From a virus: a stretch of 55,644 nucleotides of DNA. Below the pieces are notes generated by a model that saw only the letters and a program-made list of their open reading frames with translations, was not told where the DNA came from and did no database searches. This document shows positions 1 through 55,644 of the stretch, piece after piece. Positions within the stretch are counted from its first letter, which is position 1. Every line of letters starts with the position of its first letter. The translations under genes were made by a program, and so were the position numbers. The stretch covers positions 1 through 55,644 of IMG/VR virus record IMGVR_UViG_3300008261_000025, one strand, 5' to 3'.

Positions 1-44
1 CTAAAATAATTTAATCTTATTAATTCTTACAAAAATATATTGAT
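1..44. repeat. Terminal direct repeat, copy 1 (circular closure)
   Basis: Bases 1-44 are identical to 55,601-55,644. A short exact overlap of this size at the ends of a contig is the usual signature of a circular (or circularly permuted) molecule cut open by an assembler, not a biological long terminal repeat. The first early promoter spans its edge, so the rightward operon runs straight through the junction. Confidence 0.9.
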
Positions 45-67
45 AATTATTTTTTATTAAATAAAAT
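40..67 (+). promoter_or_regulatory. Early promoter P0
   Basis: TTGATA at 40-45, a 16-bp spacer and TAAAAT at 62-67. The T/A-rich spacer closely matches the promoters at 3754, 43322, 48238 and 49586. The -35 box lies on the edge of the terminal overlap. It should drive the membrane peptide and the methyltransferase genes. Confidence 0.75.
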
Positions 68-79
68 ATAATTATCGGA

Positions 80-140
80 CTCCACCTCTTCTCCTCTGTA
101 ATATGAGTGCTAGGCGTGGAGGCGACAATCGATTTCGATT
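80..140 (+). ncRNA. Two-hairpin structured leader RNA, copy A
   Basis: About 12 nt after the P0 -10 box, CTCCAC (80-85) can pair with GTGGAG (116-121), enclosing 30 nt that contain CTCTTC (86-91) and CTCTGT (94-99). A five-base linker GCGAC (122-126) follows, then a second stem-loop: AATCG (127-131), loop ATTT, CGATT (136-140). The same architecture occurs at 48,279-48,342 with the same outer length (42 nt), the same linker and different but still complementary stems. It lies in the 5' untranslated region, so a cis-acting riboswitch, antiterminator or protein-binding leader is plausible; its class is not recognised. Confidence 0.65.
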
Positions 141-161
141 TAACTTAACTTAAAAAAACTT

Positions 162-314
162 ATGCTTCACGATTTTATAGTAATAATTCTTGTAAATATA
201 TTTTTATATAAAATTTTAGTTAATTGGGAATTTGGTGATACTTTTTCAATTATTTCAGTAATAGCATTGTCAATACCAATGTTTGGGCTTCTTATTATTT
301 ACAAAGATTTATAA
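162..314 (+). CDS. Small two-span membrane peptide (50 aa)
   Basis: A 50-residue reading frame starts at ATG 162 and ends immediately before the next start at 315. It has two hydrophobic stretches, roughly residues 5-20 and 30-47, separated by a short polar segment (VNWEFGDT), so a two-span inner-membrane peptide is likely. It is the first gene after promoter P0 and its structured leader. No family is recognised. Tight spacing to the following gene and the early position support it as real. Superinfection or membrane-modifying functions are common for such peptides, but nothing here proves one. Confidence 0.55.
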   Translation: MLHDFIVIILVNIFLYKILVNWEFGDTFSIISVIALSIPMFGLLIIYKDL

Positions 315-887
315 ATGATAGTTCATAAAATAACTAATCAATCTGCTTTCATTAGAGAAAATGTTGTAGTGGGCTTATTAGCCTGTTTTAATGCTACTTT
401 AGATGCTGTCTGTCAAATGTTTAATTTTAAAAAAGAATTGGCACGAGATTTTTATAAAGTAGACTTGGACGAATATTTTGTTAGAAATATTGTTTTTAAT
501 AATATTGACAAAAAGCAAGCCAAAAGAATTAAAAATAATATTAATTCAGTTTTGGAAGCTTATGATGCCACTAAAATTAAAACAGTTTATTCGGTATTCG
601 ATGAAAAAACACAAAAAGAGCAAAATACAACGGCAAATGTAATTTTTCAATGTTATGTTTTGTTTTACTTAAATAAAATAGCTATTAGAAAAGATTTTTT
701 TAAAAATTGCTATTTAGATTATATTCAACATTTTTCAAATATTTTAACAGATTTTGAAGGTGAAATTTGGCAATATTTAAATACTATGGAAAATCAAGAG
801 GAACATTGGCAATCAATTAAAGTTAACGCTCTAAAAAACGCTGTAAAAATACAATATGTTTTTGCAAATATAATGCCAAATAAATGA
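315..887 (+). CDS. Hypothetical protein (190 aa)
   Basis: Soluble, Lys/Asn-rich 190-residue protein with no motif that I recognise. It starts directly after the upstream stop codon, and its own stop overlaps the start of the adenine methyltransferase by 4 bases (ATGA), so the genes are translationally coupled. Its place at the head of a two-methyltransferase operon hints at a DNA-modification or early takeover role; this is context only. The interior looks helical, and no signal peptide or membrane segment is visible. Confidence 0.75.
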   Translation: MIVHKITNQSAFIRENVVVGLLACFNATLDAVCQMFNFKKELARDFYKVDLDEYFVRNIVFNNIDKKQAKRIKNNINSVLEAYDATKIKTVYSVFDEKTQKEQNTTANVIFQCYVLFYLNKIAIRKDFFKNCYLDYIQHFSNILTDFEGEIWQYLNTMENQEEHWQSIKVNALKNAVKIQYVFANIMPNK

Positions 888-1909
888 TAAGTTTTGATTT
901 ATTTGGAAAGCCAACTTTTCCAGAGGTAAAAAATATTAGGATACCATACCAAGGCAGTAAAAACAAAATAGCCCTTCAGCTTTTTGAAAAAATGCTAGAA
1001 ATAAAGCCAAATGCAAAATATTACTACGATATTTTCGGCGGCGGAGCTGCAATGTCATTTACAGCTTTGCAATTGGGTTTAAAAGTCCATTATAACGAAA
1101 AACAAAAATCTATGGTAGATTTTGTTGATTATATTATAAACCGCATAAAAAGTAATAAAAAGGGCAAATATGGGCTTTTTCCTAGTGATTTTTATAAATT
1201 TATAACAAAAGAGGAATTTGGATTTTTAAAAAATGAAAATAGCATAAAAGGACAATTTGCTAGAATATGTTATAGTTTTGGAAATGATCAAAAAACCTAT
1301 GCTTTTAGCGAAGATATCGAAAAAGAAAAGCATTTGGCACATAATATAATTATGTTTTGTTGCGAAAAAAGTTTAGCAGAATTAAATAGCTTAAAAAATA
1401 CTAAATTTGTTTTGAGTAATAAAAAGACTTGGAATGAAAGGAGGCTTGATTTTTTGTCGCAAATAGCAAATCAAAAAAGAAAAGAGGATTATTTGAGAAT
1501 ATTAAATAATTTAGTAAATTTACAGCAACTAGAGGAGTTAATAAAATTAGGATATTTAGAAAAACAACACCAACTACAAAACCTGCAACAATTAGAAAGG
1601 TTGGAAACAATAAAAACATTTAAAGGATTTACAACGACAAATTTAGATTTTCAAGATGTTATTATTGACACTCCTAAAGATGAAACTATTATTTATCTTG
1701 ATCCTCCTTATAGAGGAACTAGAAAATATTTAGAAGATGCTTTTTCTCAAGACATTGACAATTACTTCATAAATTCACCTTATACTTGTTTTTTAAGCGA
1801 ATATAATGCACCATTTGAGCCAGTTTTATCAATAAATAAAAGATCATTATTCTCATCGACAGATAAATCTAAAATAGTAATAGAAAAACTTTTTTACAAT
1901 GGTAAATAA
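884..1909 (+). CDS. D12-class adenine-specific DNA methyltransferase (Dam family)
   Basis: Transfers a methyl group from AdoMet to N6 of adenine in DNA. The AdoMet motif DIFGGGAAM lies near residues 49-57 after the family's N-terminal YQGSK stretch, and the catalytic motif DPPY (in IIYLDPPYRGT) lies near residue 273. This order, with AdoMet motif before DPPY, defines the Dam/alpha class. The end (FLSEYNAPFEPV...) also matches the family, so the gene looks complete. A Leu/Gln-rich insert with repeated LQQLE units sits at about residues 210-240. Its start overlaps the previous gene and its stop overlaps the cytosine methyltransferase. The likely role is protection from host restriction or marking of phage DNA. 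Confidence 0.88.
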   Translation: MISFDLFGKPTFPEVKNIRIPYQGSKNKIALQLFEKMLEIKPNAKYYYDIFGGGAAMSFTALQLGLKVHYNEKQKSMVDFVDYIINRIKSNKKGKYGLFPSDFYKFITKEEFGFLKNENSIKGQFARICYSFGNDQKTYAFSEDIEKEKHLAHNIIMFCCEKSLAELNSLKNTKFVLSNKKTWNERRLDFLSQIANQKRKEDYLRILNNLVNLQQLEELIKLGYLEKQHQLQNLQQLERLETIKTFKGFTTTNLDFQDVIIDTPKDETIIYLDPPYRGTRKYLEDAFSQDIDNYFINSPYTCFLSEYNAPFEPVLSINKRSLFSSTDKSKIVIEKLFYNGK

Positions 1910-2948
1910 AATTAAAGTTCTTAGCCTTTTTGACGGAATAGGAGGTTGCAGGCAAGCACTAAAAGAATTAAATATTGATTGCAATTATTATGCTTGTGAA
2001 ATTGATAAATATGCAATTAAAGTAGCAAAAGAAAATCATCCAGATATAATTCAAATTGGCGATGTAAAAGGCATAATCATTGAGGATTATTATATTTTTC
2101 ACAATCAATATAACGATCCTATGAAAAATGGTGGCAGTTTTAGAAAAGATATTGATTTAATGTGCTTTGGGTTTCAGTGCCAATCGTTTTCTGTTGCTGG
2201 CAATAAAAATGGTTTTTCTGATGATAGAGGGCAATTATTTTTTAATGCTTTGAAAATTTTAGAAGAAGTAAAGCCTAAATTTTTTATAGCAGAAAATGTT
2301 GCTTCTATGAAAAAATCAATTCAGCAAGAAATATCAAAATATTTATTTAATATAGAACCTACTCTAATTAATAGTTCCTTATTAACCGCACAGCAAAGAA
2401 AAAGAATTTATTGGATTGGAGAGTTGCAAAATGATGGTTCTTATAAAAAAGTAGAGATAGATCAGCCAGAAGACAAAGGAATTTTATTAAAAGATATTTT
2501 AGAAAGTGGAGTTGGATATTTAGATAAATGCCAGACATTAACCGCCACATATGGCAAAGCACAAATTAAAAATAGTTTGCAAAAAAATCAAAGGACAATG
2601 ATTGCAGAACCTGTATTGTATAATCAATATAACCAAAGAACATTAAAATATAAAAGCGGCACACTTTCCACATCTTCTGGAGCAAGAACAGCTATTTCAG
2701 GTATGGTTGTCGTAAGCCCAATTAGATTAGGTCATTTTAATAAAGGAGGGCAAGGAGATAGAGTTTATTCTGTTGAAGGAAAATCAATTTGCCTTTCTGC
2801 AAATGGTGGCGGCAGAGGAGCTTGCACTGGATTATATAAGATAGATTTACCGGACGGAGATTATAAAATAAGGCTATTAACCCCTACGGAATGTGCTAGA
2901 TTGCAAGGATTTCCCGATGATTACTGCAAGTCAATTAGTAGAAGCTAA
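1899..2948 (+). CDS. C5-cytosine DNA methyltransferase, interrupted by an in-frame ochre before motif X
   Basis: Methylates C5 of cytosine. Visible motifs are motif I (SLFDGIGG, about residues 9-16), motif IV with the catalytic Cys (GFQCQSFSVAG, where families usually have FPCQ), motif VI (ENV) and the late LTPTECARLQGFPDDY block. The frame stops at TAA 2946-2948. Directly downstream, in the same frame to 3059, the sequence encodes AFKCYGNSFTVPVIKHIL, which is motif X. Homologues usually carry a residue such as Gln or Thr before this point, so a single CAA-to-TAA change is likely. The 349-aa product would lack part of the AdoMet pocket unless the stop is read through. It starts inside the adenine methyltransferase gene. 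Confidence 0.85.
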   Translation: MVNKIKVLSLFDGIGGCRQALKELNIDCNYYACEIDKYAIKVAKENHPDIIQIGDVKGIIIEDYYIFHNQYNDPMKNGGSFRKDIDLMCFGFQCQSFSVAGNKNGFSDDRGQLFFNALKILEEVKPKFFIAENVASMKKSIQQEISKYLFNIEPTLINSSLLTAQQRKRIYWIGELQNDGSYKKVEIDQPEDKGILLKDILESGVGYLDKCQTLTATYGKAQIKNSLQKNQRTMIAEPVLYNQYNQRTLKYKSGTLSTSSGARTAISGMVVVSPIRLGHFNKGGQGDRVYSVEGKSICLSANGGGRGACTGLYKIDLPDGDYKIRLLTPTECARLQGFPDDYCKSISRS

Positions 2949-3059
2949 GCTTTTAAATGTTATGGCAATTCTTTTACAGTTCCAGTTATAAAGCATATTT
3001 TAGAATATATTTTTTTTGATAAAAAATGTAAAACAAATAAGCAAGAATTATTATTTTAA
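2949..3059 (+). pseudogene. Detached 3' end of the cytosine methyltransferase (motif X)
   Basis: Continues the 1899 frame after the ochre codon. It encodes the conserved GNSFTVPV motif and about 20 further residues to a TAA at 3057-3059. No start codon or ribosome site serves it alone. It is either the decayed end of the gene or the C-terminus of a read-through product of 386 residues. Confidence 0.75.
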
Positions 3060-3064
3060 TTAAT

Positions 3065-3757
3065 ATGAACTTTTTTAACAAATTTTTCTTAGATATAGAT
3101 AAAGTTGAAACTATATCTCATTCTGTGGTTCTGGTTGAAAAAAATTTTTTCTCTTTGAAGGGAAAACTTAATAAGGCAATGAGACTTCAAATACAAAGCC
3201 CATTTTCTAATCTAGCAAATTCATTAGCATTAAAAAGTGTTTTTAAAAAACCAGTGATTGAGCCTTTTTCAAATTCTCTACAATCTTACAGAGAATTTGA
3301 GTCTGATAATTTTGTAATAACTTATGATAAATTAAGCTTAAGATTTGGAATAGAAGACAAAATACCAGAACAAAGAAATAATTTAGTTAGAAAAATAGCT
3401 ACTGATTTAATTAATCTTGCCGAAGTAGAAGAAGACATTGGAGCAATTGGAGTAAATTACGAAATGTTTTTACCAGAAAATAATTTAGACCTTAAAAAAT
3501 TATTTTTAAAAAAAGATATTGCGGAAACTTTTGATAATTTATTCATAACACCTGTATTTGAAATTGATAAATTTATAACTCTAAATTTAAAGATTGTTTC
3601 TGGAATAGTTGATTATAAAGAAGGTATTTTTTTTGATGTTAATTTTCACATTGAAATTGATGAATATGGATCGCAAAAAATTAGTAATATTTTAGAAAAC
3701 GACTTTTGCAAGATTGCTAAAAATAAAATTTTGCATTTAATGGCAAAAACTTCTTGA
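3065..3757 (+). CDS. Hypothetical protein (230 aa)
   Basis: Begins 6 bases after the read-through end of the cytosine methyltransferase. It is a soluble protein with alternating beta-rich and helical stretches and no motif I can assign. Its last codons overlap the -35 box of the next early promoter (TTGACA at 3754), so that promoter is partly inside the gene. It belongs to the methyltransferase operon by position. The function is unknown. Confidence 0.75.
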   Translation: MNFFNKFFLDIDKVETISHSVVLVEKNFFSLKGKLNKAMRLQIQSPFSNLANSLALKSVFKKPVIEPFSNSLQSYREFESDNFVITYDKLSLRFGIEDKIPEQRNNLVRKIATDLINLAEVEEDIGAIGVNYEMFLPENNLDLKKLFLKKDIAETFDNLFITPVFEIDKFITLNLKIVSGIVDYKEGIFFDVNFHIEIDEYGSQKISNILENDFCKIAKNKILHLMAKTS

Positions 3758-3802
3758 CATTTATTTTTTATTAAATAAAATATATTTGTTGGTATTTGCC
3801 AA
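3754..3802 (+). promoter_or_regulatory. Early promoter P1 with 5'-terminal stem-loop
   Basis: TTGACA at 3754-3759, 16-bp spacer, TAAAAT at 3776-3781. About 7 bases further, TTGGT (3789-3793) pairs with GCCAA (3798-3802) around the loop ATTT, so the stem-loop would lie at the very 5' end of the RNA. It drives the coiled-coil gene through ssb. Confidence 0.75.
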
Positions 3803-3828
3803 TTTATTAAAACTAAACTAAAAACAAA

Positions 3829-4704
3829 ATGACAAATTTAATCGAATTACACACAACAAAAACTGATTTAACTAAAGATTTTATTTTAAATGATAAAAAT
3901 GTTAATGAATTATTAACATATATAGAAAATCTTAAAACAATAGCATTTGATTTTAATGATAAAGAAGAAGTCAAAAAAGCAAAAAATCTTAAAACTCAAG
4001 CCAATAAATTTGTAGCAGAACTTAAAAAAGTTTGCGAACCGCTTGAAGCTGAAGGGAAAAAAGTTGCGGATATTAGAAGTAAAATTTCAACAAAACTTTC
4101 AACAGGCAAAGATAATGTAATTGATACAATTTTAAAGCCTATAAATGACGCTGAGGATAAATTAAAATATATTAAAACAAAATGTGCAACTTTAATTACC
4201 GATTTACATTCTGTCAGTGTAGTTTTGTCTGAATGTGATGAGTTAGAAAAATTTAATTGGTTATATTTAAAAGATGAGGGAATTCAATTAATAAATCAAT
4301 TAAGAGGATTGGCATTGGTTTCAAAACAAAATTTGGAAGCTCAGCAAAAAGCAGAATTTGAAGCTAAAGAAAAAATAAGGCTAGAAAGAGAAGAGCAAAT
4401 TAGAAAAATAGCCGAAGAAAAAGCTAAAGCAGAAGCACAAAGACAAATTGAAGAAGCTAATAGAAGAGCGGAGCAAGCTATAATAGATGCTGAAAATAAA
4501 ATAAAAGCAGAAAACGAACTAAAAATAAAACAAGAATTAAAAGCTAAAGCAGAAGAAGAAGCGATTTCTAAAAATAGAGAACATCGAGCTAGAATTCATA
4601 ATGAAATTCTGCAAGATATTCAATCTTTATTAGGTGTTGATGCGAAAATAATAGTTGAACAAATTGCTAAAGGAAAAATTAGAAATTTATTTATAAAATA
4701 TTAA
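3829..4704 (+). CDS. Long coiled-coil early protein (291 aa)
   Basis: The N-terminal 160 residues are helical. Residues about 165-245 form an extended Glu/Lys/Ala-rich coiled coil (repeated KAEAQ, EEAN, EQAI heptads), followed by a short basic tail. Similar coiled-coil proteins lie beside SSB and recombination genes in many phages, but I cannot name the family with confidence. It is the first gene after P1 and starts after the A-rich leader CTAAAAACAAAATG, which has no Shine-Dalgarno sequence. The operon context (SSB three genes on) suggests a role in DNA replication or recombination. Confidence 0.75.
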   Translation: MTNLIELHTTKTDLTKDFILNDKNVNELLTYIENLKTIAFDFNDKEEVKKAKNLKTQANKFVAELKKVCEPLEAEGKKVADIRSKISTKLSTGKDNVIDTILKPINDAEDKLKYIKTKCATLITDLHSVSVVLSECDELEKFNWLYLKDEGIQLINQLRGLALVSKQNLEAQQKAEFEAKEKIRLEREEQIRKIAEEKAKAEAQRQIEEANRRAEQAIIDAENKIKAENELKIKQELKAKAEEEAISKNREHRARIHNEILQDIQSLLGVDAKIIVEQIAKGKIRNLFIKY

Positions 4705-4719
4705 AACTAATTAAAAATT

Positions 4720-5106
4720 ATGAAAGCAAAAGCCCTTCTTAAATTACCTTATAGAGATGATAAAGTTATAAGACAATCAATATATAATTCAATTGCAGTT
4801 ATTAATACAGGACTAAAACACGATTCTGGTTTTGCATTAATGGCTTTGATTGGTTTAGACGAAAATTATAAGCCAATTGAAATCATAGGTTTTTGCAATG
4901 ATATTAAATGGGAATTAAATGGATTATCATTTTCTAATGATATGCTTTATCCATCTGGAGCTACTCATTTTTGGAGTCTTGATGCTAATTTTGAAGTTGT
5001 GTATTGCACTAGCACAACATTAATTAGGTTAGTAGCGGAAAATAAAAGACCAAAGCCAAATTTAGAAGATAAATGCGGAATTCAATGTAAAGGAATAAAG
5101 AAATGA
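4720..5106 (+). CDS. Hypothetical protein (128 aa)
   Basis: Small soluble protein, unrecognised. It contains Trp- and Cys-bearing segments (WELNGLSF, THFWSLDANF) and a C-terminal CGIQCKG pair of cysteines that could bind a metal; this is only suggestive. It lies 15 bases after the coiled-coil gene, and its stop overlaps the start of the next membrane peptide (ATGA), indicating coupling within the P1 operon. Confidence 0.7.
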   Translation: MKAKALLKLPYRDDKVIRQSIYNSIAVINTGLKHDSGFALMALIGLDENYKPIEIIGFCNDIKWELNGLSFSNDMLYPSGATHFWSLDANFEVVYCTSTTLIRLVAENKRPKPNLEDKCGIQCKGIKK

Positions 5107-5204
5107 CAATACTTGCAAAAAAAACAATATTGGCAATATTAGCTATTGCAATGCTTACTGTTTCAATCATAATCGATAATTATAAACAAAAAAACAAAAA
5201 ATAA
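5103..5204 (+). CDS. Single-span membrane peptide (33 aa)
   Basis: The reading frame ATG 5103 to TAA 5202-5204 gives 33 residues: a short N-terminus, one hydrophobic helix (ILAILAIAMLTVSIII) and a basic C-tail rich in Lys and Asn. It overlaps the gene before by 4 bases and the ssb start by 1 base (TAATG), so it is tightly coupled on both sides, the main argument that it is translated. The function is unknown. Confidence 0.5.
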   Translation: MTILAKKTILAILAIAMLTVSIIIDNYKQKNKK

Positions 5205-5593
5205 TGACAATAAATAAAGTAATCTTAATAGGCTCAGTAGGAAATGATCCAGATATTAAGCAAACTAACGATGGTAGAGAGATTATAAATCTATCTTTGG
5301 CTACTAGTGAAAGTTGGAAAGATAAAAATAGCGGTGAAAGAAAAGAAAAAACCGAATGGCATCGCATCGTAATATTTTCGCCTAATATAGTTTCACTTGT
5401 TAAATCATATGTTAGAAAAGGTAGCAAGCTTTACATCGAAGGTTCTTTGCAAACTAGAAAATGGACTGATAAATCTGGAGTTGAAAAATATACTACTGAA
5501 ATCGTTTTGCAACAATATAATTCTGTTTTGCAAATCCTTGACAGTAAAAAACCACAGCAGCAACAACAAGAAGAGGAAGAGTATGTATTTTAG
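5204..5593 (+). CDS. ssb: Single-stranded DNA-binding protein
   Basis: Classic OB-fold SSB of 129 residues. It starts MTINKVILIGSVGNDPDIK, has the family's WHRIV strand near residue 51 and the LYIEGSLQTRKW strand near residues 77-88. A Gln-rich linker leads to an acidic C-terminal tip ending EEEEYVF. That tip, like DDDIPF in E. coli, recruits replication and repair partners. It binds single-stranded phage DNA during replication and recombination and would work with the Erf annealing protein and the YqaJ exonuclease encoded further back on the same arm. It is the last gene of the rightward arm, before the transcription boundary at 5.7 kb. Confidence 0.93.
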   Translation: MTINKVILIGSVGNDPDIKQTNDGREIINLSLATSESWKDKNSGERKEKTEWHRIVIFSPNIVSLVKSYVRKGSKLYIEGSLQTRKWTDKSGVEKYTTEIVLQQYNSVLQILDSKKPQQQQQEEEEYVF

Positions 5594-5664
5594 CAATAAA
5601 ATATATTGCAATTAAAATTTTATTTAATATTTTAATTATTGAAACTTTTTTTTCATAGGGGCTG

Positions 5665-5744
5665 GCAACCTGTTATCAATGATAATATAGCCTCAATAAG
5701 GTTGCAAAACTGCCGTCGTATTTTTATTCATTGATACGACGGCA
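5665..5744. terminator. Tandem hairpins at the convergent boundary (probable bidirectional terminator)
   Basis: Two inverted repeats lie between the convergent arms. GCAACCT (5665-5671) pairs with AGGTTGC (5699-5705). TGCCGTCGTAT (5711-5721) pairs perfectly over 11 bp with ATACGACGGCA (5734-5744) around a 12-nt loop, and a T/A-rich stretch follows on the + strand. The U-tract is not clean, so efficiency is uncertain, but position and stem strength fit a bidirectional terminator. Confidence 0.6.
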
Positions 5745-5768
5745 AATTATTTATATTTTTATGAAGCT

Positions 5769-6281
5769 CTATAATTTAGTATAAACTCCATTAATTAATC
5801 TGCCAAATTTTTGTCTATTATCTTTTAATTTTGTAGACAAATGTATCCATCCATTTTCTAGCAAGCATTGATCCACATTTTCCATTTTTTCACCTTTAAT
5901 CCATAAAACAATTTCTTCTAATTTTTTAACATCGTTAATTCCATTCACTAAAAAATCGCAGGCTTCAAATCTTGTATGCTGACTAATTGGCTTACTTCCT
6001 ACTAATCCATTAAGTTTTTGACAGCGAAAACCGCTTGTAATATTAATTGTTGCCTCATTGCTACCTATAATTCTCTTAAAAACAGGACTTTTATTCATTC
6101 TATCTCTAAGTTCTTGAAAAAAATAACTTAGGTGAACACCGTTTATCATATATTCTTTTACTCTAGGGTCTTGCAAGAACTCCTGCTCGTTATCGATATT
6201 GTTTTTTATTGCAGTCGCTGAAAAAAAGAACTCTTGATATTTAAAACTAGTCCTATTTAGCTGTTTTAGATTAATTGACAT
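5769..6281 (-). CDS. M15-family peptidoglycan peptidase (endolysin)
   Basis: Zinc peptidase of the M15 group, which cuts peptide cross-links or stems in peptidoglycan to release virions. The family pattern is clear: TSGFRCQKLN near residue 82, the SQH-x6-D zinc site (His102, Asp109) and the late WIHLS with the third ligand His147. The 170-residue length is typical of a single-domain phage endolysin. It has no signal peptide, so it needs the holin. It is the last gene of the leftward arm, and its start overlaps the o-spanin stop by 11 bases. The adjacent holin and spanins make the role nearly certain. Confidence 0.9.
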   Translation of the reverse strand: MSINLKQLNRTSFKYQEFFFSATAIKNNIDNEQEFLQDPRVKEYMINGVHLSYFFQELRDRMNKSPVFKRIIGSNEATINITSGFRCQKLNGLVGSKPISQHTRFEACDFLVNGINDVKKLEEIVLWIKGEKMENVDQCLLENGWIHLSTKLKDNRQKFGRLINGVYTKL

Positions 6282-6558
6282 TATCTAGCTCCTTAATTTG
6301 AATTAAACATACACTATCATATTCGGCATCGCTACGAAGCATTAATCTTAACACTTCTTCTGGCAAATTATCCTCAAAATTACCTTTAATACCATAATAT
6401 GGCTTTAGCCAAGAGCAAAGAAAAGTGCTGTAATTAGTTGCTTGTTGTGGTGCCGTGTTCTTCTCTATTCTTTTTAAATTGCAATTTGAGATCGCTAACA
6501 TCGTTATTAATAATAGTGCGGTTATTAATCTCTTGTTGTAGTGCTTGCATATTTTCAT
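6271..6558 (-). CDS. o-spanin (outer-membrane lipoprotein, Rz1-like)
   Basis: Its N-terminal signal has a basic start, a hydrophobic core (LITALLLITMLAI) and a Cys at about residue 26 that fits a lipobox only loosely (AISNC). The mature part has a Cys-Trp segment (FLCSWLKPYYGIKG) and a second late Cys (DSVCL), the spacing seen in many Rz1-like outer-membrane spanin subunits. The first 125 bases lie inside the i-spanin gene in another frame, the nested arrangement typical of Rz/Rz1 pairs. It would join the i-spanin across the periplasm and fuse the inner and outer membranes at lysis. Confidence 0.75.
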   Translation of the reverse strand: MKICKHYNKRLITALLLITMLAISNCNLKRIEKNTAPQQATNYSTFLCSWLKPYYGIKGNFEDNLPEEVLRLMLRSDAEYDSVCLIQIKELDNVN

Positions 6559-6658
6559 ATTGCTTTATTTCTTTTTTTAAATTACTAACATTTTCAATTT
6601 TTTGTTTTGCAAAAAAACCAAAAAAGAAACTAAATATTGTTGTTATTAGTTGTATCAT
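6434..6658 (-). CDS. i-spanin (inner-membrane subunit, Rz-like)
   Basis: A 74-residue protein with an N-terminal membrane helix (residues about 2-17, IQLITTIFSFFFGFFA), then a charged coiled coil (ENVSNLKKEIKQYENMQALQQEI...) and a polar tail. This is the standard layout of an inner-membrane spanin. The o-spanin starts within it in a second frame. It is short for an Rz protein, which suggests a compact periplasmic spanin complex. It lies between holin and endolysin in the lysis cassette. Confidence 0.78.
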   Translation of the reverse strand: MIQLITTIFSFFFGFFAKQKIENVSNLKKEIKQYENMQALQQEINNRTIINNDVSDLKLQFKKNREEHGTTTSN

Positions 6659-6711
6659 ATTATTTTTTTATTTTATCAAAAAATTGAATTATAAAAAATC
6701 CAGATAAAAAA

Positions 6712-6987
6712 CTAAGTATCTTTATTATTGTTAGTGTCATTGCTGCTTGTTATTTTGTTAAACCATTTACCCCTTTCTGCCAAAACAAAGCCACCAGAAG
6801 CTCCAGAAAGCATTATCCAGCATTCTATGAGGTCTTTTACTAGTTCATATTTTTCAACAGGCAGTTTAGCAAATAAGGCTATTAATGTCAAGATAAAAGC
6901 AATCAAAAGAGATGCTACCATAGACCATCTTTTAGATGACACATTATTATTAAGCTCGATAATTTTATTTAAATTAAAAAAGTTCAT
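6712..6987 (-). CDS. Putative holin (two membrane spans)
   Basis: A 91-residue protein with two hydrophobic segments at about residues 22-42 (SMVASLLIAFILTLIALFA) and 50-70 (LIECWIMLSGASGGFVLA), a short charged linker and a hydrophilic Asn/Asp/Lys tail. This size and layout fit small phage holins that permeabilise the inner membrane and release the endolysin. Its start overlaps the stop of the upstream coiled-coil membrane protein by 4 bases. No specific holin family is assigned, and the neighbouring 157-aa protein is an alternative holin or antiholin. Confidence 0.72.
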   Translation of the reverse strand: MNFFNLNKIIELNNNVSSKRWSMVASLLIAFILTLIALFAKLPVEKYELVKDLIECWIMLSGASGGFVLAERGKWFNKITSSNDTNNNKDT

Positions 6988-7457
6988 TTTTTCTTGTTTT
7001 TTGTTTTATTGCTATTTTGTTTGTTTGCAGGATAAGAATTTTGATAAACACTTAAAATAAAATTTTGGCGAATCTCAGTTACTTCTTTTCCAATTTTATT
7101 GACTTCGCTTTCAGTTCTTTCTTGTTTTTTTTCAAACGTAGTAAATTTTTCATCTTGTCTCTTTTCAAGCATAGTAAATTTTTCATTAGTCAAATTAACA
7201 AAGCTAGTCATTTTTTGATCAAAATTAGTCACTTTTTGATCGATATTATCATATCTTTGTTTTTGCTCTTCTGCATTATTTTTGATAAGTTTTTCTACCT
7301 CAGCAGTCAATTTATTACCACCTTTATTAATATAAAAAAATACAAAAAGCAAAGTAATAAAATTAGAAAACAATTGCTCTATTGGTAATTTTAGAATAGA
7401 ATAGAGTATATTATTAAACTTAAAATATGAACCTAAAAGTTCGGTAATTTCTATCAT
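6984..7457 (-). CDS. Membrane-anchored coiled-coil protein of the lysis region (157 aa)
   Basis: A hydrophobic segment at about residues 28-45 (LFSNFITLLFVFFYIN) is followed by a long coiled coil (residues about 50-130) in which heptads around NFDQKM and TFEKKQ recur. The tail is very basic (KTKNKKK). It resembles phage membrane-anchored coiled-coil proteins annotated as holin-associated or spanin-like. It sits between the secreted Cys-rich protein and the holin, with 4-base overlaps on both sides. A modulator of lysis is the likeliest role, not proven. Confidence 0.65.
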   Translation of the reverse strand: MIEITELLGSYFKFNNILYSILKLPIEQLFSNFITLLFVFFYINKGGNKLTAEVEKLIKNNAEEQKQRYDNIDQKVTNFDQKMTSFVNLTNEKFTMLEKRQDEKFTTFEKKQERTESEVNKIGKEVTEIRQNFILSVYQNSYPANKQNSNKTKNKKK

Positions 7458-8278
7458 TGCAAGTCCTTAACAATATTAATTAGAATATTAGCTCCAATAT
7501 CTCCTTCGCACTTAGTATTACTATTTGAAAGGTCTGTAAAGATAAAGGCTCGCAAAAATTTTGGGTCTTTTTCCTTAACAACAACAAATTTTATATTTTT
7601 AATTGGGCTTCTAGTTTTTACAACATTTCTAATATAATCTTCGACAATTTGCTCTTCTGTTTTTTGCACTTTTGTTAAATTACCTTCCTCATCAGATACA
7701 AATTGTGGAGTTCTTGCTTTTTTTGCGATTAAATCATCGCACTCATCTGGATAATAAGCCCCCATAATAGAGCAAAACAATTGAAACCTTAAAAAAGTAT
7801 TATTTTCAATAAAACTGCAGGTTGAGCTATCTTTTTCTAAATTACAACCAAAAACCTTCGCTCCCATTCTTTGATTGGTTGATTTTGATAATAGGTCGTT
7901 AAACCATTCCAAAGGCAAGTCGTAGTTTTGAGTGTAGGCATCATTGTAAGTCTTTAGATTCATAGGACAAATTTCTTTTGCCTTATAATATTCTGCAGTG
8001 CAACCCCAAATGTTGTTATTGCGATAAACCTGAGCTTCTTTTTCAAAAGTCCAGTCGCTAAAAGCATAATCTTTGCCACATTTAGTAGCTTCTCTTTTTA
8101 ATCTTTGTGAAATAGTTAAATTTTTACCATTTTCAAAGCCAGCATAAGAATAGGTATTGGCTAAAAAATATTCAGTTGAGCCTTTATATTGAAGTTTTGC
8201 TTTTCCATAAACGAGCAAAATTGAAAATAATAATATTATAATTATATTTTTTAGTGATATTTTTTTAATTATTTTCAT
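7454..8278 (-). CDS. Secreted cysteine-rich protein of unknown function (274 aa)
   Basis: The N-terminus has the form of a signal peptide: KIIKKISLKN followed by a hydrophobic core IIIILLFSILLVYG. The rest is hydrophilic and carries eight cysteines (in contexts such as ATKCGK, IWGCTA, EICPMN, STCSF, DECDDL), an even number that would suit four disulfides in the periplasm. I recognise no family. It overlaps both neighbours by a few bases and sits between the NlpC/P60-like protein and the lysis genes. It may help lysis or act on the envelope; the sequence does not say which. Confidence 0.7.
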   Translation of the reverse strand: MKIIKKISLKNIIIILLFSILLVYGKAKLQYKGSTEYFLANTYSYAGFENGKNLTISQRLKREATKCGKDYAFSDWTFEKEAQVYRNNNIWGCTAEYYKAKEICPMNLKTYNDAYTQNYDLPLEWFNDLLSKSTNQRMGAKVFGCNLEKDSSTCSFIENNTFLRFQLFCSIMGAYYPDECDDLIAKKARTPQFVSDEEGNLTKVQKTEEQIVEDYIRNVVKTRSPIKNIKFVVVKEKDPKFLRAFIFTDLSNSNTKCEGDIGANILINIVKDLQ

Positions 8279-8888
8279 TTATTTTGACAGTTTTTTCAAA
8301 CAAAGGATCGTTAACTAATTCGACAGGAGTAGGAGCATCGCCATTTTTTATTGTTGTAAATTTTCTACCTGCTTTTTTTAAGCAATCATAAACTCCGCCA
8401 CTGCAAAAGTTATTTTCATTTGTATTTTTTTTATAACCAAAAAATTTCAATATCCTTTCCGCCCAATTAGGCGAGGTTGCAGCCTCTATTATGCTATAAG
8501 CCTTATTATCTTGCCAAAAGTTTAATATAATAGCACTCTCGCTATCTGTAAGCTCTTTTTTGATTGGTGTATAATATAAATCAACATTTTTTCTAACAAG
8601 ACCATCGCTAAGTAAATAAGTATAATCTTTATCTCTTAAAATAGAAAGTTTTTTTATAGACTTGCCCGGATTTACTAAATATTCGCAAAATTTAAAAATT
8701 AAGTAATTTTCTTTTCTTTCAACATCAACAACAATGCCAATATGACCTAAACCCGGTATTTTTAAGTCATTTCCAGTTTTGCCAGTTACTTTACCAATGA
8801 AAACTCCAGCAATATAATGCCAACTTTTAAAGTGAAAACTTAGCAAGTCGCCACTTTTTATATTTTCAAATAAAAATTTCTTAGTCAT
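8265..8888 (-). CDS. Permuted NlpC/P60-like (YiiX-type) cysteine peptidase candidate
   Basis: The first half has GDLLSF near residue 13 and GLGHIGIVVDV near residues 47-55, where His49 would be the catalytic His. The second half has NNFCSGGVYDCLKKAG, with Cys162 preceding a helix. His before Cys is the order of the permuted papain-like group (YiiX/YaeF/LRAT-like), in which GDLL.., GHIGIV and FCSE-type motifs recur. Such enzymes cleave or transfer at amide or ester bonds in cell wall or lipids. It lies between the tail-fibre genes and the lysis cassette. A second wall enzyme, perhaps virion-borne, or a host-directed acyl enzyme are both possible. Confidence 0.6.
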   Translation of the reverse strand: MTKKFLFENIKSGDLLSFHFKSWHYIAGVFIGKVTGKTGNDLKIPGLGHIGIVVDVERKENYLIFKFCEYLVNPGKSIKKLSILRDKDYTYLLSDGLVRKNVDLYYTPIKKELTDSESAIILNFWQDNKAYSIIEAATSPNWAERILKFFGYKKNTNENNFCSGGVYDCLKKAGRKFTTIKNGDAPTPVELVNDPLFEKTVKINENN

Positions 8889-9651
8889 TATTTAAAGGTG
8901 TAAATATTTTATTTTCTTTAAGCCACTCAATATCTTGAGGATATTTAGATAAAACATACTCATCTTGAGAATACTCTAAAAATTCATCATCAATATTTAA
9001 TACTTGATCTTTTTTAAAATTAATTTTTAGGTCAGCAATCTGCTCTATTGATAATTTTTCTCTATCTATTAAGTCAAACTGCTGTTTTAAAAGATTATAA
9101 TTATACCTAGACACTTCTTGCACCTTTGATAATAATTGCTTGCCAAATGATTTTGGTAAATTCATTTTATAATTTCTGTTATGTAAATAATCAAAAATTA
9201 TAATATCCTTCGCAATATTAGTTTTTGGATTAATATTTTTTCTAAATTCTTGATAAATTCTATTATATTCATCGCCACATAAAACAATTTTTATCTCAAC
9301 TCCATTTTTTAAAATCATTTTTTGGCTTTCTTCGTATTCTTTTCTTAATTGATTTTTTTTCTCTTTTATAAAAGTTAATTCATCAATATAATTATCTTTT
9401 TCCTCAGCAAGAATACTATTTTTTATTTCTAAAGTTTTATTATTTATAAAAATACCATAATATACATCTTTTACTATTTTCCATTCTTGATTTTTGTTAT
9501 CAAAAAATGCTTTTTCAATAGATATATCAAATTCTGGAGGACATTTTTTAGTAGAATTTTCTAAGTAAAAATCTCCATCACCACTAAACTGATATGTTGT
9601 AGGGCAAAAATAATAATATCTTTCTAAATTATTTTCCATATTTTTATTCAT
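8881..9651 (-). CDS. Possible tail-fibre assembly protein (256 aa)
   Basis: It directly follows the giant fibre gene (8-base overlap). Its opening, YYYFCPTTYQFSGDGDFYL then CPPEFDISIEKAFFD, resembles the start of phage tail-fibre assembly chaperones, which begin with an aromatic YYYS-type strand and a P-x-D/E segment. The remainder is Lys/Glu-rich and helical, with no known domain. The family match is weak and rests on the N-terminal pattern and on position, where fibre chaperones are usually encoded. Confidence 0.5.
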   Translation of the reverse strand: MNKNMENNLERYYYFCPTTYQFSGDGDFYLENSTKKCPPEFDISIEKAFFDNKNQEWKIVKDVYYGIFINNKTLEIKNSILAEEKDNYIDELTFIKEKKNQLRKEYEESQKMILKNGVEIKIVLCGDEYNRIYQEFRKNINPKTNIAKDIIIFDYLHNRNYKMNLPKSFGKQLLSKVQEVSRYNYNLLKQQFDLIDREKLSIEQIADLKINFKKDQVLNIDDEFLEYSQDEYVLSKYPQDIEWLKENKIFTPLNND

Positions 9652-12600
9652 TATAAAGTTCTAAACATTGCAAAAAGTGATAGTTATTTGCACCACCTGT
9701 TATCCCACCAACTATTAAATATTGACCTGATAAATCTCTTACCGTATTATCTTGATAATCCATAACAAAACCAACACCAAAATTACTGCCTTTAATTTCA
9801 ATTTTTATATTGGTTAAGTTTGTAGTATAATTCCATTCTAAATTAATTGTTATACTTTTAATCGAGTCATTGCCACCATAATCTAATGCGAAAAAATCTT
9901 GCGAATTTAATAATGATCCATTGTAATATAAATATATTTTTTTATCATACTCGCTAAAATAAATAGTATAAGAATTATTAGTTTTAGTATTTGTATCACC
10001 AGCTACAGGAGCGGCATTTGCAAAAAAAGAATAATATATACCATCAGCTCCATTTCCTCCGCCAGCAGAATGATTAATTTCCGCTCTAAATCTTTTATTT
10101 TGCGATGCAAATTGTGGTATATTCTTATACCAATAACCTTTTTGGTTGTTAATAGGCGATGTTAATGTGACATTTGTCTTTCTTCCTCCAGTAGAATTTG
10201 TATTCCAAAAAGCACTGCCAGCTAAAGTTCCGCCTCCATTTACACCAGATTTTATAAAATTTATTAAATCAACCCTTTGAGGAACACAATTAATCCAAGA
10301 TGATCCTATATATCTTTGATTAATACCAATTGTTGAATTAAATATAGTATCGCCAGAAACCCAGTCAGTAATAGCATCACGTTCTGCAGTTGTAAAAGAG
10401 GCTATTAATTTTGTTGTTTTTGACAAAACTCTTCTTTGAGAAGGGTCGCCATTTGGAATTGTTAAGCTTGTTGCTGTGGAATTACCAGCAAGTAACAACT
10501 GCCCAGTATCAACTCCAGTCAAAGAAGATGACACATTGCCACCACCTTGACTAGCTATAATGCTTACCCAAGTTTTATTGCTAGATTTAGTCCAGCCAAT
10601 AGAGCCAGTTCCATCTAAAACCGAAACTGCAGAAGGGGCATCGTTAAATCTATTAATAATACCAACAATAGCTCCAGATTTAACAAATATATCACCTTGC
10701 AAAATTCCAGTAATTCCCGTAGGTGAAGCAAAATTTGCAATATAAAGCCCATCGGTTCCAGTTGACAAAATGGCATTTAACGCTGTCTGTGAAGTTATTA
10801 TGGCATTAATAAATAAATTCTGTGTGTCAAATATATATCCAGTTGCAGATTGGCTGGCGACTGCTATTTGTGTGTTTTGCTTAATAACAGTCCAGCCACT
10901 ACCAATAGAAATTGGCACTGGTCCATTGCAATTTGCAAGAACCAATGTTCCGCTTCCGCTTGCTAAAGTGCCTAAATTAATTAATGTAGGAGCTGAAGAT
11001 GAATTAGCAATATATTTATAACCGCCAGCAGTAAAATTAATTGTTGCGCCACCAATATCACTATCCATATAAACCGTGCCAGTAGAGGCATCACTAATCG
11101 TTGCTCCAATTTTTCCACCGACAAATTGCATTGAAGTATTACCATCAACTAATTTTATTATTCCAGTAATTTTAGCTCCAGCATCAAGAACTGTTTTTAC
11201 TGAAGTTTTGTCTGAAGGAAAGCTATAACCATCTTGGCTGGCAATGTTATAAGTTTTACTACCCTGAAGTTTTACTTGACCGCTTGAATTAACATCAGTC
11301 CAGCCTTTCTCAGCTGTTAAAAATGGATAAAATGGGGTTAGTCCATCATTGGTATCAAGTCCATAAGTTCCTTCGACAAACCTTGTTGACTCTTGTTTTA
11401 GGTTATTAATTAAGCCACTTGATAAAGTTGGCTCTATTGACCAAGTGCCAGCAACAGTTGAATTGCTTGTTAATATTAACGATAGTGCTTTATTATTGCC
11501 ACTAATCGTTGCAATCGTTGTGCCTGATTTGTTATTAACATTAACACTATAATTATTATAATTAATAAAATTGTAAGGTGTGCCTACTAACATTCTAGTC
11601 GCATCTGGCAATGTTATCGACGAATTAGCCGCAACAGAACTTGTAAATATTAAATTTTGCGGTAAATCTTCCGTCAATATCAATGTTTGTGCTGAGTTAA
11701 ATATACTGCATTCTTTTATAATATTGCCATAGCCACCTTGCGAGTTAAACCTAAAAGTATCTTGCATTGTGCCTAAGTCCGTCGAGCTAACAGGATTAAT
11801 AGCAAAACCGTGAATTGCAAAAGAAGAATTTGAAAAATTAAAAGTAATGTTCGTTGTTGTAGTGGTGGCTAATTTATAAGCAGAAGACGATCTTTCGCTG
11901 GTGCCAGGATTTAATGAAAATAGTGTAGTTCCATTGTTTGTTGGGCTTACATTAACAACCCCGATAACAGCTAAAGCAATTTGCCCTGCGACTGTAGTAA
12001 TGCTAACAGATGCACTTGTTGTTTGGTTGCTATTAAAATTTTCTGTTGCATTTAATATCGGAGTCGCTTGATTAACATTAAAAAAGTTTGTCGCTCCAGC
12101 AGAAATTCCGCTTGAGTTTGTTTTGGTAATAACAATATTTGCCGTTCCTTCTGGAGGATTTACAAGGTAAAATGTTTGTATGTTATTATTTGTAGATGCA
12201 ACCGCTCCAGTTGAAATCTGTGTCATCGCCTGTCCGCCATAAGAAACTGCGGAAACGGGAGCAGAAGCTGGAGTGCTTATGCTTACAACCAAAAGTCTAT
12301 TTTGCTTGCCGCTAGGAACTGTATGTGCAAAGGTTGCATTTTGTATGTTGCTACTTGTATATGTAATTGTCGAGCCTATTTCTATATCACCATAAGGTCT
12401 TGCAGAAGTTCTTATTACAAAATCACCGCTACCACCAGAGCTATTGCTAGGTTGAAATATTAGGTCTCCACCCTTACCGCCAGTGGTGTTATTACCCATT
12501 CTCATCAAAACATTGCCTTGACTTCCTGAATCGGTTGTTGCTTGTGTAGAAATTACAGTATTATCACCAGCATCTTTTCTCACAGAACTACTAATTCCTA

Positions 12601-14533
12601 CAGCATTTTGATTTAGATCAGACCAAGTTTTGTTGCTTGATAAATATTTTCCTGAAGTATTGTTGTGTATTGGTAATAATGTTGCTATTTTATCAATAAT
12701 TACACTAAGTAAATCGTCTTTAGCAATATTACCTATATTAGTTTGTAAATCAGCGGTTAAAAGAATTTTTGTTGGTGAAATATTTGCATTAGATTTAATT
12801 AAACTATTATCAATACTACCCGATTTTATATCGGCATTAATACCATTGACATCAATACTAATAGTAATAGCATTAGCTGAAGGATTATTTATTCTCGCAT
12901 TTGCAGTAATTTTTTTAGTAATACTATCATAAGCAAAGTCAATGCTATTTGTATCTAATAGATTGCCCGCTACAGCATCGGTAGCTAAATTTACAAAACC
13001 TTCAGTATTTACCTTGCTTTCATTTAAAATTTTGCCTTGATTAGCAGACAGCGGTAAATTTATCGATGTGCTTGTTAAATTATTAACAACGTCGCCTTGT
13101 TTTAAAATGGTGCTATTTTTTGGCTCAAAACTACCAGAATTATAATCGCTGCTAGACAAGCTTCCATCATTATTAAAAACTGGAAAATTGCCATTAATTG
13201 CTCCGCTAACTTTTAGAATGTAATTTTCAATAGAATTAACAAGATTAACTTGACTGGTTGTTAGATGGTTATAATCATTAGTTCCGCCGCCCTGTATTCC
13301 TTTTAAATCATTGTGATTGGCAACTAACGGAGTATGTATGTGAGAAAAATATTGATTGCCCGAATGATAAAATGTTATTGCGGTGTCGGATGTTCTCGTT
13401 GTTAAAACAAATATCTTAACAACTAGTTCATCAGTTATTAAAACAGGGATGTTTTGTTGCGGAATTTCAATAGTTAGTAATTCTGGATTATTGGCATCTA
13501 CCGAGGATATTAATTGGCTTGTCGCTTCAAATAATAGTGTCTCCGTGTTAAGAGTAGATCTTTTATAAACTCTTACAATAATTCTACAAGAAGCAGCATG
13601 ATCAGCGTAAGCATATATATTAAACTGCCAAATACCCGCATCTAACTTTGAAACATTTAATTGGGTTGGCAAAACAAAAGAGCCAGCAAGAACGGTATTG
13701 TTATTAGCAATAGCAGAGATTGCAGTTTGTGCTGTGGTGCTGGGCGATTTTGATAATTGCTTGTAGGATGGTATAATTAAATCATCTGTGCCAGTAAAAT
13801 ATATCGTTTCACCACTACTTGCCCCAACGGGTAAATTATCTAATTTATAAGATATATTTTGTATGTTGCCCGTAAATTTATCGTTTAATATTTTTTGAGT
13901 ATCGCCGTTAGCAGGTGCAGTAATTTTAGGCTCAATAGTGATTTGTTGTATTTTGCTAGTTTCAATATTGGCATCAGATGCTATATTAGAATTATTAAAT
14001 AACCCATTACTAATAGCGGTATCAGTTTCGCTTTTAGAATATACATCAAGATTTGTTCTTGCGACAGCATCATCGGTTAAATCACTTAAATTATTAGTCG
14101 ATCTAAGGGCATCGGGAGCGATATTGCTACCAGTATTATTCCATTGACTATTATACCAAGCAAAAAAACTATTAGTTGCAACAACCAAAGCATAATCACC
14201 ATTGGAAGCATTAGGATAAGCAGTTTGCAATTGTGCTAAAGTTTGATAAACTCCTTTGTTTTTATCTTCAGCAGAAACGACAGCCCAACGATTATTATTG
14301 GAAAAGAAATAGATAATATCGCCTCTTGAAGCTGAACTTATATCATCAATAGGAGAGCCATTGTAATCTTCTAATAAAATAAAACTTCCAGGCGAAGTGT
14401 ATATTCCTGCTTGTATTTTTGTTGGTTCAGTAATCGGATTCCAAGACTCTAAACCACCACCGCCAACTCCAAGTAAGGCATTTTTTAGATCTCGAAATGT
14501 AACGAAACCTTTATTAAAATATTGCTTTGTCAT
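9644..14533 (-). CDS. Giant tail fibre / receptor-binding protein with C-terminal lectin-like domain (1629 aa)
   Basis: Largest gene in the genome. The N-terminus is a short attachment segment with a Gly run (GVGGGG). Near residues 115-150 is a fibre module of the SNGDYALVV...FFAWYNSQWN type. Long Asn/Ser/Thr-rich beta segments follow. A module around residues 745-830 carries RLLVVSIS, VSYGGQAM and LVNPPEGTANIVIT. Residues about 1420-1629 look like an L-type-lectin/ConA-like jelly roll (ADGIYYSFFAN, KKIYLYYNG), a carbohydrate-binding fold. It probably forms trimers at the baseplate rim and binds a surface glycan. Upstream fibre genes and a downstream putative chaperone support this. Confidence 0.8.
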   Translation of the reverse strand: MTKQYFNKGFVTFRDLKNALLGVGGGGLESWNPITEPTKIQAGIYTSPGSFILLEDYNGSPIDDISSASRGDIIYFFSNNNRWAVVSAEDKNKGVYQTLAQLQTAYPNASNGDYALVVATNSFFAWYNSQWNNTGSNIAPDALRSTNNLSDLTDDAVARTNLDVYSKSETDTAISNGLFNNSNIASDANIETSKIQQITIEPKITAPANGDTQKILNDKFTGNIQNISYKLDNLPVGASSGETIYFTGTDDLIIPSYKQLSKSPSTTAQTAISAIANNNTVLAGSFVLPTQLNVSKLDAGIWQFNIYAYADHAASCRIIVRVYKRSTLNTETLLFEATSQLISSVDANNPELLTIEIPQQNIPVLITDELVVKIFVLTTRTSDTAITFYHSGNQYFSHIHTPLVANHNDLKGIQGGGTNDYNHLTTSQVNLVNSIENYILKVSGAINGNFPVFNNDGSLSSSDYNSGSFEPKNSTILKQGDVVNNLTSTSINLPLSANQGKILNESKVNTEGFVNLATDAVAGNLLDTNSIDFAYDSITKKITANARINNPSANAITISIDVNGINADIKSGSIDNSLIKSNANISPTKILLTADLQTNIGNIAKDDLLSVIIDKIATLLPIHNNTSGKYLSSNKTWSDLNQNAVGISSSVRKDAGDNTVISTQATTDSGSQGNVLMRMGNNTTGGKGGDLIFQPSNSSGGSGDFVIRTSARPYGDIEIGSTITYTSSNIQNATFAHTVPSGKQNRLLVVSISTPASAPVSAVSYGGQAMTQISTGAVASTNNNIQTFYLVNPPEGTANIVITKTNSSGISAGATNFFNVNQATPILNATENFNSNQTTSASVSITTVAGQIALAVIGVVNVSPTNNGTTLFSLNPGTSERSSSAYKLATTTTTNITFNFSNSSFAIHGFAINPVSSTDLGTMQDTFRFNSQGGYGNIIKECSIFNSAQTLILTEDLPQNLIFTSSVAANSSITLPDATRMLVGTPYNFINYNNYSVNVNNKSGTTIATISGNNKALSLILTSNSTVAGTWSIEPTLSSGLINNLKQESTRFVEGTYGLDTNDGLTPFYPFLTAEKGWTDVNSSGQVKLQGSKTYNIASQDGYSFPSDKTSVKTVLDAGAKITGIIKLVDGNTSMQFVGGKIGATISDASTGTVYMDSDIGGATINFTAGGYKYIANSSSAPTLINLGTLASGSGTLVLANCNGPVPISIGSGWTVIKQNTQIAVASQSATGYIFDTQNLFINAIITSQTALNAILSTGTDGLYIANFASPTGITGILQGDIFVKSGAIVGIINRFNDAPSAVSVLDGTGSIGWTKSSNKTWVSIIASQGGGNVSSSLTGVDTGQLLLAGNSTATSLTIPNGDPSQRRVLSKTTKLIASFTTAERDAITDWVSGDTIFNSTIGINQRYIGSSWINCVPQRVDLINFIKSGVNGGGTLAGSAFWNTNSTGGRKTNVTLTSPINNQKGYWYKNIPQFASQNKRFRAEINHSAGGGNGADGIYYSFFANAAPVAGDTNTKTNNSYTIYFSEYDKKIYLYYNGSLLNSQDFFALDYGGNDSIKSITINLEWNYTTNLTNIKIEIKGSNFGVGFVMDYQDNTVRDLSGQYLIVGGITGGANNYHFLQCLELYNE

Positions 14534-14537
14534 CTTT

Positions 14538-15209
14538 TTAGAGTTTATTGATTATAATTCCAATATTTGTAATTTTTGTGTAATCATTTGTCGGGATTGG
14601 CGACAAAGCACTATCCACAATATAAATCTCAACACTTTCACAATTAGAAAATGTTAAGTCTTGTTCGTTTATATCTTTTACACCGCTAAGAGATCCGTCG
14701 CTATAACTATCGACAGAACCATTATAAACTTTTGCACTGCCAATGCCAATTTCTTTAAAAGCTAAGCGGTAGCCAGTATCCCACTGCCTTAAAAGAGAAT
14801 AATCAGTTTTGTTAATCAATTCAAAATTATAACTACCTTCTTTTAGAGTGATCTTGTCATTATTAATTTGCACTAACGGAGTTCCGCCGACAATAGCTTC
14901 GTTAGTAAAGCTACTAGAATTTACTTCTAATTCGCAAGTGAGGGTAGAGGCATCTTTTACAGTAAATAATCTTTGTTGATTAAAAATATTGGTAATCGGT
15001 TGTGGATTGCCATCATTTTTGATATAATCAAAATTAAAAATATTTAACCCGCTAATATTAATATTAACAGTCCCGCCAATTAGTAAATTATGCCCTGTTT
15101 TTTCGATTTTTATCGTTAGCAAATATTGATTGTGACCATTTTGCTGTATTTGTGTAAATGCCTTCACGACACAGCCAGTCAAAATTCTTTTTGTTAAAGT
15201 AGTTTCCAT
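14538..15209 (-). CDS. Fibre-region structural protein (223 aa)
   Basis: Beta-rich 223-residue protein without a recognised family, encoded between two fibre-related genes. It begins METTLTKRILTGCVVKAF and contains Ile/Asn-rich strand-like segments. It has a good Shine-Dalgarno sequence (AAGGAGC just before the start), which is unusual in this genome and supports the chosen start. It stops 5 bases before the giant fibre start. A fibre connector or baseplate-rim adaptor is the likely role by position only. Confidence 0.65.
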   Translation of the reverse strand: METTLTKRILTGCVVKAFTQIQQNGHNQYLLTIKIEKTGHNLLIGGTVNINISGLNIFNFDYIKNDGNPQPITNIFNQQRLFTVKDASTLTCELEVNSSSFTNEAIVGGTPLVQINNDKITLKEGSYNFELINKTDYSLLRQWDTGYRLAFKEIGIGSAKVYNGSVDSYSDGSLSGVKDINEQDLTFSNCESVEIYIVDSALSPIPTNDYTKITNIGIIINKL

Positions 15210-15221
15210 TTTCGCTCCTTG

Positions 15222-15761
15222 TTAATTATCCATATTAATTTGTCTATCAACCGCATTTTGCAATTCTTCTTCTATTTTAATTGCATTGATTTCTGCTGGT
15301 GTTGTTGAGTTATTAATTCTTTTAAGCAAATTTTCTTTTTTACCCCTAATTTGCAAATTTCTTTTTAACTGAATTTCCTTATTAGCAAAATCACTTTTTT
15401 CAGTTGTCAAGAAAAAATTGACAACTTGCCCTTTGTCATCAAAAAATATAACATTATCATCTTTTGCAGCAGGCAAAGTTTTGGCAAAAAAATCAGCATC
15501 TTGAGTTAAGCTAGCATACATTTCTTTTAAAACACCAGGATTTGCATTATTAGAATAAAGTGTATATAACCAAGTTTTTTTGCTAGCATAAGCAGTTTCA
15601 AGTTCTTTTATCTTATTGTCTTTTGCTTGTTGCAATAGATAAGCATCAATTTCTTCTTGATTTAGTTTTATCCAATTAATAAAGCCAGCTCCAATTTGAT
15701 ATTCATTATCAAAAACTACTACTTCAGTTTTTTCTGGATTTTGTAAGTAAATTTCTGTCAT
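15222..15761 (-). CDS. Fibre-associated protein, tail-fibre-assembly-like (179 aa)
   Basis: The N-terminus (NPEKTEVVVFDNEYQIGAGFINWIKLNQEEIDAYLLQQAKDNK) has the pattern of proteins encoded after tail fibres: a short strand region, then 'I.L.. EEID.YLLQQAK' and a helical middle. Residues about 60-175 are helical and charged. It starts 4 bases after the fibre stop and likely chaperones or caps the 376-aa fibre. No catalytic motif is visible. Confidence 0.6.
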   Translation of the reverse strand: MTEIYLQNPEKTEVVVFDNEYQIGAGFINWIKLNQEEIDAYLLQQAKDNKIKELETAYASKKTWLYTLYSNNANPGVLKEMYASLTQDADFFAKTLPAAKDDNVIFFDDKGQVVNFFLTTEKSDFANKEIQLKRNLQIRGKKENLLKRINNSTTPAEINAIKIEEELQNAVDRQINMDN

Positions 15762-15765
15762 ATTT

Positions 15766-16896
15766 TTATAAGTTTAGATTTATATAGCCGTGAGTTTCAA
15801 CATAATAACTTCCAGCCCCACTTTCTGATGCAATTCTTAATTGACTTGATAAATTTGTAATAAAATTATTTAACGAAACAGATACATAAACATCTTGCCC
15901 AACTAAAGTAGGTTTCATATTAAACACACCAGCAGCAGAAGGAGTTTGTATTCCAGATTGAACTAAAATTCCAAATTCTCCACTATTAGACTGAGCCATA
16001 ATATTTCCAAGCGGAACTGTATTTAATCCTTTTGGGGTAGAAACTGCAAAAAGATTTCCTGTTCCAGTTGGCAAAGATATATTCACTGCATCCCAAATTG
16101 GCGATAGATAATTAAAATAATTATTTATTTGCTTGAAAGGAATTATATTCCCACTCATATTTGTAAGAACTGAACCAATATATTTGTATTTTATATAGCC
16201 AGTTGGTAAATTATTAACAGAAGGGGTTTGATTATCAATACCCAATACAGCACAAAAATCATAAGTTCCATCTGCTTTTTGTATCCTAAAGATATGATAA
16301 GTCGAGTATGCCTGCCTAGAGCCAGTAATTAAAAGATTTCCTTGATCACCAGCAGTCCATTCGCCACTAGATTGTAAAGTTTTAGTTAGTGTTATATTGG
16401 TAATAATATCAATATGCGTGTTAATGTTTGTTGAATTATTAGCAATAGTTATTATTTGGTTTTCATCATTTTTATTTATAACAAAACTAACACCATTATA
16501 CATGAGTTCAGTATAGCCAAAAATATCGCCAACAACAACATTAGTTCCATCTGTCCTTATAATATTTTTACCGCCAAGTCCAGCAACATTGATTACTGGT
16601 GTAGTCGTAGTGTTAGCATTCGTGGTGATAAATCTTACAATCATCCCCTCAAAATATTTCGTTGGGGCTTTAAAGTTATCTATTGGCGACAAAGTGTAAT
16701 TGTTGGCAGTTCCGTTATCGTTATAATAATTACCAACAGCAGAATAATTAGCAACCGCCTTTGAGATTTGGTTTAGATCGTTGACATCTGCAGTTAAGCC
16801 AGCACTTGATATAAGATTGTTAATATCTTGAAGCTGATTCCACTCACTGGGAGCGAGACTACTACCTTCTACTTTATTCGTTGTAAAACTAGACAT
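15766..16896 (-). CDS. Tail fibre protein (376 aa)
   Basis: I place the start at ATG 16894-16896 (MSSFTTNKVEGS), overlapping the gp48-like stop; an upstream ATG at 16938 would add 14 residues inside that gene. The first 60 residues (EWNQLQDINNLISSAGL, DVNDLNQISKAV) are a common fibre N-terminus that docks to the baseplate. Next comes the YFEGMIVRF..TNANTTTTPVINVAGLGGKNI module, a widespread phage fibre repeat. The C-terminus ends in beta-rich sequence (YYVETHGYINL) typical of trimeric fibre tips. Gene order after gp48 matches Mu-like tails. Confidence 0.8.
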   Translation of the reverse strand: MSSFTTNKVEGSSLAPSEWNQLQDINNLISSAGLTADVNDLNQISKAVANYSAVGNYYNDNGTANNYTLSPIDNFKAPTKYFEGMIVRFITTNANTTTTPVINVAGLGGKNIIRTDGTNVVVGDIFGYTELMYNGVSFVINKNDENQIITIANNSTNINTHIDIITNITLTKTLQSSGEWTAGDQGNLLITGSRQAYSTYHIFRIQKADGTYDFCAVLGIDNQTPSVNNLPTGYIKYKYIGSVLTNMSGNIIPFKQINNYFNYLSPIWDAVNISLPTGTGNLFAVSTPKGLNTVPLGNIMAQSNSGEFGILVQSGIQTPSAAGVFNMKPTLVGQDVYVSVSLNNFITNLSSQLRIASESGAGSYYVETHGYINLNL

Positions 16897-17488
16897 AATT
16901 AAAAAATACTTTGCAATGAGCGGGTTTAATTTTATCAAAAAGTTGTTTTAGCACACCTAACAAATCGATTGAAAAATTAAATGTAAAAACAAACGGAAAG
17001 CCTTCAGTTTTGTATTTTTTATCGACTTCAACAACAATTGCAAATGGTCTTGTTGCTTCACTTAATAAAAGAATAGGGAACTTATAAGTAAATGAAGAGG
17101 CGGTAAAACCATCGACAACATTAATATTAAAACCAAGAATTTGAGCAATCCTTTCGAATTGCACATCTGTTGTTGCCCTAGAGCCTGCTATTTTTAGTAA
17201 AATGTTTTTCCGCCTCGTTTCAATATCTGCGGCTATATCAAAAATTTCATCGGGAATGCCTACAGCTTTTTCCCACTCTTCTATTAATAATAAGCTATTA
17301 TTAATATTATAATTGTCAATAATCTGTTTTGCAGAATTTCTAATTTCTAGCCAGCCAACAGATAAACCAAGCAGAATTTTAAAAAAATTGCTTTCAGGGT
17401 TGTTTTTAGCTTCGTGTAATTTATCGTTCCGTAGATAATTACCTATTATTCTTGCTTGCTCTTGCTGTGTTCTTTGCTCGATTATCAA
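16889..17488 (-). CDS. Baseplate protein, Mu gp48-like (DUF2313)
   Basis: 199 residues. The core ESNFFKILLGLSVGWLEIRNSAKQIIDNYN, then LLLIEEWEKAVGIPDEIF and the ETRRKNILLKIAGSRATTDVQFERIAQILGF stretch match the gp48/DUF2313 family, in which a W/E-x-x-x-GIPD segment is followed by R-R-x-x-x-L-K. It connects the gpJ-like wedge to the fibres at the baseplate rim. The start overlaps the gp47-like stop by 4 bases, and the gene order (gp46, gp47, gp48, fibre) is that of Mu and P2-like tails. Confidence 0.85.
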   Translation of the reverse strand: MIIEQRTQQEQARIIGNYLRNDKLHEAKNNPESNFFKILLGLSVGWLEIRNSAKQIIDNYNINNSLLLIEEWEKAVGIPDEIFDIAADIETRRKNILLKIAGSRATTDVQFERIAQILGFNINVVDGFTASSFTYKFPILLLSEATRPFAIVVEVDKKYKTEGFPFVFTFNFSIDLLGVLKQLFDKIKPAHCKVFFNYV

Positions 17489-18831
17489 AATGTAATATCT
17501 CCTAAAGTTGGCAATTGATTGCTAGTTATATCAATATCACCTGTTGGCGATGTTAAAGTAAAAGCACTAGGGCTTTTACCTTGACTGTCTATTGCAGAGT
17601 AAATAACATTATTATAAGTAGCCTCACTAATATCTTTGCCAAGACTTACTTCTATACTGCGGAAATAATCGGTTAATCTGCTTTTAATAGCCTCTTTCAT
17701 CTGTGGAGTGTCAGGAGTTAAACTGCCAAAGTTAAAATTGACTGTGCAAGGAGTGGGCGACAATACTATAACCGCATTGTCATTCATATTCGCAGGCTTT
17801 ATGCCGCCATTTGCAGTGTCGATAATTTTTGTTTTTGCCTCGTTTAATTGTATTGAGTTCGGTAAAATATTAATCTCGCCGTCATTGACGAAATATATTG
17901 TTGTTTGCCCCGCATTAGGAGTGGCATCAAATACCCATACCCTAGTTATTGCGGATATTTGATTGATTAAAAATATTTCTATACCCTTATTGGTAAAAGG
18001 AGCAAGATTATTCGACCAAGCTTCAAGAACTCTAACTCTAAAATTATCTTCGGTTTCATCATCTATACCGCCAAAAACCCCTTCAAAACTTGTAAATGCA
18101 ATATCGTTAACATTTTCAATCGGCGAGGTTAATTGCAATTGAGTTCCGCTCGTTATATTACCTAAAGTGCCAGCAGTGTCGCAAACAACCTGAACCTTAG
18201 AAAATGTTGCGGTTGCCGTAATTGAGCCAGTAGCGGGAGTGATAGGAGCATTATCTACTTGATAAGTAAATTTATTGCTTTCTGTTGCGGTAATTGTTGC
18301 AGTTTTGTTATAATCTACTTGACTTGCTCCAGCGATAACAACTTGCATTCCTGTCGCTAGATTATGATCGCTAGCAGTGGTTGCTGTTGCGGTTGTGCCT
18401 ACCCTTTCTAATGCGGTAATATTAATTAATTGTGTTGCTAATGTTGTATTTGCTATTGTTTTATATTGAGTGCCGTCCACTTTTTGTAAAGTTGTGTTGG
18501 CAACAACTTCAGTATTGGCAGAGCCAATTATATTGATATAACCAGTCGCTTTTTGACTAGTTTTTATTACAAGACCAAGCATATTACCCCAGAACTTTAA
18601 ATAGTCACCAGTGGCAGTTTGCGGGAATAGTTGACGTAAAACTTCTTTTATAATACTGTTATTGTCATCAATCCCAGCGGATAAGGAAGAGACTAACCCA
18701 GAAATTAAACTATTTCTTATGTTAGGATCGATTTGCTTTTTAATATCAGTTTGCCCGTTATTGACTGCGGAAACCAAAGAGCTAAAAAGCAATTGTTGTA
18801 TTTCTTGTAAATTTTTTGTCTGTATTGGCAT
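17485..18831 (-). CDS. Baseplate J-like protein, Mu gp47-like, with inserted beta domain (448 aa)
   Basis: Baseplate wedge component of the J/gp47 family. The N-terminus (LRQLFPQTATGDYLKFWGNMLGLVIK) and the middle (GGIDDETEDNFRVRVLEAWSN.., ITRVWVFDATPNAGQTTIYFV) match the family's 'G.dd/e..e..R.R..ea' motif. Residues about 135-210 are an insert, TATATTASDHNLATG..VVIAG then NKFTYQV, a small beta module seen in several phage structural proteins; a related one lies in the tail terminator of this genome. It overlaps gp46-like by 1 base and gp48-like by 4 bases. Confidence 0.88.
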   Translation of the reverse strand: MPIQTKNLQEIQQLLFSSLVSAVNNGQTDIKKQIDPNIRNSLISGLVSSLSAGIDDNNSIIKEVLRQLFPQTATGDYLKFWGNMLGLVIKTSQKATGYINIIGSANTEVVANTTLQKVDGTQYKTIANTTLATQLINITALERVGTTATATTASDHNLATGMQVVIAGASQVDYNKTATITATESNKFTYQVDNAPITPATGSITATATFSKVQVVCDTAGTLGNITSGTQLQLTSPIENVNDIAFTSFEGVFGGIDDETEDNFRVRVLEAWSNNLAPFTNKGIEIFLINQISAITRVWVFDATPNAGQTTIYFVNDGEINILPNSIQLNEAKTKIIDTANGGIKPANMNDNAVIVLSPTPCTVNFNFGSLTPDTPQMKEAIKSRLTDYFRSIEVSLGKDISEATYNNVIYSAIDSQGKSPSAFTLTSPTGDIDITSNQLPTLGDITF

Positions 18832-19277
18832 TATATAGTAATACTTCCCTTTTGATTAAAAATATTAGTATAATTGATATTAATTACATATTTATTATTA
18901 GCAATATCAATATTACATTCAATTTGACTTAGATAACCATCATCAACTAACCATTGCAAACCTTCATTTATTGTATCTTGTAAATCATCTCTTGAGTTTT
19001 CAGCAATTTTTTCTTGTTCTGTAAAAAGCCAATAAAAAGAACCGACTTCATAATCATCAACTTGATTAAATTGATTAGAATAATGCCCTCTACGATTTTC
19101 GATATTTTCTACAAGAAAATCATCGGCTCTTTTTTCGCAAAAAATTGACATAAGAATTGCTGTTCTCAAAGATGGCTTTACATTATTCTCTTTATCCGTT
19201 TCGTAGCAATGTTTTATATCGCCATTTTCAAAAGAAATATCAAAAGCACCATTGTTATAAATCTCAACATCAATCAT
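18831..19277 (-). CDS. Baseplate protein, Mu gp46-like (W-like)
   Basis: 148 residues. Strand pattern at the N-terminus (DVEIYNNGAFDISFENGDI), then LRTAILMSIFCEKRAD, 'RRGHYSNQ' and GSFYWLFTEQEK..., matching gp46-like baseplate wedge proteins with their conserved R-G-(W/H)-(W/Y) and G-S-x-x-W-L segments. It works with the gp47-like protein to form the wedge around the central spike. Its start is only about 60 bp from the oppositely oriented spike gene, with the spike promoter in between. Confidence 0.82.
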   Translation of the reverse strand: MIDVEIYNNGAFDISFENGDIKHCYETDKENNVKPSLRTAILMSIFCEKRADDFLVENIENRRGHYSNQFNQVDDYEVGSFYWLFTEQEKIAENSRDDLQDTINEGLQWLVDDGYLSQIECNIDIANNKYVININYTNIFNQKGSITI

Positions 19278-19279
19278 TG

Positions 19280-19323
19280 TTGACTTATTTTTAAAAGTTA
19301 TTAATATTATTATTTTTAATAAT
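19280..19323 (+). promoter_or_regulatory. Promoter and leader hairpin for the inverted spike gene
   Basis: TTGACT at 19280-19285, a 16-bp spacer and TAATAT at 19302-19307. A six-pair stem follows (ATTATT at 19309-19314 with AATAAT at 19318-19323, loop TTT). The layout (-35, 16 bp, -10, hairpin, then ATG) is like that of the early promoters of the other arm, although box and stem sequences differ. Confidence 0.6.
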
Positions 19324-19335
19324 AATCAAGATAAA

Positions 19336-19749
19336 ATGCCAGCAGAAATCGTTTCAATACTAGCAATAGAAAATAATAAAGCAAGAGTGCAACTAGAAAA
19401 TGGTGCAATCATAGATGGCTCTAAAATTATTATGCCTTTTGGATTTTTTGCTAATATGCCAATTGACGAAAATTCATTGGGTTTATTATTCAAAGACGGC
19501 TCGCTAGATAACTCTTACGTTCTGCCAGTCAACATTATAACACAACCAATTATTGCTAGTGGCGATGTAGCAATCAAAGATTTTTTTAATTATAGTTCTG
19601 ATTCTAATTCTCTTAGCATAAATGCCGATGTTGAAATTCAAGGTAAATTGCAAGCTAGTGGTGAATGTAAATTTCAAAATAAACTGTTTTTACAGCATAC
19701 ACATAGTGGAGTGCAATCTGGCTCTAGCGACACTGGTGCAGTTTCTTAA
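19336..19749 (+). CDS. Baseplate spike protein, Mu gp45-like (gpV), encoded on the opposite strand
   Basis: 137 residues. N-terminal OB-like domain (EIVSILAIENNKARVQLEN), middle LGLLFKDGSLDNSYVLPV, then a beta-helix-like section (SLSINADVEIQGKLQASGE) and a tip HTHSGVQSG..DTGAV. The HxH-G-V motif marks spike tips that bind iron and pierce the outer membrane. It lies between the gpP-like and gp46-like genes, exactly where gp45 sits in Mu, but reads opposite to the whole virion operon. Its stop shares bases with the convergent gpP stop (TTAA). The N-terminal part is shorter than in Mu gp45. Confidence 0.82.
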   Translation: MPAEIVSILAIENNKARVQLENGAIIDGSKIIMPFGFFANMPIDENSLGLLFKDGSLDNSYVLPVNIITQPIIASGDVAIKDFFNYSSDSNSLSINADVEIQGKLQASGECKFQNKLFLQHTHSGVQSGSSDTGAVS

Positions 19750-20834
19750 CTTTTGTATTTACTCGCTAAATCACCAGTAAAAGTTTTGAAAAACTTAGCA
19801 ATAGAATTAGATAAAATTGGGTTGTCATCAAAGCTTGTAAAACTGCCAACATTGCAAAGCGACAAGGTGGTTCTGCTACCACTATCATCTAATTTATAAC
19901 TAACACCTTGTATCAAAAAACAACCATTCATTTTATTTGCTTTATCTTGCAATAAAACTAAAGTATTTTCCTTCCATAATAAGCCAGTATCAACATTAGT
20001 CAAAAAACCGCGGACTTCGGTTTCGTATTTTGAACCCTTACCCCTCTTGACAGCCATATACCAATTAGCTACATCTTCTAATTTATGTTTGTTTGCATTG
20101 CTACCAAGACTAACAATTAATCTTTTATTTGTATTTGCCGTCTGATCAACAAACTCTACATTTTGCTTAAATCTTTTTTTGCTTTCAACTTGTTTTTGCG
20201 AACCAACTATTCGAATATATCGATAAGTTTCGCTACTGTCAATATTAAGATTACTTGACAATAAATTAATATTATTTTTTGTTAAATTTAATTCGCCAAC
20301 GGCTAAATCTGCCCCTTCTCTAGTAATTAATATATCGCCACTTTCGTTAGTAATTATTATGACTTGAATTGTTCTGGCTAATTTATCTAAGAATTGAAAT
20401 ATTTTCATATCTTTTTCTGCTACAAACGAATTGCCAACAAGCTTTGGCAAGTTCTTTATATTAGTTTCAATTTTTATATTGTTAAAACCGTTGTCATCTA
20501 AAATTAGCCTTGCTAATTTTAGAAAATCATTTTGCTTATATTGCTTTGGAATAATATCGCTGTCAATAATTTCACCTGCTTTATCTCTGCCCGACAGTGT
20601 TAAGTAGTGTTCTGTCAAAGATTGAGTTATGTCGATACCTTCAACATAGCCAGAAAATACTAATTCTTGATTTATCTCTATTTTTATGCTCGAGCCTTTA
20701 ATTAATCCTATAAAATTTGCTGTTTTTTGTGTAATGTTAATAGAAAATGAATTACAAAAATTTTCAATCGACTTACTAAGTGAAAAATCAAGAAAATCGT
20801 CCACATCGCAACTATTAATTTCTATTTTAATCAT
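19746..20834 (-). CDS. Baseplate hub protein, Mu gpP/gp44-like (late control D family)
   Basis: 362 residues. The start FLDFSLSKSIENFCNSFSINI and the following KGSSIKIEINQELVFSGYVEGI and SLTEHYLTLSGRDKAGEIIDS blocks match the gp44/gpD hub family, in which the protein's first domain resembles T4 gp27 and threads the spike. Later ILITREGADLAVGELNLTKNNI is also typical. It forms the central hub trimer to which spike and tape measure attach. It overlaps the gpN-like stop by 4 bases. The ends of this gene and of the spike converge on shared stop bases. Confidence 0.88.
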   Translation of the reverse strand: MIKIEINSCDVDDFLDFSLSKSIENFCNSFSINITQKTANFIGLIKGSSIKIEINQELVFSGYVEGIDITQSLTEHYLTLSGRDKAGEIIDSDIIPKQYKQNDFLKLARLILDDNGFNNIKIETNIKNLPKLVGNSFVAEKDMKIFQFLDKLARTIQVIIITNESGDILITREGADLAVGELNLTKNNINLLSSNLNIDSSETYRYIRIVGSQKQVESKKRFKQNVEFVDQTANTNKRLIVSLGSNANKHKLEDVANWYMAVKRGKGSKYETEVRGFLTNVDTGLLWKENTLVLLQDKANKMNGCFLIQGVSYKLDDSGSRTTLSLCNVGSFTSFDDNPILSNSIAKFFKTFTGDLASKYKS

Positions 20835-22036
20835 TGCTCTTGATATTTTAACACTTTAATAACTCCAGCAACATTACTTGTATCTTCTATGTTATTGATA
20901 TTTATAATCAAATCTTTGTTCTTTTCCGCATCAACACCATATAAATTATGTAAAATATTTATTAGGGGCATTGGATTTTTTACTTCATAATCGATTAAAT
21001 TAGGCACACTTAAAATAAGGCTATTAAGATAATTAATAGCTTGATATCTCAAGTTATGTAAATTATCAATAATATCTCTATTTTCTATTTTTGTAAAATC
21101 TATTTTTTGAAAACCGTATTCTAAATCGGCAATAGTATCATTAAGTTCTTTTACATTACTATAATCAATATCAGCGGACACTTGATAACCAAGGGTGAGG
21201 GCATTAATTCTAACAGCTTGATTAATTAATTCTTGATTATTTCTAATATCTATTGAGTTTTGAGAAATTCCAATTTGTATTCTATCTTTTTTATCAATGC
21301 CAAATAAATTTTTGCAAACTTTAAATAAATCTTTACTACTTTGATAAGCTACACTCATATTATCAAAGGCAATTTTAATATTATTAGCCAATATTTTTGG
21401 CGATTTTACTAGATTATTTGCAGAATTGATTATTTGATTAATTGAGGTTGATAAATCTGCCAAACTATCGCCAGCACCAGCAACCGCACTTGCAGTGTTG
21501 TTAATTGTTGAGGCGACTTCTGTAAATGTATCAACAGCACTGTCAAATTTTTCTTTATAATCTTTTACACTGGCGAATGCTTTGTCAAAATCATCTTCAT
21601 AATCGCCAAGAATTTTGCTTTTTAAACCAGCTAAAAAACCCTTACCTTTCTTTTTACTAACTCCATTTTGTGTAATTTCAACAAATTCAAAGTTAACATC
21701 GGTAATTCCAGCAGAAGATTGACTATCTTTAAAATCAAAACTTACAACAAAACCATAATATTTTTTATAAAATGGTAGTGATAAATACCCAGCTTTGCCA
21801 TCAGTAAAAGCTTTTTCTAATTTATCACGATTTTTATAATTTTTATTGCAATCAATAATAGCATTAACCGCAATCTTTTTTAACAAAATACCACGAGCCT
21901 CTATATGTCTTTTGTCGCCAAGTGGATATTCAAATTCGCTAAATTTTAAACCGCTTTTAATATTGCTATCTCTAAAATTAAATTTTACTCCTTTGAATTT
22001 GCTAATTTTGGCTCTTGAAGGATTGTAAATTGTCAT
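20831..22036 (-). CDS. DNA circularisation / tail protein, Mu gpN-like (401 aa)
   Basis: The first 140 residues (SRAKISKFKGVKFNFRDSNIKSG.., EYPLGDKRHIEARG, LEKAFTDGKAGYLSLPFYKKYYGF) match the 'DNA circularisation N-terminus' family of Mu gpN and P2-like homologues, with the typical 'LP...G' strand. The C-terminal two thirds are helical. In such phages the protein is a baseplate/tail-tip component encoded between tape measure and hub, as here. It overlaps the tape-measure stop by 1 base. Confidence 0.86.
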   Translation of the reverse strand: MTIYNPSRAKISKFKGVKFNFRDSNIKSGLKFSEFEYPLGDKRHIEARGILLKKIAVNAIIDCNKNYKNRDKLEKAFTDGKAGYLSLPFYKKYYGFVVSFDFKDSQSSAGITDVNFEFVEITQNGVSKKKGKGFLAGLKSKILGDYEDDFDKAFASVKDYKEKFDSAVDTFTEVASTINNTASAVAGAGDSLADLSTSINQIINSANNLVKSPKILANNIKIAFDNMSVAYQSSKDLFKVCKNLFGIDKKDRIQIGISQNSIDIRNNQELINQAVRINALTLGYQVSADIDYSNVKELNDTIADLEYGFQKIDFTKIENRDIIDNLHNLRYQAINYLNSLILSVPNLIDYEVKNPMPLINILHNLYGVDAEKNKDLIININNIEDTSNVAGVIKVLKYQEQ

Positions 22037-23412
22037 TATTGAGCATAAGTTGAGTTAATGCCTAAATTCAAATTAGGGGTAGATTGCCTTTGAAAAACAG
22101 TAGTATTTTTAGGCATATTGCCAAAGTTAATATCTAAACCGCCAGAAAATCTTTGCTGTTGCGGTTGTATTGGGATTGGAGTTTGTGTTTTTAGCTCCTC
22201 TTCATACCAGCCAAACTTTTTATTCATAAATTTTTGAAAAAGACTTCCTCTAGTGCTTTCTACAAATATTTTTCTTATAAATTCATAAACTTTTTTTACA
22301 GTAGCAAGAATGGTATCCCAATTTTCAATTATTAATCCAAGAGCTAAGGCGATAATATTTAATAACGACCATCCTTTAAATGGATTAAATTGACTTAATT
22401 TTTTAAAATAAACCCAAAGACCAACAAATACCGTAAAAACAGTAACGATTTGTCTTATTGCATAAATAAAACCTCCAAGAGCTAACCCAATTGGCAATAG
22501 TGCAGTTAAAAATATACCGCTATAAACAATAAGCTTTTTTGTTTCTGGCGACATATTAGCAAAAGCTGCAGTGGTTTTATCGGCAAAAGTGTTGATTTCT
22601 TTTATTAAATTTTTTAGCTCAACAACTTTAACAATTTCATTTCCTAGATTGGCAAAAGCAAGATTAATATTATCTTTTAATGTTGAAAACATGCCACCAA
22701 GCGACTTGCTAAGTTTATCAGTAGCCTGATAATACATTCCAGATTGCTCAGTGGATTTTGCTAATGCTTTATTAACCATATCAAAAGACACAAGTCCTTT
22801 AGAACCCATTTCTTTTAATTGTGTAATAGTTTTTCCAGTAGTTTTTTGCAGTAAAGCCCAAATCGGGATGCCATTACTAATAAATTGCATTGCATCTTGA
22901 CCTTGCAATTTAGTTGCACCAGCAACTTGACCATATACTACTGCTAAACTTTCGAGATTAGCTCCTGAACCAGCCGCAACATCACCTAGCATTTTTGTAG
23001 TAGAGACTACATCTTTTAATGCGATATTTGATCCTAGCAATGTTCTTGTTGATTTAACTATCTCTGGCAACTCAAAAGGAGTTTCAGCAGAATATTTCGA
23101 GAGTTCTTGAAATAAATTTTTACCTTTCTCTGCCGAGCCAGTCAATATTTCTAATTGAATACCTAAAGTCTCAAAATCTGCCGCTGATTTGATAGCTTTC
23201 ACACCGATTCCACCAAGACCAGTGGACATAACAGCAACACTACGACTAAAACTAAAAGCTTTGTCGGACATATCCGCAATATTTTTTTCAATTCTTTTTG
23301 CTGATTGATAAAAAGTATTAGCAGTAGAACTCATTGCTTTTTCAATTCCTTTCAACTTCGGACTTAATAAATCGTGCAGATCGTAGGTAAATTTAACAAT
23401 ATTATAAGACAT
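22036..23412 (-). CDS. Tape measure protein (458 aa, short)
   Basis: The N-terminal domain (SAADFETLGIQLEILTGSAEKGKNLFQELSKYSAETPFEL, later TTKMLGDVAAG, LVVYGQVAGATKLQGQDAMQF and SNGIPIWALLQKTTG) is the standard tape-measure N-domain. Hydrophobic helices lie near residues 300-365. At about 0.15 nm per helical residue the length predicts a tail of roughly 65-70 nm; this is a rough estimate. It follows the frameshifted chaperone, as in nearly all contractile and long non-contractile tails. The C-terminus is Pro/Gln-rich. Confidence 0.88.
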   Translation of the reverse strand: MSYNIVKFTYDLHDLLSPKLKGIEKAMSSTANTFYQSAKRIEKNIADMSDKAFSFSRSVAVMSTGLGGIGVKAIKSAADFETLGIQLEILTGSAEKGKNLFQELSKYSAETPFELPEIVKSTRTLLGSNIALKDVVSTTKMLGDVAAGSGANLESLAVVYGQVAGATKLQGQDAMQFISNGIPIWALLQKTTGKTITQLKEMGSKGLVSFDMVNKALAKSTEQSGMYYQATDKLSKSLGGMFSTLKDNINLAFANLGNEIVKVVELKNLIKEINTFADKTTAAFANMSPETKKLIVYSGIFLTALLPIGLALGGFIYAIRQIVTVFTVFVGLWVYFKKLSQFNPFKGWSLLNIIALALGLIIENWDTILATVKKVYEFIRKIFVESTRGSLFQKFMNKKFGWYEEELKTQTPIPIQPQQQRFSGGLDINFGNMPKNTTVFQRQSTPNLNLGINSTYAQ

Positions 23413-23616
23413 TATTTTGCTCGATTATTATTTTATTTCTAGCTTTTATAAGCATATTTAATTCAGCAGGTGGCATTTCTAATATATTATGGTAGGTTAT
23501 GGCACCCTGATAAAATACCATAACCTGTGATATTAGATAAAATATTCTTTCTTGATAATCTAATTCTTTTTCATATTCATATTTACGCCAACTAACCACC
23601 TGCTGACCCAAAAATT
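23402..23616 (-). CDS. Tail assembly chaperone, frameshift extension (gpT-like part)
   Basis: Read in the -1 frame after the slippery site, the fused protein continues LGQQVVSWRKYEYEKEL, then LISQVMVFYQG and ends after IIIEQNNVL, overlapping the tape-measure start by 11 bases. An independent ATG at 23647 exists but lies inside the upstream frame and is not needed. A longer, rarer fusion product that binds tape measure and tube is the rule in this gene pair. No other product would explain the open extension. Confidence 0.75.
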
Positions 23617-24027
23617 TGCTAAAAACTCGCAAATAATATTTTCCCAATCTTGATAATCTAGATCTGCTAAATCTTTATCGTTTAGCGGATTTTGATAACA
23701 CTCATCTTTAAAAGCAATTTTTTTAATCAATTCATTTGCTTTATTAATTATTTCTTGATCGCCATTGAATAAGGTTAAGGCAACAGCCGAGGCAGTAATA
23801 GGCTCTTCTTTACCCCCTTCTTGCTCTTGCTTTTGTTCTTGCCTAGGGTTATTTGCTACAAACTTCATTGATTGCTGAATAAAAGTCGAGCGGAAGTAAT
23901 GGTAGTGATTTTTTATAAGATTGATATTAACCTCTTTTAGGTAAATAGTATCTATATCCTTAAAAGTATTGCTACCATTATCGTTAAAAGGCGAATTAAC
24001 CAGTTTTTTAATAAGTGTTATTTTCAT
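23560..24027 (-). CDS. Tail assembly chaperone, upstream frame (gpG-like)
   Basis: I take ATG 24025-24027 as start (MKITLIKKLVNSPF), 5 bases after the tube stop; an earlier in-frame ATG at 24054 lies inside the tube gene. The protein is helical and acidic, with a Gln/Glu-rich linker. Near its end, residues EFLANF sit on a slippery heptamer A-AAT-TTT, where ribosomes can slip back one base into the next frame. It would coat the tape measure before tube polymerisation. Position between tube and tape measure is diagnostic. Confidence 0.82.
   Translation of the reverse strand: MKITLIKKLVNSPFNDNGSNTFKDIDTIYLKEVNINLIKNHYHYFRSTFIQQSMKFVANNPRQEQKQEQEGGKEEPITASAVALTLFNGDQEIINKANELIKKIAFKDECYQNPLNDKDLADLDYQDWENIICEFLANFWVSRWLVGVNMNMKKN
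23611..23617 (-). other. -1 programmed frameshift slippery heptamer
   Basis: On the minus strand the bases read A AAT TTT in the chaperone frame. This is a classic X-XXY-YYZ heptamer: both tRNAs can re-pair after a -1 slip (AAT to AAA, TTT to TTT). It lies in the 88-base overlap of the two chaperone frames, shortly before the upstream frame ends. Confidence 0.8.
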
Positions 24028-24031
24028 TTGA

Positions 24032-24382
24032 TTAAGCATAAAGTGGATCGGCATTAAATTCTAAGTCAACATCTTCGCCATACGATCTTTCAATCGTATT
24101 AGTTTTTAAAAAAACACCAGTAAATTTATTAGATTCGTAAGCAATAGTGTTATTATCCCCATTTGCCATTATTTGGTTTATAAGGTTATGACTTTCCACA
24201 TCGTAACGGATATTAACTTTGATTACAGAAAAAGCTTTGTCGTAATTTTTTCTTTTTACTGGTTTTCCACCGATTTGACCAGTAGCCTCTATTTCTGGAG
24301 TTCCATCTGTAAATGAAACTTTATTATTATAAGGTAATGTTTTTCCATTAACATATAAAAATGGTTTGTCTTGTATTGCCAT
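24032..24382 (-). CDS. Tail tube protein, Mu gpM-like
   Basis: 116 residues, starting MAIQDKPFLYVNGKTLPY, with GTPEIEATGQIGGKPVKRKNYDKAFSVIKV and late VFLKTNTIERSYGEDVDLEF. The length and the pattern of a small beta-barrel with strands near both ends fit the gpM tail-tube family. Tube rings stack inside the sheath. It starts 2 bases after the sheath stop and is followed by the assembly chaperones, the usual order. Confidence 0.85.
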   Translation of the reverse strand: MAIQDKPFLYVNGKTLPYNNKVSFTDGTPEIEATGQIGGKPVKRKNYDKAFSVIKVNIRYDVESHNLINQIMANGDNNTIAYESNKFTGVFLKTNTIERSYGEDVDLEFNADPLYA

Positions 24383-24384
24383 AA

Positions 24385-25947
24385 TTAAGCCTCGAAGTTA
24401 GGGATTAGATTAATAATAATGCTTTCAAGCTGGGATACTATTTTTGCAGCACTATCAGCAATAATAGAGCCATTTTGCAAATTAACAATTATTGTCTTTT
24501 CAACACTTTCTTTAAAGTAATTAAGAGCCTCGTTGCTAGCAACAAGTAAAGCATAAGAACTGTTAAGGTTAGCAAGACCAGATAATTCAGTGTAGTAAGA
24601 GCATAAAGCACCAATAAATGTTTGTTTATTAACCATTTTGCGATTAGGAACTACTTGACCACTTGTTAAAGCATGTTGAGGGAAGTCTTTTTTTATACTT
24701 CTAAAGAAATACTCACGAACAATCGACATAGTATCTAAAGTATTTAAACTTTGATAAGTTTTATCAACATTGCCAGAATTGTCAGTTTTATAAGTTGTAA
24801 ATTGCTTGTTAATATCGATATAAGTATTGCTACCATTATTTTGCGGACAAGAACCGCCAGAGTTTTTTAACTCATCTCGTTCTTCACTAAGATAATTGTT
24901 GCCTATATCAATTATCGGCAATTCTAAAGCAATCGTATTGAAATAAGGAATTGCAGCATTATAAGAACCGCCTAGAGTTTCGCCATTTGACATAATACTA
25001 GAAATATTAGCATCAATAGTAAGCCTTAGCTCTCTAATTGCAGCAATTACAGAAGCTATTGTTAAATTATTTTCAAAAATAGCACCGCCTTTATGATTAG
25101 CATTGTCTATTTTTCTATTGCAAACAACATCCAAACTTTTTTGATTTAGGCTGTCAAGCAAAACATTATTATCGGCAAAAGTTTTAGTGCTTGCTATAAT
25201 GCCAACACCATCTAAAACATTATTATCAATATTTATTCTGCTTTCGGTTAGCTCGGTAAGAATAGACAAAGTATATTCACTAGGGTAAGCAATTGCTGTA
25301 TATCTTATGGCACTATTTTTGATATTATCAAATAATGTTGTTAATACAGGGTTATTGGCTCCGCCAGTCATTGCAGTAATTACAATTGACAAGCCAGCAA
25401 CAAAACCTTTATATTTTAAGCCAATAGAATTACCAACAAGACCCTTATTTACTGCGGTTAAATTAACAGTAGAAGTTGATAATGCTGCGGAAACAGGACT
25501 TAGTAAATTAGCATCAATTTTAGCTTTAAGTTTTGTTGCTATTGAAACTGCGGTGTCTCCGCTAGTAATATCAATAGTGTAAGCACCATTCTTAATGCTG
25601 TCAACATAAAAAGTAAATTGTCCGCTTTCAGTAGCAGTCCCGCTAATAGCAAAAGAACCAGTTGCACTAACTCCGCTAGCATTGTCATCAAGACCAATAG
25701 CAGAAATTTTAGGTTTTATGCTTGATATTGATAAAGTCTTTATCAATGATCGTCCAGCTATTGCAAGATGTGAGTTTTTGCCAAAGTAATTATTAAAATC
25801 TGCCTCTGTCAAGACATCTTTTAAATCACCGCTAATAGCAGAACCACCACTTGTTTTTTGCCCTACTAATAGAATTGACCTAGCATCGAGCGAGGTTGCA
25901 GTTTTTGCACTTAGTATGTTAACCGTTGCCTTAGGATATTCGCTCAT
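24385..25947 (-). CDS. Contractile tail sheath protein, Mu gpL-like
   Basis: 520 residues. The start (PKATVNILSAKTATSLDARSILLVGQK.., then ALTEADFNNYFGKNSHLAIAGRSLI) matches gpL-like sheaths, as do the TASGQFTFYVD.. beta insert near residue 110 and the C-terminal VREYFFRSIKKDFPQHAL and VVPNRKMVNKQTFIGALCSYYTELSGLANL blocks. The sheath contracts to drive the tube through the outer membrane. It proves the contractile-tail morphology. Neighbours are the tail terminator and a 60-aa protein upstream and the tube downstream. Confidence 0.9.
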   Translation of the reverse strand: MSEYPKATVNILSAKTATSLDARSILLVGQKTSGGSAISGDLKDVLTEADFNNYFGKNSHLAIAGRSLIKTLSISSIKPKISAIGLDDNASGVSATGSFAISGTATESGQFTFYVDSIKNGAYTIDITSGDTAVSIATKLKAKIDANLLSPVSAALSTSTVNLTAVNKGLVGNSIGLKYKGFVAGLSIVITAMTGGANNPVLTTLFDNIKNSAIRYTAIAYPSEYTLSILTELTESRINIDNNVLDGVGIIASTKTFADNNVLLDSLNQKSLDVVCNRKIDNANHKGGAIFENNLTIASVIAAIRELRLTIDANISSIMSNGETLGGSYNAAIPYFNTIALELPIIDIGNNYLSEERDELKNSGGSCPQNNGSNTYIDINKQFTTYKTDNSGNVDKTYQSLNTLDTMSIVREYFFRSIKKDFPQHALTSGQVVPNRKMVNKQTFIGALCSYYTELSGLANLNSSYALLVASNEALNYFKESVEKTIIVNLQNGSIIADSAAKIVSQLESIIINLIPNFEA

Positions 25948-26130
25948 TTATTTTTCCTTTTTTGTTTTAATAATAATTTCGACAGCATTATCAATAACAC
26001 TATCTTTTAACCTATTTCGCCAAAACTGACTAGTTGGCAAATTATCAATAGCTTCAATTTCTATCTCTTGCCCCTCTGTTAATTTACCAAGCTCAGGATG
26101 TGTAAAAGGTTTTAATATTTTTATAAGCAT
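25948..26130 (-). CDS. Small tail-region protein (60 aa)
   Basis: Its pattern is MLIKILKPFTHPELGKLTEGQEIEI then NLPTSQFWRNRLKDSV. It resembles short proteins (DUF2635-like) that sit just before the sheath gene in Mu-like tails and carry a 'P..G..v' then 'd.yW.RRL.dG' pattern. It stops immediately before the sheath start. The role is unknown, and assignment to DUF2635 is tentative. Its first residues resemble those of the Asp-rich 28.6-kb protein (MLIKVLKT), which suggests a shared small SH3-like fold. Confidence 0.6.
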   Translation of the reverse strand: MLIKILKPFTHPELGKLTEGQEIEIEAIDNLPTSQFWRNRLKDSVIDNAVEIIIKTKKEK

Positions 26131-26136
26131 AATTAA

Positions 26137-27165
26137 TTAGTAATTAACATTAGAATTAAAATTGTTAATAGTAAAGTTGGCATTTAAGAACGGAACAAAA
26201 TCAGCAGAATGATCTACTCCATCATTATCCTTAATTTCACCAGTAATTGCAAAATCAAAACGATGAATATAACTAGCGGCATCATAGATATCAGTTCCGT
26301 TTCCAAGATACAAACATGGTTGATATTTATCTTGTGTCAATATACTATCAAAACGATAATTTGCAATACTTTTTAATATCGGTTTCAAATAACTTCTTGC
26401 TAAGTCCGCCTCAGCACTTGCATAAGGTGAATTTTGAGTGGGTATTGCGACAAATATTGAAAATTCTAGCAAAGTTTTAAAATAGAATTGCTGATTAGTT
26501 GAATGCGAGTCGGTTGTTAAACTAGCACCTTTATCTTCTACCCTTTCATCACCAAGTAAAACAAAGATCCATTTTTGATTTGTGTCGTTTTTAAAAAATT
26601 CCATCAATCTTTCGCTACTGGCGAAATGTTGAATTCTCGAAGCTTTGCTAAAACTTATATTGCCACTAATAACATTATTTGCAATAGAATTTTCTACTGG
26701 ATAAGAAAATTTATCGTTATCTATTTTAGTTATTTGCCTAAAGCCATTAAAATAAATGTTATCATCAAGAGTGATATAGCCATTATTAGCATTACCGAAG
26801 TCATTTGAGTAAAATTCGATTGTGTAAAAATCTGGCAAAGATTTTATTGTTTTATTACCATTATAACCATCAATAGAGCAATCAGCAATAGTTATATTGC
26901 TATTAACCTCAATAAATAAATTATGATTTTCAGCTAATTTAATCGTTGCAGAACCACTAGAATAAGTAATAGATTGTATATTTACTCTTCTTTTAGCTCC
27001 TCGAATAGTAATATAATCGCCAGTTGATAAGCCGTGATTATTTGCTGTTGCAGTAATTATTGTGTTATTCTTGACAAGACTAGTAATATTAACAATATCA
27101 CTAAAGTCATCGGTAAAATTACACAACACTTGCCTAAGTCTATTGGCTATTTGATTACCTATCAT
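26137..27165 (-). CDS. Tail terminator-like protein with inserted beta domains (342 aa)
   Basis: I start at ATG 27163-27165 (MIGNQIANRLRQVLCNF), overlapping the gp10 stop; an upstream ATG at 27180 is also possible. The first 20 and the last about 180 residues (KWIFVLLGDERVED.., LLEFSIFVAIPT, ADLARSYLKPILKSI) fit a gp37-like tail terminator that ends tube growth and joins tail to head. Residues about 25-165 are an insertion of one or two small beta modules (TATANNHGLSTGDYITIRGAK; YNGNKTIKSL..FYTIEF), related to the insert in the gp47-like protein. Its length is about twice that of an ordinary terminator. Confidence 0.68.
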   Translation of the reverse strand: MIGNQIANRLRQVLCNFTDDFSDIVNITSLVKNNTIITATANNHGLSTGDYITIRGAKRRVNIQSITYSSGSATIKLAENHNLFIEVNSNITIADCSIDGYNGNKTIKSLPDFYTIEFYSNDFGNANNGYITLDDNIYFNGFRQITKIDNDKFSYPVENSIANNVISGNISFSKASRIQHFASSERLMEFFKNDTNQKWIFVLLGDERVEDKGASLTTDSHSTNQQFYFKTLLEFSIFVAIPTQNSPYASAEADLARSYLKPILKSIANYRFDSILTQDKYQPCLYLGNGTDIYDAASYIHRFDFAITGEIKDNDGVDHSADFVPFLNANFTINNFNSNVNY

Positions 27166-27625
27166 AAATAACCTTTTCAATATTAGATATCGCCAGTGCC
27201 TTTATCCTTCCTTCATTCGCTTGCATTGATCTTTGCAATGGCATTCTCGCTTTCATATTTTTTGATCCAAATTCTAAAGCTTTGCTATATTTAATAGCAA
27301 AACTATCTTTACCGCTACCCCATTCTAAAGTGCGATTGCCCCTCACAATAAAATTAATGGACTTCCTAAATTCTCCAGTGCGAATAGCAGGGGTTTCACT
27401 TTCGGCAGAAGCTCTTTTTAATTTTGGTTTTTTTAATCTGCCTCTTACTCCAAAATAGACTGGATATTCTCGCCCGCTTTTTGGTTTTTTCATATCTTGC
27501 AATAACCAGTCTCTAAGAGTTCTACCTATTTGATAAGCAGTTTTTCTGTAAGCATCCGTTACTTGCTTGTTTAATTTTTTATTCTTTAATAATGTAGCTA
27601 AATTGCCATTAGTCGTCATTTTCAT
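27155..27625 (-). CDS. Neck/tail completion protein, HK97 gp10-like
   Basis: 156 residues. It starts TTNGNLATLLKNKKLNKQVTDAYR. Further on it has a basic Pro/Lys stretch (LKKPKLKRASAES) and ends with FAIKYSKALEFGSKNMKARMPLQRSM, the 'A.. .EfGt....ap.pflrpa' pattern of gp10-like proteins. It sits at the head-tail junction. It is coupled to both neighbours by 4- and 11-base overlaps, in the usual order connector, adaptor, gp10, terminator. Confidence 0.82.
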   Translation of the reverse strand: MKMTTNGNLATLLKNKKLNKQVTDAYRKTAYQIGRTLRDWLLQDMKKPKSGREYPVYFGVRGRLKKPKLKRASAESETPAIRTGEFRKSINFIVRGNRTLEWGSGKDSFAIKYSKALEFGSKNMKARMPLQRSMQANEGRIKALAISNIEKVIYDR

Positions 27626-28014
27626 AAGCTGTTGGCTTTCAATGTTGATAAACCAAGCTCTTTTGCTCGTAGCCTTATAATGCTGTTATCTTTGTCAATA
27701 TCATCAACTAATTCTACTTTATATCTTCTATCATCTAATAATATGAATAGTTGTTGTGAAATATCAATTGCAGAATTATATCTAGTGTAAAAATCAATTG
27801 TTATGCTATTAGCAACATTTACATTATTAACAAAATCGCCATTTGCAGAAGTTTTTATCATTGCAAAAACTGTTGTCAATGTTTGATATCCAATACTAAC
27901 ATCGCCGTTAGGATTATTGTTGCCAGAACTAGAATATTTTTGTATTGTAATTTTTCTATTAAAATCAGCGACACAAATTTTTTTAATATTGTTTTTGATT
28001 GATTGGCACTTCAT
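27622..28014 (-). CDS. Head-tail adaptor (head closure) protein
   Basis: 130 residues. The pattern DFNRKITIQKYSSSGNNNPNGDVSIGYQTL then TVFAMIKTSANGDF and LDDRRYKVELVDDID matches small beta-barrel head-closure proteins (SPP1 gp16-like), whose hallmark is 'R(I/V)t/qiq....d..G......w......w a.i' and 'i....r.y.I..i...d'. It seals the portal after packaging. It lies directly after the connector and before gp10. Confidence 0.82.
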   Translation of the reverse strand: MKCQSIKNNIKKICVADFNRKITIQKYSSSGNNNPNGDVSIGYQTLTTVFAMIKTSANGDFVNNVNVANSITIDFYTRYNSAIDISQQLFILLDDRRYKVELVDDIDKDNSIIRLRAKELGLSTLKANSL

Positions 28015-28605
28015 TTAGATAACAGAAAAAATATTATTACTTATTATCCAAGGTTGAAATAATCTATTCGCCATATTGCTTTCTTGTGCACAATCGCCAC
28101 TATTACTATATAACCAAACAACGAAACTAATTACCGCCTCTTTTAGCGAAGGTGGAACTTGATTTGCTGAAGTGCCATAACCACTAATAAATTCTATTTC
28201 TATTGCTTGCAACCTTTCATCTGGGTTAAAATTTTCAGTAAAAACCAGCTTTGCATATTCGTTAGATTTTTCAAAATAATAATCAGCAGAATTGACGGTT
28301 TGCAAAACATTATTTTTATAATATTTGACAGAATTGATAATTTGTATTTTGCTTTTACGAAACTCAACAATACAATCAAAGTAATCTAAAAAACCAAGCC
28401 AAGTTTTATTAATTAAGTCCCGTCCAGTTATTTTCTCGCAATATTCGGTAGCAACAGTTATTAATCTAGTCAATTCAGCATCAAAATCACTATTACCAAC
28501 AAGACGAAGCCTCTCTTTTACCTCGTCAAGTGTAATAGGTTGAATTAATGCTGGTTGAATTAGAATGTAATTGCCGATTGTTTGCATTTTACGAATTGTC
28601 TGCAT
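28015..28605 (-). CDS. Head-tail connector protein, gp6-like (phiE125 gp8 family)
   Basis: The core (PITLDEVKERLRLVGNSDFDAELTRLITVATEYCEKITGRDLINKTW) matches the gp6-like connector family: a helical bundle that forms a ring below the portal. Start choice is open. ATG 28605 overlaps the Asp-rich gene, ATG 28587 lies 2 bases after that gene's stop, and an ORF start at 28638 is furthest upstream. Two tandem near-copies of an ATGCANACAAT stretch create the first two starts. Length and position, first of the neck genes after capsid, fit the family. Confidence 0.82.
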   Translation of the reverse strand: MQTIRKMQTIGNYILIQPALIQPITLDEVKERLRLVGNSDFDAELTRLITVATEYCEKITGRDLINKTWLGFLDYFDCIVEFRKSKIQIINSVKYYKNNVLQTVNSADYYFEKSNEYAKLVFTENFNPDERLQAIEIEFISGYGTSANQVPPSLKEAVISFVVWLYSNSGDCAQESNMANRLFQPWIISNNIFSVI

Positions 28606-28975
28606 TTTTAGGGCGGCGACCTCTTTTTGGCTTATCAATAATTACATTAGATGTATTTTCTATTTCATCTTTTTTATTATCATCTTGATCATCATCTTGA
28701 TCATCATCTTGATCATCTTGATCATCATCTTGATCATCTTGATCATCATTTTCTACATAATCTTTCGTTTGCAATTCGATTTTTAAATCTTGGGTTTCGA
28801 GTATTGCGGATGGAAAATCTTGAGTTTGATTAGCCTCAATCCCCCATTTTTCTTTTATAAATACTTCTGCTAAATCTTGATAAATTTCTACGATCTCTCC
28901 TGCTTTGTATTCCTTTAGTTTTATGCCAGTTTCATCGGCGGAAGCATTAATTGTCTTGAGAACTTTTATAAGCAT
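28589..28975 (-). CDS. Head-region protein with Asp/Gln repeat and basic tail (128 aa)
   Basis: Residues 1-55 form a small folded domain (MLIKVLKTINASADETGIKLKEYKAGEIVEI..., like small phage proteins that sit between capsid and connector). Residues about 76-100 are an Asp/Gln tract of DQDD and DQDDD units. The end (KPKRGRRPKNA) carries an AT-hook-like core, GRRP. A strongly acidic stretch beside a basic DNA-contacting tail is unusual. A capsid-interior or connector accessory is possible; the function is unknown. It directly follows the putative decoration gene. Confidence 0.65.
   Translation of the reverse strand: MLIKVLKTINASADETGIKLKEYKAGEIVEIYQDLAEVFIKEKWGIEANQTQDFPSAILETQDLKIELQTKDYVENDDQDDQDDDQDDQDDDQDDDQDDNKKDEIENTSNVIIDKPKRGRRPKNADNS
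28678..28750. repeat. In-frame short tandem repeat encoding DQDD units
   Basis: On the + strand 12-base (ATCATCTTGATC) and 9-base variants repeat for about 73 bases. All unit lengths are multiples of three, so expansion or loss by slippage would change the number of Asp/Gln residues without breaking the frame. Confidence 0.8.
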
Positions 28976-29028
28976 AATTTTATTATTTAATGTTAAAAAA
29001 AAGGGGTAGTTTCCTACCCCTAAGATTA

Positions 29029-29430
29029 TTAAGCAACTGGTGCTACAATTGGTTGACCGAGAATAGCGGTAGCAGAGACAGTAGCCCCGCCACTAGTTAC
29101 CGATGTGGATATTACATCAAGTCTAGTATATCTTTTTTTGCCGACATAACCAATAGTTTTGATTGTGTTAGCAGTAGAGATTGCAGCAGCTGCTTTAGTG
29201 CCGATTAAAAAATCGTCGGCAACTGAAGTAAATGTAGCATTGTCGTCGCTTTCTTTTATGTCAATGTTAAAAGTTCCGTCAGCTCTTGCTCCTACTTCAA
29301 ATACAAAAGTTAAAGCTTCAAAGCCGATAGTATCAATCGCAATGCCGTTAGTTGTAGCATTGGCAGTAATTGTTGCGATATTGAGAGCTTTTACTGGTTT
29401 CAATATCGATTTTTGAGAATAACTAGCCAT
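29029..29430 (-). CDS. Putative head decoration / minor capsid protein (133 aa)
   Basis: Ala/Thr-rich, 133 residues. The pattern ALTFVFEVGARADGTFNIDIKESDDNATFTSV and then KTIGYVGKKRYTRLDVIST is that of a conserved phage head protein often found just after HK97-type capsids, with a 'G...DG.y......s.d...w..v' jelly-roll-like strand series and a 'Y.G.kRYvR' motif. It is likely a capsid-surface or head protein. It lies 27 bases after the major capsid gene. The family is recognised by pattern only. Confidence 0.62.
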   Translation of the reverse strand: MASYSQKSILKPVKALNIATITANATTNGIAIDTIGFEALTFVFEVGARADGTFNIDIKESDDNATFTSVADDFLIGTKAAAAISTANTIKTIGYVGKKRYTRLDVISTSVTSGGATVSATAILGQPIVAPVA

Positions 29431-29456
29431 TTTGTTTTAGTTTTTAAGTTGATTAA

Positions 29457-30623
29457 TTAATTGGTTGCAATTTTGATTTTCTTGAAAGCTTCGGCTTTTT
29501 TCACAATACCACCGACACGACGGAAAAATAAGAATTGAACTTTCTGTTGAGTAATATAAGTGGTTTCGTCTCTAAAAATTGTTAAATCTTTGCGATCACC
29601 AATTAAATAATTACTAAAATCACCAAATATTATCGGGTAAGTTCCTGCTCCAATATCTGGCATATCGTTAAAAATAACATAAGGAAAACCATTAATAGTT
29701 GCTGGGTTATCAACACCGAGGTTGCCACTTTCCCAAATGTATCGTTGATTACCATCCTTTAAAGTTCTTAAAGTCGCTAGAGTTTTTCTGTTAAAAGCAT
29801 AGGTTGGTTTATAACCATCTTTTAGTTCACCAATAACTTTAATCAATGAATCAAAAGTAATTGCATTAGTATCGCCACTATTAATAGATGCGATTTGACT
29901 ATTAGTCATAAATCCATTGATATTATTACCAGCACCATCGCCATTAACAAACTGAGCACCTTCAAGTCTAGCAAACTCTTCGGCAACATCACGATTGCAA
30001 TCTCTAATAATATCAATATCAGAATCGTCAATCATTTCTTGAGTAGCGATAAAAGCAGCACCCATTTTTTTTGCTACCAATTTTAATTCACCATAAGTTG
30101 AATCGGTTATAGTCGTAGTTTGACCTTCTCCAAGCATATAAGCGGTTACCCTATTTGCAGACACTGGCATATCCATAGACTTTTTAGGTAAAGTATTCAC
30201 CCTAGCTATAGAACGGACATTGCTAATCTCAACAATATTTTTGATAATTTCATTTAACATTGTCGAACCTATTAAAAATCCACCCCCAATTTGCGAATCA
30301 GTTCTTAGATATTTTAATTCTTGTTCATTTAAAGATTTATCACCTTTAAATATATATTTTTCAAAAGCTTTAATTTGCTCTTTTGCTTCAAAAGATGCAC
30401 CATTATAATTAGATGCAGAAGTTTTATCAAGCAATTTTTGCTCCATTTCTGCTTGCTGATTTTTTTGATCGGCAATTATATTCTTTAGTTTTTGATTTTC
30501 AGCTTCTTGTTTGTCAAGTTTTTCGTTTATTGCTTTGATATTATCTTGATAAACTGCAGAATTTCTGTCTGTAAGTTCTCGAAGTGCTTTTATTGCTTCG
30601 AATGTTTGTTGTTGTTCGGACAT
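29457..30623 (-). CDS. Major capsid protein, HK97 family
   Basis: 388 residues. Residues 1-75 are a charged helical Delta/scaffold domain (coiled coil around LDKQEAENQKLKNIIADQKNQQAE). The HK97 fold follows: LNEIIKNIVEISNVRSIARV, VTAYMLGEGQTT, KLVAKKMGAAFIATQEMIDDSDIDI, DGAGNNINGFMTN, and RVGGIVKKAEAF at the end. These E-loop, spine-helix and P-domain landmarks are characteristic. The scaffold domain would be removed by the adjacent protease. Its start overlaps the protease gene by 34 bases. Confidence 0.93.
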   Translation of the reverse strand: MSEQQQTFEAIKALRELTDRNSAVYQDNIKAINEKLDKQEAENQKLKNIIADQKNQQAEMEQKLLDKTSASNYNGASFEAKEQIKAFEKYIFKGDKSLNEQELKYLRTDSQIGGGFLIGSTMLNEIIKNIVEISNVRSIARVNTLPKKSMDMPVSANRVTAYMLGEGQTTTITDSTYGELKLVAKKMGAAFIATQEMIDDSDIDIIRDCNRDVAEEFARLEGAQFVNGDGAGNNINGFMTNSQIASINSGDTNAITFDSLIKVIGELKDGYKPTYAFNRKTLATLRTLKDGNQRYIWESGNLGVDNPATINGFPYVIFNDMPDIGAGTYPIIFGDFSNYLIGDRKDLTIFRDETTYITQQKVQFLFFRRVGGIVKKAEAFKKIKIATN

Positions 30624-31999
30624 TGTAAGTTTTGTTTAAGTAAATTTAATTCAATCAAAATGCACTCTTCGGCAATTTGATCTTCCAGTTGTTTTTCAGC
30701 ATCCCGCTGGTTTTTTACTTCAACATCCCGTTGAAAAATCTCTTTTGTTTTTGCGACAAGCATCTTAGCTTCTTGATTGCTAAATTTTGTTGACAATGCT
30801 TTTTCTAAGCTTCTCACGCTATCAATATTATCAATAAAATCTTTTTTTAGTGGTGAAACTAAGCTTTCGTCATCAAATTCTTTTGCCATTTTACTATATA
30901 TTTTATTAATTTTATTAACTATTTCTTGCTTATCTTCTTCTGGTATATCTAACCCACCCCTTGCACCTTGCAATGCACCAGCAATAGAAAAAATCGCTTT
31001 AGGAATTATCCTAGGTTTGTTGTCAATGATATCAACAAAAGGCATCTTATAAGCGGTAAAATTATCCTCGTTAGGCTCATCAAAATACATAAAATATTTG
31101 TAATAATCGGCGGAAGGTTCTTCTTGAGAATTAGTAAATTCTTTTATATTTGCTATTGCTTTGTCGCCATCCCATTCAGTATCACGATCAGCAAATGAAA
31201 AACCAAGCTTAGGATCAACCATTTTGTAAGATTGCAAAACTGCCTTATCGTTTGCAGGAAAGGTGACCAATGATATCTCATACAAATCAATTTCTTTTAA
31301 AGTTCTGATCCCAGTTTTGTCATTAAATCCTGCAAGCTCTACTCTGTAGCCAATAGAAAAAGTATCTAGCGAACCTACTTTTATTTGTGGCATAAATGTA
31401 TCTCTTACCCTAGCATCATCTTTTGGCATCAATGCAGTAAATTCAAGACCAGTGTCGGTTTCTTTAATATTGGTTATTTTACCAATAGGAGCTTCTCGCA
31501 TATTATGTTGCCATAAAAACTTAGGAGTTCTTTTTTTTAATGATTTTTTAAAAGCTCCTTTTTCCACTACATCATCGACAAAATCGACATTGCCAAAAGT
31601 TGAGGCTAGTCCTGTTATCGTAAAGTAATTATCTTGGCTATCTTCTTTGAATTCAAGAGTGCCTTCAAATGATTTGTATTGCATTAATAATGATTTTTTG
31701 TTATTATGTTCCTCTAAAATTCTTTCAGCCCACTCAATACCTTCTATACCACCCCATAATTTAACAGCAATAGTGCCAGCAGTAGGGCCGCCATCGGCTT
31801 CTTTTTTATCAGGGCGGTAATTCTTAATATGTCTTTTAAATTTAGCAATCCTGCCTATTGTATCCCAGCTAAGATCAGCCCCGTTAGATAAGTCAATGGC
31901 TCTCTTGACACCTATTGCAGTGCCACCACGACCCCACTTTTTTCTAAGTTCTAAACCTTGTCTTGCTATCTCTTGCACTCGTTCTGGAGCTATCGGCAT
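30590..31999 (-). CDS. Prohead protease, S78 family, with N- and C-terminal extra domains (469 aa)
   Basis: Three parts are visible. Residues 1-100 (LRKKWGRGGTAIGVKRAIDLSNGADLS, then WGGIEGIEWAERIL) are a module often fused or encoded beside phage proteases. Residues about 108-250 are the S78 herpes-like protease: TGLASTFGNVDFVDDVVEKGAF, catalytic His in LWQHNM, catalytic Ser in GSLDTFSIGY. The rest (YKYFMYFD, AIFSIAGALQGARGGLDIPEEDK, then a coiled tail) is an accessory domain. It cleaves scaffold and capsid N-termini during maturation. The gene lies between the gpF-like gene and the capsid gene, the standard order. Confidence 0.88.
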   Translation of the reverse strand: MPIAPERVQEIARQGLELRKKWGRGGTAIGVKRAIDLSNGADLSWDTIGRIAKFKRHIKNYRPDKKEADGGPTAGTIAVKLWGGIEGIEWAERILEEHNNKKSLLMQYKSFEGTLEFKEDSQDNYFTITGLASTFGNVDFVDDVVEKGAFKKSLKKRTPKFLWQHNMREAPIGKITNIKETDTGLEFTALMPKDDARVRDTFMPQIKVGSLDTFSIGYRVELAGFNDKTGIRTLKEIDLYEISLVTFPANDKAVLQSYKMVDPKLGFSFADRDTEWDGDKAIANIKEFTNSQEEPSADYYKYFMYFDEPNEDNFTAYKMPFVDIIDNKPRIIPKAIFSIAGALQGARGGLDIPEEDKQEIVNKINKIYSKMAKEFDDESLVSPLKKDFIDNIDSVRSLEKALSTKFSNQEAKMLVAKTKEIFQRDVEVKNQRDAEKQLEDQIAEECILIELNLLKQNLQCPNNNKHSKQ

Positions 32000-32039
32000 A
32001 TTTTGTTTTATTTAATTTTTTAAAGTTGTCAATAGAAAA

Positions 32040-32933
32040 TTATAAGTATTGCTTATCATAAATAGCAACACAACGACATCTTATCGTTTGGCTACTGCTA
32101 CCATTAGGGTCTCTAGGGTATTTTAAACTTTCACCACCTACCATAAAACTTTGCTCGACTGGTATTTGTTGCCCGTCTGCTGAAACATGGTCGGGTCTTG
32201 TTCTTTTATCAAGAATAGCAATCCAAGTTTTATTAGTTCTTACTAGCCCTCTGCTACTTCTTATATTAGCATTATTAATAACATTAGCCTCTTTATCCCT
32301 AGAATAAGCCTCGGCAATTCCTACTACTTGCTCTCCAATTAGTGCCGCTCTCGATTTAGCATTTGATAATAAGTTAATCTCAATATTCTTTGCTACATCT
32401 TTTTTGGCATTGCGAATTATGGTCTCGATCGTTGCAATTCTCTTTTTAGCTTTGGGAGTATCGACAGAAAGCAGTTCATTTTGCTCTCTTATAAGCTCCG
32501 CAACCTCATCTTGCTTTATTAATGTTTGTCTTTTAACAACAGTGCCTATCTCGGCAGTAGTTGTGGCAACAATATAATCTGCTTGATTTTCGCTCTCGTT
32601 TGCAGTAAAAGTTGCAAAATCTAATTCTAATTGCCTATTAATATTATCAAAATCTGTATTGTCAATTTCGCTTTTAAAACTAACATTAAAATCTTTGGCA
32701 ATACTATCTCGTAAATCAAAACCAAAAACTTTAATTGACAATCGCATCCCGTCTCTAACTTCTTTTAATATCTCTGGACGGTAATTATTAGAAAGCTCTT
32801 CAGCATTAAGCCTATCAAAATAAAAGAGTTTTGCAACATCTTTTGCTTGATTTTTCAATACTTGATAAATTTTAGAAGCGGTTTTTGCTTCTATCGGCAA
32901 TTTTAGTTCGTTAATTCTTTTTGCTTTCATCAA
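32040..32933 (-). CDS. Head morphogenesis protein, Mu gpF / SPP1 gp7-like (297 aa)
   Basis: Long helical N-domain, then the C-terminal signature TWIAILDKRTRPDHVSADGQ, PVEQSFMVGGESLKYPRDPNG and TIRCRCVAIYD, the 'tR..H...dG...........g....hP......... NCRC' motif of the Mu F-like minor head family. It probably enters the prohead and helps assembly or DNA ejection. It overlaps the portal stop by 23 bases, as is common for this pair. Confidence 0.9.
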   Translation of the reverse strand: MMKAKRINELKLPIEAKTASKIYQVLKNQAKDVAKLFYFDRLNAEELSNNYRPEILKEVRDGMRLSIKVFGFDLRDSIAKDFNVSFKSEIDNTDFDNINRQLELDFATFTANESENQADYIVATTTAEIGTVVKRQTLIKQDEVAELIREQNELLSVDTPKAKKRIATIETIIRNAKKDVAKNIEINLLSNAKSRAALIGEQVVGIAEAYSRDKEANVINNANIRSSRGLVRTNKTWIAILDKRTRPDHVSADGQQIPVEQSFMVGGESLKYPRDPNGSSSQTIRCRCVAIYDKQYL

Positions 32934-34266
32934 AAAATCTGTCTGCTAATTTTTTTGCCTCATTCTCGCTAACTCCACGATCTAAAGCCATTTCAACAAA
33001 AAATGCTTTTTCATTGGTTCGGTTATCAGTGGTGTATATATCAGTTCCCATTGCAACTAAATTCGCTGGTTTTAGAATGGTATCGCCATTGTCAACAGCT
33101 TCAAGACCCATTCTTGCTCTAGCTTCATTTGTGCTAACATTGTAAGTTTCGCCGTAAGCTTTTGCAATCTGTATTTTATTCATTTCTAAAACAGCAATTC
33201 TATTTTCTTCTATCACCAATCTATGTTTTTGCTCGCCGAGTAGTGGTAAGATTTTATAATTAAAAAAGTCTATCATTTTATTGGCAAGCGGTAAAATGCA
33301 ACTTGCATAAAGTGCGATCTGGCTTTCGCTGTAATTATTATAAGACATCGCTTGATCATTAAATAAAGCGAGCGGTATTTTTAGAGTATTGTAAATTGCA
33401 TTTGCCGTTGAAACTTTTAACCCTTGAAAGTCCATATCTTTTGGATTTTCGCTAAATCTTTCAACTTTAACCCTGCCCGCCGTGACCATAAAAGATTTAC
33501 CTGCTCCTTCCGGTCCATTAATTTTACTTATTGCGGTTTTAAGTCCTTGTAATTGCTCGCTAGAATAGCTGTCATCTTCAAAAAAGAAGCCATAAGAAGG
33601 TCGGCATTGATTTCTAAGTAGAGAGTTATTATGTATCGAAGCATTAATATATTGGCTAATCTCAAGTTGTGCCGAGATAATAGGCGCTGAACCAAAAAAG
33701 CTTTCGTTTGTTAAATTTTTATCACGAAAATGCAGTAATAAATTGCCTTCGTTAGTTTCATAAATGTTTTTTTCTGCTTTATAATTATAAGTTCTAGTTA
33801 ATTGTATGTTATCTTGACTATTTGCAATATACAATACTTGCGAAGGTTTGCCAAAGCCCGAGGTATTTATGGTTATGTTTTGTGGTTTTAAAATCACCAT
33901 CTCAAAACTAGAACCTACTTTATTAAAATCGACAAAGACATTGCCGTAAAGTAGGTAATTGCTAATAAATAGAATGACAAAATCTTTATAATTTTGGTCT
34001 TTGTTAATTCTTTGCAGTTTATTTAATATTTCAGCTTGATTATTATATTGATTGCTCGTAGTTTGTGCAGTAATGGGTAAATTAGCAATAATATCGCTAA
34101 TTAAATCTATGGCAATGCCGACTGGCGAGCATTCGTAATAAGCAGAAGTGGAAAAAGCCACTACTTCACTAAAACTAGTCGAAAATTTATAAGAATTATC
34201 AAGATTTCGTTCGACAAAGCCCGAATAATTCTTTTTTGAAAAATAGTTTTTTATTGATTTTAACAT
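32911..34266 (-). CDS. Portal protein, HK97 family (451 aa)
   Basis: It forms the dodecameric channel for DNA packaging and exit. The first segments (SAYYECSPVGIAIDLISDIIANLPI), LLYGNVFVDFNKVGSSFEMVILKPQNI, then IISAQLEISQYINASIHNNSLLRNQCRPS and the late ALYASCILPLANKMIDFFNYKIL plus TNEARARMGLEAVDNGD blocks are all HK97-portal landmarks. It begins one base after the terminase stop region and leads into the gpF-like gene. Confidence 0.93.
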   Translation of the reverse strand: MLKSIKNYFSKKNYSGFVERNLDNSYKFSTSFSEVVAFSTSAYYECSPVGIAIDLISDIIANLPITAQTTSNQYNNQAEILNKLQRINKDQNYKDFVILFISNYLLYGNVFVDFNKVGSSFEMVILKPQNITINTSGFGKPSQVLYIANSQDNIQLTRTYNYKAEKNIYETNEGNLLLHFRDKNLTNESFFGSAPIISAQLEISQYINASIHNNSLLRNQCRPSYGFFFEDDSYSSEQLQGLKTAISKINGPEGAGKSFMVTAGRVKVERFSENPKDMDFQGLKVSTANAIYNTLKIPLALFNDQAMSYNNYSESQIALYASCILPLANKMIDFFNYKILPLLGEQKHRLVIEENRIAVLEMNKIQIAKAYGETYNVSTNEARARMGLEAVDNGDTILKPANLVAMGTDIYTTDNRTNEKAFFVEMALDRGVSENEAKKLADRFFDESKKN

Positions 34267-34267
34267 A

Positions 34268-35494
34268 CTAAATAAATATTGCTGGACTGTGTCTGTGCTT
34301 AATTCTTGTTGTCAATGAGTATCGCAAGGCATCGATATAATGGTTGTTCTTGTCTAAAATAATCGGCAAAACTTCATTTGTCAAGCGATCTGTTTTGAAA
34401 CTGTATAATCCTAGCTCTTCTATTAGATTTTTACATCTAGGGTGAACGATAATCTTTTTATAAGCTTTTAAATGCTCGATGCCGTCTTCGACACTTCCTT
34501 TACCCTTCTCGCAAGGTCTTATATTATAGCCGTCAATAGTTTTTAAATGATTAATAGTTTCTGGTCTAGCATTGTCGCCATACATTATCCATTTTTTAGA
34601 ATCGGGTATTTTGTCAATATAATATTTTAATTCAACAATTGGTATATTAACCCCGCCTGCTTCGTGGTCAACATATAAAAAGCTATCTTTTATAAAACAA
34701 CGAACCACAGCAAAAGGATCAACACTAAAACCAAAGTCTGCACCAAGAAAAAAACGATTACTTTCGATTTCGGTGATAGGTGGTGTTTCAAATTCTCGAA
34801 TTTCGTATTTACCCTTAAATACTAAGGCATCGCTAAGTTGTTTTACCTCACCTAGCCATTTTGTGTTATAAAGTTCAGGGTTATGCTCTCTATCATAAAG
34901 CATCTCATCTTTAATCGGAGTATCATCAAAATAGGGGTTATCGTAATAATTTACTTTTACCGCTACAGTTTCTGGCAAGGGGTTTTCAATGAACATTTTA
35001 TAAGTAGGATCACTTCGATCGTTCGGGTTAAAACTTACCCATATTTCACTATTAGGATTTCTAATAGTAGGGGTTAGAAAATTCCAGCTCGCTTGACTTA
35101 CTTTTTCAGCCTCTTCTACCCAGCATAAATCAATCCCAGTGGCAGATTTGATTTGCAAAGGATCGTTGCTAATTCCTTTAAATATAAATTCGCTACCATT
35201 AGCAGATTTAATATTAGTTTGAGTTATATTAAAAAACGGATATAATTCATATAACATAATAAGGTCGGTGAGAATTTTATGCACGGAGTGAGCTATGCTA
35301 GATTGATATTCTCTAACACATAAAACTCTTATATTGTCTTTTTTAAATAGATGTTGCGGTTGCATTGCCAATATTAACATTGCTCTTGCGATATTTTCAG
35401 TTTTACCGCCACCCCTTCCGCCGTAGCAGACTTTAAATCTAGCCTTATTTTTTAGCAAAAACTCAAATTTAGATGGAATTGAAATTTTAGGCAT
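34268..35494 (-). CDS. Terminase large subunit, PBSX/phage_term_3 family
   Basis: ATP-driven DNA packaging motor and headful or site-specific nuclease. Walker A YGGRGGGKTE lies at residues 24-33, Walker B with catalytic Glu (WVEEAE) at 125-130, and the coupling motif WVSFNPND at 152-159. The C-terminal RNase H-like nuclease shows Asp253 (GADFGFSVDP), a second Asp in MYGDNARPE and a third in YIDALRY. The length of 408 residues is typical. A 20-bp direct repeat separates it from the small subunit gene. Confidence 0.94.
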   Translation of the reverse strand: MPKISIPSKFEFLLKNKARFKVCYGGRGGGKTENIARAMLILAMQPQHLFKKDNIRVLCVREYQSSIAHSVHKILTDLIMLYELYPFFNITQTNIKSANGSEFIFKGISNDPLQIKSATGIDLCWVEEAEKVSQASWNFLTPTIRNPNSEIWVSFNPNDRSDPTYKMFIENPLPETVAVKVNYYDNPYFDDTPIKDEMLYDREHNPELYNTKWLGEVKQLSDALVFKGKYEIREFETPPITEIESNRFFLGADFGFSVDPFAVVRCFIKDSFLYVDHEAGGVNIPIVELKYYIDKIPDSKKWIMYGDNARPETINHLKTIDGYNIRPCEKGKGSVEDGIEHLKAYKKIIVHPRCKNLIEELGLYSFKTDRLTNEVLPIILDKNNHYIDALRYSLTTRIKHRHSPAIFI

Positions 35495-35514
35495 TATAAG
35501 TTTTTTTAATATTA
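35495..35514. repeat. 20-bp direct repeat between terminase genes, copy 1
   Basis: TATAAGTTTTTTTAATATTA occurs here and again at 35,558-35,577, the two copies bounding the only spacer in the packaging region. It could be bound by the small subunit (a pac-like site) or be a transcription element. AT-richness makes partial matches cheap, but a perfect 20-mer is notable. Confidence 0.7.
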
Positions 35515-35557
35515 ACTTTTATATTTTTAGATAAAACTCCGAGATTTTTGCTACTAA

Positions 35558-35577
35558 TATAAGTTTTTTTAATATTA
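35558..35577. repeat. 20-bp direct repeat between terminase genes, copy 2
   Basis: Perfect copy of 35,495-35,514, ending directly at the small-subunit stop codon. The intervening 43 bases contain no gene. Confidence 0.7.
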
Positions 35578-36024
35578 TTACTTTTTTTCATCAGTAAAAA
35601 CCACATTAACAACTGGCATTTGCATTTTAATTGGTTCACCGTTCTCGCCTGTGAGTTCGTTTCGCTGGATTGATTTTCCGTGAACTCTATCGATAAGTTC
35701 TTGCAATGCTTTAAATGCTACTTCGTGCTTGTCTGATTTTGTCAAGTCCATAAGTTTATAAGCAATAAAACCCATTTCTTTTAAGTCCTGAGCTAAATCT
35801 GGTTTGTTTTGAGATTTTGCCTGATCCATCATCCTTCTCTCGTAGATTTCCATTGCAATTTCTAGCTGTTGTTTTAGGCTTTTTTTTTCAGCTTTGATTT
35901 TATTTGTTGCTTCTGCCCCCTTCCTAGCTATTTCTTTTCTTTCCTGTTGCGATTTGGCTGCGAGGTTATGCTTTCTTATTCTTTTCAGCCTATCTTCTTT
36001 CTCTTGTTTTTTCTTATCGTCCAT
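35578..36024 (-). CDS. Terminase small subunit-like protein (148 aa)
   Basis: Very charged, helical protein. Residues 1-60 are basic (KKQEKEDRLKRIRKHNLAAKSQQERKEIARKGAEATN), a region common in DUF5681-like or KGG-type small terminase proteins. The rest is a helical domain (ALQELIDRVHGKSIQRNELTGENGEPI) whose 'A...l.dR..GK..q' end is widely seen in small terminase homologues. It recognises phage DNA and loads the large subunit. It overlaps the ParB-methyltransferase by 11 bases and precedes terL. Confidence 0.75.
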   Translation of the reverse strand: MDDKKKQEKEDRLKRIRKHNLAAKSQQERKEIARKGAEATNKIKAEKKSLKQQLEIAMEIYERRMMDQAKSQNKPDLAQDLKEMGFIAYKLMDLTKSDKHEVAFKALQELIDRVHGKSIQRNELTGENGEPIKMQMPVVNVVFTDEKK

Positions 36025-37288
36025 TTGTAAAATCTCCTATGCAATCCACCCCATTTCTTTTAACAAAGAGAGGTAAATTATTTTGTTGACAAAAGTTAAT
36101 ATACCGCCTAACGATAACATCGCAATACTTCTCTTCTAATTCAATTAGGCGAGATTTTCTTTTCGATTTTTCGCAAGCGATAAGTGTTGACCCCGAACCG
36201 CCAAAGCAGTCAAGAATTATATCATTTTCATTCGAGCAATCTAATATTGCATCGATTATCAATTCTACTGGCTTTACTGTAGGGTGCATTCTCTGCTCCT
36301 CTTTATCCCAAGAGCTATTAATTGACCTATAATCCCATACATTGGTTCTATATCTTCCTTCTTTGCCGTCTATTGATTGCCCTAATTGAAAGTTATTAAT
36401 ATGCTGTTTTGAGCCGTTTTTAAAAACAAATACCAATTCGTGCTTACTTCTATAAAATGCCCCCATTCCGCCATTATCCTTATTCCAAACACAAAGGTTT
36501 TTTAATTCTGTAAAAGATAACCTGCCAGCAGTAATAATTTCGTAAATGTGTTTCCAATCCATGCAAACATAATGTATTGAGCCGTCGATTGATTTTTTAA
36601 CTAGATTTGCAAAGACACTTACTAAGAAATCAACAAACTCATTTTCGGTCATCTCACCAGAAGCCATTTTAAATTCTTGATGTTTTGCCTTTCCCATCCC
36701 TACAACAGAAGATATTTTTACATTATAAGGTGGATCTGTAAAAATCATCGTTGCTAAATTATCATCCATTAATTTATTAAAATCTTTTATATCTCTTGAA
36801 TCACCACAAAGCAATTTATGATTGCCTAATTCATATAAATCGCCTAATTTTGTTATAATATTATCTGGCTCTTCTGGTAAATCGTCCTCGCCGATAGTCT
36901 CTTTTATTTTATCCTCAAAACTTATTTCTGGCATTTCTAAGCCCCAGCTATTTAAATCTAAACTATCAAAATTAATTTTTAATAAATCAAAATCCCATTC
37001 GCCAGTATTTGCATTTAATCTAATATTCAGTTCTTTTTCATTTTCCAATGTTAATTCAACAATAACACAATCTATTTCCTTATAACCTAGTTTTTTTAAC
37101 TCCCTAACACGAAAATGACCACCTATAATAATGTTTTTTCTATTAGCATTATCATTTACAATAATTGGCTCTACAGCACCAAATTTTTCTAAACTATTTT
37201 TTAGGGCTTCTTCTTGTTTTTTATTAGATTTTCTTGGGTTGTATTCTGCTGGTTTTAAATCCTTTATTAATCTTTTTTCAATTCTCAT
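36014..37288 (-). CDS. ParB-like nuclease domain fused to N4/N6 DNA methyltransferase (424 aa)
   Basis: Residues 1-95 are a ParB/Srx-like domain: LKPAEYNPRKSNKKQEEALKNS, FGAVEPIIVN and the signature IIGGHFRVRELKKLGY. Residues about 160-405 are an AdoMet methyltransferase of the DPPY-first (beta) class: TDPPYNVKISS near residue 189, then HPTVKPVELI and DCFGGSGSTLIAC. It methylates an exocyclic amino group in a short motif. ParB-methyltransferase fusions often sit just before terminase genes. It is the first gene of the leftward arm, so it may be made early in the late programme and could mark packaged DNA. It overlaps terS. Confidence 0.9.
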   Translation of the reverse strand: MRIEKRLIKDLKPAEYNPRKSNKKQEEALKNSLEKFGAVEPIIVNDNANRKNIIIGGHFRVRELKKLGYKEIDCVIVELTLENEKELNIRLNANTGEWDFDLLKINFDSLDLNSWGLEMPEISFEDKIKETIGEDDLPEEPDNIITKLGDLYELGNHKLLCGDSRDIKDFNKLMDDNLATMIFTDPPYNVKISSVVGMGKAKHQEFKMASGEMTENEFVDFLVSVFANLVKKSIDGSIHYVCMDWKHIYEIITAGRLSFTELKNLCVWNKDNGGMGAFYRSKHELVFVFKNGSKQHINNFQLGQSIDGKEGRYRTNVWDYRSINSSWDKEEQRMHPTVKPVELIIDAILDCSNENDIILDCFGGSGSTLIACEKSKRKSRLIELEEKYCDVIVRRYINFCQQNNLPLFVKRNGVDCIGDFTNGR

Positions 37289-37319
37289 TTAATAAATAAA
37301 AAATATTGATAATTTTTAC

Positions 37320-37347
37320 AAAATATAACAAAAATTAAAAAAGTCAA
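37320..37347 (-). promoter_or_regulatory. Candidate promoter of the leftward virion operon
   Basis: On the minus strand TTGACT (37347-37342) is followed after 16 bp by TATTTT (37325-37320), about 30 bp before the ParB-methyltransferase start. It sits back-to-back with the early promoter P2. It is the only clear spacer where such a promoter could serve the arm of about 31 kb. Confidence 0.55.
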
Positions 37348-37366
37348 TATTTTTAAAAAAAGATGA

Positions 37367-37437
37367 AAATAGCCGTTGACTTTTTATTTTTTATTACATA
37401 AAATATCTTTTGTCAAGAGTTCTTGACAATTACTAAT
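37367..37437 (+). repeat. 71-bp perfect direct repeat, copy 1 (contains promoter P2 and stem-loop)
   Basis: All 71 bases recur at 41,448-41,518. The unit holds TTGACT (37376-37381), a 17-bp spacer, TAAAAT (37399-37404), and an 8-bp stem TTGTCAAG (37410-37417) with CTTGACAA (37422-37429) around the loop AGTT. The two copies bracket exactly the six-gene Ibr/EctC-like cassette. Confidence 0.9.
37376..37429 (+). promoter_or_regulatory. Early promoter P2 with 5'-terminal stem-loop
   Basis: TTGACT, 17 bp, TAAAAT, then a perfect 8-bp stem with loop AGTT beginning 6 bases after the -10 box, i.e. at the predicted transcript start. It drives the modification-like cassette. Confidence 0.78.
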
Positions 37438-37452
37438 CTAACTAAAAATAAA

Positions 37453-37761
37453 ATGAAAACAGAATGGAAACAATTAGTTTGCAATTCAAATTTAATGCAA
37501 GCAGAAACTGATCGTGCAATATTAATTAAATTGCCAAAAAGCGAATTAAAGTTCTGGCATCCCTCTAAATTAGTGAGAACTAGCGGTAAATCTGGATATA
37601 GAATGACTATCGCTTATACTGACAGTTTTGTTTTTAAATGCTTTAGAAATGGCAAAGGTCGCTATAATTCTCATGAAAAAATTGAGGAATGTGAGTTTAA
37701 TAGCAAAGAAATCGAAGAAATATTTGGCAAAACTCAACAATCAGAAAAAACAGAAGAATAG
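37453..37761 (+). CDS. Hypothetical protein (102 aa), first gene of the cassette
   Basis: The start is ATG 37453 after an A-rich leader; an upstream in-frame ATG at 37423 lies in the leader hairpin and is unlikely. The protein is basic with a strand-rich middle (ELKFWHPSKLVR, YRMTIAYTDSFVFKCFRNGKGRYNSHEK) and a Glu-rich tail. The pattern resembles small single-domain nucleic-acid-associated phage proteins, but I cannot name a family. The next gene encodes a similar-sized protein with the same W-x-P-x-K-L-(V/F)-R segment, so the two may be diverged paralogues. Confidence 0.65.
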   Translation: MKTEWKQLVCNSNLMQAETDRAILIKLPKSELKFWHPSKLVRTSGKSGYRMTIAYTDSFVFKCFRNGKGRYNSHEKIEECEFNSKEIEEIFGKTQQSEKTEE

Positions 37762-37768
37762 CAAAAAA

Positions 37769-38023
37769 ATGACGAATAGATTTTTAGTAAAAGTAAAAAT
37801 CAAAGATATTTTGCACCAAACTGAAAAAGCAACCTTATTTTTGATTAGCGAATCAGAAATTTGGTTGCCAAATAAACTATTTAGATTTGGTAAGGGTAAT
37901 TATATTACATTATGGAACGATATTGCCAACAGTAAAAATCTTGATTATGATACACTTTATCACGAGCCTGAAAAAATAGAGCCAGTTTATAATCAACAAC
38001 CTATTAATGAGTTAATAGCATGA
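37769..38023 (+). CDS. Hypothetical protein (84 aa), possible paralogue of the preceding gene
   Basis: I start at ATG 37769 (MTNRFLVKVKIKD); the longer open frame upstream runs antiphase through the previous gene. Residues 12-50 contain EKATLFLISESEIWLPNKLFRFGKG, echoing the AILIKLPKSELKFWHPSKLVR part of the preceding protein: a strand, 'sE(i/l)..W.P.KL.R', then a basic strand. This suggests tandem duplication. The stop overlaps the IbrA-like start by 4 bases (ATGA). The function is unknown. Confidence 0.6.
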   Translation: MTNRFLVKVKIKDILHQTEKATLFLISESEIWLPNKLFRFGKGNYITLWNDIANSKNLDYDTLYHEPEKIEPVYNQQPINELIA

Positions 38024-39315
38024 AAAAATACTTAGATATAAATGTTTTTGATGCCTCTATTGAGAGGATAAAATTTATTTTTGATAATTTTGAGAGGGTA
38101 TATCTTTCTTTTAGTGGCGGAAAGGACAGTGGAGTTATGCTAAATCTAGTTCTTGATTATATGCGAGCTAATAAAATAGAGCAAAAATTAGGAATAATGA
38201 TATTAGATAACGAAGCAAATTACAAAGATTCTACTGACTTTATGGAGCGAATGATTGAAAATAATCTTGATTTAATAGAGCCTTATTGGTGCTGTCTTCC
38301 TATTACTTTACCCTGCACTGTTAGTGCCTATCATACAGAATGGCAATGCTGGGGCGAGAAAGATAAAGACAGATGGATTCGTCCGTTGTCAAAAAAGCCA
38401 TATGTTATAAATTTTCAAAATCATAATTTTCCATTTTTTAAAGAGAATATGAATTATGATGATTTTTGGGATAATTTTGGCAAATGGTATGGTCAAGGCA
38501 AAAAGACGGCTTGCTTAATTGGAATTAGAACAGACGAAAGTTTGAATAGGTTTAGAGCTATTATGAATAAAAAAAAGAAGATGGTAAATGGTAAATTTTG
38601 GACTAAACATAAAATTGATAATGTTTTTAATTGCTACCCTATTTATGATTGGTCTGTTGACGATATATGGACGGCTAATGTAAAATTCGATTGGGATTAT
38701 AACGAGCTTTATGATAAATTTTATCTAGCGGGAATGTCTCCTTATGCTATGCGAGTTGCAAGTCCGTTTATGAGTGAATCAAAATCATCTTTAAATCTTT
38801 ATAGAGTAATTGATCCAGAAGCTTGGCAAAAACTTTATTGCCGAGTAAATGGTGCAAATTTTATTGCTACTTACGGCGGTCAATTAGATTGGAAAAAAGT
38901 TAAATTACCGAGTGGACATACTTGGCGATCTTTTACTAAGTTTTTACTTAATTCTTTACCGAAGCCAGTTGCCGATAATTACAAGCAAAGATTTTGTCAA
39001 GCATTAAGATTTTGGTCAAGAAAAGGAAGGGGCATTGATGATAATATTATTAATCAATTAAAAGAAAATAATATACCGCACAAAATTAATGGTTTAACTC
39101 CGCACGGTTCAAAAACAAAGCAAAGAGTTATTATTCAAAAATTCCCCGATGAGCTTGATTGTTTATCTTGTCCACCGAGTGTTGTTGCTAGTTGGAAACG
39201 ATTTGCAATTACTATTTTGCGAAACGATCATACTTGCAAATATCTTGGGTTAGGTCAAACACAAGAGCAAATAAAAAGACAAAGGGAAATAATGGAAAAA
39301 TATAAAAATTTATAA
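38020..39315 (+). CDS. IbrA-like PAPS-reductase-family protein (PP-loop, DUF3440)
   Basis: 431 residues. The N-terminal PP-loop SGGKDSG at residues 32-38 binds the ATP/PAPS phosphate, and a second typical segment is LIGIRTDESLNRFRAI near residue 168. The middle (YPIYDWSVDDIW) and C-terminal LDCLSCPPSVVASWKRF..., with its two Cys in C-L-S-C, match the IbrA/DUF3440 extension of PAPS-reductase-like proteins. IbrA of E. coli acts with ParB-like IbrB, and homologues are frequent on phages; their chemistry is not established. Here the IbrB-like gene follows one gene later, with an EctC-like cupin in between. Confidence 0.85.
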   Translation: MKKYLDINVFDASIERIKFIFDNFERVYLSFSGGKDSGVMLNLVLDYMRANKIEQKLGIMILDNEANYKDSTDFMERMIENNLDLIEPYWCCLPITLPCTVSAYHTEWQCWGEKDKDRWIRPLSKKPYVINFQNHNFPFFKENMNYDDFWDNFGKWYGQGKKTACLIGIRTDESLNRFRAIMNKKKKMVNGKFWTKHKIDNVFNCYPIYDWSVDDIWTANVKFDWDYNELYDKFYLAGMSPYAMRVASPFMSESKSSLNLYRVIDPEAWQKLYCRVNGANFIATYGGQLDWKKVKLPSGHTWRSFTKFLLNSLPKPVADNYKQRFCQALRFWSRKGRGIDDNIINQLKENNIPHKINGLTPHGSKTKQRVIIQKFPDELDCLSCPPSVVASWKRFAITILRNDHTCKYLGLGQTQEQIKRQREIMEKYKNL

Positions 39316-39319
39316 AAAT

Positions 39320-39700
39320 ATGTTTATTAGGAAAATATCAGATATTATCGGCACTGATCGAGATATCGAATTTAGCCACAGTGGTTTTAAATCTCAAAGA
39401 TTACTTTTAGAAAAAGATGGAATGGGATTTTCATTCCATAAAACTATTTTGCCAAAGGGATTAAAACAAATTTGGCATTATAAAAAACATCTTGAGGCTT
39501 GCTACTGTATTGAGGGAGAGGCTTTTGTTACCGATTTAACAAATGGTAATGTGTTTCATATTTTGCCTGAAACAATTTATGTTTTAAATAATCACGAAAA
39601 ACATCAATTCGAGGCGATAAAAGACACAATTTTAATATCAGTATTTAATCCGCCTGTAAAAGGCAATGAGCAACACAACAACGAGGGAAGTTATGAATAA
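39320..39700 (+). CDS. Ectoine-synthase-like cupin (EctC family)
   Basis: 126 residues, the EctC size, and collinear with EctC from end to end: RKISDIIGTDRDI, QRLLLEKDGMGFSFH, WHYKKHLEACYCIEGEAFV, YVLNNHEKHQFEA, VFNPPVKGNEQHNNEGSY. From remembered EctC structures, the iron ligands Glu, Tyr and His map to Glu59, Tyr87 and His95. Substrate-site residues map to Arg27, Thr42, Tyr54, His57, Phe109, Glu117 and His119. The usual substrate-side Trp is Phe23 here. EctC closes N-gamma-acetyl-diaminobutyrate to ectoine; no EctA or EctB is present in the genome. It overlaps the IbrB-like start, so a different substrate within this cassette is likely. Confidence 0.85.
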   Translation: MFIRKISDIIGTDRDIEFSHSGFKSQRLLLEKDGMGFSFHKTILPKGLKQIWHYKKHLEACYCIEGEAFVTDLTNGNVFHILPETIYVLNNHEKHQFEAIKDTILISVFNPPVKGNEQHNNEGSYE

Positions 39701-40202
39701 ATCACCTGTATATAATATAAAGGCAGTTCCGCTAGAAAAGATACAAGCAAATGCTTACAACCCTAATAGTGTTGCTCCGCCTGAAATGAAATTATTAGAA
39801 TTGTCAATTTGGGAAGATGGCTATACAATGCCTATTGTTTGTTATTATTTAGCCGAGATTGATAAGTATGAAATAGTCGATGGTTATCATAGATATACAA
39901 CGATGCTAAAAAGCGAAAGAATTAGAGAGCGAGAGAATGGTTTAATACCAGTTTCTGTTATTGATAAGCCGCAAGGTGAAAGAATGGCATCAACAATTAG
40001 GCACAATAGAGCAAGAGGTTCGCACTCGGTAGAATTAATGTCTAATATTGTTGCAGAATTAGTAGAAATGGGTAAATCCGATGCTTGGATTGCAAAGCAT
40101 GTTGGTATGTCTGCCGATGAGCTACTTAGAATGAAACAAATTACAGGACTAGCAAGTTTATTCAAAGACAAAGAATTTAGCAAGTCTTGGGAGGCTGAAT
40201 AA
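39693..40202 (+). CDS. IbrB-like ParB/Srx-domain protein
   Basis: The start is ATG 39693, set by a rare good Shine-Dalgarno (GAGGG) and by overlap with the cupin stop. 169 residues: VPLEKIQANAYNPNSVAPPEMKLLE, MPIVCYY, then the ParB box IVDGYHRYTTM near residue 67, and IRHNRARGSHSVELM. The C-terminal part is a helix-turn-helix-like KSDAWIAKHVGMSADEL. This is the layout of IbrB, the partner of IbrA in E. coli. ParB/Srx folds can be CTPases, nucleases or sulfiredoxin-like ATP enzymes, so the activity is open. Gene order IbrA, cupin, IbrB is unusual. Confidence 0.84.
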   Translation: MNKSPVYNIKAVPLEKIQANAYNPNSVAPPEMKLLELSIWEDGYTMPIVCYYLAEIDKYEIVDGYHRYTTMLKSERIRERENGLIPVSVIDKPQGERMASTIRHNRARGSHSVELMSNIVAELVEMGKSDAWIAKHVGMSADELLRMKQITGLASLFKDKEFSKSWEAE

Positions 40203-40204
40203 AA

Positions 40205-41449
40205 GTGGATAATTTTAATTATCAACAAAATGCTTTTGAAAAATTAGATAAATTAAAGGGCGGAATTCTATTTATGTCAATGGGAACTGGCAAGACTAAG
40301 GTTGCCGTTGATTTAGCCATATCAAAACAAGATAAATTTGATATAGTGTTATGGATCGCCCCAGCCTCTTTAATTTGTGAAGATAATTATAAGGCAGAAA
40401 TTGATAAATGGGGTAATAACCTCAAAAAACCGATAAAGTATTTTTCGATTGAAGGTGTTGGCAGTAGCGAAAATAATTTTCTTAATCTAATTAATTTAGC
40501 AACAAATAATAAAACATTTTGCATAATTGACGAAAGCATAACTATTAAAAATATGATTGCCAAAAGAACTAAAAGATTAATAGAAAATTGGCATCTTTTT
40601 ACTTTTAGATTAATTCTCAATGGCACTCCACTCACTAATAGCTTGCTTGATTTATATTCACAAATTAATTTTATTCACCCGTCAATATTAAAAATGACTG
40701 AAAGTCAATTTGCTAATAATTTTTTATGTTTTAAAAAAGATAGCTACCGTAGTTATGCAAAATCAAACAAACCAGCAAATCAAGAAGCATTAATAGAAAT
40801 AATAAGACCATATATATTTGACACCGCACTTTTAATTGACAAGAAAATTTATAATAAAGAGTTTATAGTAAAAATGTCTATTTTTGAAAAATTTAACTAC
40901 GAAAATTTTAAAAATAACATAATCAATTCTAGCGAGCAAATTATGGATTTTCTAGGCATAGCACAAAAATTGCAAAATTTTTATTCAAATAATTGCGAAG
41001 AGAAATTTGTTAAATTAAAAGAAATTGCGGAAAATATATTGGCAAAAGGCGAAAAAGTTATAATATATGTAAAGTTTTTAAGCGAATTAGAAAAATTAAA
41101 GGAATTATTTAAAGATGCGGTAGAATATTCTGGCAAAGACAAAAGCGGTATTTCTAAGTTTAAAAAAGATGCTAATATACTAATATCAACTTATGGAACT
41201 GGAAGTTTAGGACATAATCTGCAATTTTGCAATAATATTATTTACTTTACTCAAACATTTAATTACAAAGATAAGGAACAAAGTCTACATAGAATATATC
41301 GAGTCGGGCAGAAAAAAGATTGCAATATATATAATTTTTATATCAACACCGGACTTGACAAATTGATAGAAAATAATTTGATTAAAAAAACAAATTTACT
41401 TTTTGATGTAAAAAAAATAATTTCACAAAATAATTTAAAAAATTTGTAA
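40205..41449 (+). CDS. SNF2-like DNA helicase/translocase (414 aa)
   Basis: GTG start 2 bases after the IbrB-like stop. Helicase motifs in order: NYQQNAFEKL (Q-like), Walker A MGTGKTK at 26-32, APASLI (Ia), IDES at 108-111 (Walker B, followed by IKN as in SNF2 enzymes), NGTPLTN (III), and in domain 2 STYGTGSLGHNLQFCNNIIYF (V) and LHRIYRVGQKKDCNIYNF (VI). This is a minimal two-domain SF2 motor without accessory domains, a size common in phages. It could remodel or translocate on DNA for replication or for the Ibr-type cassette it belongs to. Confidence 0.88.
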   Translation: MDNFNYQQNAFEKLDKLKGGILFMSMGTGKTKVAVDLAISKQDKFDIVLWIAPASLICEDNYKAEIDKWGNNLKKPIKYFSIEGVGSSENNFLNLINLATNNKTFCIIDESITIKNMIAKRTKRLIENWHLFTFRLILNGTPLTNSLLDLYSQINFIHPSILKMTESQFANNFLCFKKDSYRSYAKSNKPANQEALIEIIRPYIFDTALLIDKKIYNKEFIVKMSIFEKFNYENFKNNIINSSEQIMDFLGIAQKLQNFYSNNCEEKFVKLKEIAENILAKGEKVIIYVKFLSELEKLKELFKDAVEYSGKDKSGISKFKKDANILISTYGTGSLGHNLQFCNNIIYFTQTFNYKDKEQSLHRIYRVGQKKDCNIYNFYINTGLDKLIENNLIKKTNLLFDVKKIISQNNLKNL

Positions 41450-41518
41450 ATAGCCGTTGACTTTTTATTTTTTATTACATAAAATATCTTTTGTCAAGAG
41501 TTCTTGACAATTACTAAT
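41448..41518 (+). repeat. 71-bp perfect direct repeat, copy 2 (contains promoter P3 and stem-loop)
   Basis: Identical to 37,367-37,437. It begins at the helicase stop codon and ends in the leader of the next gene. Recombination between the copies would remove or restore 4,081 bp, the full cassette, and leave one promoter behind. Confidence 0.9.
41457..41510 (+). promoter_or_regulatory. Early promoter P3 with 5'-terminal stem-loop
   Basis: TTGACT 41457-41462, 17 bp, TAAAAT 41480-41485, then the 8-bp AGTT-loop hairpin at 41491-41510. It drives the small-gene block starting with a DUF4116-like protein. Confidence 0.78.
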
Positions 41519-41540
41519 TTAACTAAAAACTAAAAACAAA

Positions 41541-42044
41541 ATGACAAACTACAAATATAACACTTATGCCGAAGCATTTGAAGCAGTAAAAAGTTCTTAC
41601 TGTAATATAGAAAAAGTTAATCCTGAAATAGAAAATTACGAAGCTATTGTTATTATTGCACTAAGTAAAAATTATTGCGCTTTACAATATGTAAGCGATA
41701 AAGCAAGAGATAATAAAGATATTGCTACAATTGCAGTAAGTCAATCTGGTGACAATATAATTTATGTAAGCGATAGATTAAAAGATAACTATGATATTGC
41801 TATGATTGCGGTAAGCAACAGTTTTGATTGTATCAAAAGGGTAAGTGAAAGATTAAGAGATGACGAACAGCTTGGTATGATTTCGGTAAGTAAAAGTTGG
41901 CTAAATTTACAATTTTTAAGCGAAAGACTGAAAAATAATAAAAAAATTGTTATGGTTGCAGTAAGCAGAAATGGTGAAGCCTTGAATATTGCTGGCGAAG
42001 AGCTAAGAAATGATCCTGAATTAATTGCTTTGGCAAAAAGATAA
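41541..42044 (+). CDS. DUF4116-like repeat protein (167 aa, divergent)
   Basis: Five or six units of about 25 residues are recognisable, each with the form 'D..iA.iAVS.S...i.yVSdrLrdn', such as KDIATIAVSQSGDNIIYVSDRLKDN and YDIAMIAVSNSFDCIKRVSERLRDD. It ends RNDPELIALAKR, the same closing unit as the other DUF4116 proteins in this genome. Here AVS replaces the AVK of the others, so it is an older paralogue. The function of DUF4116 is unknown; the units probably stack as helical pairs, like other solenoids. It is the first gene after P3. Confidence 0.8.
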   Translation: MTNYKYNTYAEAFEAVKSSYCNIEKVNPEIENYEAIVIIALSKNYCALQYVSDKARDNKDIATIAVSQSGDNIIYVSDRLKDNYDIAMIAVSNSFDCIKRVSERLRDDEQLGMISVSKSWLNLQFLSERLKNNKKIVMVAVSRNGEALNIAGEELRNDPELIALAKR

Positions 42045-42059
42045 ATCTAAAAACTTAAA

Positions 42060-42088
42060 CCAACTTGTAAGCAAAATTTACAAGTTGG
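42060..42088 (+). promoter_or_regulatory. Intergenic 11-bp hairpin (leader or weak terminator)
   Basis: CCAACTTGTAA (42060-42070) pairs perfectly with TTACAAGTTGG (42078-42088) around a 7-nt loop GCAAAAT. No T-run follows, so it is not a standard terminator. A 13-bp hairpin at 43,397-43,429 has the near-identical loop GAAAAAT. Confidence 0.55.
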
Positions 42089-42118
42089 CTTAATAAATCA
42101 AAAAATAACTAATTAAAA

Positions 42119-42328
42119 ATGACAGACTTAACAGAACACGAATTTAATTATTGTAATAGCGATTATACAATTGAAACACTAATTAATAAGTGCAAAAAAA
42201 ATCAAATTATTAAACCAAATTATCAAAGCGAAAATAGAAAGTGGACTGATGATATGTCTTCAGCTTTGATATTATCAATTATTAAGGGTGTGCCGATACC
42301 ACCAATTTATTTATTTCAACAAAGATAA
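42119..42328 (+). pseudogene. Truncated DUF262-like N-terminus (69 aa)
   Basis: The segment IKPNYQSENRKWTDDMSSALILSIIKGVPIPPIYLF follows the DUF262 (GmrS/DndB-like) opening 'i..yQR...W.....s.lI.Sil.G.PiP.iyL'. In complete proteins a DGkQR ParB-like motif follows; here the frame ends immediately (TAA) and no continuation is visible downstream. It is either a decayed remnant of a DUF262 gene or a small protein retaining only the first domain. It starts after the usual A-rich leader, so it may still be translated. Confidence 0.55.
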
Positions 42329-42346
42329 CTTAAACTTAAAAACAAA

Positions 42347-42544
42347 ATGAAAGAAAAAAAAGAAATAAATGTAATCGAAACACTCGAAAATTGTAAAGCA
42401 TTTATCAAGGGTCAAAAACAAATTTTCGAACAAAAAGAAGTTGTTGACAGTATAGACAATCATATTGAGGCACTTGATAGAGCTATTGCAATGATTAAAA
42501 GCTATGACGAATTTTTAGAGCAATTAGATAATTCCACTAAATAA
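42347..42544 (+). CDS. Small helical protein (65 aa)
   Basis: Short and almost entirely helical: KEINVIETLENCKAFIKGQKQIFEQKEVVDSIDNHIEALDRAIAMIKSYDEFLE. It has no recognised family. It starts after the genome's A-rich, non-Shine-Dalgarno leader (ACTTAAAAACAAAATG), which supports translation. It lies in a run of small unknown early genes. The 110 bases after it hold only short open stretches and a further leader, with no gene that I can support. Confidence 0.6.
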   Translation: MKEKKEINVIETLENCKAFIKGQKQIFEQKEVVDSIDNHIEALDRAIAMIKSYDEFLEQLDNSTK

Positions 42545-42654
42545 TTTGCAAGAAAATAAAGAATTATCAATTTTTAGCTCTGATTCTAATTTAGAATTAA
42601 AAGGTAAATGGTATTTTCTTTAATAATTTAATAAACTTAAAAACTAAAAACAGA

Positions 42655-43062
42655 ATGAAAATAAATTTAGATTACATTTTTCAACAATCATCGCCAATTT
42701 ACATTTTAAAACATCTTTTAGAATGTTATGAATTGCCAGAACTAAAAGAGGTTGACGATGCCATGAAAGAATTATCAACAAGTAAAAACACCGATGTTTT
42801 TATTAAAATTCTTAACAATATTTTTGATAAGGCAAAACAAGAGTGGAGTGAAATCGACTTATATTTTGAAAAAATAGACAGCAATATTAGCTTTTGGGAA
42901 GAAGGCAAAGAAGAGAATTGGGTTAGATTTGTAGCCGATGAAGGAATGCAGAATTGGAATGTTTTGCAAGATGCTCTTAACGAAATTGATTATAAAACGA
43001 AACCTTATGTTTTTATAATTGCTTGCCTTTGCGATAAAATGTTTGCTTATGAACTGAAATAA
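42655..43062 (+). CDS. Hypothetical protein (135 aa)
   Basis: Acidic protein with helical content, a Trp-rich acidic middle (ISFWEEGKEENWVRFVADEGMQNWNVL) and a hydrophobic C-terminal stretch with two Cys (VFIIACLCDKMFAYELK). No family is recognised. It has the A-rich leader AAACTAAAAACAGAATG. The negative charge could suit a DNA-mimic or inhibitor role, but this is only speculation from composition. Confidence 0.65.
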   Translation: MKINLDYIFQQSSPIYILKHLLECYELPELKEVDDAMKELSTSKNTDVFIKILNNIFDKAKQEWSEIDLYFEKIDSNISFWEEGKEENWVRFVADEGMQNWNVLQDALNEIDYKTKPYVFIIACLCDKMFAYELK

Positions 43063-43072
43063 AAAACTAAAT

Positions 43073-43321
43073 ATGATAAAAACAAACACTCATTATCCAA
43101 ACACTCATTATCGTATATGCCTAGAAAAGCCTACTCGAGATGCAGTAAAACTTATTGATAAATATTTTATTGCTGGAGCAGATAAAAATCTTTGCGAATA
43201 TTTTGCAAAATTTGACAAAGAATATGATGGTAAATCTTATAATTCTTTTTCTTTGCTAACAAAAATTAAGATTTATCATTTACATTGCACTATTGATATT
43301 TTAAATGATTTAATTAAATAG
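43073..43321 (+). CDS. Hypothetical protein (82 aa)
   Basis: Small protein with several His and Tyr residues. Its first codons lie on a tandem 14-base duplication (two copies of an ACACTCATTATC unit giving NTHYPNTHYR). The remainder is mixed helix: AVKLIDKYFIAGADKNLCEYFAKFDKEY. It ends one base before promoter P4. No family is recognised. Confidence 0.6.
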   Translation: MIKTNTHYPNTHYRICLEKPTRDAVKLIDKYFIAGADKNLCEYFAKFDKEYDGKSYNSFSLLTKIKIYHLHCTIDILNDLIK

Positions 43322-43377
43322 TTGACATTTATTTTTTATTATATAAAATATTTTTTATAGTATATCGGATTTACCGA
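43322..43377 (+). promoter_or_regulatory. Early promoter P4 with nearby stem-loop
   Basis: TTGACA 43322-43327, 16 bp, TAAAAT 43344-43349. TCGG (43365-43368) and CCGA (43374-43377) pair around the loop ATTTA, 15 bases after the -10 box. It drives the ankyrin gene and following small genes. Confidence 0.72.
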
Positions 43378-43396
43378 CATACTGCTAACAAATTAA

Positions 43397-43429
43397 TTTC
43401 AACTATTAGGAAAAATCTAATAGTTGAAA
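43397..43429 (+). promoter_or_regulatory. 13-bp leader hairpin before the ankyrin gene
   Basis: TTTCAACTATTAG (43397-43409) pairs perfectly with CTAATAGTTGAAA (43417-43429) around GAAAAAT. It lies 19 bases before the ankyrin start, within the P4 transcript, with no T-run after it. It may stabilise the mRNA or control translation. Confidence 0.6.
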
Positions 43430-43448
43430 CAAAGTTAATAAACTAACT

Positions 43449-43718
43449 ATGAAAAACATAATTAACTTAATAAAAGAAAACGATTTTGAAGGGTTTAAAA
43501 CTGCAATAGAGAATGGTGCAGATGTTAATGCAAAAACTATTCACGGGTGGAATTATCTGCATTTTGCATCTTCCCTTAATCGTAAAGAATTTGCGGAATT
43601 TTTGATTGAAAAAGGGATAGATATTGAAGCAAAAGATCAGGATGGCTGGACTCCTTTATATATTGCAGAACAGGAATGTTATCAAGAAATGATTGATTTA
43701 TTAACAAACAAAAAATAA
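43449..43718 (+). CDS. Ankyrin repeat protein (89 aa)
   Basis: Two to three ankyrin units are clear: the NDFEGFKTAIENGADVNAKT cap, HGWNYLHFASSLNRKEFAEFLIEKGIDIEAKD, and QDGWTPLYIAEQECYQEMIDLL. It has the same opening and closing units as the longer ankyrin protein at 50,580, so the two are paralogues. Ankyrin repeats bind other proteins and are common in phages of eukaryote-associated bacteria, although not limited to them. The target is unknown. No signal peptide is present. Confidence 0.85.
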   Translation: MKNIINLIKENDFEGFKTAIENGADVNAKTIHGWNYLHFASSLNRKEFAEFLIEKGIDIEAKDQDGWTPLYIAEQECYQEMIDLLTNKK

Positions 43719-43720
43719 CT

Positions 43721-43861
43721 ATGAAAAAACTAATTTTTATAACAATTTTTACAATTTTGCTAGATGGGAAGCCTTACGATGATGGTCTTGATTGTCTAGG
43801 AGGGGTTTGCACCGCAAACAAAATAGAATGCAACGAAACTAGATGTTTGTATTCACAATAA
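43721..43861 (+). CDS. Secreted cysteine-rich micropeptide (46 aa)
   Basis: ATG 43721 to TAA 43859-43861. The N-terminus (KKLIFITIFTILL) is a compact signal- or membrane-like segment. The rest has four cysteines in the order C-x4-GVC-x7-EC-x4-RC (DCLGGVC ... ECNETRC), which could form two disulfides. It starts 2 bases after the ankyrin stop, so it is probably co-translated. No family is recognised. Small secreted Cys-peptides are rare in phages, so this is worth confirming. Confidence 0.5.
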   Translation: MKKLIFITIFTILLDGKPYDDGLDCLGGVCTANKIECNETRCLYSQ

Positions 43862-43870
43862 TTAAAAACT

Positions 43871-44263
43871 ATGGAAATAAAATTTAACGGAAATAAAAGT
43901 GTTATTTTTATCAATACAGATAAAAACACTGAAAAAGAATTTAGTAGAGCCGAGTTTGAGAGCTATTACTTAAGCCAGAAAAGATATTATATCTGCAAAG
44001 AATTAGAAATTTCGCAAAATACATTTGCAAAAGTTTTAAATACTTTAAAAATATCTTTGAAAAATAAGCCTAGAAACTCACCTTTGATCGGTCGCCCTAG
44101 AAAGCACATCGACGAAAAAACATTTCGCAAAATTTATCAAGAAAATTCTATTAGGGTTGCAATGAAAAAATTGGGAATGAGCGGGGCAACATTTTATAAA
44201 TTTGTCGATTTATATAATGTCAAGAAAAAACGAAAAACTATTATAACAAGTGAAATTAAATAA
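43871..44263 (+). CDS. DNA-binding protein with two HTH-like segments and an AT-hook-like linker (130 aa)
   Basis: Two helix-turn-helix-like segments are visible: residues about 42-65 (YYICKELEISQNTFAKVLNTL) and 97-118 (RVAMKKLGMSGATFYKFVDLY). Between them is a basic RPRK motif (IGRPRKHI) of AT-hook type. Both HTH units have the 'k.LgiS..Tf.k....' spacing of resolvase/Fis-like helices. It is the only clear transcription-regulator candidate in the genome and may control the early promoters. It has no recognised family beyond this. Confidence 0.65.
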   Translation: MEIKFNGNKSVIFINTDKNTEKEFSRAEFESYYLSQKRYYICKELEISQNTFAKVLNTLKISLKNKPRNSPLIGRPRKHIDEKTFRKIYQENSIRVAMKKLGMSGATFYKFVDLYNVKKKRKTIITSEIK

Positions 44264-44441
44264 AAGAAATTTACTGCCAAATTTATTGCTTTTTAGCATT
44301 ATTTGTATGCAAACTATTATTGCTGTTGATTTTATTTATGATATAAAATACATCGATTTTGACAGCACTAAAATATTTATCGAAAGGTTTGGCTTCTGGT
44401 GTTTTTTGTATAATTATTTGAAAAAAAATGAAACGAATTAA
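44250..44441 (+). CDS. Small membrane protein (63 aa)
   Basis: GTG start inside the end of the DNA-binding gene. A hydrophobic stretch (residues about 9-30, LPNLLLFSIICMQTIIAVDFIY) and an aromatic C-terminus (FGFWCFLYNYLKK) suggest membrane association. It overlaps the next membrane gene by 14 bases. Function unknown. The GTG start makes this call less certain than its neighbours. Confidence 0.5.
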   Translation: MKLNKRNLLPNLLLFSIICMQTIIAVDFIYDIKYIDFDSTKIFIERFGFWCFLYNYLKKNETN

Positions 44442-44886
44442 AGAAGTATTTGTTAAATTATATAATTATGGAATTCTGCCGTTTGCAATTTTTTTATTTG
44501 CATATAATCTGCATTATGCTGATAATATAATAAAATTTTTGGGTAATTCTATTTTGTATCCTTTATTTTTTGCACTACTATTTTTTTTATATGCAATAGT
44601 AAAGTTAGCGATAATAAATCTTACATCCTACCGAACTGCAATTATGATATATAAAAATACAGACAAGATAGGAGCTGCTAGCAAAAAGATAGTGGATTTT
44701 AATTGGGAAAATATTAAAAAAATTATGTGGTTTGGAAAGGTTGAGTTTTTATCAAAAAGTGAGGCAAAAAATAGGAAAGAAGAAATTATTGAAGTCTGTA
44801 AAACTCAATTAGAATCTAAAGATGAATATGCTGAACTGTTAGCAATATTTTTAGATGACGAACTCTTTTATGAAAATCAATCTTAG
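44428..44886 (+). CDS. Membrane protein with cytoplasmic domain (152 aa)
   Basis: Two membrane helices at about residues 14-32 (GILPFAIFLFAYNLHYA) and 40-66 (ILYPLFFALLFFLYAIVKLAIINL). A charged C-terminal region of about 85 residues follows, probably cytoplasmic and helical. No family is recognised. It overlaps the preceding small membrane gene, so the two may act as a pair in the inner membrane; superinfection exclusion is a common role for such early membrane proteins, but there is no direct evidence here. Confidence 0.6.
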   Translation: MKRIKEVFVKLYNYGILPFAIFLFAYNLHYADNIIKFLGNSILYPLFFALLFFLYAIVKLAIINLTSYRTAIMIYKNTDKIGAASKKIVDFNWENIKKIMWFGKVEFLSKSEAKNRKEEIIEVCKTQLESKDEYAELLAIFLDDELFYENQS

Positions 44887-44928
44887 CCTGTATATGGTGA
44901 GAGTTTAAAAATAAAACAGGAGTAAAAA

Positions 44929-45393
44929 ATGAAAAACACAGAATTATTAGATAAAAATGGCAAAGAAATAGAGTTAAATCATATCGTTAAAATTTCCGGA
45001 GAATTTAAGCATATATTTTTCTTTGAAGGCTGTTTTGGCTTTATGATGGGTGTAAATAGTATAGCCAGAGACGATCAAAAATTAAAGAAATATGGAATTG
45101 ATGCTTTTGTGCCAATTTCAGGAGCAAGAGCAAAAAATATGGAAGTTATTGGGACTTGGACTGGACTAAAAGATAAAAATGGAAATTTAATTTTAAAAAA
45201 TGATATTGTTAAGATTAATAACAGAAATTTTATTATATCAATAAAAGAAAAGCGAAGACTTTCTTTTAAAGAAGTAGATAACTTTTACAACGTAATAGAA
45301 ACAAATCTTGTTATGATAACCATTAAATCTGATACAGATATTGAAATAATAAAATCAAATTGTGGATTTTTAATTGCAGAAGATAATAATTGA
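44929..45393 (+). CDS. YopX-like phage protein (154 aa)
   Basis: The central GTWTGLKDKNGNLILKNDIVKINN is the 'TGLkDknGkeIyegDIv' motif of YopX-domain proteins, common small phage proteins of unknown function. The N-terminus (LLDKNGKEIELNHIVKI) looks like a second, diverged copy of the same fold. A clear Shine-Dalgarno (AGGAG at 44918-44922) precedes the start. A CCTGT at 44887-44891 could pair with ACAGG at 44916-44920 and partly mask it. It ends at the -35 box of the promoter for the structured RNA region. Confidence 0.75.
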   Translation: MKNTELLDKNGKEIELNHIVKISGEFKHIFFFEGCFGFMMGVNSIARDDQKLKKYGIDAFVPISGARAKNMEVIGTWTGLKDKNGNLILKNDIVKINNRNFIISIKEKRRLSFKEVDNFYNVIETNLVMITIKSDTDIEIIKSNCGFLIAEDNN

Positions 45394-45417
45394 CAAATAA
45401 AAAAGACGATTTATTAT
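45390..45417 (+). promoter_or_regulatory. Promoter of the structured RNA / replication segment
   Basis: TTGACA 45390-45395, 16 bp, TATTAT 45412-45417. Spacing equals that of the early family, but the spacer sequence differs. The predicted start is near 45,424-45,429, at the base of the 22-bp stem that follows. Confidence 0.6.
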
Positions 45418-45428
45418 ATTAAATGCTA

Positions 45429-45554
45429 TTATTAAAAGGCATCAAAAAAAATAGGCAGGAACGCCCCAAAGTAGGGTATAAGGTTATGCAAAAACTTTAT
45501 TAATGGTTCGACTCCACTCCGGGCCACAAATGTTTTTTTGATGCTTTTTAATAA
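45429..45554 (+). ncRNA. Long-stem structured RNA enclosing a tRNA-like T-arm
   Basis: Bases 45429-45450 can pair with 45533-45554 over 22 bp (21 Watson-Crick pairs and one G-U). The 82-nt enclosed region contains a T-arm-like GGTTCGACTCC (45506-45516) followed by ACTCCGGGCCACA, like the end of a tRNA, and a D-arm-like GTATAAGGTTATGC (45477-45490). The space between them is too short for an anticodon arm and the acceptor halves do not pair well, so it is not an ordinary tRNA. Possibilities are a tRNA mimic, an attP-like tRNA 3' end, or a regulatory leader. Confidence 0.55.
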
Positions 45555-45565
45555 ATTAATAGCAA

Positions 45566-45653
45566 GACTAGTAAGCGTCGGATTTAAGCGTGGCGTCCGT
45601 AGGGATTGCAGGCTACAAATTATTTTGTAGCAAACTCGCTCCGAGGACTAGTC
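45566..45653 (+). ncRNA. Structured RNA element closed by GACTAGT/ACTAGTC
   Basis: GACTAGT (45566-45572) pairs with ACTAGTC (45647-45653). Inside, AGCG (45574-45577) can pair with CGCT (45637-45640), TCGG with CCGA, and GCTACAAA with TTTGTAGC forms a separate 8-bp hairpin (45612-45631). The region is GC-richer than its surroundings, which in this AT-rich genome points to structural selection. No RNA family is recognised and no open frame is present. Confidence 0.5.
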
Positions 45654-45663
45654 GAAAAATTAT

Positions 45664-45702
45664 GACTGTGGCAAGGTTATCGGAGGCACCAATGCCACAG
45701 TC
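45664..45702 (+). promoter_or_regulatory. 10-bp hairpin before the replication operon
   Basis: GACTGTGGCA (45664-45673) pairs perfectly with TGCCACAGTC (45693-45702). The 19-nt loop can form an inner GGT/ACC pairing around TATCGGAGGC. No T-run follows, so it is more likely a leader element than a terminator. It completes the 341-bp geneless stretch 45,394-45,734. Confidence 0.55.
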
Positions 45703-45719
45703 TCCAAAATTAAAGTAAT

Positions 45720-45738
45720 TCAAGCAAAGTAATTATGA
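45720..45738 (+). repeat. Duplicated translation-start sequence, copy 1
   Basis: TCAAGCAAAGTAATTATGA, including the ATG at 45735, is repeated exactly at 45,889-45,907 over the next gene's start. This is probably a copied ribosome-binding region. Confidence 0.75.
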
Positions 45739-45929
45739 AATCAACAGAAGATTTATTAACAGAAGAGACTAAGAAGCTTGTTGGATATATTATGCCAATA
45801 CTAGAAGCATCTCAGGTTCTGCCAGAAACAAAATTAAATATAAAATCAATCCTTTGGAATTATAAGGATAATTTATTAGAAAAGTTAATCAAGCAAAGTA
45901 ATTATGACAAATCAAGCAACAAATTCTAA
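45735..45929 (+). CDS. Small protein before the replication gene (64 aa)
   Basis: Helical, mixed charge (STEDLLTEETKKLVGYIMPILEASQVLPETKLNIKSIL). No family is recognised. It ends 26 bases inside the next gene, and both starts carry the same 19-base upstream copy, so the pair is translated from matching sites. It may be a regulator or partner of the replication protein. Confidence 0.6.
   Translation: MKSTEDLLTEETKKLVGYIMPILEASQVLPETKLNIKSILWNYKDNLLEKLIKQSNYDKSSNKF
45889..45907 (+). repeat. Duplicated translation-start sequence, copy 2
   Basis: Exact copy of 45,720-45,738. It overlaps the last codons of the 64-aa gene and the ATG (45904) of the replication protein. Confidence 0.75.
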
Positions 45930-46623
45930 AAGCTTTATAATTCACAAAGATAGTCTATCAGTCTTAAAAAAACTTACAAAAGAAGAGGCTGGGGAACTTT
46001 TTTTAGCCATAAGTGATTATCAAAATGAAGGTAAATTACCCACTAATAAACTAATATCAATCATTTTTGAACCATTTTTAAATCAATTTAAAAGAGATGA
46101 TGAGAAGTTCTTAAATGTGTGTGAAAGAAATAAAATCAATGGCTCAAAAGGTGGAAGACCTAAAACCCAAAATAACCCAGTGGGTTATTTGGGAACCCAA
46201 GATAACCCAAAAGAACCCAAAAAAGCCGATAGTGATAGTAATAGTAATAGTGATAGTAACAATGATATTAAAAATGATAGTAACAATAATAATGATAATA
46301 TAAATAATTCTATTACCGAAAATATTATAACAGAAAATCAACCACTGCAAAAAAATATTGAAAAAGTTGAGATAGTTAAAAAAAGATTTATAAAACCAAC
46401 TATTGACGAACTAACCGCTTACTGTAATGAATTTGCACTTAACATCGACCCAAAACATTTTATTGATTATTACGAATCGAATGGTTGGAAGATAAATAAA
46501 AACCCAATGAAAGACTGGCAAGCCACTGCTAGAAATTGGAATCGTCGAAATTATAACAAACCTTCTGGCAAAAAACAAACTCCAATGGACTTCGTGCCAG
46601 ATTTTGATTTTATTAAAGAATAA
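45904..46623 (+). CDS. Phage replication protein, DnaD/DUF6291-like (239 aa)
   Basis: The N-terminal 85 residues (SFIIHKDSLSVLKKLTKEEAGELFLAISDYQNEGKLP..., FDRDDEKFLNVCERNKINGSKGGRPK-type end) match DUF6291-like phage proteins. Then a disordered Ser/Asp/Asn-rich tract (about residues 100-145), then KPTIDELTAYCNEFALNIDPKHFIDYYESNGWKI...MKDWQATARNWNRR, a module found at the end of many phage replication initiators. It would open the origin or load helicase. No primase or polymerase is present, so host replication enzymes must be recruited. The low-complexity tract contains trinucleotide-like repeats. Confidence 0.72.
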   Translation: MTNQATNSKSFIIHKDSLSVLKKLTKEEAGELFLAISDYQNEGKLPTNKLISIIFEPFLNQFKRDDEKFLNVCERNKINGSKGGRPKTQNNPVGYLGTQDNPKEPKKADSDSNSNSDSNNDIKNDSNNNNDNINNSITENIITENQPLQKNIEKVEIVKKRFIKPTIDELTAYCNEFALNIDPKHFIDYYESNGWKINKNPMKDWQATARNWNRRNYNKPSGKKQTPMDFVPDFDFIKE

Positions 46624-46625
46624 TT

Positions 46626-47195
46626 ATGATTAGTTTAGAAAATTTTAAAAAACAAATGACTTTAATTGCCACGAATTACCAATTACAGGTCGATAGTTCC
46701 TACCTTAATTTGATATTGGTGGTTTTGCAAAAACACAATATTAGCGATACTGAACTTGCTAATGCTTGCAACAAAATGGTTGAAGAAGTTACTTACGAAG
46801 AGTTTAAAAGTCGCTACGGATATAACAATATGCCAACAGCCGCCGATTGGTTAAAATTATGCAAGTCAAAAAACAATACAGACGATGCAGAATACCAAGT
46901 GGAGTTGATTTTAAGCGAGGCAGAGGGGTATTCTAGTAAATTACCAACATTTTCTAATAAAATTACTGAAGATGTATCTAAAAGGCATTTCCAGCGAATT
47001 AAATGGGATTTAGATAAGACTAATTACCAAAAAAAAGAAAGACATTTTGTAAAAAAAGAATTAAAAGAGATTTGGATTGCAACAAAGGATAGAATTGATA
47101 ATCAGGCAAATGAATTAAAAACTGGAATTGAGAGCAATAAAAAGGATATTGCCTTACTTATTAACAATCTTTTTAAGAAAAAAAATGCACAATAA
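46626..47195 (+). CDS. Putative replication accessory / helicase-loader-like protein (189 aa)
   Basis: Helical protein. Its first 90 residues (ISLENFKKQMTLIATNYQLQVDSSYLNLILVVLQKHNISDTELANACNKM.., then NMPTAADWLKLC) resemble the N-terminal part of several phage proteins encoded directly after replication initiators ('...MPT.aD.l'). It begins 3 bases after the replication gene. No Walker motif is present, so it is not itself an ATPase loader. The assignment rests mainly on position. Confidence 0.55.
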   Translation: MISLENFKKQMTLIATNYQLQVDSSYLNLILVVLQKHNISDTELANACNKMVEEVTYEEFKSRYGYNNMPTAADWLKLCKSKNNTDDAEYQVELILSEAEGYSSKLPTFSNKITEDVSKRHFQRIKWDLDKTNYQKKERHFVKKELKEIWIATKDRIDNQANELKTGIESNKKDIALLINNLFKKKNAQ

Positions 47196-47646
47196 CGATC
47201 AAATTACAGCTTTACTTTATAATTTTGTAGAAGGCAATAAATCAATTTGTGAAGATGCTTATAACAATAATTGGTTAGGTTATTACATTGATCGCAACAC
47301 GGATGGCTTGCTTGGTTATATGCGATACTCTTATCGAAAACAAATAAAAACTTTAAATGGTAACGATTTACCTATTCCATTTCCGTTTTTAGGAACTCCA
47401 GATAGTTTAGAAATATATTCATTTTTTAATAGTAATTATTTTGTTAAGGAAGTAAAAAGAAATGGAAAACCAACTGAATTTTACAAAAAAGATCATTTTA
47501 AAATCTTAGAAAAAATTGGCAAAACAAGAAGACCGCCAATGACAACAGAAACACCTTATAAAGAAGGAGATAGAATACTTTCCTTTGAAAATTGGGTTAA
47601 ATCTATTGAAAAATATCATAGAAACAGCTTTGAGGAAATATTTTAA
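47185..47646 (+). CDS. Hypothetical protein (153 aa)
   Basis: The start is ATG 47185 (MHNNDQITALLYNF), overlapping the previous stop; an upstream in-frame ATG lies inside that gene. The middle has DLPIPFPFLGTPDSLEIYSFFNS and the end is charged and helical. No family is recognised. It lies between the replication genes and the VRR-NUC nuclease, suggesting a DNA-metabolism role. Confidence 0.65.
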   Translation: MHNNDQITALLYNFVEGNKSICEDAYNNNWLGYYIDRNTDGLLGYMRYSYRKQIKTLNGNDLPIPFPFLGTPDSLEIYSFFNSNYFVKEVKRNGKPTEFYKKDHFKILEKIGKTRRPPMTTETPYKEGDRILSFENWVKSIEKYHRNSFEEIF

Positions 47647-47680
47647 TGTTAGAATTTGATACTAGGCTAAAAAACTTATA

Positions 47681-48073
47681 ATGAAAACTAGAAAAAAAAT
47701 AGGCATCGGCAAGGAAGGGCAAATTCATAAGGAATTTGCTACTTTAGTTAAAAAATACGAATTTCACAAAAAACTTGATTGTATTTTTTGGAGTTATAAT
47801 GCTAGTGGCGAGAAGCGAACAATGATAACAGGAGCATTATTAAAAGCAAAAGGACTTAAAACTGGGATTCCCGATTATGAATTTCGCTTTGCAAGAGATA
47901 AAATTTTACACAGTTTATTTATTGAATTTAAATACGGTAAAGGCAAACAAGCAGAAAGTCAAATTGATTTTCAAAATAAAATTGAAATTTTTGACAATGC
48001 TTATTATGAGATTGCGAGATCGGTAGAAGAAGGAATTAAAATTTTACAAAAATATAAATTAATAATTGAATAG
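47681..48073 (+). CDS. VRR-NUC domain nuclease
   Basis: 130 residues, a single-domain PD-(D/E)XK fold of the VRR-NUC type. Visible residues are a Glu in the first helix (Glu12, GKEGQIHKEF), the GIPD motif at 62-65 (Asp65), and IEFKYGKGKQ at 81-90 (Glu82, Lys84, Gln90). Stand-alone phage VRR-NUC proteins often act as structure-specific nucleases such as Holliday-junction resolvases. It lies between replication and recombination genes, which fits resolving branched DNA before packaging. Confidence 0.88.
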   Translation: MKTRKKIGIGKEGQIHKEFATLVKKYEFHKKLDCIFWSYNASGEKRTMITGALLKAKGLKTGIPDYEFRFARDKILHSLFIEFKYGKGKQAESQIDFQNKIEIFDNAYYEIARSVEEGIKILQKYKLIIE

Positions 48074-48075
48074 TT

Positions 48076-48237
48076 ATGTTTTGGAATTATTTAACTTTGC
48101 TTTTTATTGCCTTAAAACTTACCAATTATATTGACTGGTCATGGTGGCTAGTATTATCACCGATGCTAATTTTGATTAGCTTTATATTAATGTTGGTAAT
48201 ATTTTATTTAATTCTTGATTTTATTAGCAGAAAATAG
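48076..48237 (+). CDS. Small phage membrane protein, 'Fragile-X-F'-like (53 aa)
   Basis: ATG 48076 to TAG 48235-48237. The sequence opens FWNYLTLLFIALKLTNYIDWSWWLVLSPM, the same pattern as the small phage membrane proteins labelled transmembrane Fragile-X-F-like ('..LtllFvvLKLtg.IdWSWwwVl.P'). A second membrane helix follows (LILISFILMLVIFYLIL). Function unknown; such genes are common beside replication and recombination genes. Its stop precedes promoter P5 by one base. Confidence 0.75.
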   Translation: MFWNYLTLLFIALKLTNYIDWSWWLVLSPMLILISFILMLVIFYLILDFISRK

Positions 48238-48265
48238 TTGACATTTATTTTTTATTAAATAAAAT
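48238..48265 (+). promoter_or_regulatory. Early promoter P5
   Basis: TTGACA 48238-48243, 16 bp, TAAAAT 48260-48265; identical to P1 from the -35 through the -10 box. It is followed by structured leader RNA copy B and the exonuclease gene. Confidence 0.78.
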
Positions 48266-48278
48266 ATATTTTAGTGAA

Positions 48279-48342
48279 CCCCGCCTCTTCCATTAGCTCT
48301 GTCTAGTTTGCGGTGCGGGGGCGACTTTCAAGATTTCTTGAA
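48279..48342 (+). ncRNA. Two-hairpin structured leader RNA, copy B
   Basis: CCCCGC (48279-48284) pairs with GCGGGG (48315-48320) around 30 nt holding CTCTTC (48285-48290) and CTCTGT (48297-48302). The linker GCGAC (48321-48325) follows, then TTCAAG (48327-48332), loop ATTT, CTTGAA (48337-48342). Compared with copy A at 80-140, the outer stem differs at two pairs, both compensated (T-A to C-G and A-T to G-C), and the second stem is wholly different yet still complementary. The 42-nt outer hairpin is the same length in both. This is good evidence for a conserved RNA structure. Confidence 0.68.
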
Positions 48343-48367
48343 TTATTAACTTAAAACTAAAAACAAA

Positions 48368-49555
48368 ATGACAGAAAATAAAGGTTTAACTACCGAACAA
48401 AAAAATAATCGCAAAAGTTTTATAGGAGCAAGCGACATTTACTCACTAGTAAGGCAATATTGTCAAGAAGAACTAGTTGAGTTATCAAAAGAGGCAGTTG
48501 ATGTCTTTTTAATAGTAAAAAATACTAGAGAACAATTTGCAATTGATCCAAAAGAAAAGAGTTTTAAAACTTGCTTTGAAACTTTGGCAGATAAAAAGAA
48601 TATTGACAGAAGAACTTTAAGAGAAGATATGGACTTTTATTTAAGCTTCGGTTTGCAAATGGAAGACGAAATTCGTAAATATTGCGGCGAAAGATTTATT
48701 GTTAGCAATGATAAGAATTTTATTGACACTGGCAAAAAATGGATTGGCTATTCGCCAGACGGCTATGTATTTGATAATTATAATAGTGGCAAGAAAGGGG
48801 TTCTTGAAGTAAAAACAATGAGCAATTGGGGAGCTAAATCATCGCTAATGCCGACCAAATATTATATGCAGGTGCAATATCAAATGTTTTGCTCTGGACT
48901 AGAATATGGCTTGCTATTAACTTGTAAATTCGATCAAAATTTTCGAGATGATATTTACAGCGAAGATCAAATTAAGGCAATTTTACACGAGACTATTATT
49001 GATAAAGATAAAGCAATAAAAAACGGTGATAATCATTTAGCTAATGCTTTAAATGATAAAATAATCGCATTATTGGTTAAATTTCAAATAGAAGTTTTAG
49101 TTATTGATAGAGATAATAGATTAACTTCAATTTTTGAAAAAACCATCGATTGTTTTGATAGAGATTTTCTTGGTAAATTTGCAATGATAAATAGATCGGC
49201 ATTAATCGAAGACCACAATATTGATAACTTTTTAATCGAATTTACCGATTACATAAAAGATTATGATGATGCCGAGAAGGTAAAAGCTAGTAGATTGCTA
49301 AGATTTATGCAGCAAAGCGGACAATTAGACGGAGTTGATAGAATAAATGATATAAATTTAATAGACAAGTTAAATCGTTTTGTTTTGGTAAAAAAAGAAG
49401 CTAAAAAATATGCAGAAGAGGAGGAGTTATTAGCTAATCAAATAAAATTTTATGCTATTAATAAATTCTATAATATTCTTGAATGGGAAGGTAAAACAAT
49501 GCAAATTCGAGTGGATAAAAGAGGTTTTGTGTCGCTAAAATTAAAAGGAGAATAA
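48368..49555 (+). CDS. YqaJ-like recombination exonuclease (lambda Exo type)
   Basis: 395 residues. The nuclease core has FIGASDI near residue 18, GLQMEDE with Glu99, GYSPDGYV with Asp131, and VLEVKTM with Glu147 and Lys149, then YYMQVQYQMFCSGL. This is the YqaJ/lambda-exonuclease PD-(D/E)XK arrangement that resects dsDNA ends 5' to 3'. The C-terminal 170 residues are a helical extension. It pairs functionally with the Erf annealing protein encoded next, giving a phage single-strand-annealing recombination system, with SSB also encoded. Confidence 0.88.
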   Translation: MTENKGLTTEQKNNRKSFIGASDIYSLVRQYCQEELVELSKEAVDVFLIVKNTREQFAIDPKEKSFKTCFETLADKKNIDRRTLREDMDFYLSFGLQMEDEIRKYCGERFIVSNDKNFIDTGKKWIGYSPDGYVFDNYNSGKKGVLEVKTMSNWGAKSSLMPTKYYMQVQYQMFCSGLEYGLLLTCKFDQNFRDDIYSEDQIKAILHETIIDKDKAIKNGDNHLANALNDKIIALLVKFQIEVLVIDRDNRLTSIFEKTIDCFDRDFLGKFAMINRSALIEDHNIDNFLIEFTDYIKDYDDAEKVKASRLLRFMQQSGQLDGVDRINDINLIDKLNRFVLVKKEAKKYAEEEELLANQIKFYAINKFYNILEWEGKTMQIRVDKRGFVSLKLKGE

Positions 49556-49585
49556 AAAAATAATTATTTTTTTAAAATAACACCA

Positions 49586-49634
49586 TTGACATTTATATTT
49601 TATTTAATAAAATATAAATGTCAAAATTTCTTGA
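49586..49634 (+). promoter_or_regulatory. Early promoter P6 with 5'-terminal stem-loop
   Basis: TTGACA 49586-49591, 16 bp, TAAAAT 49608-49613. TCAA (49621-49624) pairs with TTGA (49631-49634) around AATTTC, 7 bases after the -10 box. It drives the Erf gene. Confidence 0.7.
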
Positions 49635-49663
49635 TTTACTAACTAAAAACAACTAAAAATAAA

Positions 49664-50515
49664 ATGAAAAAGAAAAAAAAGCATTTTAATAATTTGCAAA
49701 TAAATAATCAAAACTTAAAAAAAAAAGAAGAGCAAAAATATAACATTATTAATTTTTCAAATTTTGATTATCAGCAAATTAAACCATCTAATATAACTGC
49801 AGAACAAGAACTGCAATATAGAAAAGATAGAGCTAATGTTTTTGAAACAATTGAAGGACTTAAAAAAGATAAAGGAAAAGGAAAAAGTAAAAATAATGAA
49901 ATAAAAGAAGTAAGTTATAATTATTTTGAAATATCACAAGTTCAGTCTGTAATTAAAAAAGCAACAAAAGATAAATTTTATTACGAACAAATAGTTTTAA
50001 CCGATAGCATTATAACAAATATAGTTCACATCGAAACTGGAATTACAAATTGTATAAAATCTAATATACATTCATTAAAAGATATTGAAAATATTAGAAT
50101 TGAATATGGCAAGCTTCAATTGAAAACAGATAGTAATAAAACTGAAGGTTTTATGAAAGGCATGTCTTCGGCGCAAGTTTTAGGATCACTTATAACTTAT
50201 ATTAAAAAATATACACTAGTTTCTTATTTTGGCTTGTCTGAAGAAGATAACGATGGAAACGAACCAAAGAAGATAGAAATATCTGCAGAAGAAATTATAA
50301 CAATGATAGAAAAATGTAAAAATTTTGGTGAAAATTTATTTGATGATAAAGTTTTCTGTGAACTTTACAAAATAGAAAAAATTAGTTTAGATCAAATTAA
50401 GACTTTAGATCAAGATAAAAGATTTTCTGCAAAACAATCATTAGAATCAAAATTAAATAAATTAGAAAAACGACAAAAACAAAATAAGCCAACTCCTAGT
50501 AATCAAATAATATAA
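49664..50515 (+). CDS. Erf-family single-strand annealing protein
   Basis: 283 residues. After a Lys-rich N-terminal leader, the Erf core has YNYFEISQVQSVIKKATKDKFYYEQIV, then the key block MSSAQVLGSLITYIKKYTLVSYFGLSEEDNDGNEP at about residues 168-202, which is the Erf 'saq.vGSaiTYarRY.l...lgi..e.DdDgn' motif. The C-terminus is helical and charged, ending in Lys/Gln-rich sequence. It anneals complementary ssDNA exposed by the YqaJ exonuclease. It has its own promoter, so recombination genes are transcribed from two start sites. Confidence 0.87.
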   Translation: MKKKKKHFNNLQINNQNLKKKEEQKYNIINFSNFDYQQIKPSNITAEQELQYRKDRANVFETIEGLKKDKGKGKSKNNEIKEVSYNYFEISQVQSVIKKATKDKFYYEQIVLTDSIITNIVHIETGITNCIKSNIHSLKDIENIRIEYGKLQLKTDSNKTEGFMKGMSSAQVLGSLITYIKKYTLVSYFGLSEEDNDGNEPKKIEISAEEIITMIEKCKNFGENLFDDKVFCELYKIEKISLDQIKTLDQDKRFSAKQSLESKLNKLEKRQKQNKPTPSNQII

Positions 50516-50579
50516 TAAAATGACTGAATATGGAAAGTCTGGTAGATGTATTATTGAAAGGATTATTCGTGATAAAAAA

Positions 50580-50975
50580 ATGACAGACTTATTTGAATTA
50601 ATCAAACATGGCGACTTTGAAGGTGTGAAAAAAGCAATTGAAAATGGGGCGGATGTTAATGCAAGGAATGAGATTGGCTGGACTCCTTTGCATTTGGCAT
50701 CTTATTGGGGCTGCACAAAAATCGCAAAACTTTTGATTGAGAATAAAGCTGATGTTAATGCGAAAGATGTATGTGGCAACACTCCTTTGCATCTGGCATC
50801 TCGGTATAACAACTTAGAAATAGTAAAGCTTTTGATTGAAAAAGGGGCGGATGTCAATGCGAAAGATAATTATAGCAAAACTGCTCTCGATATTGCAAAA
50901 AGTCACGACTATCAAGAGATTATCGATTTATTAACTAAAAACAAAAACAAAATAATATGGGATGTGGCTTATTAA
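50580..50975 (+). CDS. Ankyrin repeat protein (131 aa)
   Basis: I prefer ATG 50580 (MTDLFELIKHGDFEG), which matches the start of the paralogue at 43,449; ATG 50520 would add 20 residues unlike it. Four ankyrin units follow: the GDFEGVKKAIENGADVNARN cap, GWTPLHLASYWGCTKIAKLLIENKADVNAKD, GNTPLHLASRYNNLEIVKLLIEKGADVNAKD, SKTALDIAKSHDYQEIIDLL. The consensus TPLHLA and ADVNAKD turns are almost perfect. It should bind a host or phage protein; the target is unknown. It ends inside the start of a DUF4116-like gene. Confidence 0.87.
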   Translation: MTDLFELIKHGDFEGVKKAIENGADVNARNEIGWTPLHLASYWGCTKIAKLLIENKADVNAKDVCGNTPLHLASRYNNLEIVKLLIEKGADVNAKDNYSKTALDIAKSHDYQEIIDLLTKNKNKIIWDVAY

Positions 50976-51181
50976 ATATTGATATAAATGATACAGATTA
51001 TAGAAATATAGTATTAAATGCTGTTAAGCGTTATGGTGGAGCTTTAAAATATGTGCATTACAAGCTAAAAAACGATTACGAAATTGTATTTAATGCTGTA
51101 AAACAATATTCTCCTGCATTAGAATATGCCGATTGGACTTTAAGAGATTTTGCCAATTTATTAAAACTAAAAACAATCTAA
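50957..51181 (+). CDS. Short DUF4116-like protein (74 aa)
   Basis: Two to three 25-residue units: YRNIVLNAVKRYGGALKYVHYKLKND, YEIVFNAVKQYSPALEYADWTLRD, then a short end. Pattern 'D.e.V..AVK.......AL.Y....Lk.D' is that of DUF4116. It overlaps the ankyrin gene by 19 bases and lacks the NDPELIALA closing unit of the other copies, so it may be truncated. One of four DUF4116 genes in this genome. Confidence 0.7.
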   Translation: MGCGLLNIDINDTDYRNIVLNAVKRYGGALKYVHYKLKNDYEIVFNAVKQYSPALEYADWTLRDFANLLKLKTI

Positions 51182-51187
51182 TTATTA

Positions 51188-51406
51188 ATGTTTTACTACT
51201 TGTTAATGCTAATCTTTTTATGTTTTATTGCTGCTATCTTATGTTATGGCAATAATGCAAGCAAGATTTTTGGCTGTGATATAAAAAATAAAGTTGCTAG
51301 AAAAATAGTTATTATTGCTCTATCAATTATTTTAGGCTTATCTTTGCCAATTGCAATAATGCAAAATTGCTTAAAAAATCAAATAACTAAATATTTAAAA
51401 AAATGA
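51188..51406 (+). CDS. Two-span membrane protein (72 aa)
   Basis: Hydrophobic helices at about residues 2-21 (YYLLMLIFLCFIAAILCY) and 38-60 (IVIIALSIILGLSLPIAIM), with a short basic C-tail. No family is recognised. It overlaps the start of the large DUF4116 gene by 4 bases (ATGA), so the two are co-translated, which raises the possibility that it anchors or assists the repeat protein. Confidence 0.62.
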   Translation: MFYYLLMLIFLCFIAAILCYGNNASKIFGCDIKNKVARKIVIIALSIILGLSLPIAIMQNCLKNQITKYLKK

Positions 51407-52212
51407 CAAATGCAATTTGGAACGACAAAGAGTTTGTTCTTGAAAGAGTTAAGCGAGATGGATGGTGTCTTAAATTTGCTAGCGACAATTTGCGAAACAA
51501 TAAAGAGGTTGTTTTGGCGGCAGTTAAGGAAAATGGCTTGGCTCTTGTATATGCCAGCGACGAGTTAAAAAATGACAAAGAAGTAGTTTTAGCGGCAGTT
51601 AAGGAATGGGGCTTGGCTCTTGAATATGCCAGCGACGAGCTAAAAAATGACAAAGAGTTTGTTCTTGAGGCAGTTAAGGAAAATGGCTCTGCTCTTAGAT
51701 ATGTTAGCCTAAAGTTGCAAAATGACAAAGAGTTTGTTCTTGAGGCAGCTAAGGAAAATGGCTTGGCTCTTGTATATGCCAGCGACGAGTTAAAAAATGA
51801 CAAAGAAGTAGTTTTAGCGGCAGTTAAGGAATGGGGCTTGGCTCTTAAATTTGCCAGCCCCGAATTACGAAATGACAAAGAGGTCGTTCTTGAGGCAGTT
51901 AAGCAAAATGTCTCTGCTCTTAGATATGTTAGCCTAAAGTTGCAAAATGACAAAGAGTTTGTTCTTGAAAGAGTTAAGCGAGATGGATGGTGTCTTAAAT
52001 TTGCTAGCGACAATTTGCGAAACAATAAAGAGGTTGTTCTTGAGGCAGTTAAGCAAAATGGCTTGGCTCTTGAATATGCCAGCGACGAGTTAAAAAATGA
52101 CAAAGAGTTTGTTTTGGTGGCGGTGAAGGAAAATAAAGATGCTCTTGCATATGCCAATAAAGAATTCCAAAATGATCCCGAACTTGTTGCCTTGGCAAAA
52201 TCTAATTATTAA
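51403..52212 (+). CDS. DUF4116 repeat protein with ten near-identical 25-aa units (269 aa)
   Basis: Ten tandem units of exactly 25 residues (75 bp) fill the protein: (N/D)KE(F/V)VL-A-VK-NG-ALxYAS-(E/N)L(K/R)N, closing with NDPELVALAKSNY. Units 1 and 8 are the same, and the unit 2-3 pair recurs as units 5-6, also at DNA level (offsets of 525 and 225 bp). That pattern shows recent duplication or gene conversion. The fold is probably a helical-hairpin solenoid for protein binding. The opposite strand is also open for 256 codons, but only as a shadow of the repeat. Confidence 0.88.
   Translation: MTNAIWNDKEFVLERVKRDGWCLKFASDNLRNNKEVVLAAVKENGLALVYASDELKNDKEVVLAAVKEWGLALEYASDELKNDKEFVLEAVKENGSALRYVSLKLQNDKEFVLEAAKENGLALVYASDELKNDKEVVLAAVKEWGLALKFASPELRNDKEVVLEAVKQNVSALRYVSLKLQNDKEFVLERVKRDGWCLKFASDNLRNNKEVVLEAVKQNGLALEYASDELKNDKEFVLVAVKENKDALAYANKEFQNDPELVALAKSNY
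51412..52190. repeat. 75-bp tandem repeats inside the DUF4116 gene
   Basis: Ten 75-bp units, with long stretches identical between units (for example GACAAAGAGTTTGTTCTTGA occurs in several units). The exact 75-bp register means unequal recombination changes unit number without a frameshift. Confidence 0.85.
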
Positions 52213-52231
52213 CAATTAAACTAAAAATAAA

Positions 52232-52564
52232 ATGCAAAATTTAAAACACTTATCGCAAATTGAAAAAAGAAAATGGTTAGTCCAGGAAATGCAGAAAAAA
52301 TGGTTTCTCGACGAAGATGATATTATCGACGGAGATTGCAAAGATAATGCGACAGTTTCTATTTATGGAGATATTGAATTTTTAGATATTTTTAAAATTT
52401 TAGAGCAATTAGATTGGCAAGGTTTTAAAATAATAGAAGAAGGAATTTTAATTGACATAAAAATTGCTAGAAATCTTATAGCTGGGGAGATTAATTTGGC
52501 AAGTCCTAAAGAGTTTATTATTTCTAATGGAGTTATGAAAATATTGTATAATTGTTGTTTCTAA
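52232..52564 (+). CDS. Hypothetical acidic protein (110 aa)
   Basis: Starts IEKRKWLVQEMQKKWFLDEDDIIDGD and continues with ATVSIYGDIEFLDIFKILEQLDWQGFKII, a leucine/aromatic pattern that could be a small alpha-beta domain. No family is recognised. At its 3' end a stretch of about 25 bases (TTCTAATGGAGTTAT...) is tandemly duplicated across the stop, so the present C-terminus may be recent. A-rich leader before the start. Confidence 0.6.
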   Translation: MQNLKHLSQIEKRKWLVQEMQKKWFLDEDDIIDGDCKDNATVSIYGDIEFLDIFKILEQLDWQGFKIIEEGILIDIKIARNLIAGEINLASPKEFIISNGVMKILYNCCF

Positions 52565-52584
52565 TGGAGTTATAAAGATATAGT

Positions 52585-53157
52585 ATGACTAAATCGATTA
52601 AAATTCTTTTAATTTTTGCAATTGCTTTATTGCCAAATATTGCTTTTGCAACAAATATTGGTATTGGAACTAATATGTTTTATGCAAAGATAAATGACCC
52701 AGATTTACGATTTGCAGAAGATTTAGAGAATGTTAGAGACCCTATCAATGCAATTCGCAATGTTAATTTAAGCCTATCAAATAATTATGGTAGAGTTATT
52801 TATGGCATTGCTAGCAATAGGCTACTTAATGCACCAGCAAATAGAATTGTTCTTGATAATAAAAATAGAGAATATCAATACAGTAGCCGAGCAATACTCG
52901 ACAGCTTGGCTATTGGATATGCAACAAGTAAAACTACTGCAATTAGTTTTTTGCTTGGCAATTTACAGCTAAGGCAAGATTTAAACCGGGGTAATTACCA
53001 TAAAAGAAGCGTTGAAAATGCAATAATTTATGGTTTATCTTTTAGTAAAAAAATCAAAAATAACTCTTTGTCGCTAATTTTATTAGCACCGTCGCAAGCG
53101 ATTAAAGCGGAATACGGAATTGGCATTAGTTATTCTTATCAAATAAAAATTTTATAA
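52585..53157 (+). CDS. Secreted beta-rich (outer-membrane-like) protein (190 aa)
   Basis: A clear Sec signal peptide: TKSIKILLIFAIALLPNIAFA followed by TNIGIG, with an AFA-type cleavage site at about residues 22-23. The mature part is rich in alternating short strands (GRVIYGIASNRLL, LDSLAIGYATSKTTAISFLLG, AIIYGLSFSKKIKNNSLSLILL) and ends GIGISYSYQIKIL, similar to an outer-membrane beta-barrel. Phage-encoded outer-membrane proteins usually alter receptors or block superinfection. No family is recognised; it is probably early, by position. Confidence 0.65.
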   Translation: MTKSIKILLIFAIALLPNIAFATNIGIGTNMFYAKINDPDLRFAEDLENVRDPINAIRNVNLSLSNNYGRVIYGIASNRLLNAPANRIVLDNKNREYQYSSRAILDSLAIGYATSKTTAISFLLGNLQLRQDLNRGNYHKRSVENAIIYGLSFSKKIKNNSLSLILLAPSQAIKAEYGIGISYSYQIKIL

Positions 53158-53159
53158 AA

Positions 53160-54041
53160 ATGGAATCAGCAACTAATTTAAAATTTCAAATAGAGTGGGC
53201 GGAGCTAAAAAATTTTGGCAGAAAAGAAAATGGCTTGAGATTTGCTAATTTTAGCACAATCTTTTACGACAATTATGAGGGAAAAAATAGATATATTAAA
53301 GATATAGAATTTGTCGAGGAAGATTTAAGCGATAAAAAATCTATTACTTTTAAATCAATCAATCGCTATGGATTAGAAAAAAAAAGAAAGATGACGGATG
53401 TCGAGAGGGAAAAACAGAATGCAGACGAAGATTTAAAAAGATATGGCTTAGAAAAAACTTGGCTAAAAATAGAATATCTTATGAAAAATACTGAAAGAAG
53501 TAATCAGAGGGAAGGATCGTTGAGTTATACTGAAAATACTTATAACTCGCAAAAAAGCCGTAAATTGTTTTGTATTAATAGTTTAGTTAGCTTTACACCT
53601 TTAAATGAAAATTCGCACAACGATCAAGTGCCAGAAAATGCAGGGCATATGATGCGAAAAAGTAATATATGCGAACTAGACCATCTTTTATTCTATTTTG
53701 CTATTCTTTTGAAAAAAACTCCTTTGAAGGAAAATTTAGCAGGATTAGAAAATTTACAATCTTTTATTGTCAATAATTTTTATGAAAATGTCCGGTTAAT
53801 ACCAGTCAAGCAAAAAAAAGAAAATTTGATAATGTTGAATAATGCAAAAGATGATGTTTTTGATTTATTGCAATGTTATGATTGGGATGAGGTAAATCCT
53901 TTTGATTTAAAAGATATTCTAAAAATTAATTTTACAAAGGTTCAATTTCAGCAAATTAATTATACTCAAAACGAAGCTATAATATATAGAATAGCAAAAG
54001 AAATCTTTAATATTATTGAAAAAATTTTACCATTTTTATAA
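53160..54041 (+). CDS. Hypothetical protein (293 aa)
   Basis: Soluble, charged protein. It begins 2 bases after the outer-membrane-like gene and overlaps the next by 1 base. Notable segments are IDRYGLEKKRKMTDVEREKQN-like and its echo DLKRYGLEKTWLKIEYLM (two RYGLEK copies about 30 residues apart), and CELDHLLFYFAILLKKTPLKENLAG in the middle. No catalytic motif or family is recognised. The tight operon spacing shows it is real. Confidence 0.65.
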   Translation: MESATNLKFQIEWAELKNFGRKENGLRFANFSTIFYDNYEGKNRYIKDIEFVEEDLSDKKSITFKSINRYGLEKKRKMTDVEREKQNADEDLKRYGLEKTWLKIEYLMKNTERSNQREGSLSYTENTYNSQKSRKLFCINSLVSFTPLNENSHNDQVPENAGHMMRKSNICELDHLLFYFAILLKKTPLKENLAGLENLQSFIVNNFYENVRLIPVKQKKENLIMLNNAKDDVFDLLQCYDWDEVNPFDLKDILKINFTKVQFQQINYTQNEAIIYRIAKEIFNIIEKILPFL

Positions 54042-54328
54042 TGAAAGAGCGAGATAAAATTTTTAAAATTGCCAAAAAAGCAATTTTTAAAGCGGCAAAT
54101 AAGGCTTTAATTGATCATAGCAAATTTTTAAAAGATCAGGATAAATATATATTGATGCAAAAAAAACCAGAATTTCATTATTATCTTGATTTATTAATAG
54201 ATAAATATTATGAAAAATATAAAAACACAAAAATTTTGGATTTTGCAATCCAGACTTTTGTGTATAATTATTCATTACCCGAAATAGCAAAAAAACTAAA
54301 ACAAATTCAAAATGAAAAAACAAATTAA
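54041..54328 (+). CDS. Small basic helical protein (95 aa)
   Basis: Lys-rich and helical throughout (KERDKIFKIAKKAIFKAANKALIDHSKFLKDQDKY, then LDFAIQTFVYNYSLPEIAKKLKQI). The C-terminal part 'LPEIAKKLKQIQ' could be a short HTH-like end. It overlaps the dUTPase start by 17 bases. No family is recognised; nucleic-acid binding is plausible from charge only. Confidence 0.6.
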   Translation: MKERDKIFKIAKKAIFKAANKALIDHSKFLKDQDKYILMQKKPEFHYYLDLLIDKYYEKYKNTKILDFAIQTFVYNYSLPEIAKKLKQIQNEKTN

Positions 54329-54758
54329 AATTAATTTACACGAAATTTATAATGGAAAATTACATTATGAAACAACAGGTTCTGCAGCATTTGACCTTAA
54401 GTATTGCGGGGAAGAACCTGTCATAATTAAGCCAAATGAAAGAAAACTTTTGCAACTAGGCATAAAATCAGAATTTGATAAAGAATATTGTGTTAAAATT
54501 TTGCCAAGAAGTGGATTGGCAATTAAGCAAGGAATTACAGTTCTTAATGCACCCGGACTTATTGATAGTGATTATCGTGATGAGTGGAAAGTTATTCTTA
54601 TTAATCAAGGAAGCGAAGATGTAGTAATCAATAAAGGTGATAGAGTTTGCCAAGCACAACTTGAAAATGTTATTAGAGCAACTTTTGATTATGTAAAAGA
54701 AGAGGAGCTAAGCACTAGCAAAAGAAAAGGTGGATTTGGATCGACTGGCATAAAATAA
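54312..54758 (+). CDS. dut: dUTP diphosphatase
   Basis: Trimeric dUTPase that converts dUTP to dUMP plus pyrophosphate, keeping uracil out of phage DNA and supplying dTTP synthesis. All five motifs are present: SAAFDL (24-29), PRSGLA (65-70), LNAPGLIDSDYRDEW (78-92, Asp85 catalytic), KGDRVCQAQL (108-117) and the C-terminal arm GGFGSTG (140-146). In motif 3 the common YRGE is YRDE, a small departure. The length of 148 residues is normal. In an AT-rich phage, dTTP supply is a likely bottleneck. Confidence 0.94.
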   Translation: MKKQIKINLHEIYNGKLHYETTGSAAFDLKYCGEEPVIIKPNERKLLQLGIKSEFDKEYCVKILPRSGLAIKQGITVLNAPGLIDSDYRDEWKVILINQGSEDVVINKGDRVCQAQLENVIRATFDYVKEEELSTSKRKGGFGSTGIK

Positions 54759-54760
54759 CA

Positions 54761-55171
54761 ATGCAAAATTATTCTAATAAATCAATTGAAACTATTGCCA
54801 ACATTTTTAAAGAAGTAAATTTTAAAGATGTTGACAATGTTTTTCCAGTGCCAATAGGTGAAATATGTGATAAAATTTGCTTAAATGATATTAGTCTTAA
54901 TAAAGATGACAATGTTGACAAATGCTTATTTAAGATAGCCAATTATATTGGTTGTTCTGTTTTATATCATAAAAATTTTATAGATTTAGAAATTAAGCAA
55001 AAACAAGAAGTAAATGATTTTGCTTTAGAATTAATTTTGCCAGAAAGTAAATTTATTGATATATTTTTCGAAACTAGAAAAAATTTTAAAAGAATAGCTA
55101 ATTTTTTAGGAGTTTCTGCCTCTTTAGCTGAAAAAAGAGCATTTTATTTAGGATTAATTGATAGCTTATAA
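54761..55171 (+). CDS. ImmA/IrrE-like protein lacking HExxH (136 aa)
   Basis: The C-terminal half has QEVNDFALELILPESKFIDIFFETRKNFKRIANFLGVSASLAEKRAFYLGLI, the ImmA/IrrE 'EaNdFAa.LLmP...f.......... iA..f.VS..a...Rl..Lgli' pattern. The preceding HExxH metal site, expected some 15-30 residues earlier, is absent; the region reads SVLYHKNFIDLEIKQK. It is thus a degenerate homologue, probably without protease activity. ImmA-type proteins cleave phage repressors; an inactive one could bind without cutting. It follows dut by 2 bases. Confidence 0.65.
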   Translation: MQNYSNKSIETIANIFKEVNFKDVDNVFPVPIGEICDKICLNDISLNKDDNVDKCLFKIANYIGCSVLYHKNFIDLEIKQKQEVNDFALELILPESKFIDIFFETRKNFKRIANFLGVSASLAEKRAFYLGLIDSL

Positions 55172-55175
55172 CAAA

Positions 55176-55604
55176 ATGACAAATACAGAAAATTGGAATG
55201 ATAAAAAGTTCGTTCTTGAAGCGGTTAGCCAAAATGGCTGGTCTCTTAGATATGCTAGCGAAAAGTTAAAAAATAATAAGGAGGTCGTTTTAGCGGCGGT
55301 TAGGCAAAATGGAATTGCTCTTATGTGGGCTAGCTACAGGCTACGAAATAATAAGGAGGTTGTTTTAGCGGCGGTTAAGGAGAATATCAATTCTATTTGG
55401 TTTGCTAACGATAAGTTAAGAAAAAATAAAGAAATTGCCATTGAAGCTATTAAACAAAATGGTAACGCTCTTAAATATTTTAGCGACAATTTGCGAAACA
55501 ATAAAGAGGTTGTTTTAGAGGCGGTTAAGCAAGATCGCTTTGCTCTTGTATATGCCAGTCCAAAATTGCGAAATGATCCAAAGCTTATTGCTTTGGCAAG
55601 CTAA
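55176..55604 (+). CDS. DUF4116 repeat protein (142 aa)
   Basis: I start at ATG 55176 (MTNTENWNDKKFVLEAV), after the A-rich ACAAAATG context; an ORF start at 55158 lies in the previous gene. Five 25-residue units of form 'NKEVVLAAV(R/K)(Q/E)NG.AL..AS..LRN' follow, closing with RNDPKLIALAS. It is close in sequence to the ten-unit protein at 51,403 but with more variation. It is the last gene before the circular junction. The function is unknown. Confidence 0.83.
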   Translation: MTNTENWNDKKFVLEAVSQNGWSLRYASEKLKNNKEVVLAAVRQNGIALMWASYRLRNNKEVVLAAVKENINSIWFANDKLRKNKEIAIEAIKQNGNALKYFSDNLRNNKEVVLEAVKQDRFALVYASPKLRNDPKLIALAS

Positions 55605-55644
55605 AATAATTTAATCTTATTAATTCTTACAAAAATATATTGAT
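55601..55644. repeat. Terminal direct repeat, copy 2 (circular closure)
   Basis: Exact copy of bases 1-44. It begins inside the stop region of the last DUF4116 gene, so joining the two ends gives a continuous rightward gene run: the DUF4116 gene, then the first early promoter, then a small membrane peptide. The unique genome length is therefore 55,600 bp. Confidence 0.9.

Follow-up and report, generated by a model that had tools for sequence, protein, structure and literature searches.

IbrA and IbrB are encoded side by side on many phages and hundreds of enterobacterial plasmids, and to our knowledge nobody has worked out their chemistry. Ectoine synthases (EctC) found as solitary, or orphan, proteins had their function left unresolved (PMC5924519). 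Precedents for ParB-family partners in DNA modification are DndB/DndC and DpdB (PMC12839542): Dnd/Ssp phosphorothioation (DndC/DndB) and Dpd 7-deazaguanine modification (DpdB) likewise employ a PP-loop or other modifying enzyme together with a ParB-superfamily partner.

The locus described here (Table 1) lies in a window, meaning the whole stretch of DNA analysed, that has identical 44-base ends and is a whole virus record of 55,644 bases. It has a protein with PP-loop and DUF3440 domains adjoining a ParB-like protein, and thus shares both protein families and the operon order with the IbrA/IbrB pairs of phages, prophages and plasmids (IbrA identity 42-49%). Unlike those pairs, it has an EctC-like cupin as third member, which was found at 0 of 80 generic viral IbrA loci. 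It also differs from the Dnd, Ssp and Dpd systems in that its IbrA falls far under the DndC cut-offs and a cupin is present instead; no Dnd, Ssp or Dpd partner could be detected among the window proteins scanned. Two phages carry the same system as the window trio: Pseudoalteromonas phage XCL1123 and Mycobacterium phage Gaia, where it is gp103-gp104. The domain fusion had been recognised when the records were annotated ("ectoine synthase/ParB multidomain protein"), but no text we found proposes a function or system for the Gaia and XCL1123 genes, and we found no paper describing the IbrA-cupin-IbrB trio as a system.

Table 1. Features of the locus in the window
Feature	Position	Strand	Remarks
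Promoter/operator block	37367..37446	+	Precedes operon; TTGACT-17-TAAAAT and near-palindrome
Small protein 1	37453..37761	+	102 aa; phrog_27058; lineage-specific neighbour, not core
Small protein 2	37769..38023	+	84 aa; paralogue of small protein 1; lineage-specific, not core
IbrA	38020..39315	+	PP-loop ATP pyrophosphatase-type domain (SGGKDS) and DUF3440; cupin-linked IbrA clade
EctC-like cupin	39320..39700	+	Phage-type clade; Fe ligands E59, Y87, H95 kept
IbrB	39693..40202	+	ParB/sulfiredoxin-type NTPase domain and ParB-like helix-turn-helix DNA-binding half (predicted)
SNF2-type helicase	40205..41449	+	Not part of conserved unit; position suggests co-transcription here and in close relatives

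Layout of the locus

A sequence-only reading of this DNA had described genes set back to back, with overlaps or tiny gaps, behind a single promoter and two small paralogous proteins. All the genes are present, and the spacing is as described: small protein 2 and IbrA overlap by 4 bases, IbrA and the cupin are 4 bases apart, the cupin and IbrB overlap by 8 bases if IbrB starts at the ATG at 39693 (an alternative in-frame ATG lies upstream, at 39666), and 2 bases separate IbrB from the SNF2 gene, which starts with GTG. The promoter (TTGACT-17-TAAAAT, 37376-37404) looks real and is followed by a 20-bp near-palindrome, TTGTCAAGAGTTCTTGACAA, at 37410-37429. Both recur at 41457-41510, ahead of a DUF4116 gene, where a near-identical copy of the whole promoter/operator block (about 41451-41530) precedes the next transcription unit. 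The near-palindrome is confined to these two places in the window, against a chance expectation of 0.02 matches. The two small proteins are indeed paralogues (hhalign probability 99.3%, E 4e-20, 55 columns).

The same reading had counted the small proteins and the SNF2 motor (Pfam SNF2-rel_dom, 2.2e-14) as parts of the system, which does not hold. Besides close kin of the window, they occur only in a few further cases, and cupin-less IbrA/IbrB pairs (L144, L145, L239) have them as neighbours too. As freely changing neighbours, they were rejected as core components.

Conservation of the trio

All three core genes were found together in 106 non-redundant loci, 101 of which have the order IbrA-EctC-IbrB; the median gap separating the cupin from IbrA is 11 bases, and the five permuted loci still keep the genes adjacent. 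The carriers are metagenomic viruses and phages of Mycobacterium and Pseudoalteromonas, including the cultured phages Gaia, Nebkiss and XCL1123. When the search was anchored on IbrB instead, a cupin was present in 28 of 28 loci with this type of IbrA, versus 0 of 37 with other IbrA. In the IbrA tree, the cupin-linked proteins form a single branch (SH-aLRT 100), by this measure a separate clade, with the cupin carried by 90 of its 92 rows; one exception is cut off by a contig end and the other has a peroxiredoxin in the slot. Among 579 plasmid IbrA matches, the best is 43% identical and lies outside the cupin-linked type. The plasmid EctC loci that were opened proved to be canonical ectABC clusters or solitary genes, none adjoining IbrA, and phage record MT835761, considered as a further example, was set aside because it is bacterial DNA, in which EctC is preceded by a gene for an EctB-like aminotransferase. 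The trio is therefore a conserved and essentially virus-restricted unit, found almost nowhere else.

In 31 of the 106 loci, cupin and IbrB form a single fused protein, and in one of these polypeptides a methyltransferase lies between the two. Evolutionary distances of IbrA and cupin are correlated (0.62, or 0.57 once IbrB is removed), whereas the partial correlation of cupin and IbrB is 0.12; this looser coupling arises because IbrB is replaced by another subtype (the 238-bit group) in some loci. The idea that the cupin belongs with IbrA and IbrB has thus been borne out in more than 100 non-redundant viral loci, by fusions and by co-inheritance with IbrA, and the outcome that would have spoken against it, a linkage seen in no other genome, is wholly contradicted. 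Co-occurrence, fusion and co-inheritance indicate that the three proteins very probably act as one functional unit. The genes could instead be chance neighbours travelling together as cargo, as the SNF2 and small-protein genes, which do change freely, might suggest; but this is hardly credible, being already contradicted by the 28/28 versus 0/37 split, the single clade, the frequency of fusions and the adjacency kept in permuted loci.

The proteins and the slot beside IbrA

The window IbrA matches Pfam DUF3440 (2e-56), PAPS_reduct (1.7e-11) and phrog_2302 (3.9e-113). Its predicted structure (AF2 pLDDT 87) has a PAPS-reductase fold, for which Foldseek returned APS/PAPS reductases as best matches, followed by ATP sulfurylase, FAD synthase, TtuA/NcsA and TilS. 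An ATP-type PP-loop is intact in 59 of 59 IbrA sequences, while the catalytic cysteine motif of PAPS reductase, ECG[ILV]H, is found in 0 of 59, so that identity as a PAPS reductase (CysH) was rejected. Membership of Dnd was likewise rejected, the score being far under the DndC cut-off (TIGR03183, 29.4 bits versus 290.4). A four-cysteine Fe-S site, as in some thiolases, was also considered and dropped, since C99, C110 and C406 vary among IbrA proteins.

The cupin matches Pfam Ectoine_synth (5.6e-44) and exceeds the NCBIfam ectoine synthase cut-off (154.6 bits versus 128), under which the fused Gaia protein and the cupins of L113 and L105 fall. It has the fold and length of EctC, orphans included, and its iron ligands and most of its substrate residues. 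Among 114 phage cupins, the ligands Glu-57, Tyr-84 and His-92 are present in 114, 114 and 113, and S23, R25, T40 and Y52 are kept in all 114 (roles of the residues according to PMC6344544). Trp-21 is conserved in all 437 EctC from ectoine clusters and also, sometimes at a displaced position, among 145 orphans (PMC6344544), but none of the 114 phage cupins has it in the aligned column, and only one has any Trp ahead of the SxR motif. In the window cupin the equivalents of both Trp-21 and Asn-38 are changed, and there is an extra Cys61. Although a CxC motif is invariant in phage cupins, Cys61 was rejected as a phage-only mark, because several cellular orphan EctC share the motif as CYC. Against 14 cellular EctC, the phage cupins form one branch (support 99), and they always occur with IbrA/IbrB. 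Neither EctA (TIGR02406) nor an EctB-class aminotransferase (Aminotran_3) was detected in 50 trio records, several of them fragments. With Trp-21 also lost, this is therefore not the ectoine pathway, and ectoine synthesis as an auxiliary metabolic function was rejected.

Enzymes of several kinds, namely EctD, GNAT, methyltransferase and peroxiredoxin, are swapped in and out of the slot. In L013 and L024, a protein whose best PDB match is EctD (8.9e-77 and 8.3e-44) is encoded between IbrA and the cupin. Neither reaches the 336.5 bits required by TIGR02408 (scores of 285 and 173), but both keep the signature HSDFETWHxxDGMP at 15 or 16 of 17 positions. They are the only PhyH genes in the 50 trio records, and a dedicated scan for further EctD-bearing phages gave only these two. 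The IbrA genes of the two loci are sisters, and the presence of EctD in 2 of 106 loci appears to reflect one acquisition. Its insertion between IbrA and the cupin suggests that the product has an ectoine-like ring. The first proposal of amine chemistry, with nucleotides or a metabolite as substrate, would fit the EctC active site and the EctD in the slot.

The sulfur chemistry proposed alongside it has found no specific support. In such a redox or sulfur pathway, IbrA would move sulfur, IbrB would be sulfiredoxin-like and the cupin would resemble a thiol dioxygenase. The IbrA fold is near those of PAPS/APS reductase and ATP sulfurylase, the cupin CxC is invariant, a 1-Cys peroxiredoxin replaces the cupin in L093, and a M. 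abscessus prophage has been noted with cysteine-dioxygenase-like and PAPS-reductase-like proteins (PMC8092301). However, the IbrA motifs argue otherwise, the cupin ligand set is that of EctC and not of thiol dioxygenases, CxC also occurs in cellular orphans, and the peroxiredoxin case is single; we hold this pathway to be very improbable.

IbrB matches phrog_2159 (5.6e-80), while Pfam ParB_N reaches only 22.9 bits (threshold 26.3) and the ParB partition family TIGR00180 15.7 bits (cut-off 58.45). In its model (168 aa, pTM 0.64), a ParB NTPase domain is followed by a helix-turn-helix domain, and Foldseek gave matches to Noc, ParB and KorB that span both halves (E 1e-7 to 1e-5, 148-164 alignment columns, TM up to 0.6). 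The G-[YF]-H-R motif and the fold also match SbnI and sulfiredoxin, and SerK weakly. Nucleotide specificity of the ParB fold is reported not to be reliably predictable from sequence (PMC12704722). The fold resembles that of the repressor KorB, and IbrB could instead regulate transcription.

A possible route to a cyclic amidine

Our main reading, to which we give a probability of roughly 0.4, is that the phage trio synthesises a cyclic amidine, which is probably formed on DNA or a nucleotide, and that IbrB provides the contact with DNA; we infer both the chemistry and the target. IbrA, with its PP-loop and ATP, would activate a carboxylate or carbonyl group and either attach or uncover an amine resembling that of an amino acid. 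As an Fe(II) Lewis-acid enzyme, the cupin would then eliminate water to close the ring, in the manner of ectoine synthase, and yield a cyclic amidine of the ectoine-like tetrahydropyrimidine type, to which EctD-type hydroxylation or methylation would be added in some phages. IbrB, with its nucleotide-binding domain and DNA-binding half, would place the system on phage DNA. On balance we expect the cupin to form an ectoine-like ring from a substrate other than that of ectoine synthesis, while DNA or a nucleotide as target is a tentative assignment, for which the matches of IbrB to Noc, ParB and KorB, the cupin-IbrB fusions, including the one with a methyltransferase, and the DndB/DndC and DpdB precedents speak. 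Counting against the main reading are the rarity of EctD and its single acquisition, the distance of IbrA from DndC, the looser coupling of the cupin to IbrB, the poor predictability of nucleotide specificity in the ParB fold and the alternative of a regulatory IbrB. More tentative still is a specific form of viral DNA hypermodification, in which a base would bear an amino-acid-derived side chain and a cupin linked to a DNA-binding protein of ParB type would close this chain into an ectoine-like cyclic amidine, with EctD-like hydroxylation or methylation in some phages. We know of no ectoine-like cyclic amidine chemistry in any nucleic acid. The use we favour would be a hypermodified base or nucleotide shielding phage DNA from host nucleases, although such an anti-restriction purpose must be called somewhat unlikely.

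The product might instead be soluble: either a signalling metabolite or a cyclic amidine, ectoine-like or derived from glutamine (such as ADPC), made from a precursor activated by IbrA, with IbrB as a metabolite kinase comparable to SerK or SbnI. The product of EctC is a free solute, free ectoine is the EctD substrate, glutamine is slowly cyclised to ADPC by the EctC of H. elongata (PMC5924519), and the resemblance of IbrB to SbnI, sulfiredoxin and, weakly, SerK would suit this pathway. The lack of EctA and EctB-class genes in the trio records, the absent Trp-21 and the fusion of the cupin to a ParB-like protein bearing a DNA-binding half speak against it, and we consider it unlikely.

Another potential role for the trio is transcriptional control, with IbrA and IbrB activating phage genes and the cupin serving as a ligand sensor without catalysis. 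Cupins act as sensor domains in other regulators, and a weak AraC_binding match was seen here; IbrB resembles KorB and Noc in fold, and IbrA/IbrB are annotated as co-activators of prophage gene expression (PMC4490671). A pure sensor, however, needs neither the Fe ligands nor the catalytic residues that are invariant in 113-114 of 114 cupins, and the slot swaps are with enzymes, which makes control alone distinctly improbable.

Returning to the cyclic amidine pathway and its soluble counterpart, a virus-specific clade that obligatorily joins IbrA/IbrB with EctC, and at times with an EctD-like enzyme, constrains both the IbrA/IbrB and the orphan EctC puzzles. If the target is DNA, the trio would make a new base modification; a metabolite as target would mean a novel small-molecule pathway in viruses. 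Because cultured phages carry the trio, this hitherto unrecognised chemistry of viruses, which may act on DNA, can be put to the test directly.

IbrA, the cupin and IbrB as a viral unit

IbrA, the EctC-like cupin and IbrB form one conserved, nearly virus-restricted unit. The sequence-only reading had drawn attention to the cupin gene between its two partners, and a neighbourhood check across phages bore out the linkage, which recurs in named phages and in metagenomic viral loci. Among named phages, the cupin occurs in Gaia and Nebkiss of Mycobacterium and XCL1123 of Pseudoalteromonas, always encoded directly 3' of IbrA; the Gaia cupin is fused to IbrB and carries the annotation 'ectoine synthase/ParB multidomain protein'. 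Another cupin-bearing record, the fifth, was rejected: it is contaminating bacterial DNA, in which an EctB-like aminotransferase gene lies upstream, and provides no phage example.

Scanning 2.9 million viral contigs with the cupin, IbrA, a distant IbrA and IbrB as anchors gave 300 loci; the scans used short exact peptide patterns and the best 80 matches of each, so absolute numbers are lower bounds. Profile searches over these loci revealed a sharp split, in which the window-type IbrA occurs with the cupin and the other IbrA never does. In the least biased sample, which was anchored on IbrB, non-redundant and composed of loci with full-length IbrA, the cupin was present in 28/28 loci with window-type IbrA versus 0/37 with other IbrA. 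At least 106 non-redundant trio loci were found, ordered IbrA-EctC-IbrB (101), EctC-IbrB-IbrA (3) or IbrB-IbrA-EctC (2), and a single open frame encodes EctC and IbrB in 31 of the 106. For example, a single 493-residue polypeptide of viral locus L024 joins an EctC-like cupin to IbrB through a domain resembling class I methyltransferases (weak Pfam hits; phrog_21658, 3.4e-18), and an EctD-like gene precedes its open frame.

The cupin-linked type is nearly absent beyond viruses. At least three contigs carried it among 84,980 species genomes, scanned with short exact peptide patterns that may miss members; all three had the full trio and came from metagenome bins, and one (L152) has phage-type genes by eye (replication genes and a lysin-like gene). 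The cupin-linked IbrA type was absent from 579 plasmid IbrA matches, the best of which was 43% identical.

A protein family of ~120 residues (consensus NRxAWxGQAACxxxxxxPExITRxAW), encoded beside IbrB or IbrA, is a candidate for a fourth component of the IbrA/IbrB system at large. It occurs in 98/107 cupin loci, directly after IbrB in 81 of the 98, and in 78/104 cupin-less IbrA/IbrB loci, and is not in the window's lineage. The members tested had no match in Pfam or PHROG.

Descent of the trio and the slot between IbrA and IbrB

One branch of the IbrA tree (165 rows; SH-aLRT 100) contains all 90 cupin-bearing rows together with L142, whose contig ends at IbrA, and L093, which has a 1-Cys peroxiredoxin in the cupin's place and is the only apparent cupin loss in the clade. 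The window and its close kin form the earliest branch inside it. In the cupin tree, all 114 phage cupins lie on one side of a branch (99), with 14 cellular EctC proteins, cluster-type and orphan, on the other. The correlation between pairwise cupin and IbrA distances is 0.62 (0.57 after IbrB is removed); that between cupin and IbrB is far lower (partial 0.12), which agrees with a second IbrB subtype found in some trio loci. Taken together, these patterns argue that the cupin is linked to IbrA through descent and to IbrB through fusion.

In L013 and L024, an ectoine-hydroxylase-like gene lies between IbrA and the cupin. Both products match EctD in the PDB (8.9e-77 and 8.3e-44) and carry the signature HSDFETWHxxDGMP, and no other PhyH gene occurs in 50 trio records. 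The two share 35% identity and their IbrA genes group as sisters, which points to one old acquisition. Among cupin-less relatives, the slot holds a GNAT acetyltransferase-like gene in six loci (Pfam support in L257, marginal in L283, none in L237; L259, L262 and L176 grouped by profile), a methyltransferase-like gene in L248 and, by eye, similar ones in L244 and L301, or other genes. As judged from these assignments, ectoine-branch and other tailoring-type enzymes occupy the same slot, which looks like a place for enzymes acting on the IbrA/IbrB product.

Operon layout in the window

The window is a complete record of 55,644 bases; its ends are identical over 44 bases, so the genome is probably complete and (circularly) permuted. 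Gene order and spacing at 37367-41518 agreed with the sequence-only reading, as did the paralogy of the two small proteins before IbrA and the promoter, TTGACT-17-TAAAAT with a 20-base near-palindrome. The proposal that the SNF2 protein and the small proteins belong to the system did not hold up; they are co-travellers of one lineage. A near-identical promoter block precedes the next gene, a DUF4116 gene. By whole-genome check, the near-palindrome TTGTCAAGAGTTCTTGACAA occurs at these two places and nowhere else in the window genome. Only two of the seven similar promoter-like sites carry it, which suggests that one repressor acts on both the operon and the DUF4116 gene. The DUF4116 and ankyrin-repeat proteins suggest that the phage host lives inside eukaryotic cells.

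Coordinates of features in the window and in compared loci (L-numbers)
Feature	Position	Remark
Identical ends	1-44; 55601-55644	44 bases
IbrA	38020-39315	PAPS_reduct + DUF3440
Cupin	39320-39700	Ectoine_synth
IbrB	39693-40202	ParB-like by domain call
SNF2-type helicase	40205-41449	downstream of IbrB; domain call
Second promoter/near-palindrome block	41451-41530	ahead of DUF4116 gene
Promoter-like sites	37349-37410; 41430-41491; 43294-43355; 48210-48271; 49558-49619; 3726-3787; 12-73	TTGAC..., TAAAAT at 17 bases; upstream of rightward genes
DUF4116 repeat proteins	51403-52212; 55158-55604; 41541-42044	75-base units, ~8 repeats in one gene
Ankyrin-repeat proteins	43449; 50520	
DNA methyltransferases	884-1909; 1899-2948; 36014-37288	D12-type adenine; C5-cytosine; ParB-N6/N4 fusion
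~120-residue family	L048:2419-2769; L002:6891-7241; L149:4621-4977	examples; many others
Cupin-methyltransferase-IbrB fusion	L024:6001-7479	
1-Cys peroxiredoxin	L093:3847-4608	between IbrA and IbrB
Region with solitary cellular EctC	L316:2501-4100	Gloeothece plasmid

Folds, active site and possible chemistry

The phage cupins have an EctC-type active site by residue comparison: the three iron ligands and Ser-23, Arg-25, Thr-40 and Tyr-52 are kept in 113-114 of 114. Compared with EctC crystal structures, Trp-21 is missing from all 114, and Asn-38 is replaced in 112, by Thr, His or a different residue. In EctC, Trp-21 packs on the substrate and its Ala mutant has ~10% activity; all cluster EctC proteins conserve it, as do orphan EctC, at times in a shifted position (PMC6344544). 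The phage cupins therefore probably still carry out the same type of reaction, in which iron assists an N-acyl diamine to cyclise and water is lost, but probably on another substrate. Neither EctA nor an EctB-class aminotransferase was found in the 50 trio records searched. The CYC motif of phage cupins is also present in several orphan EctC proteins, whose chemistry may be related. The solitary EctC of the Gloeothece plasmid adjoins GNAT and tryptophan 7-halogenase-like genes.

For the predicted IbrA model (pLDDT 87), the nearest structures are PAPS/APS reductases, ATP sulfurylase, FAD synthase and three PP-loop enzymes of tRNA modification, TtuA, NcsA and TilS. The SGGKDS loop of ATP-using members is intact in 59/59 IbrA sequences and the ECG[ILV]H motif of PAPS reductase is absent from them, which argues that the label 'PAPS reductase' reflects the fold alone. 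A rival reading is a redox or sulfur pathway; we favour ATP-dependent activation by IbrA.

The predicted IbrB model (pLDDT 82, pTM 0.64) matches Noc, ParB and KorB across the nucleotide domain and helix-turn-helix half, and SbnI and sulfiredoxin over its first half; the peroxiredoxin of L093 is a notable neighbour for such a fold. IbrB, which is fused to the cupin in some loci, has a predicted DNA-binding fold, and transcription control is a second rival. The pairing of IbrA and cupin with IbrB resembles the Dnd and Dpd systems, in which DNA-modifying enzymes have ParB-family partners (PMC12839542).

The IbrA/IbrB pair, EctC and EctD are known families, and the literature searched yielded no account of the trio as one system. 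A 2025 ParB-fold survey mentions neither cupin nor ectoine (PMC12704722), and a paper on M. abscessus prophages notes one with cysteine-dioxygenase-like and PAPS-reductase-like genes, and no more (PMC8092301). The EctC group that branches most basally consists of M. abscessus EctC-like proteins whose function is doubtful (PMC5924519); it may be of the phage-cupin type. The product could instead be a free metabolite; in the reading we prefer, activation by IbrA and ring closure by the cupin would act on DNA or a nucleotide, and the pathway would have a protective role.
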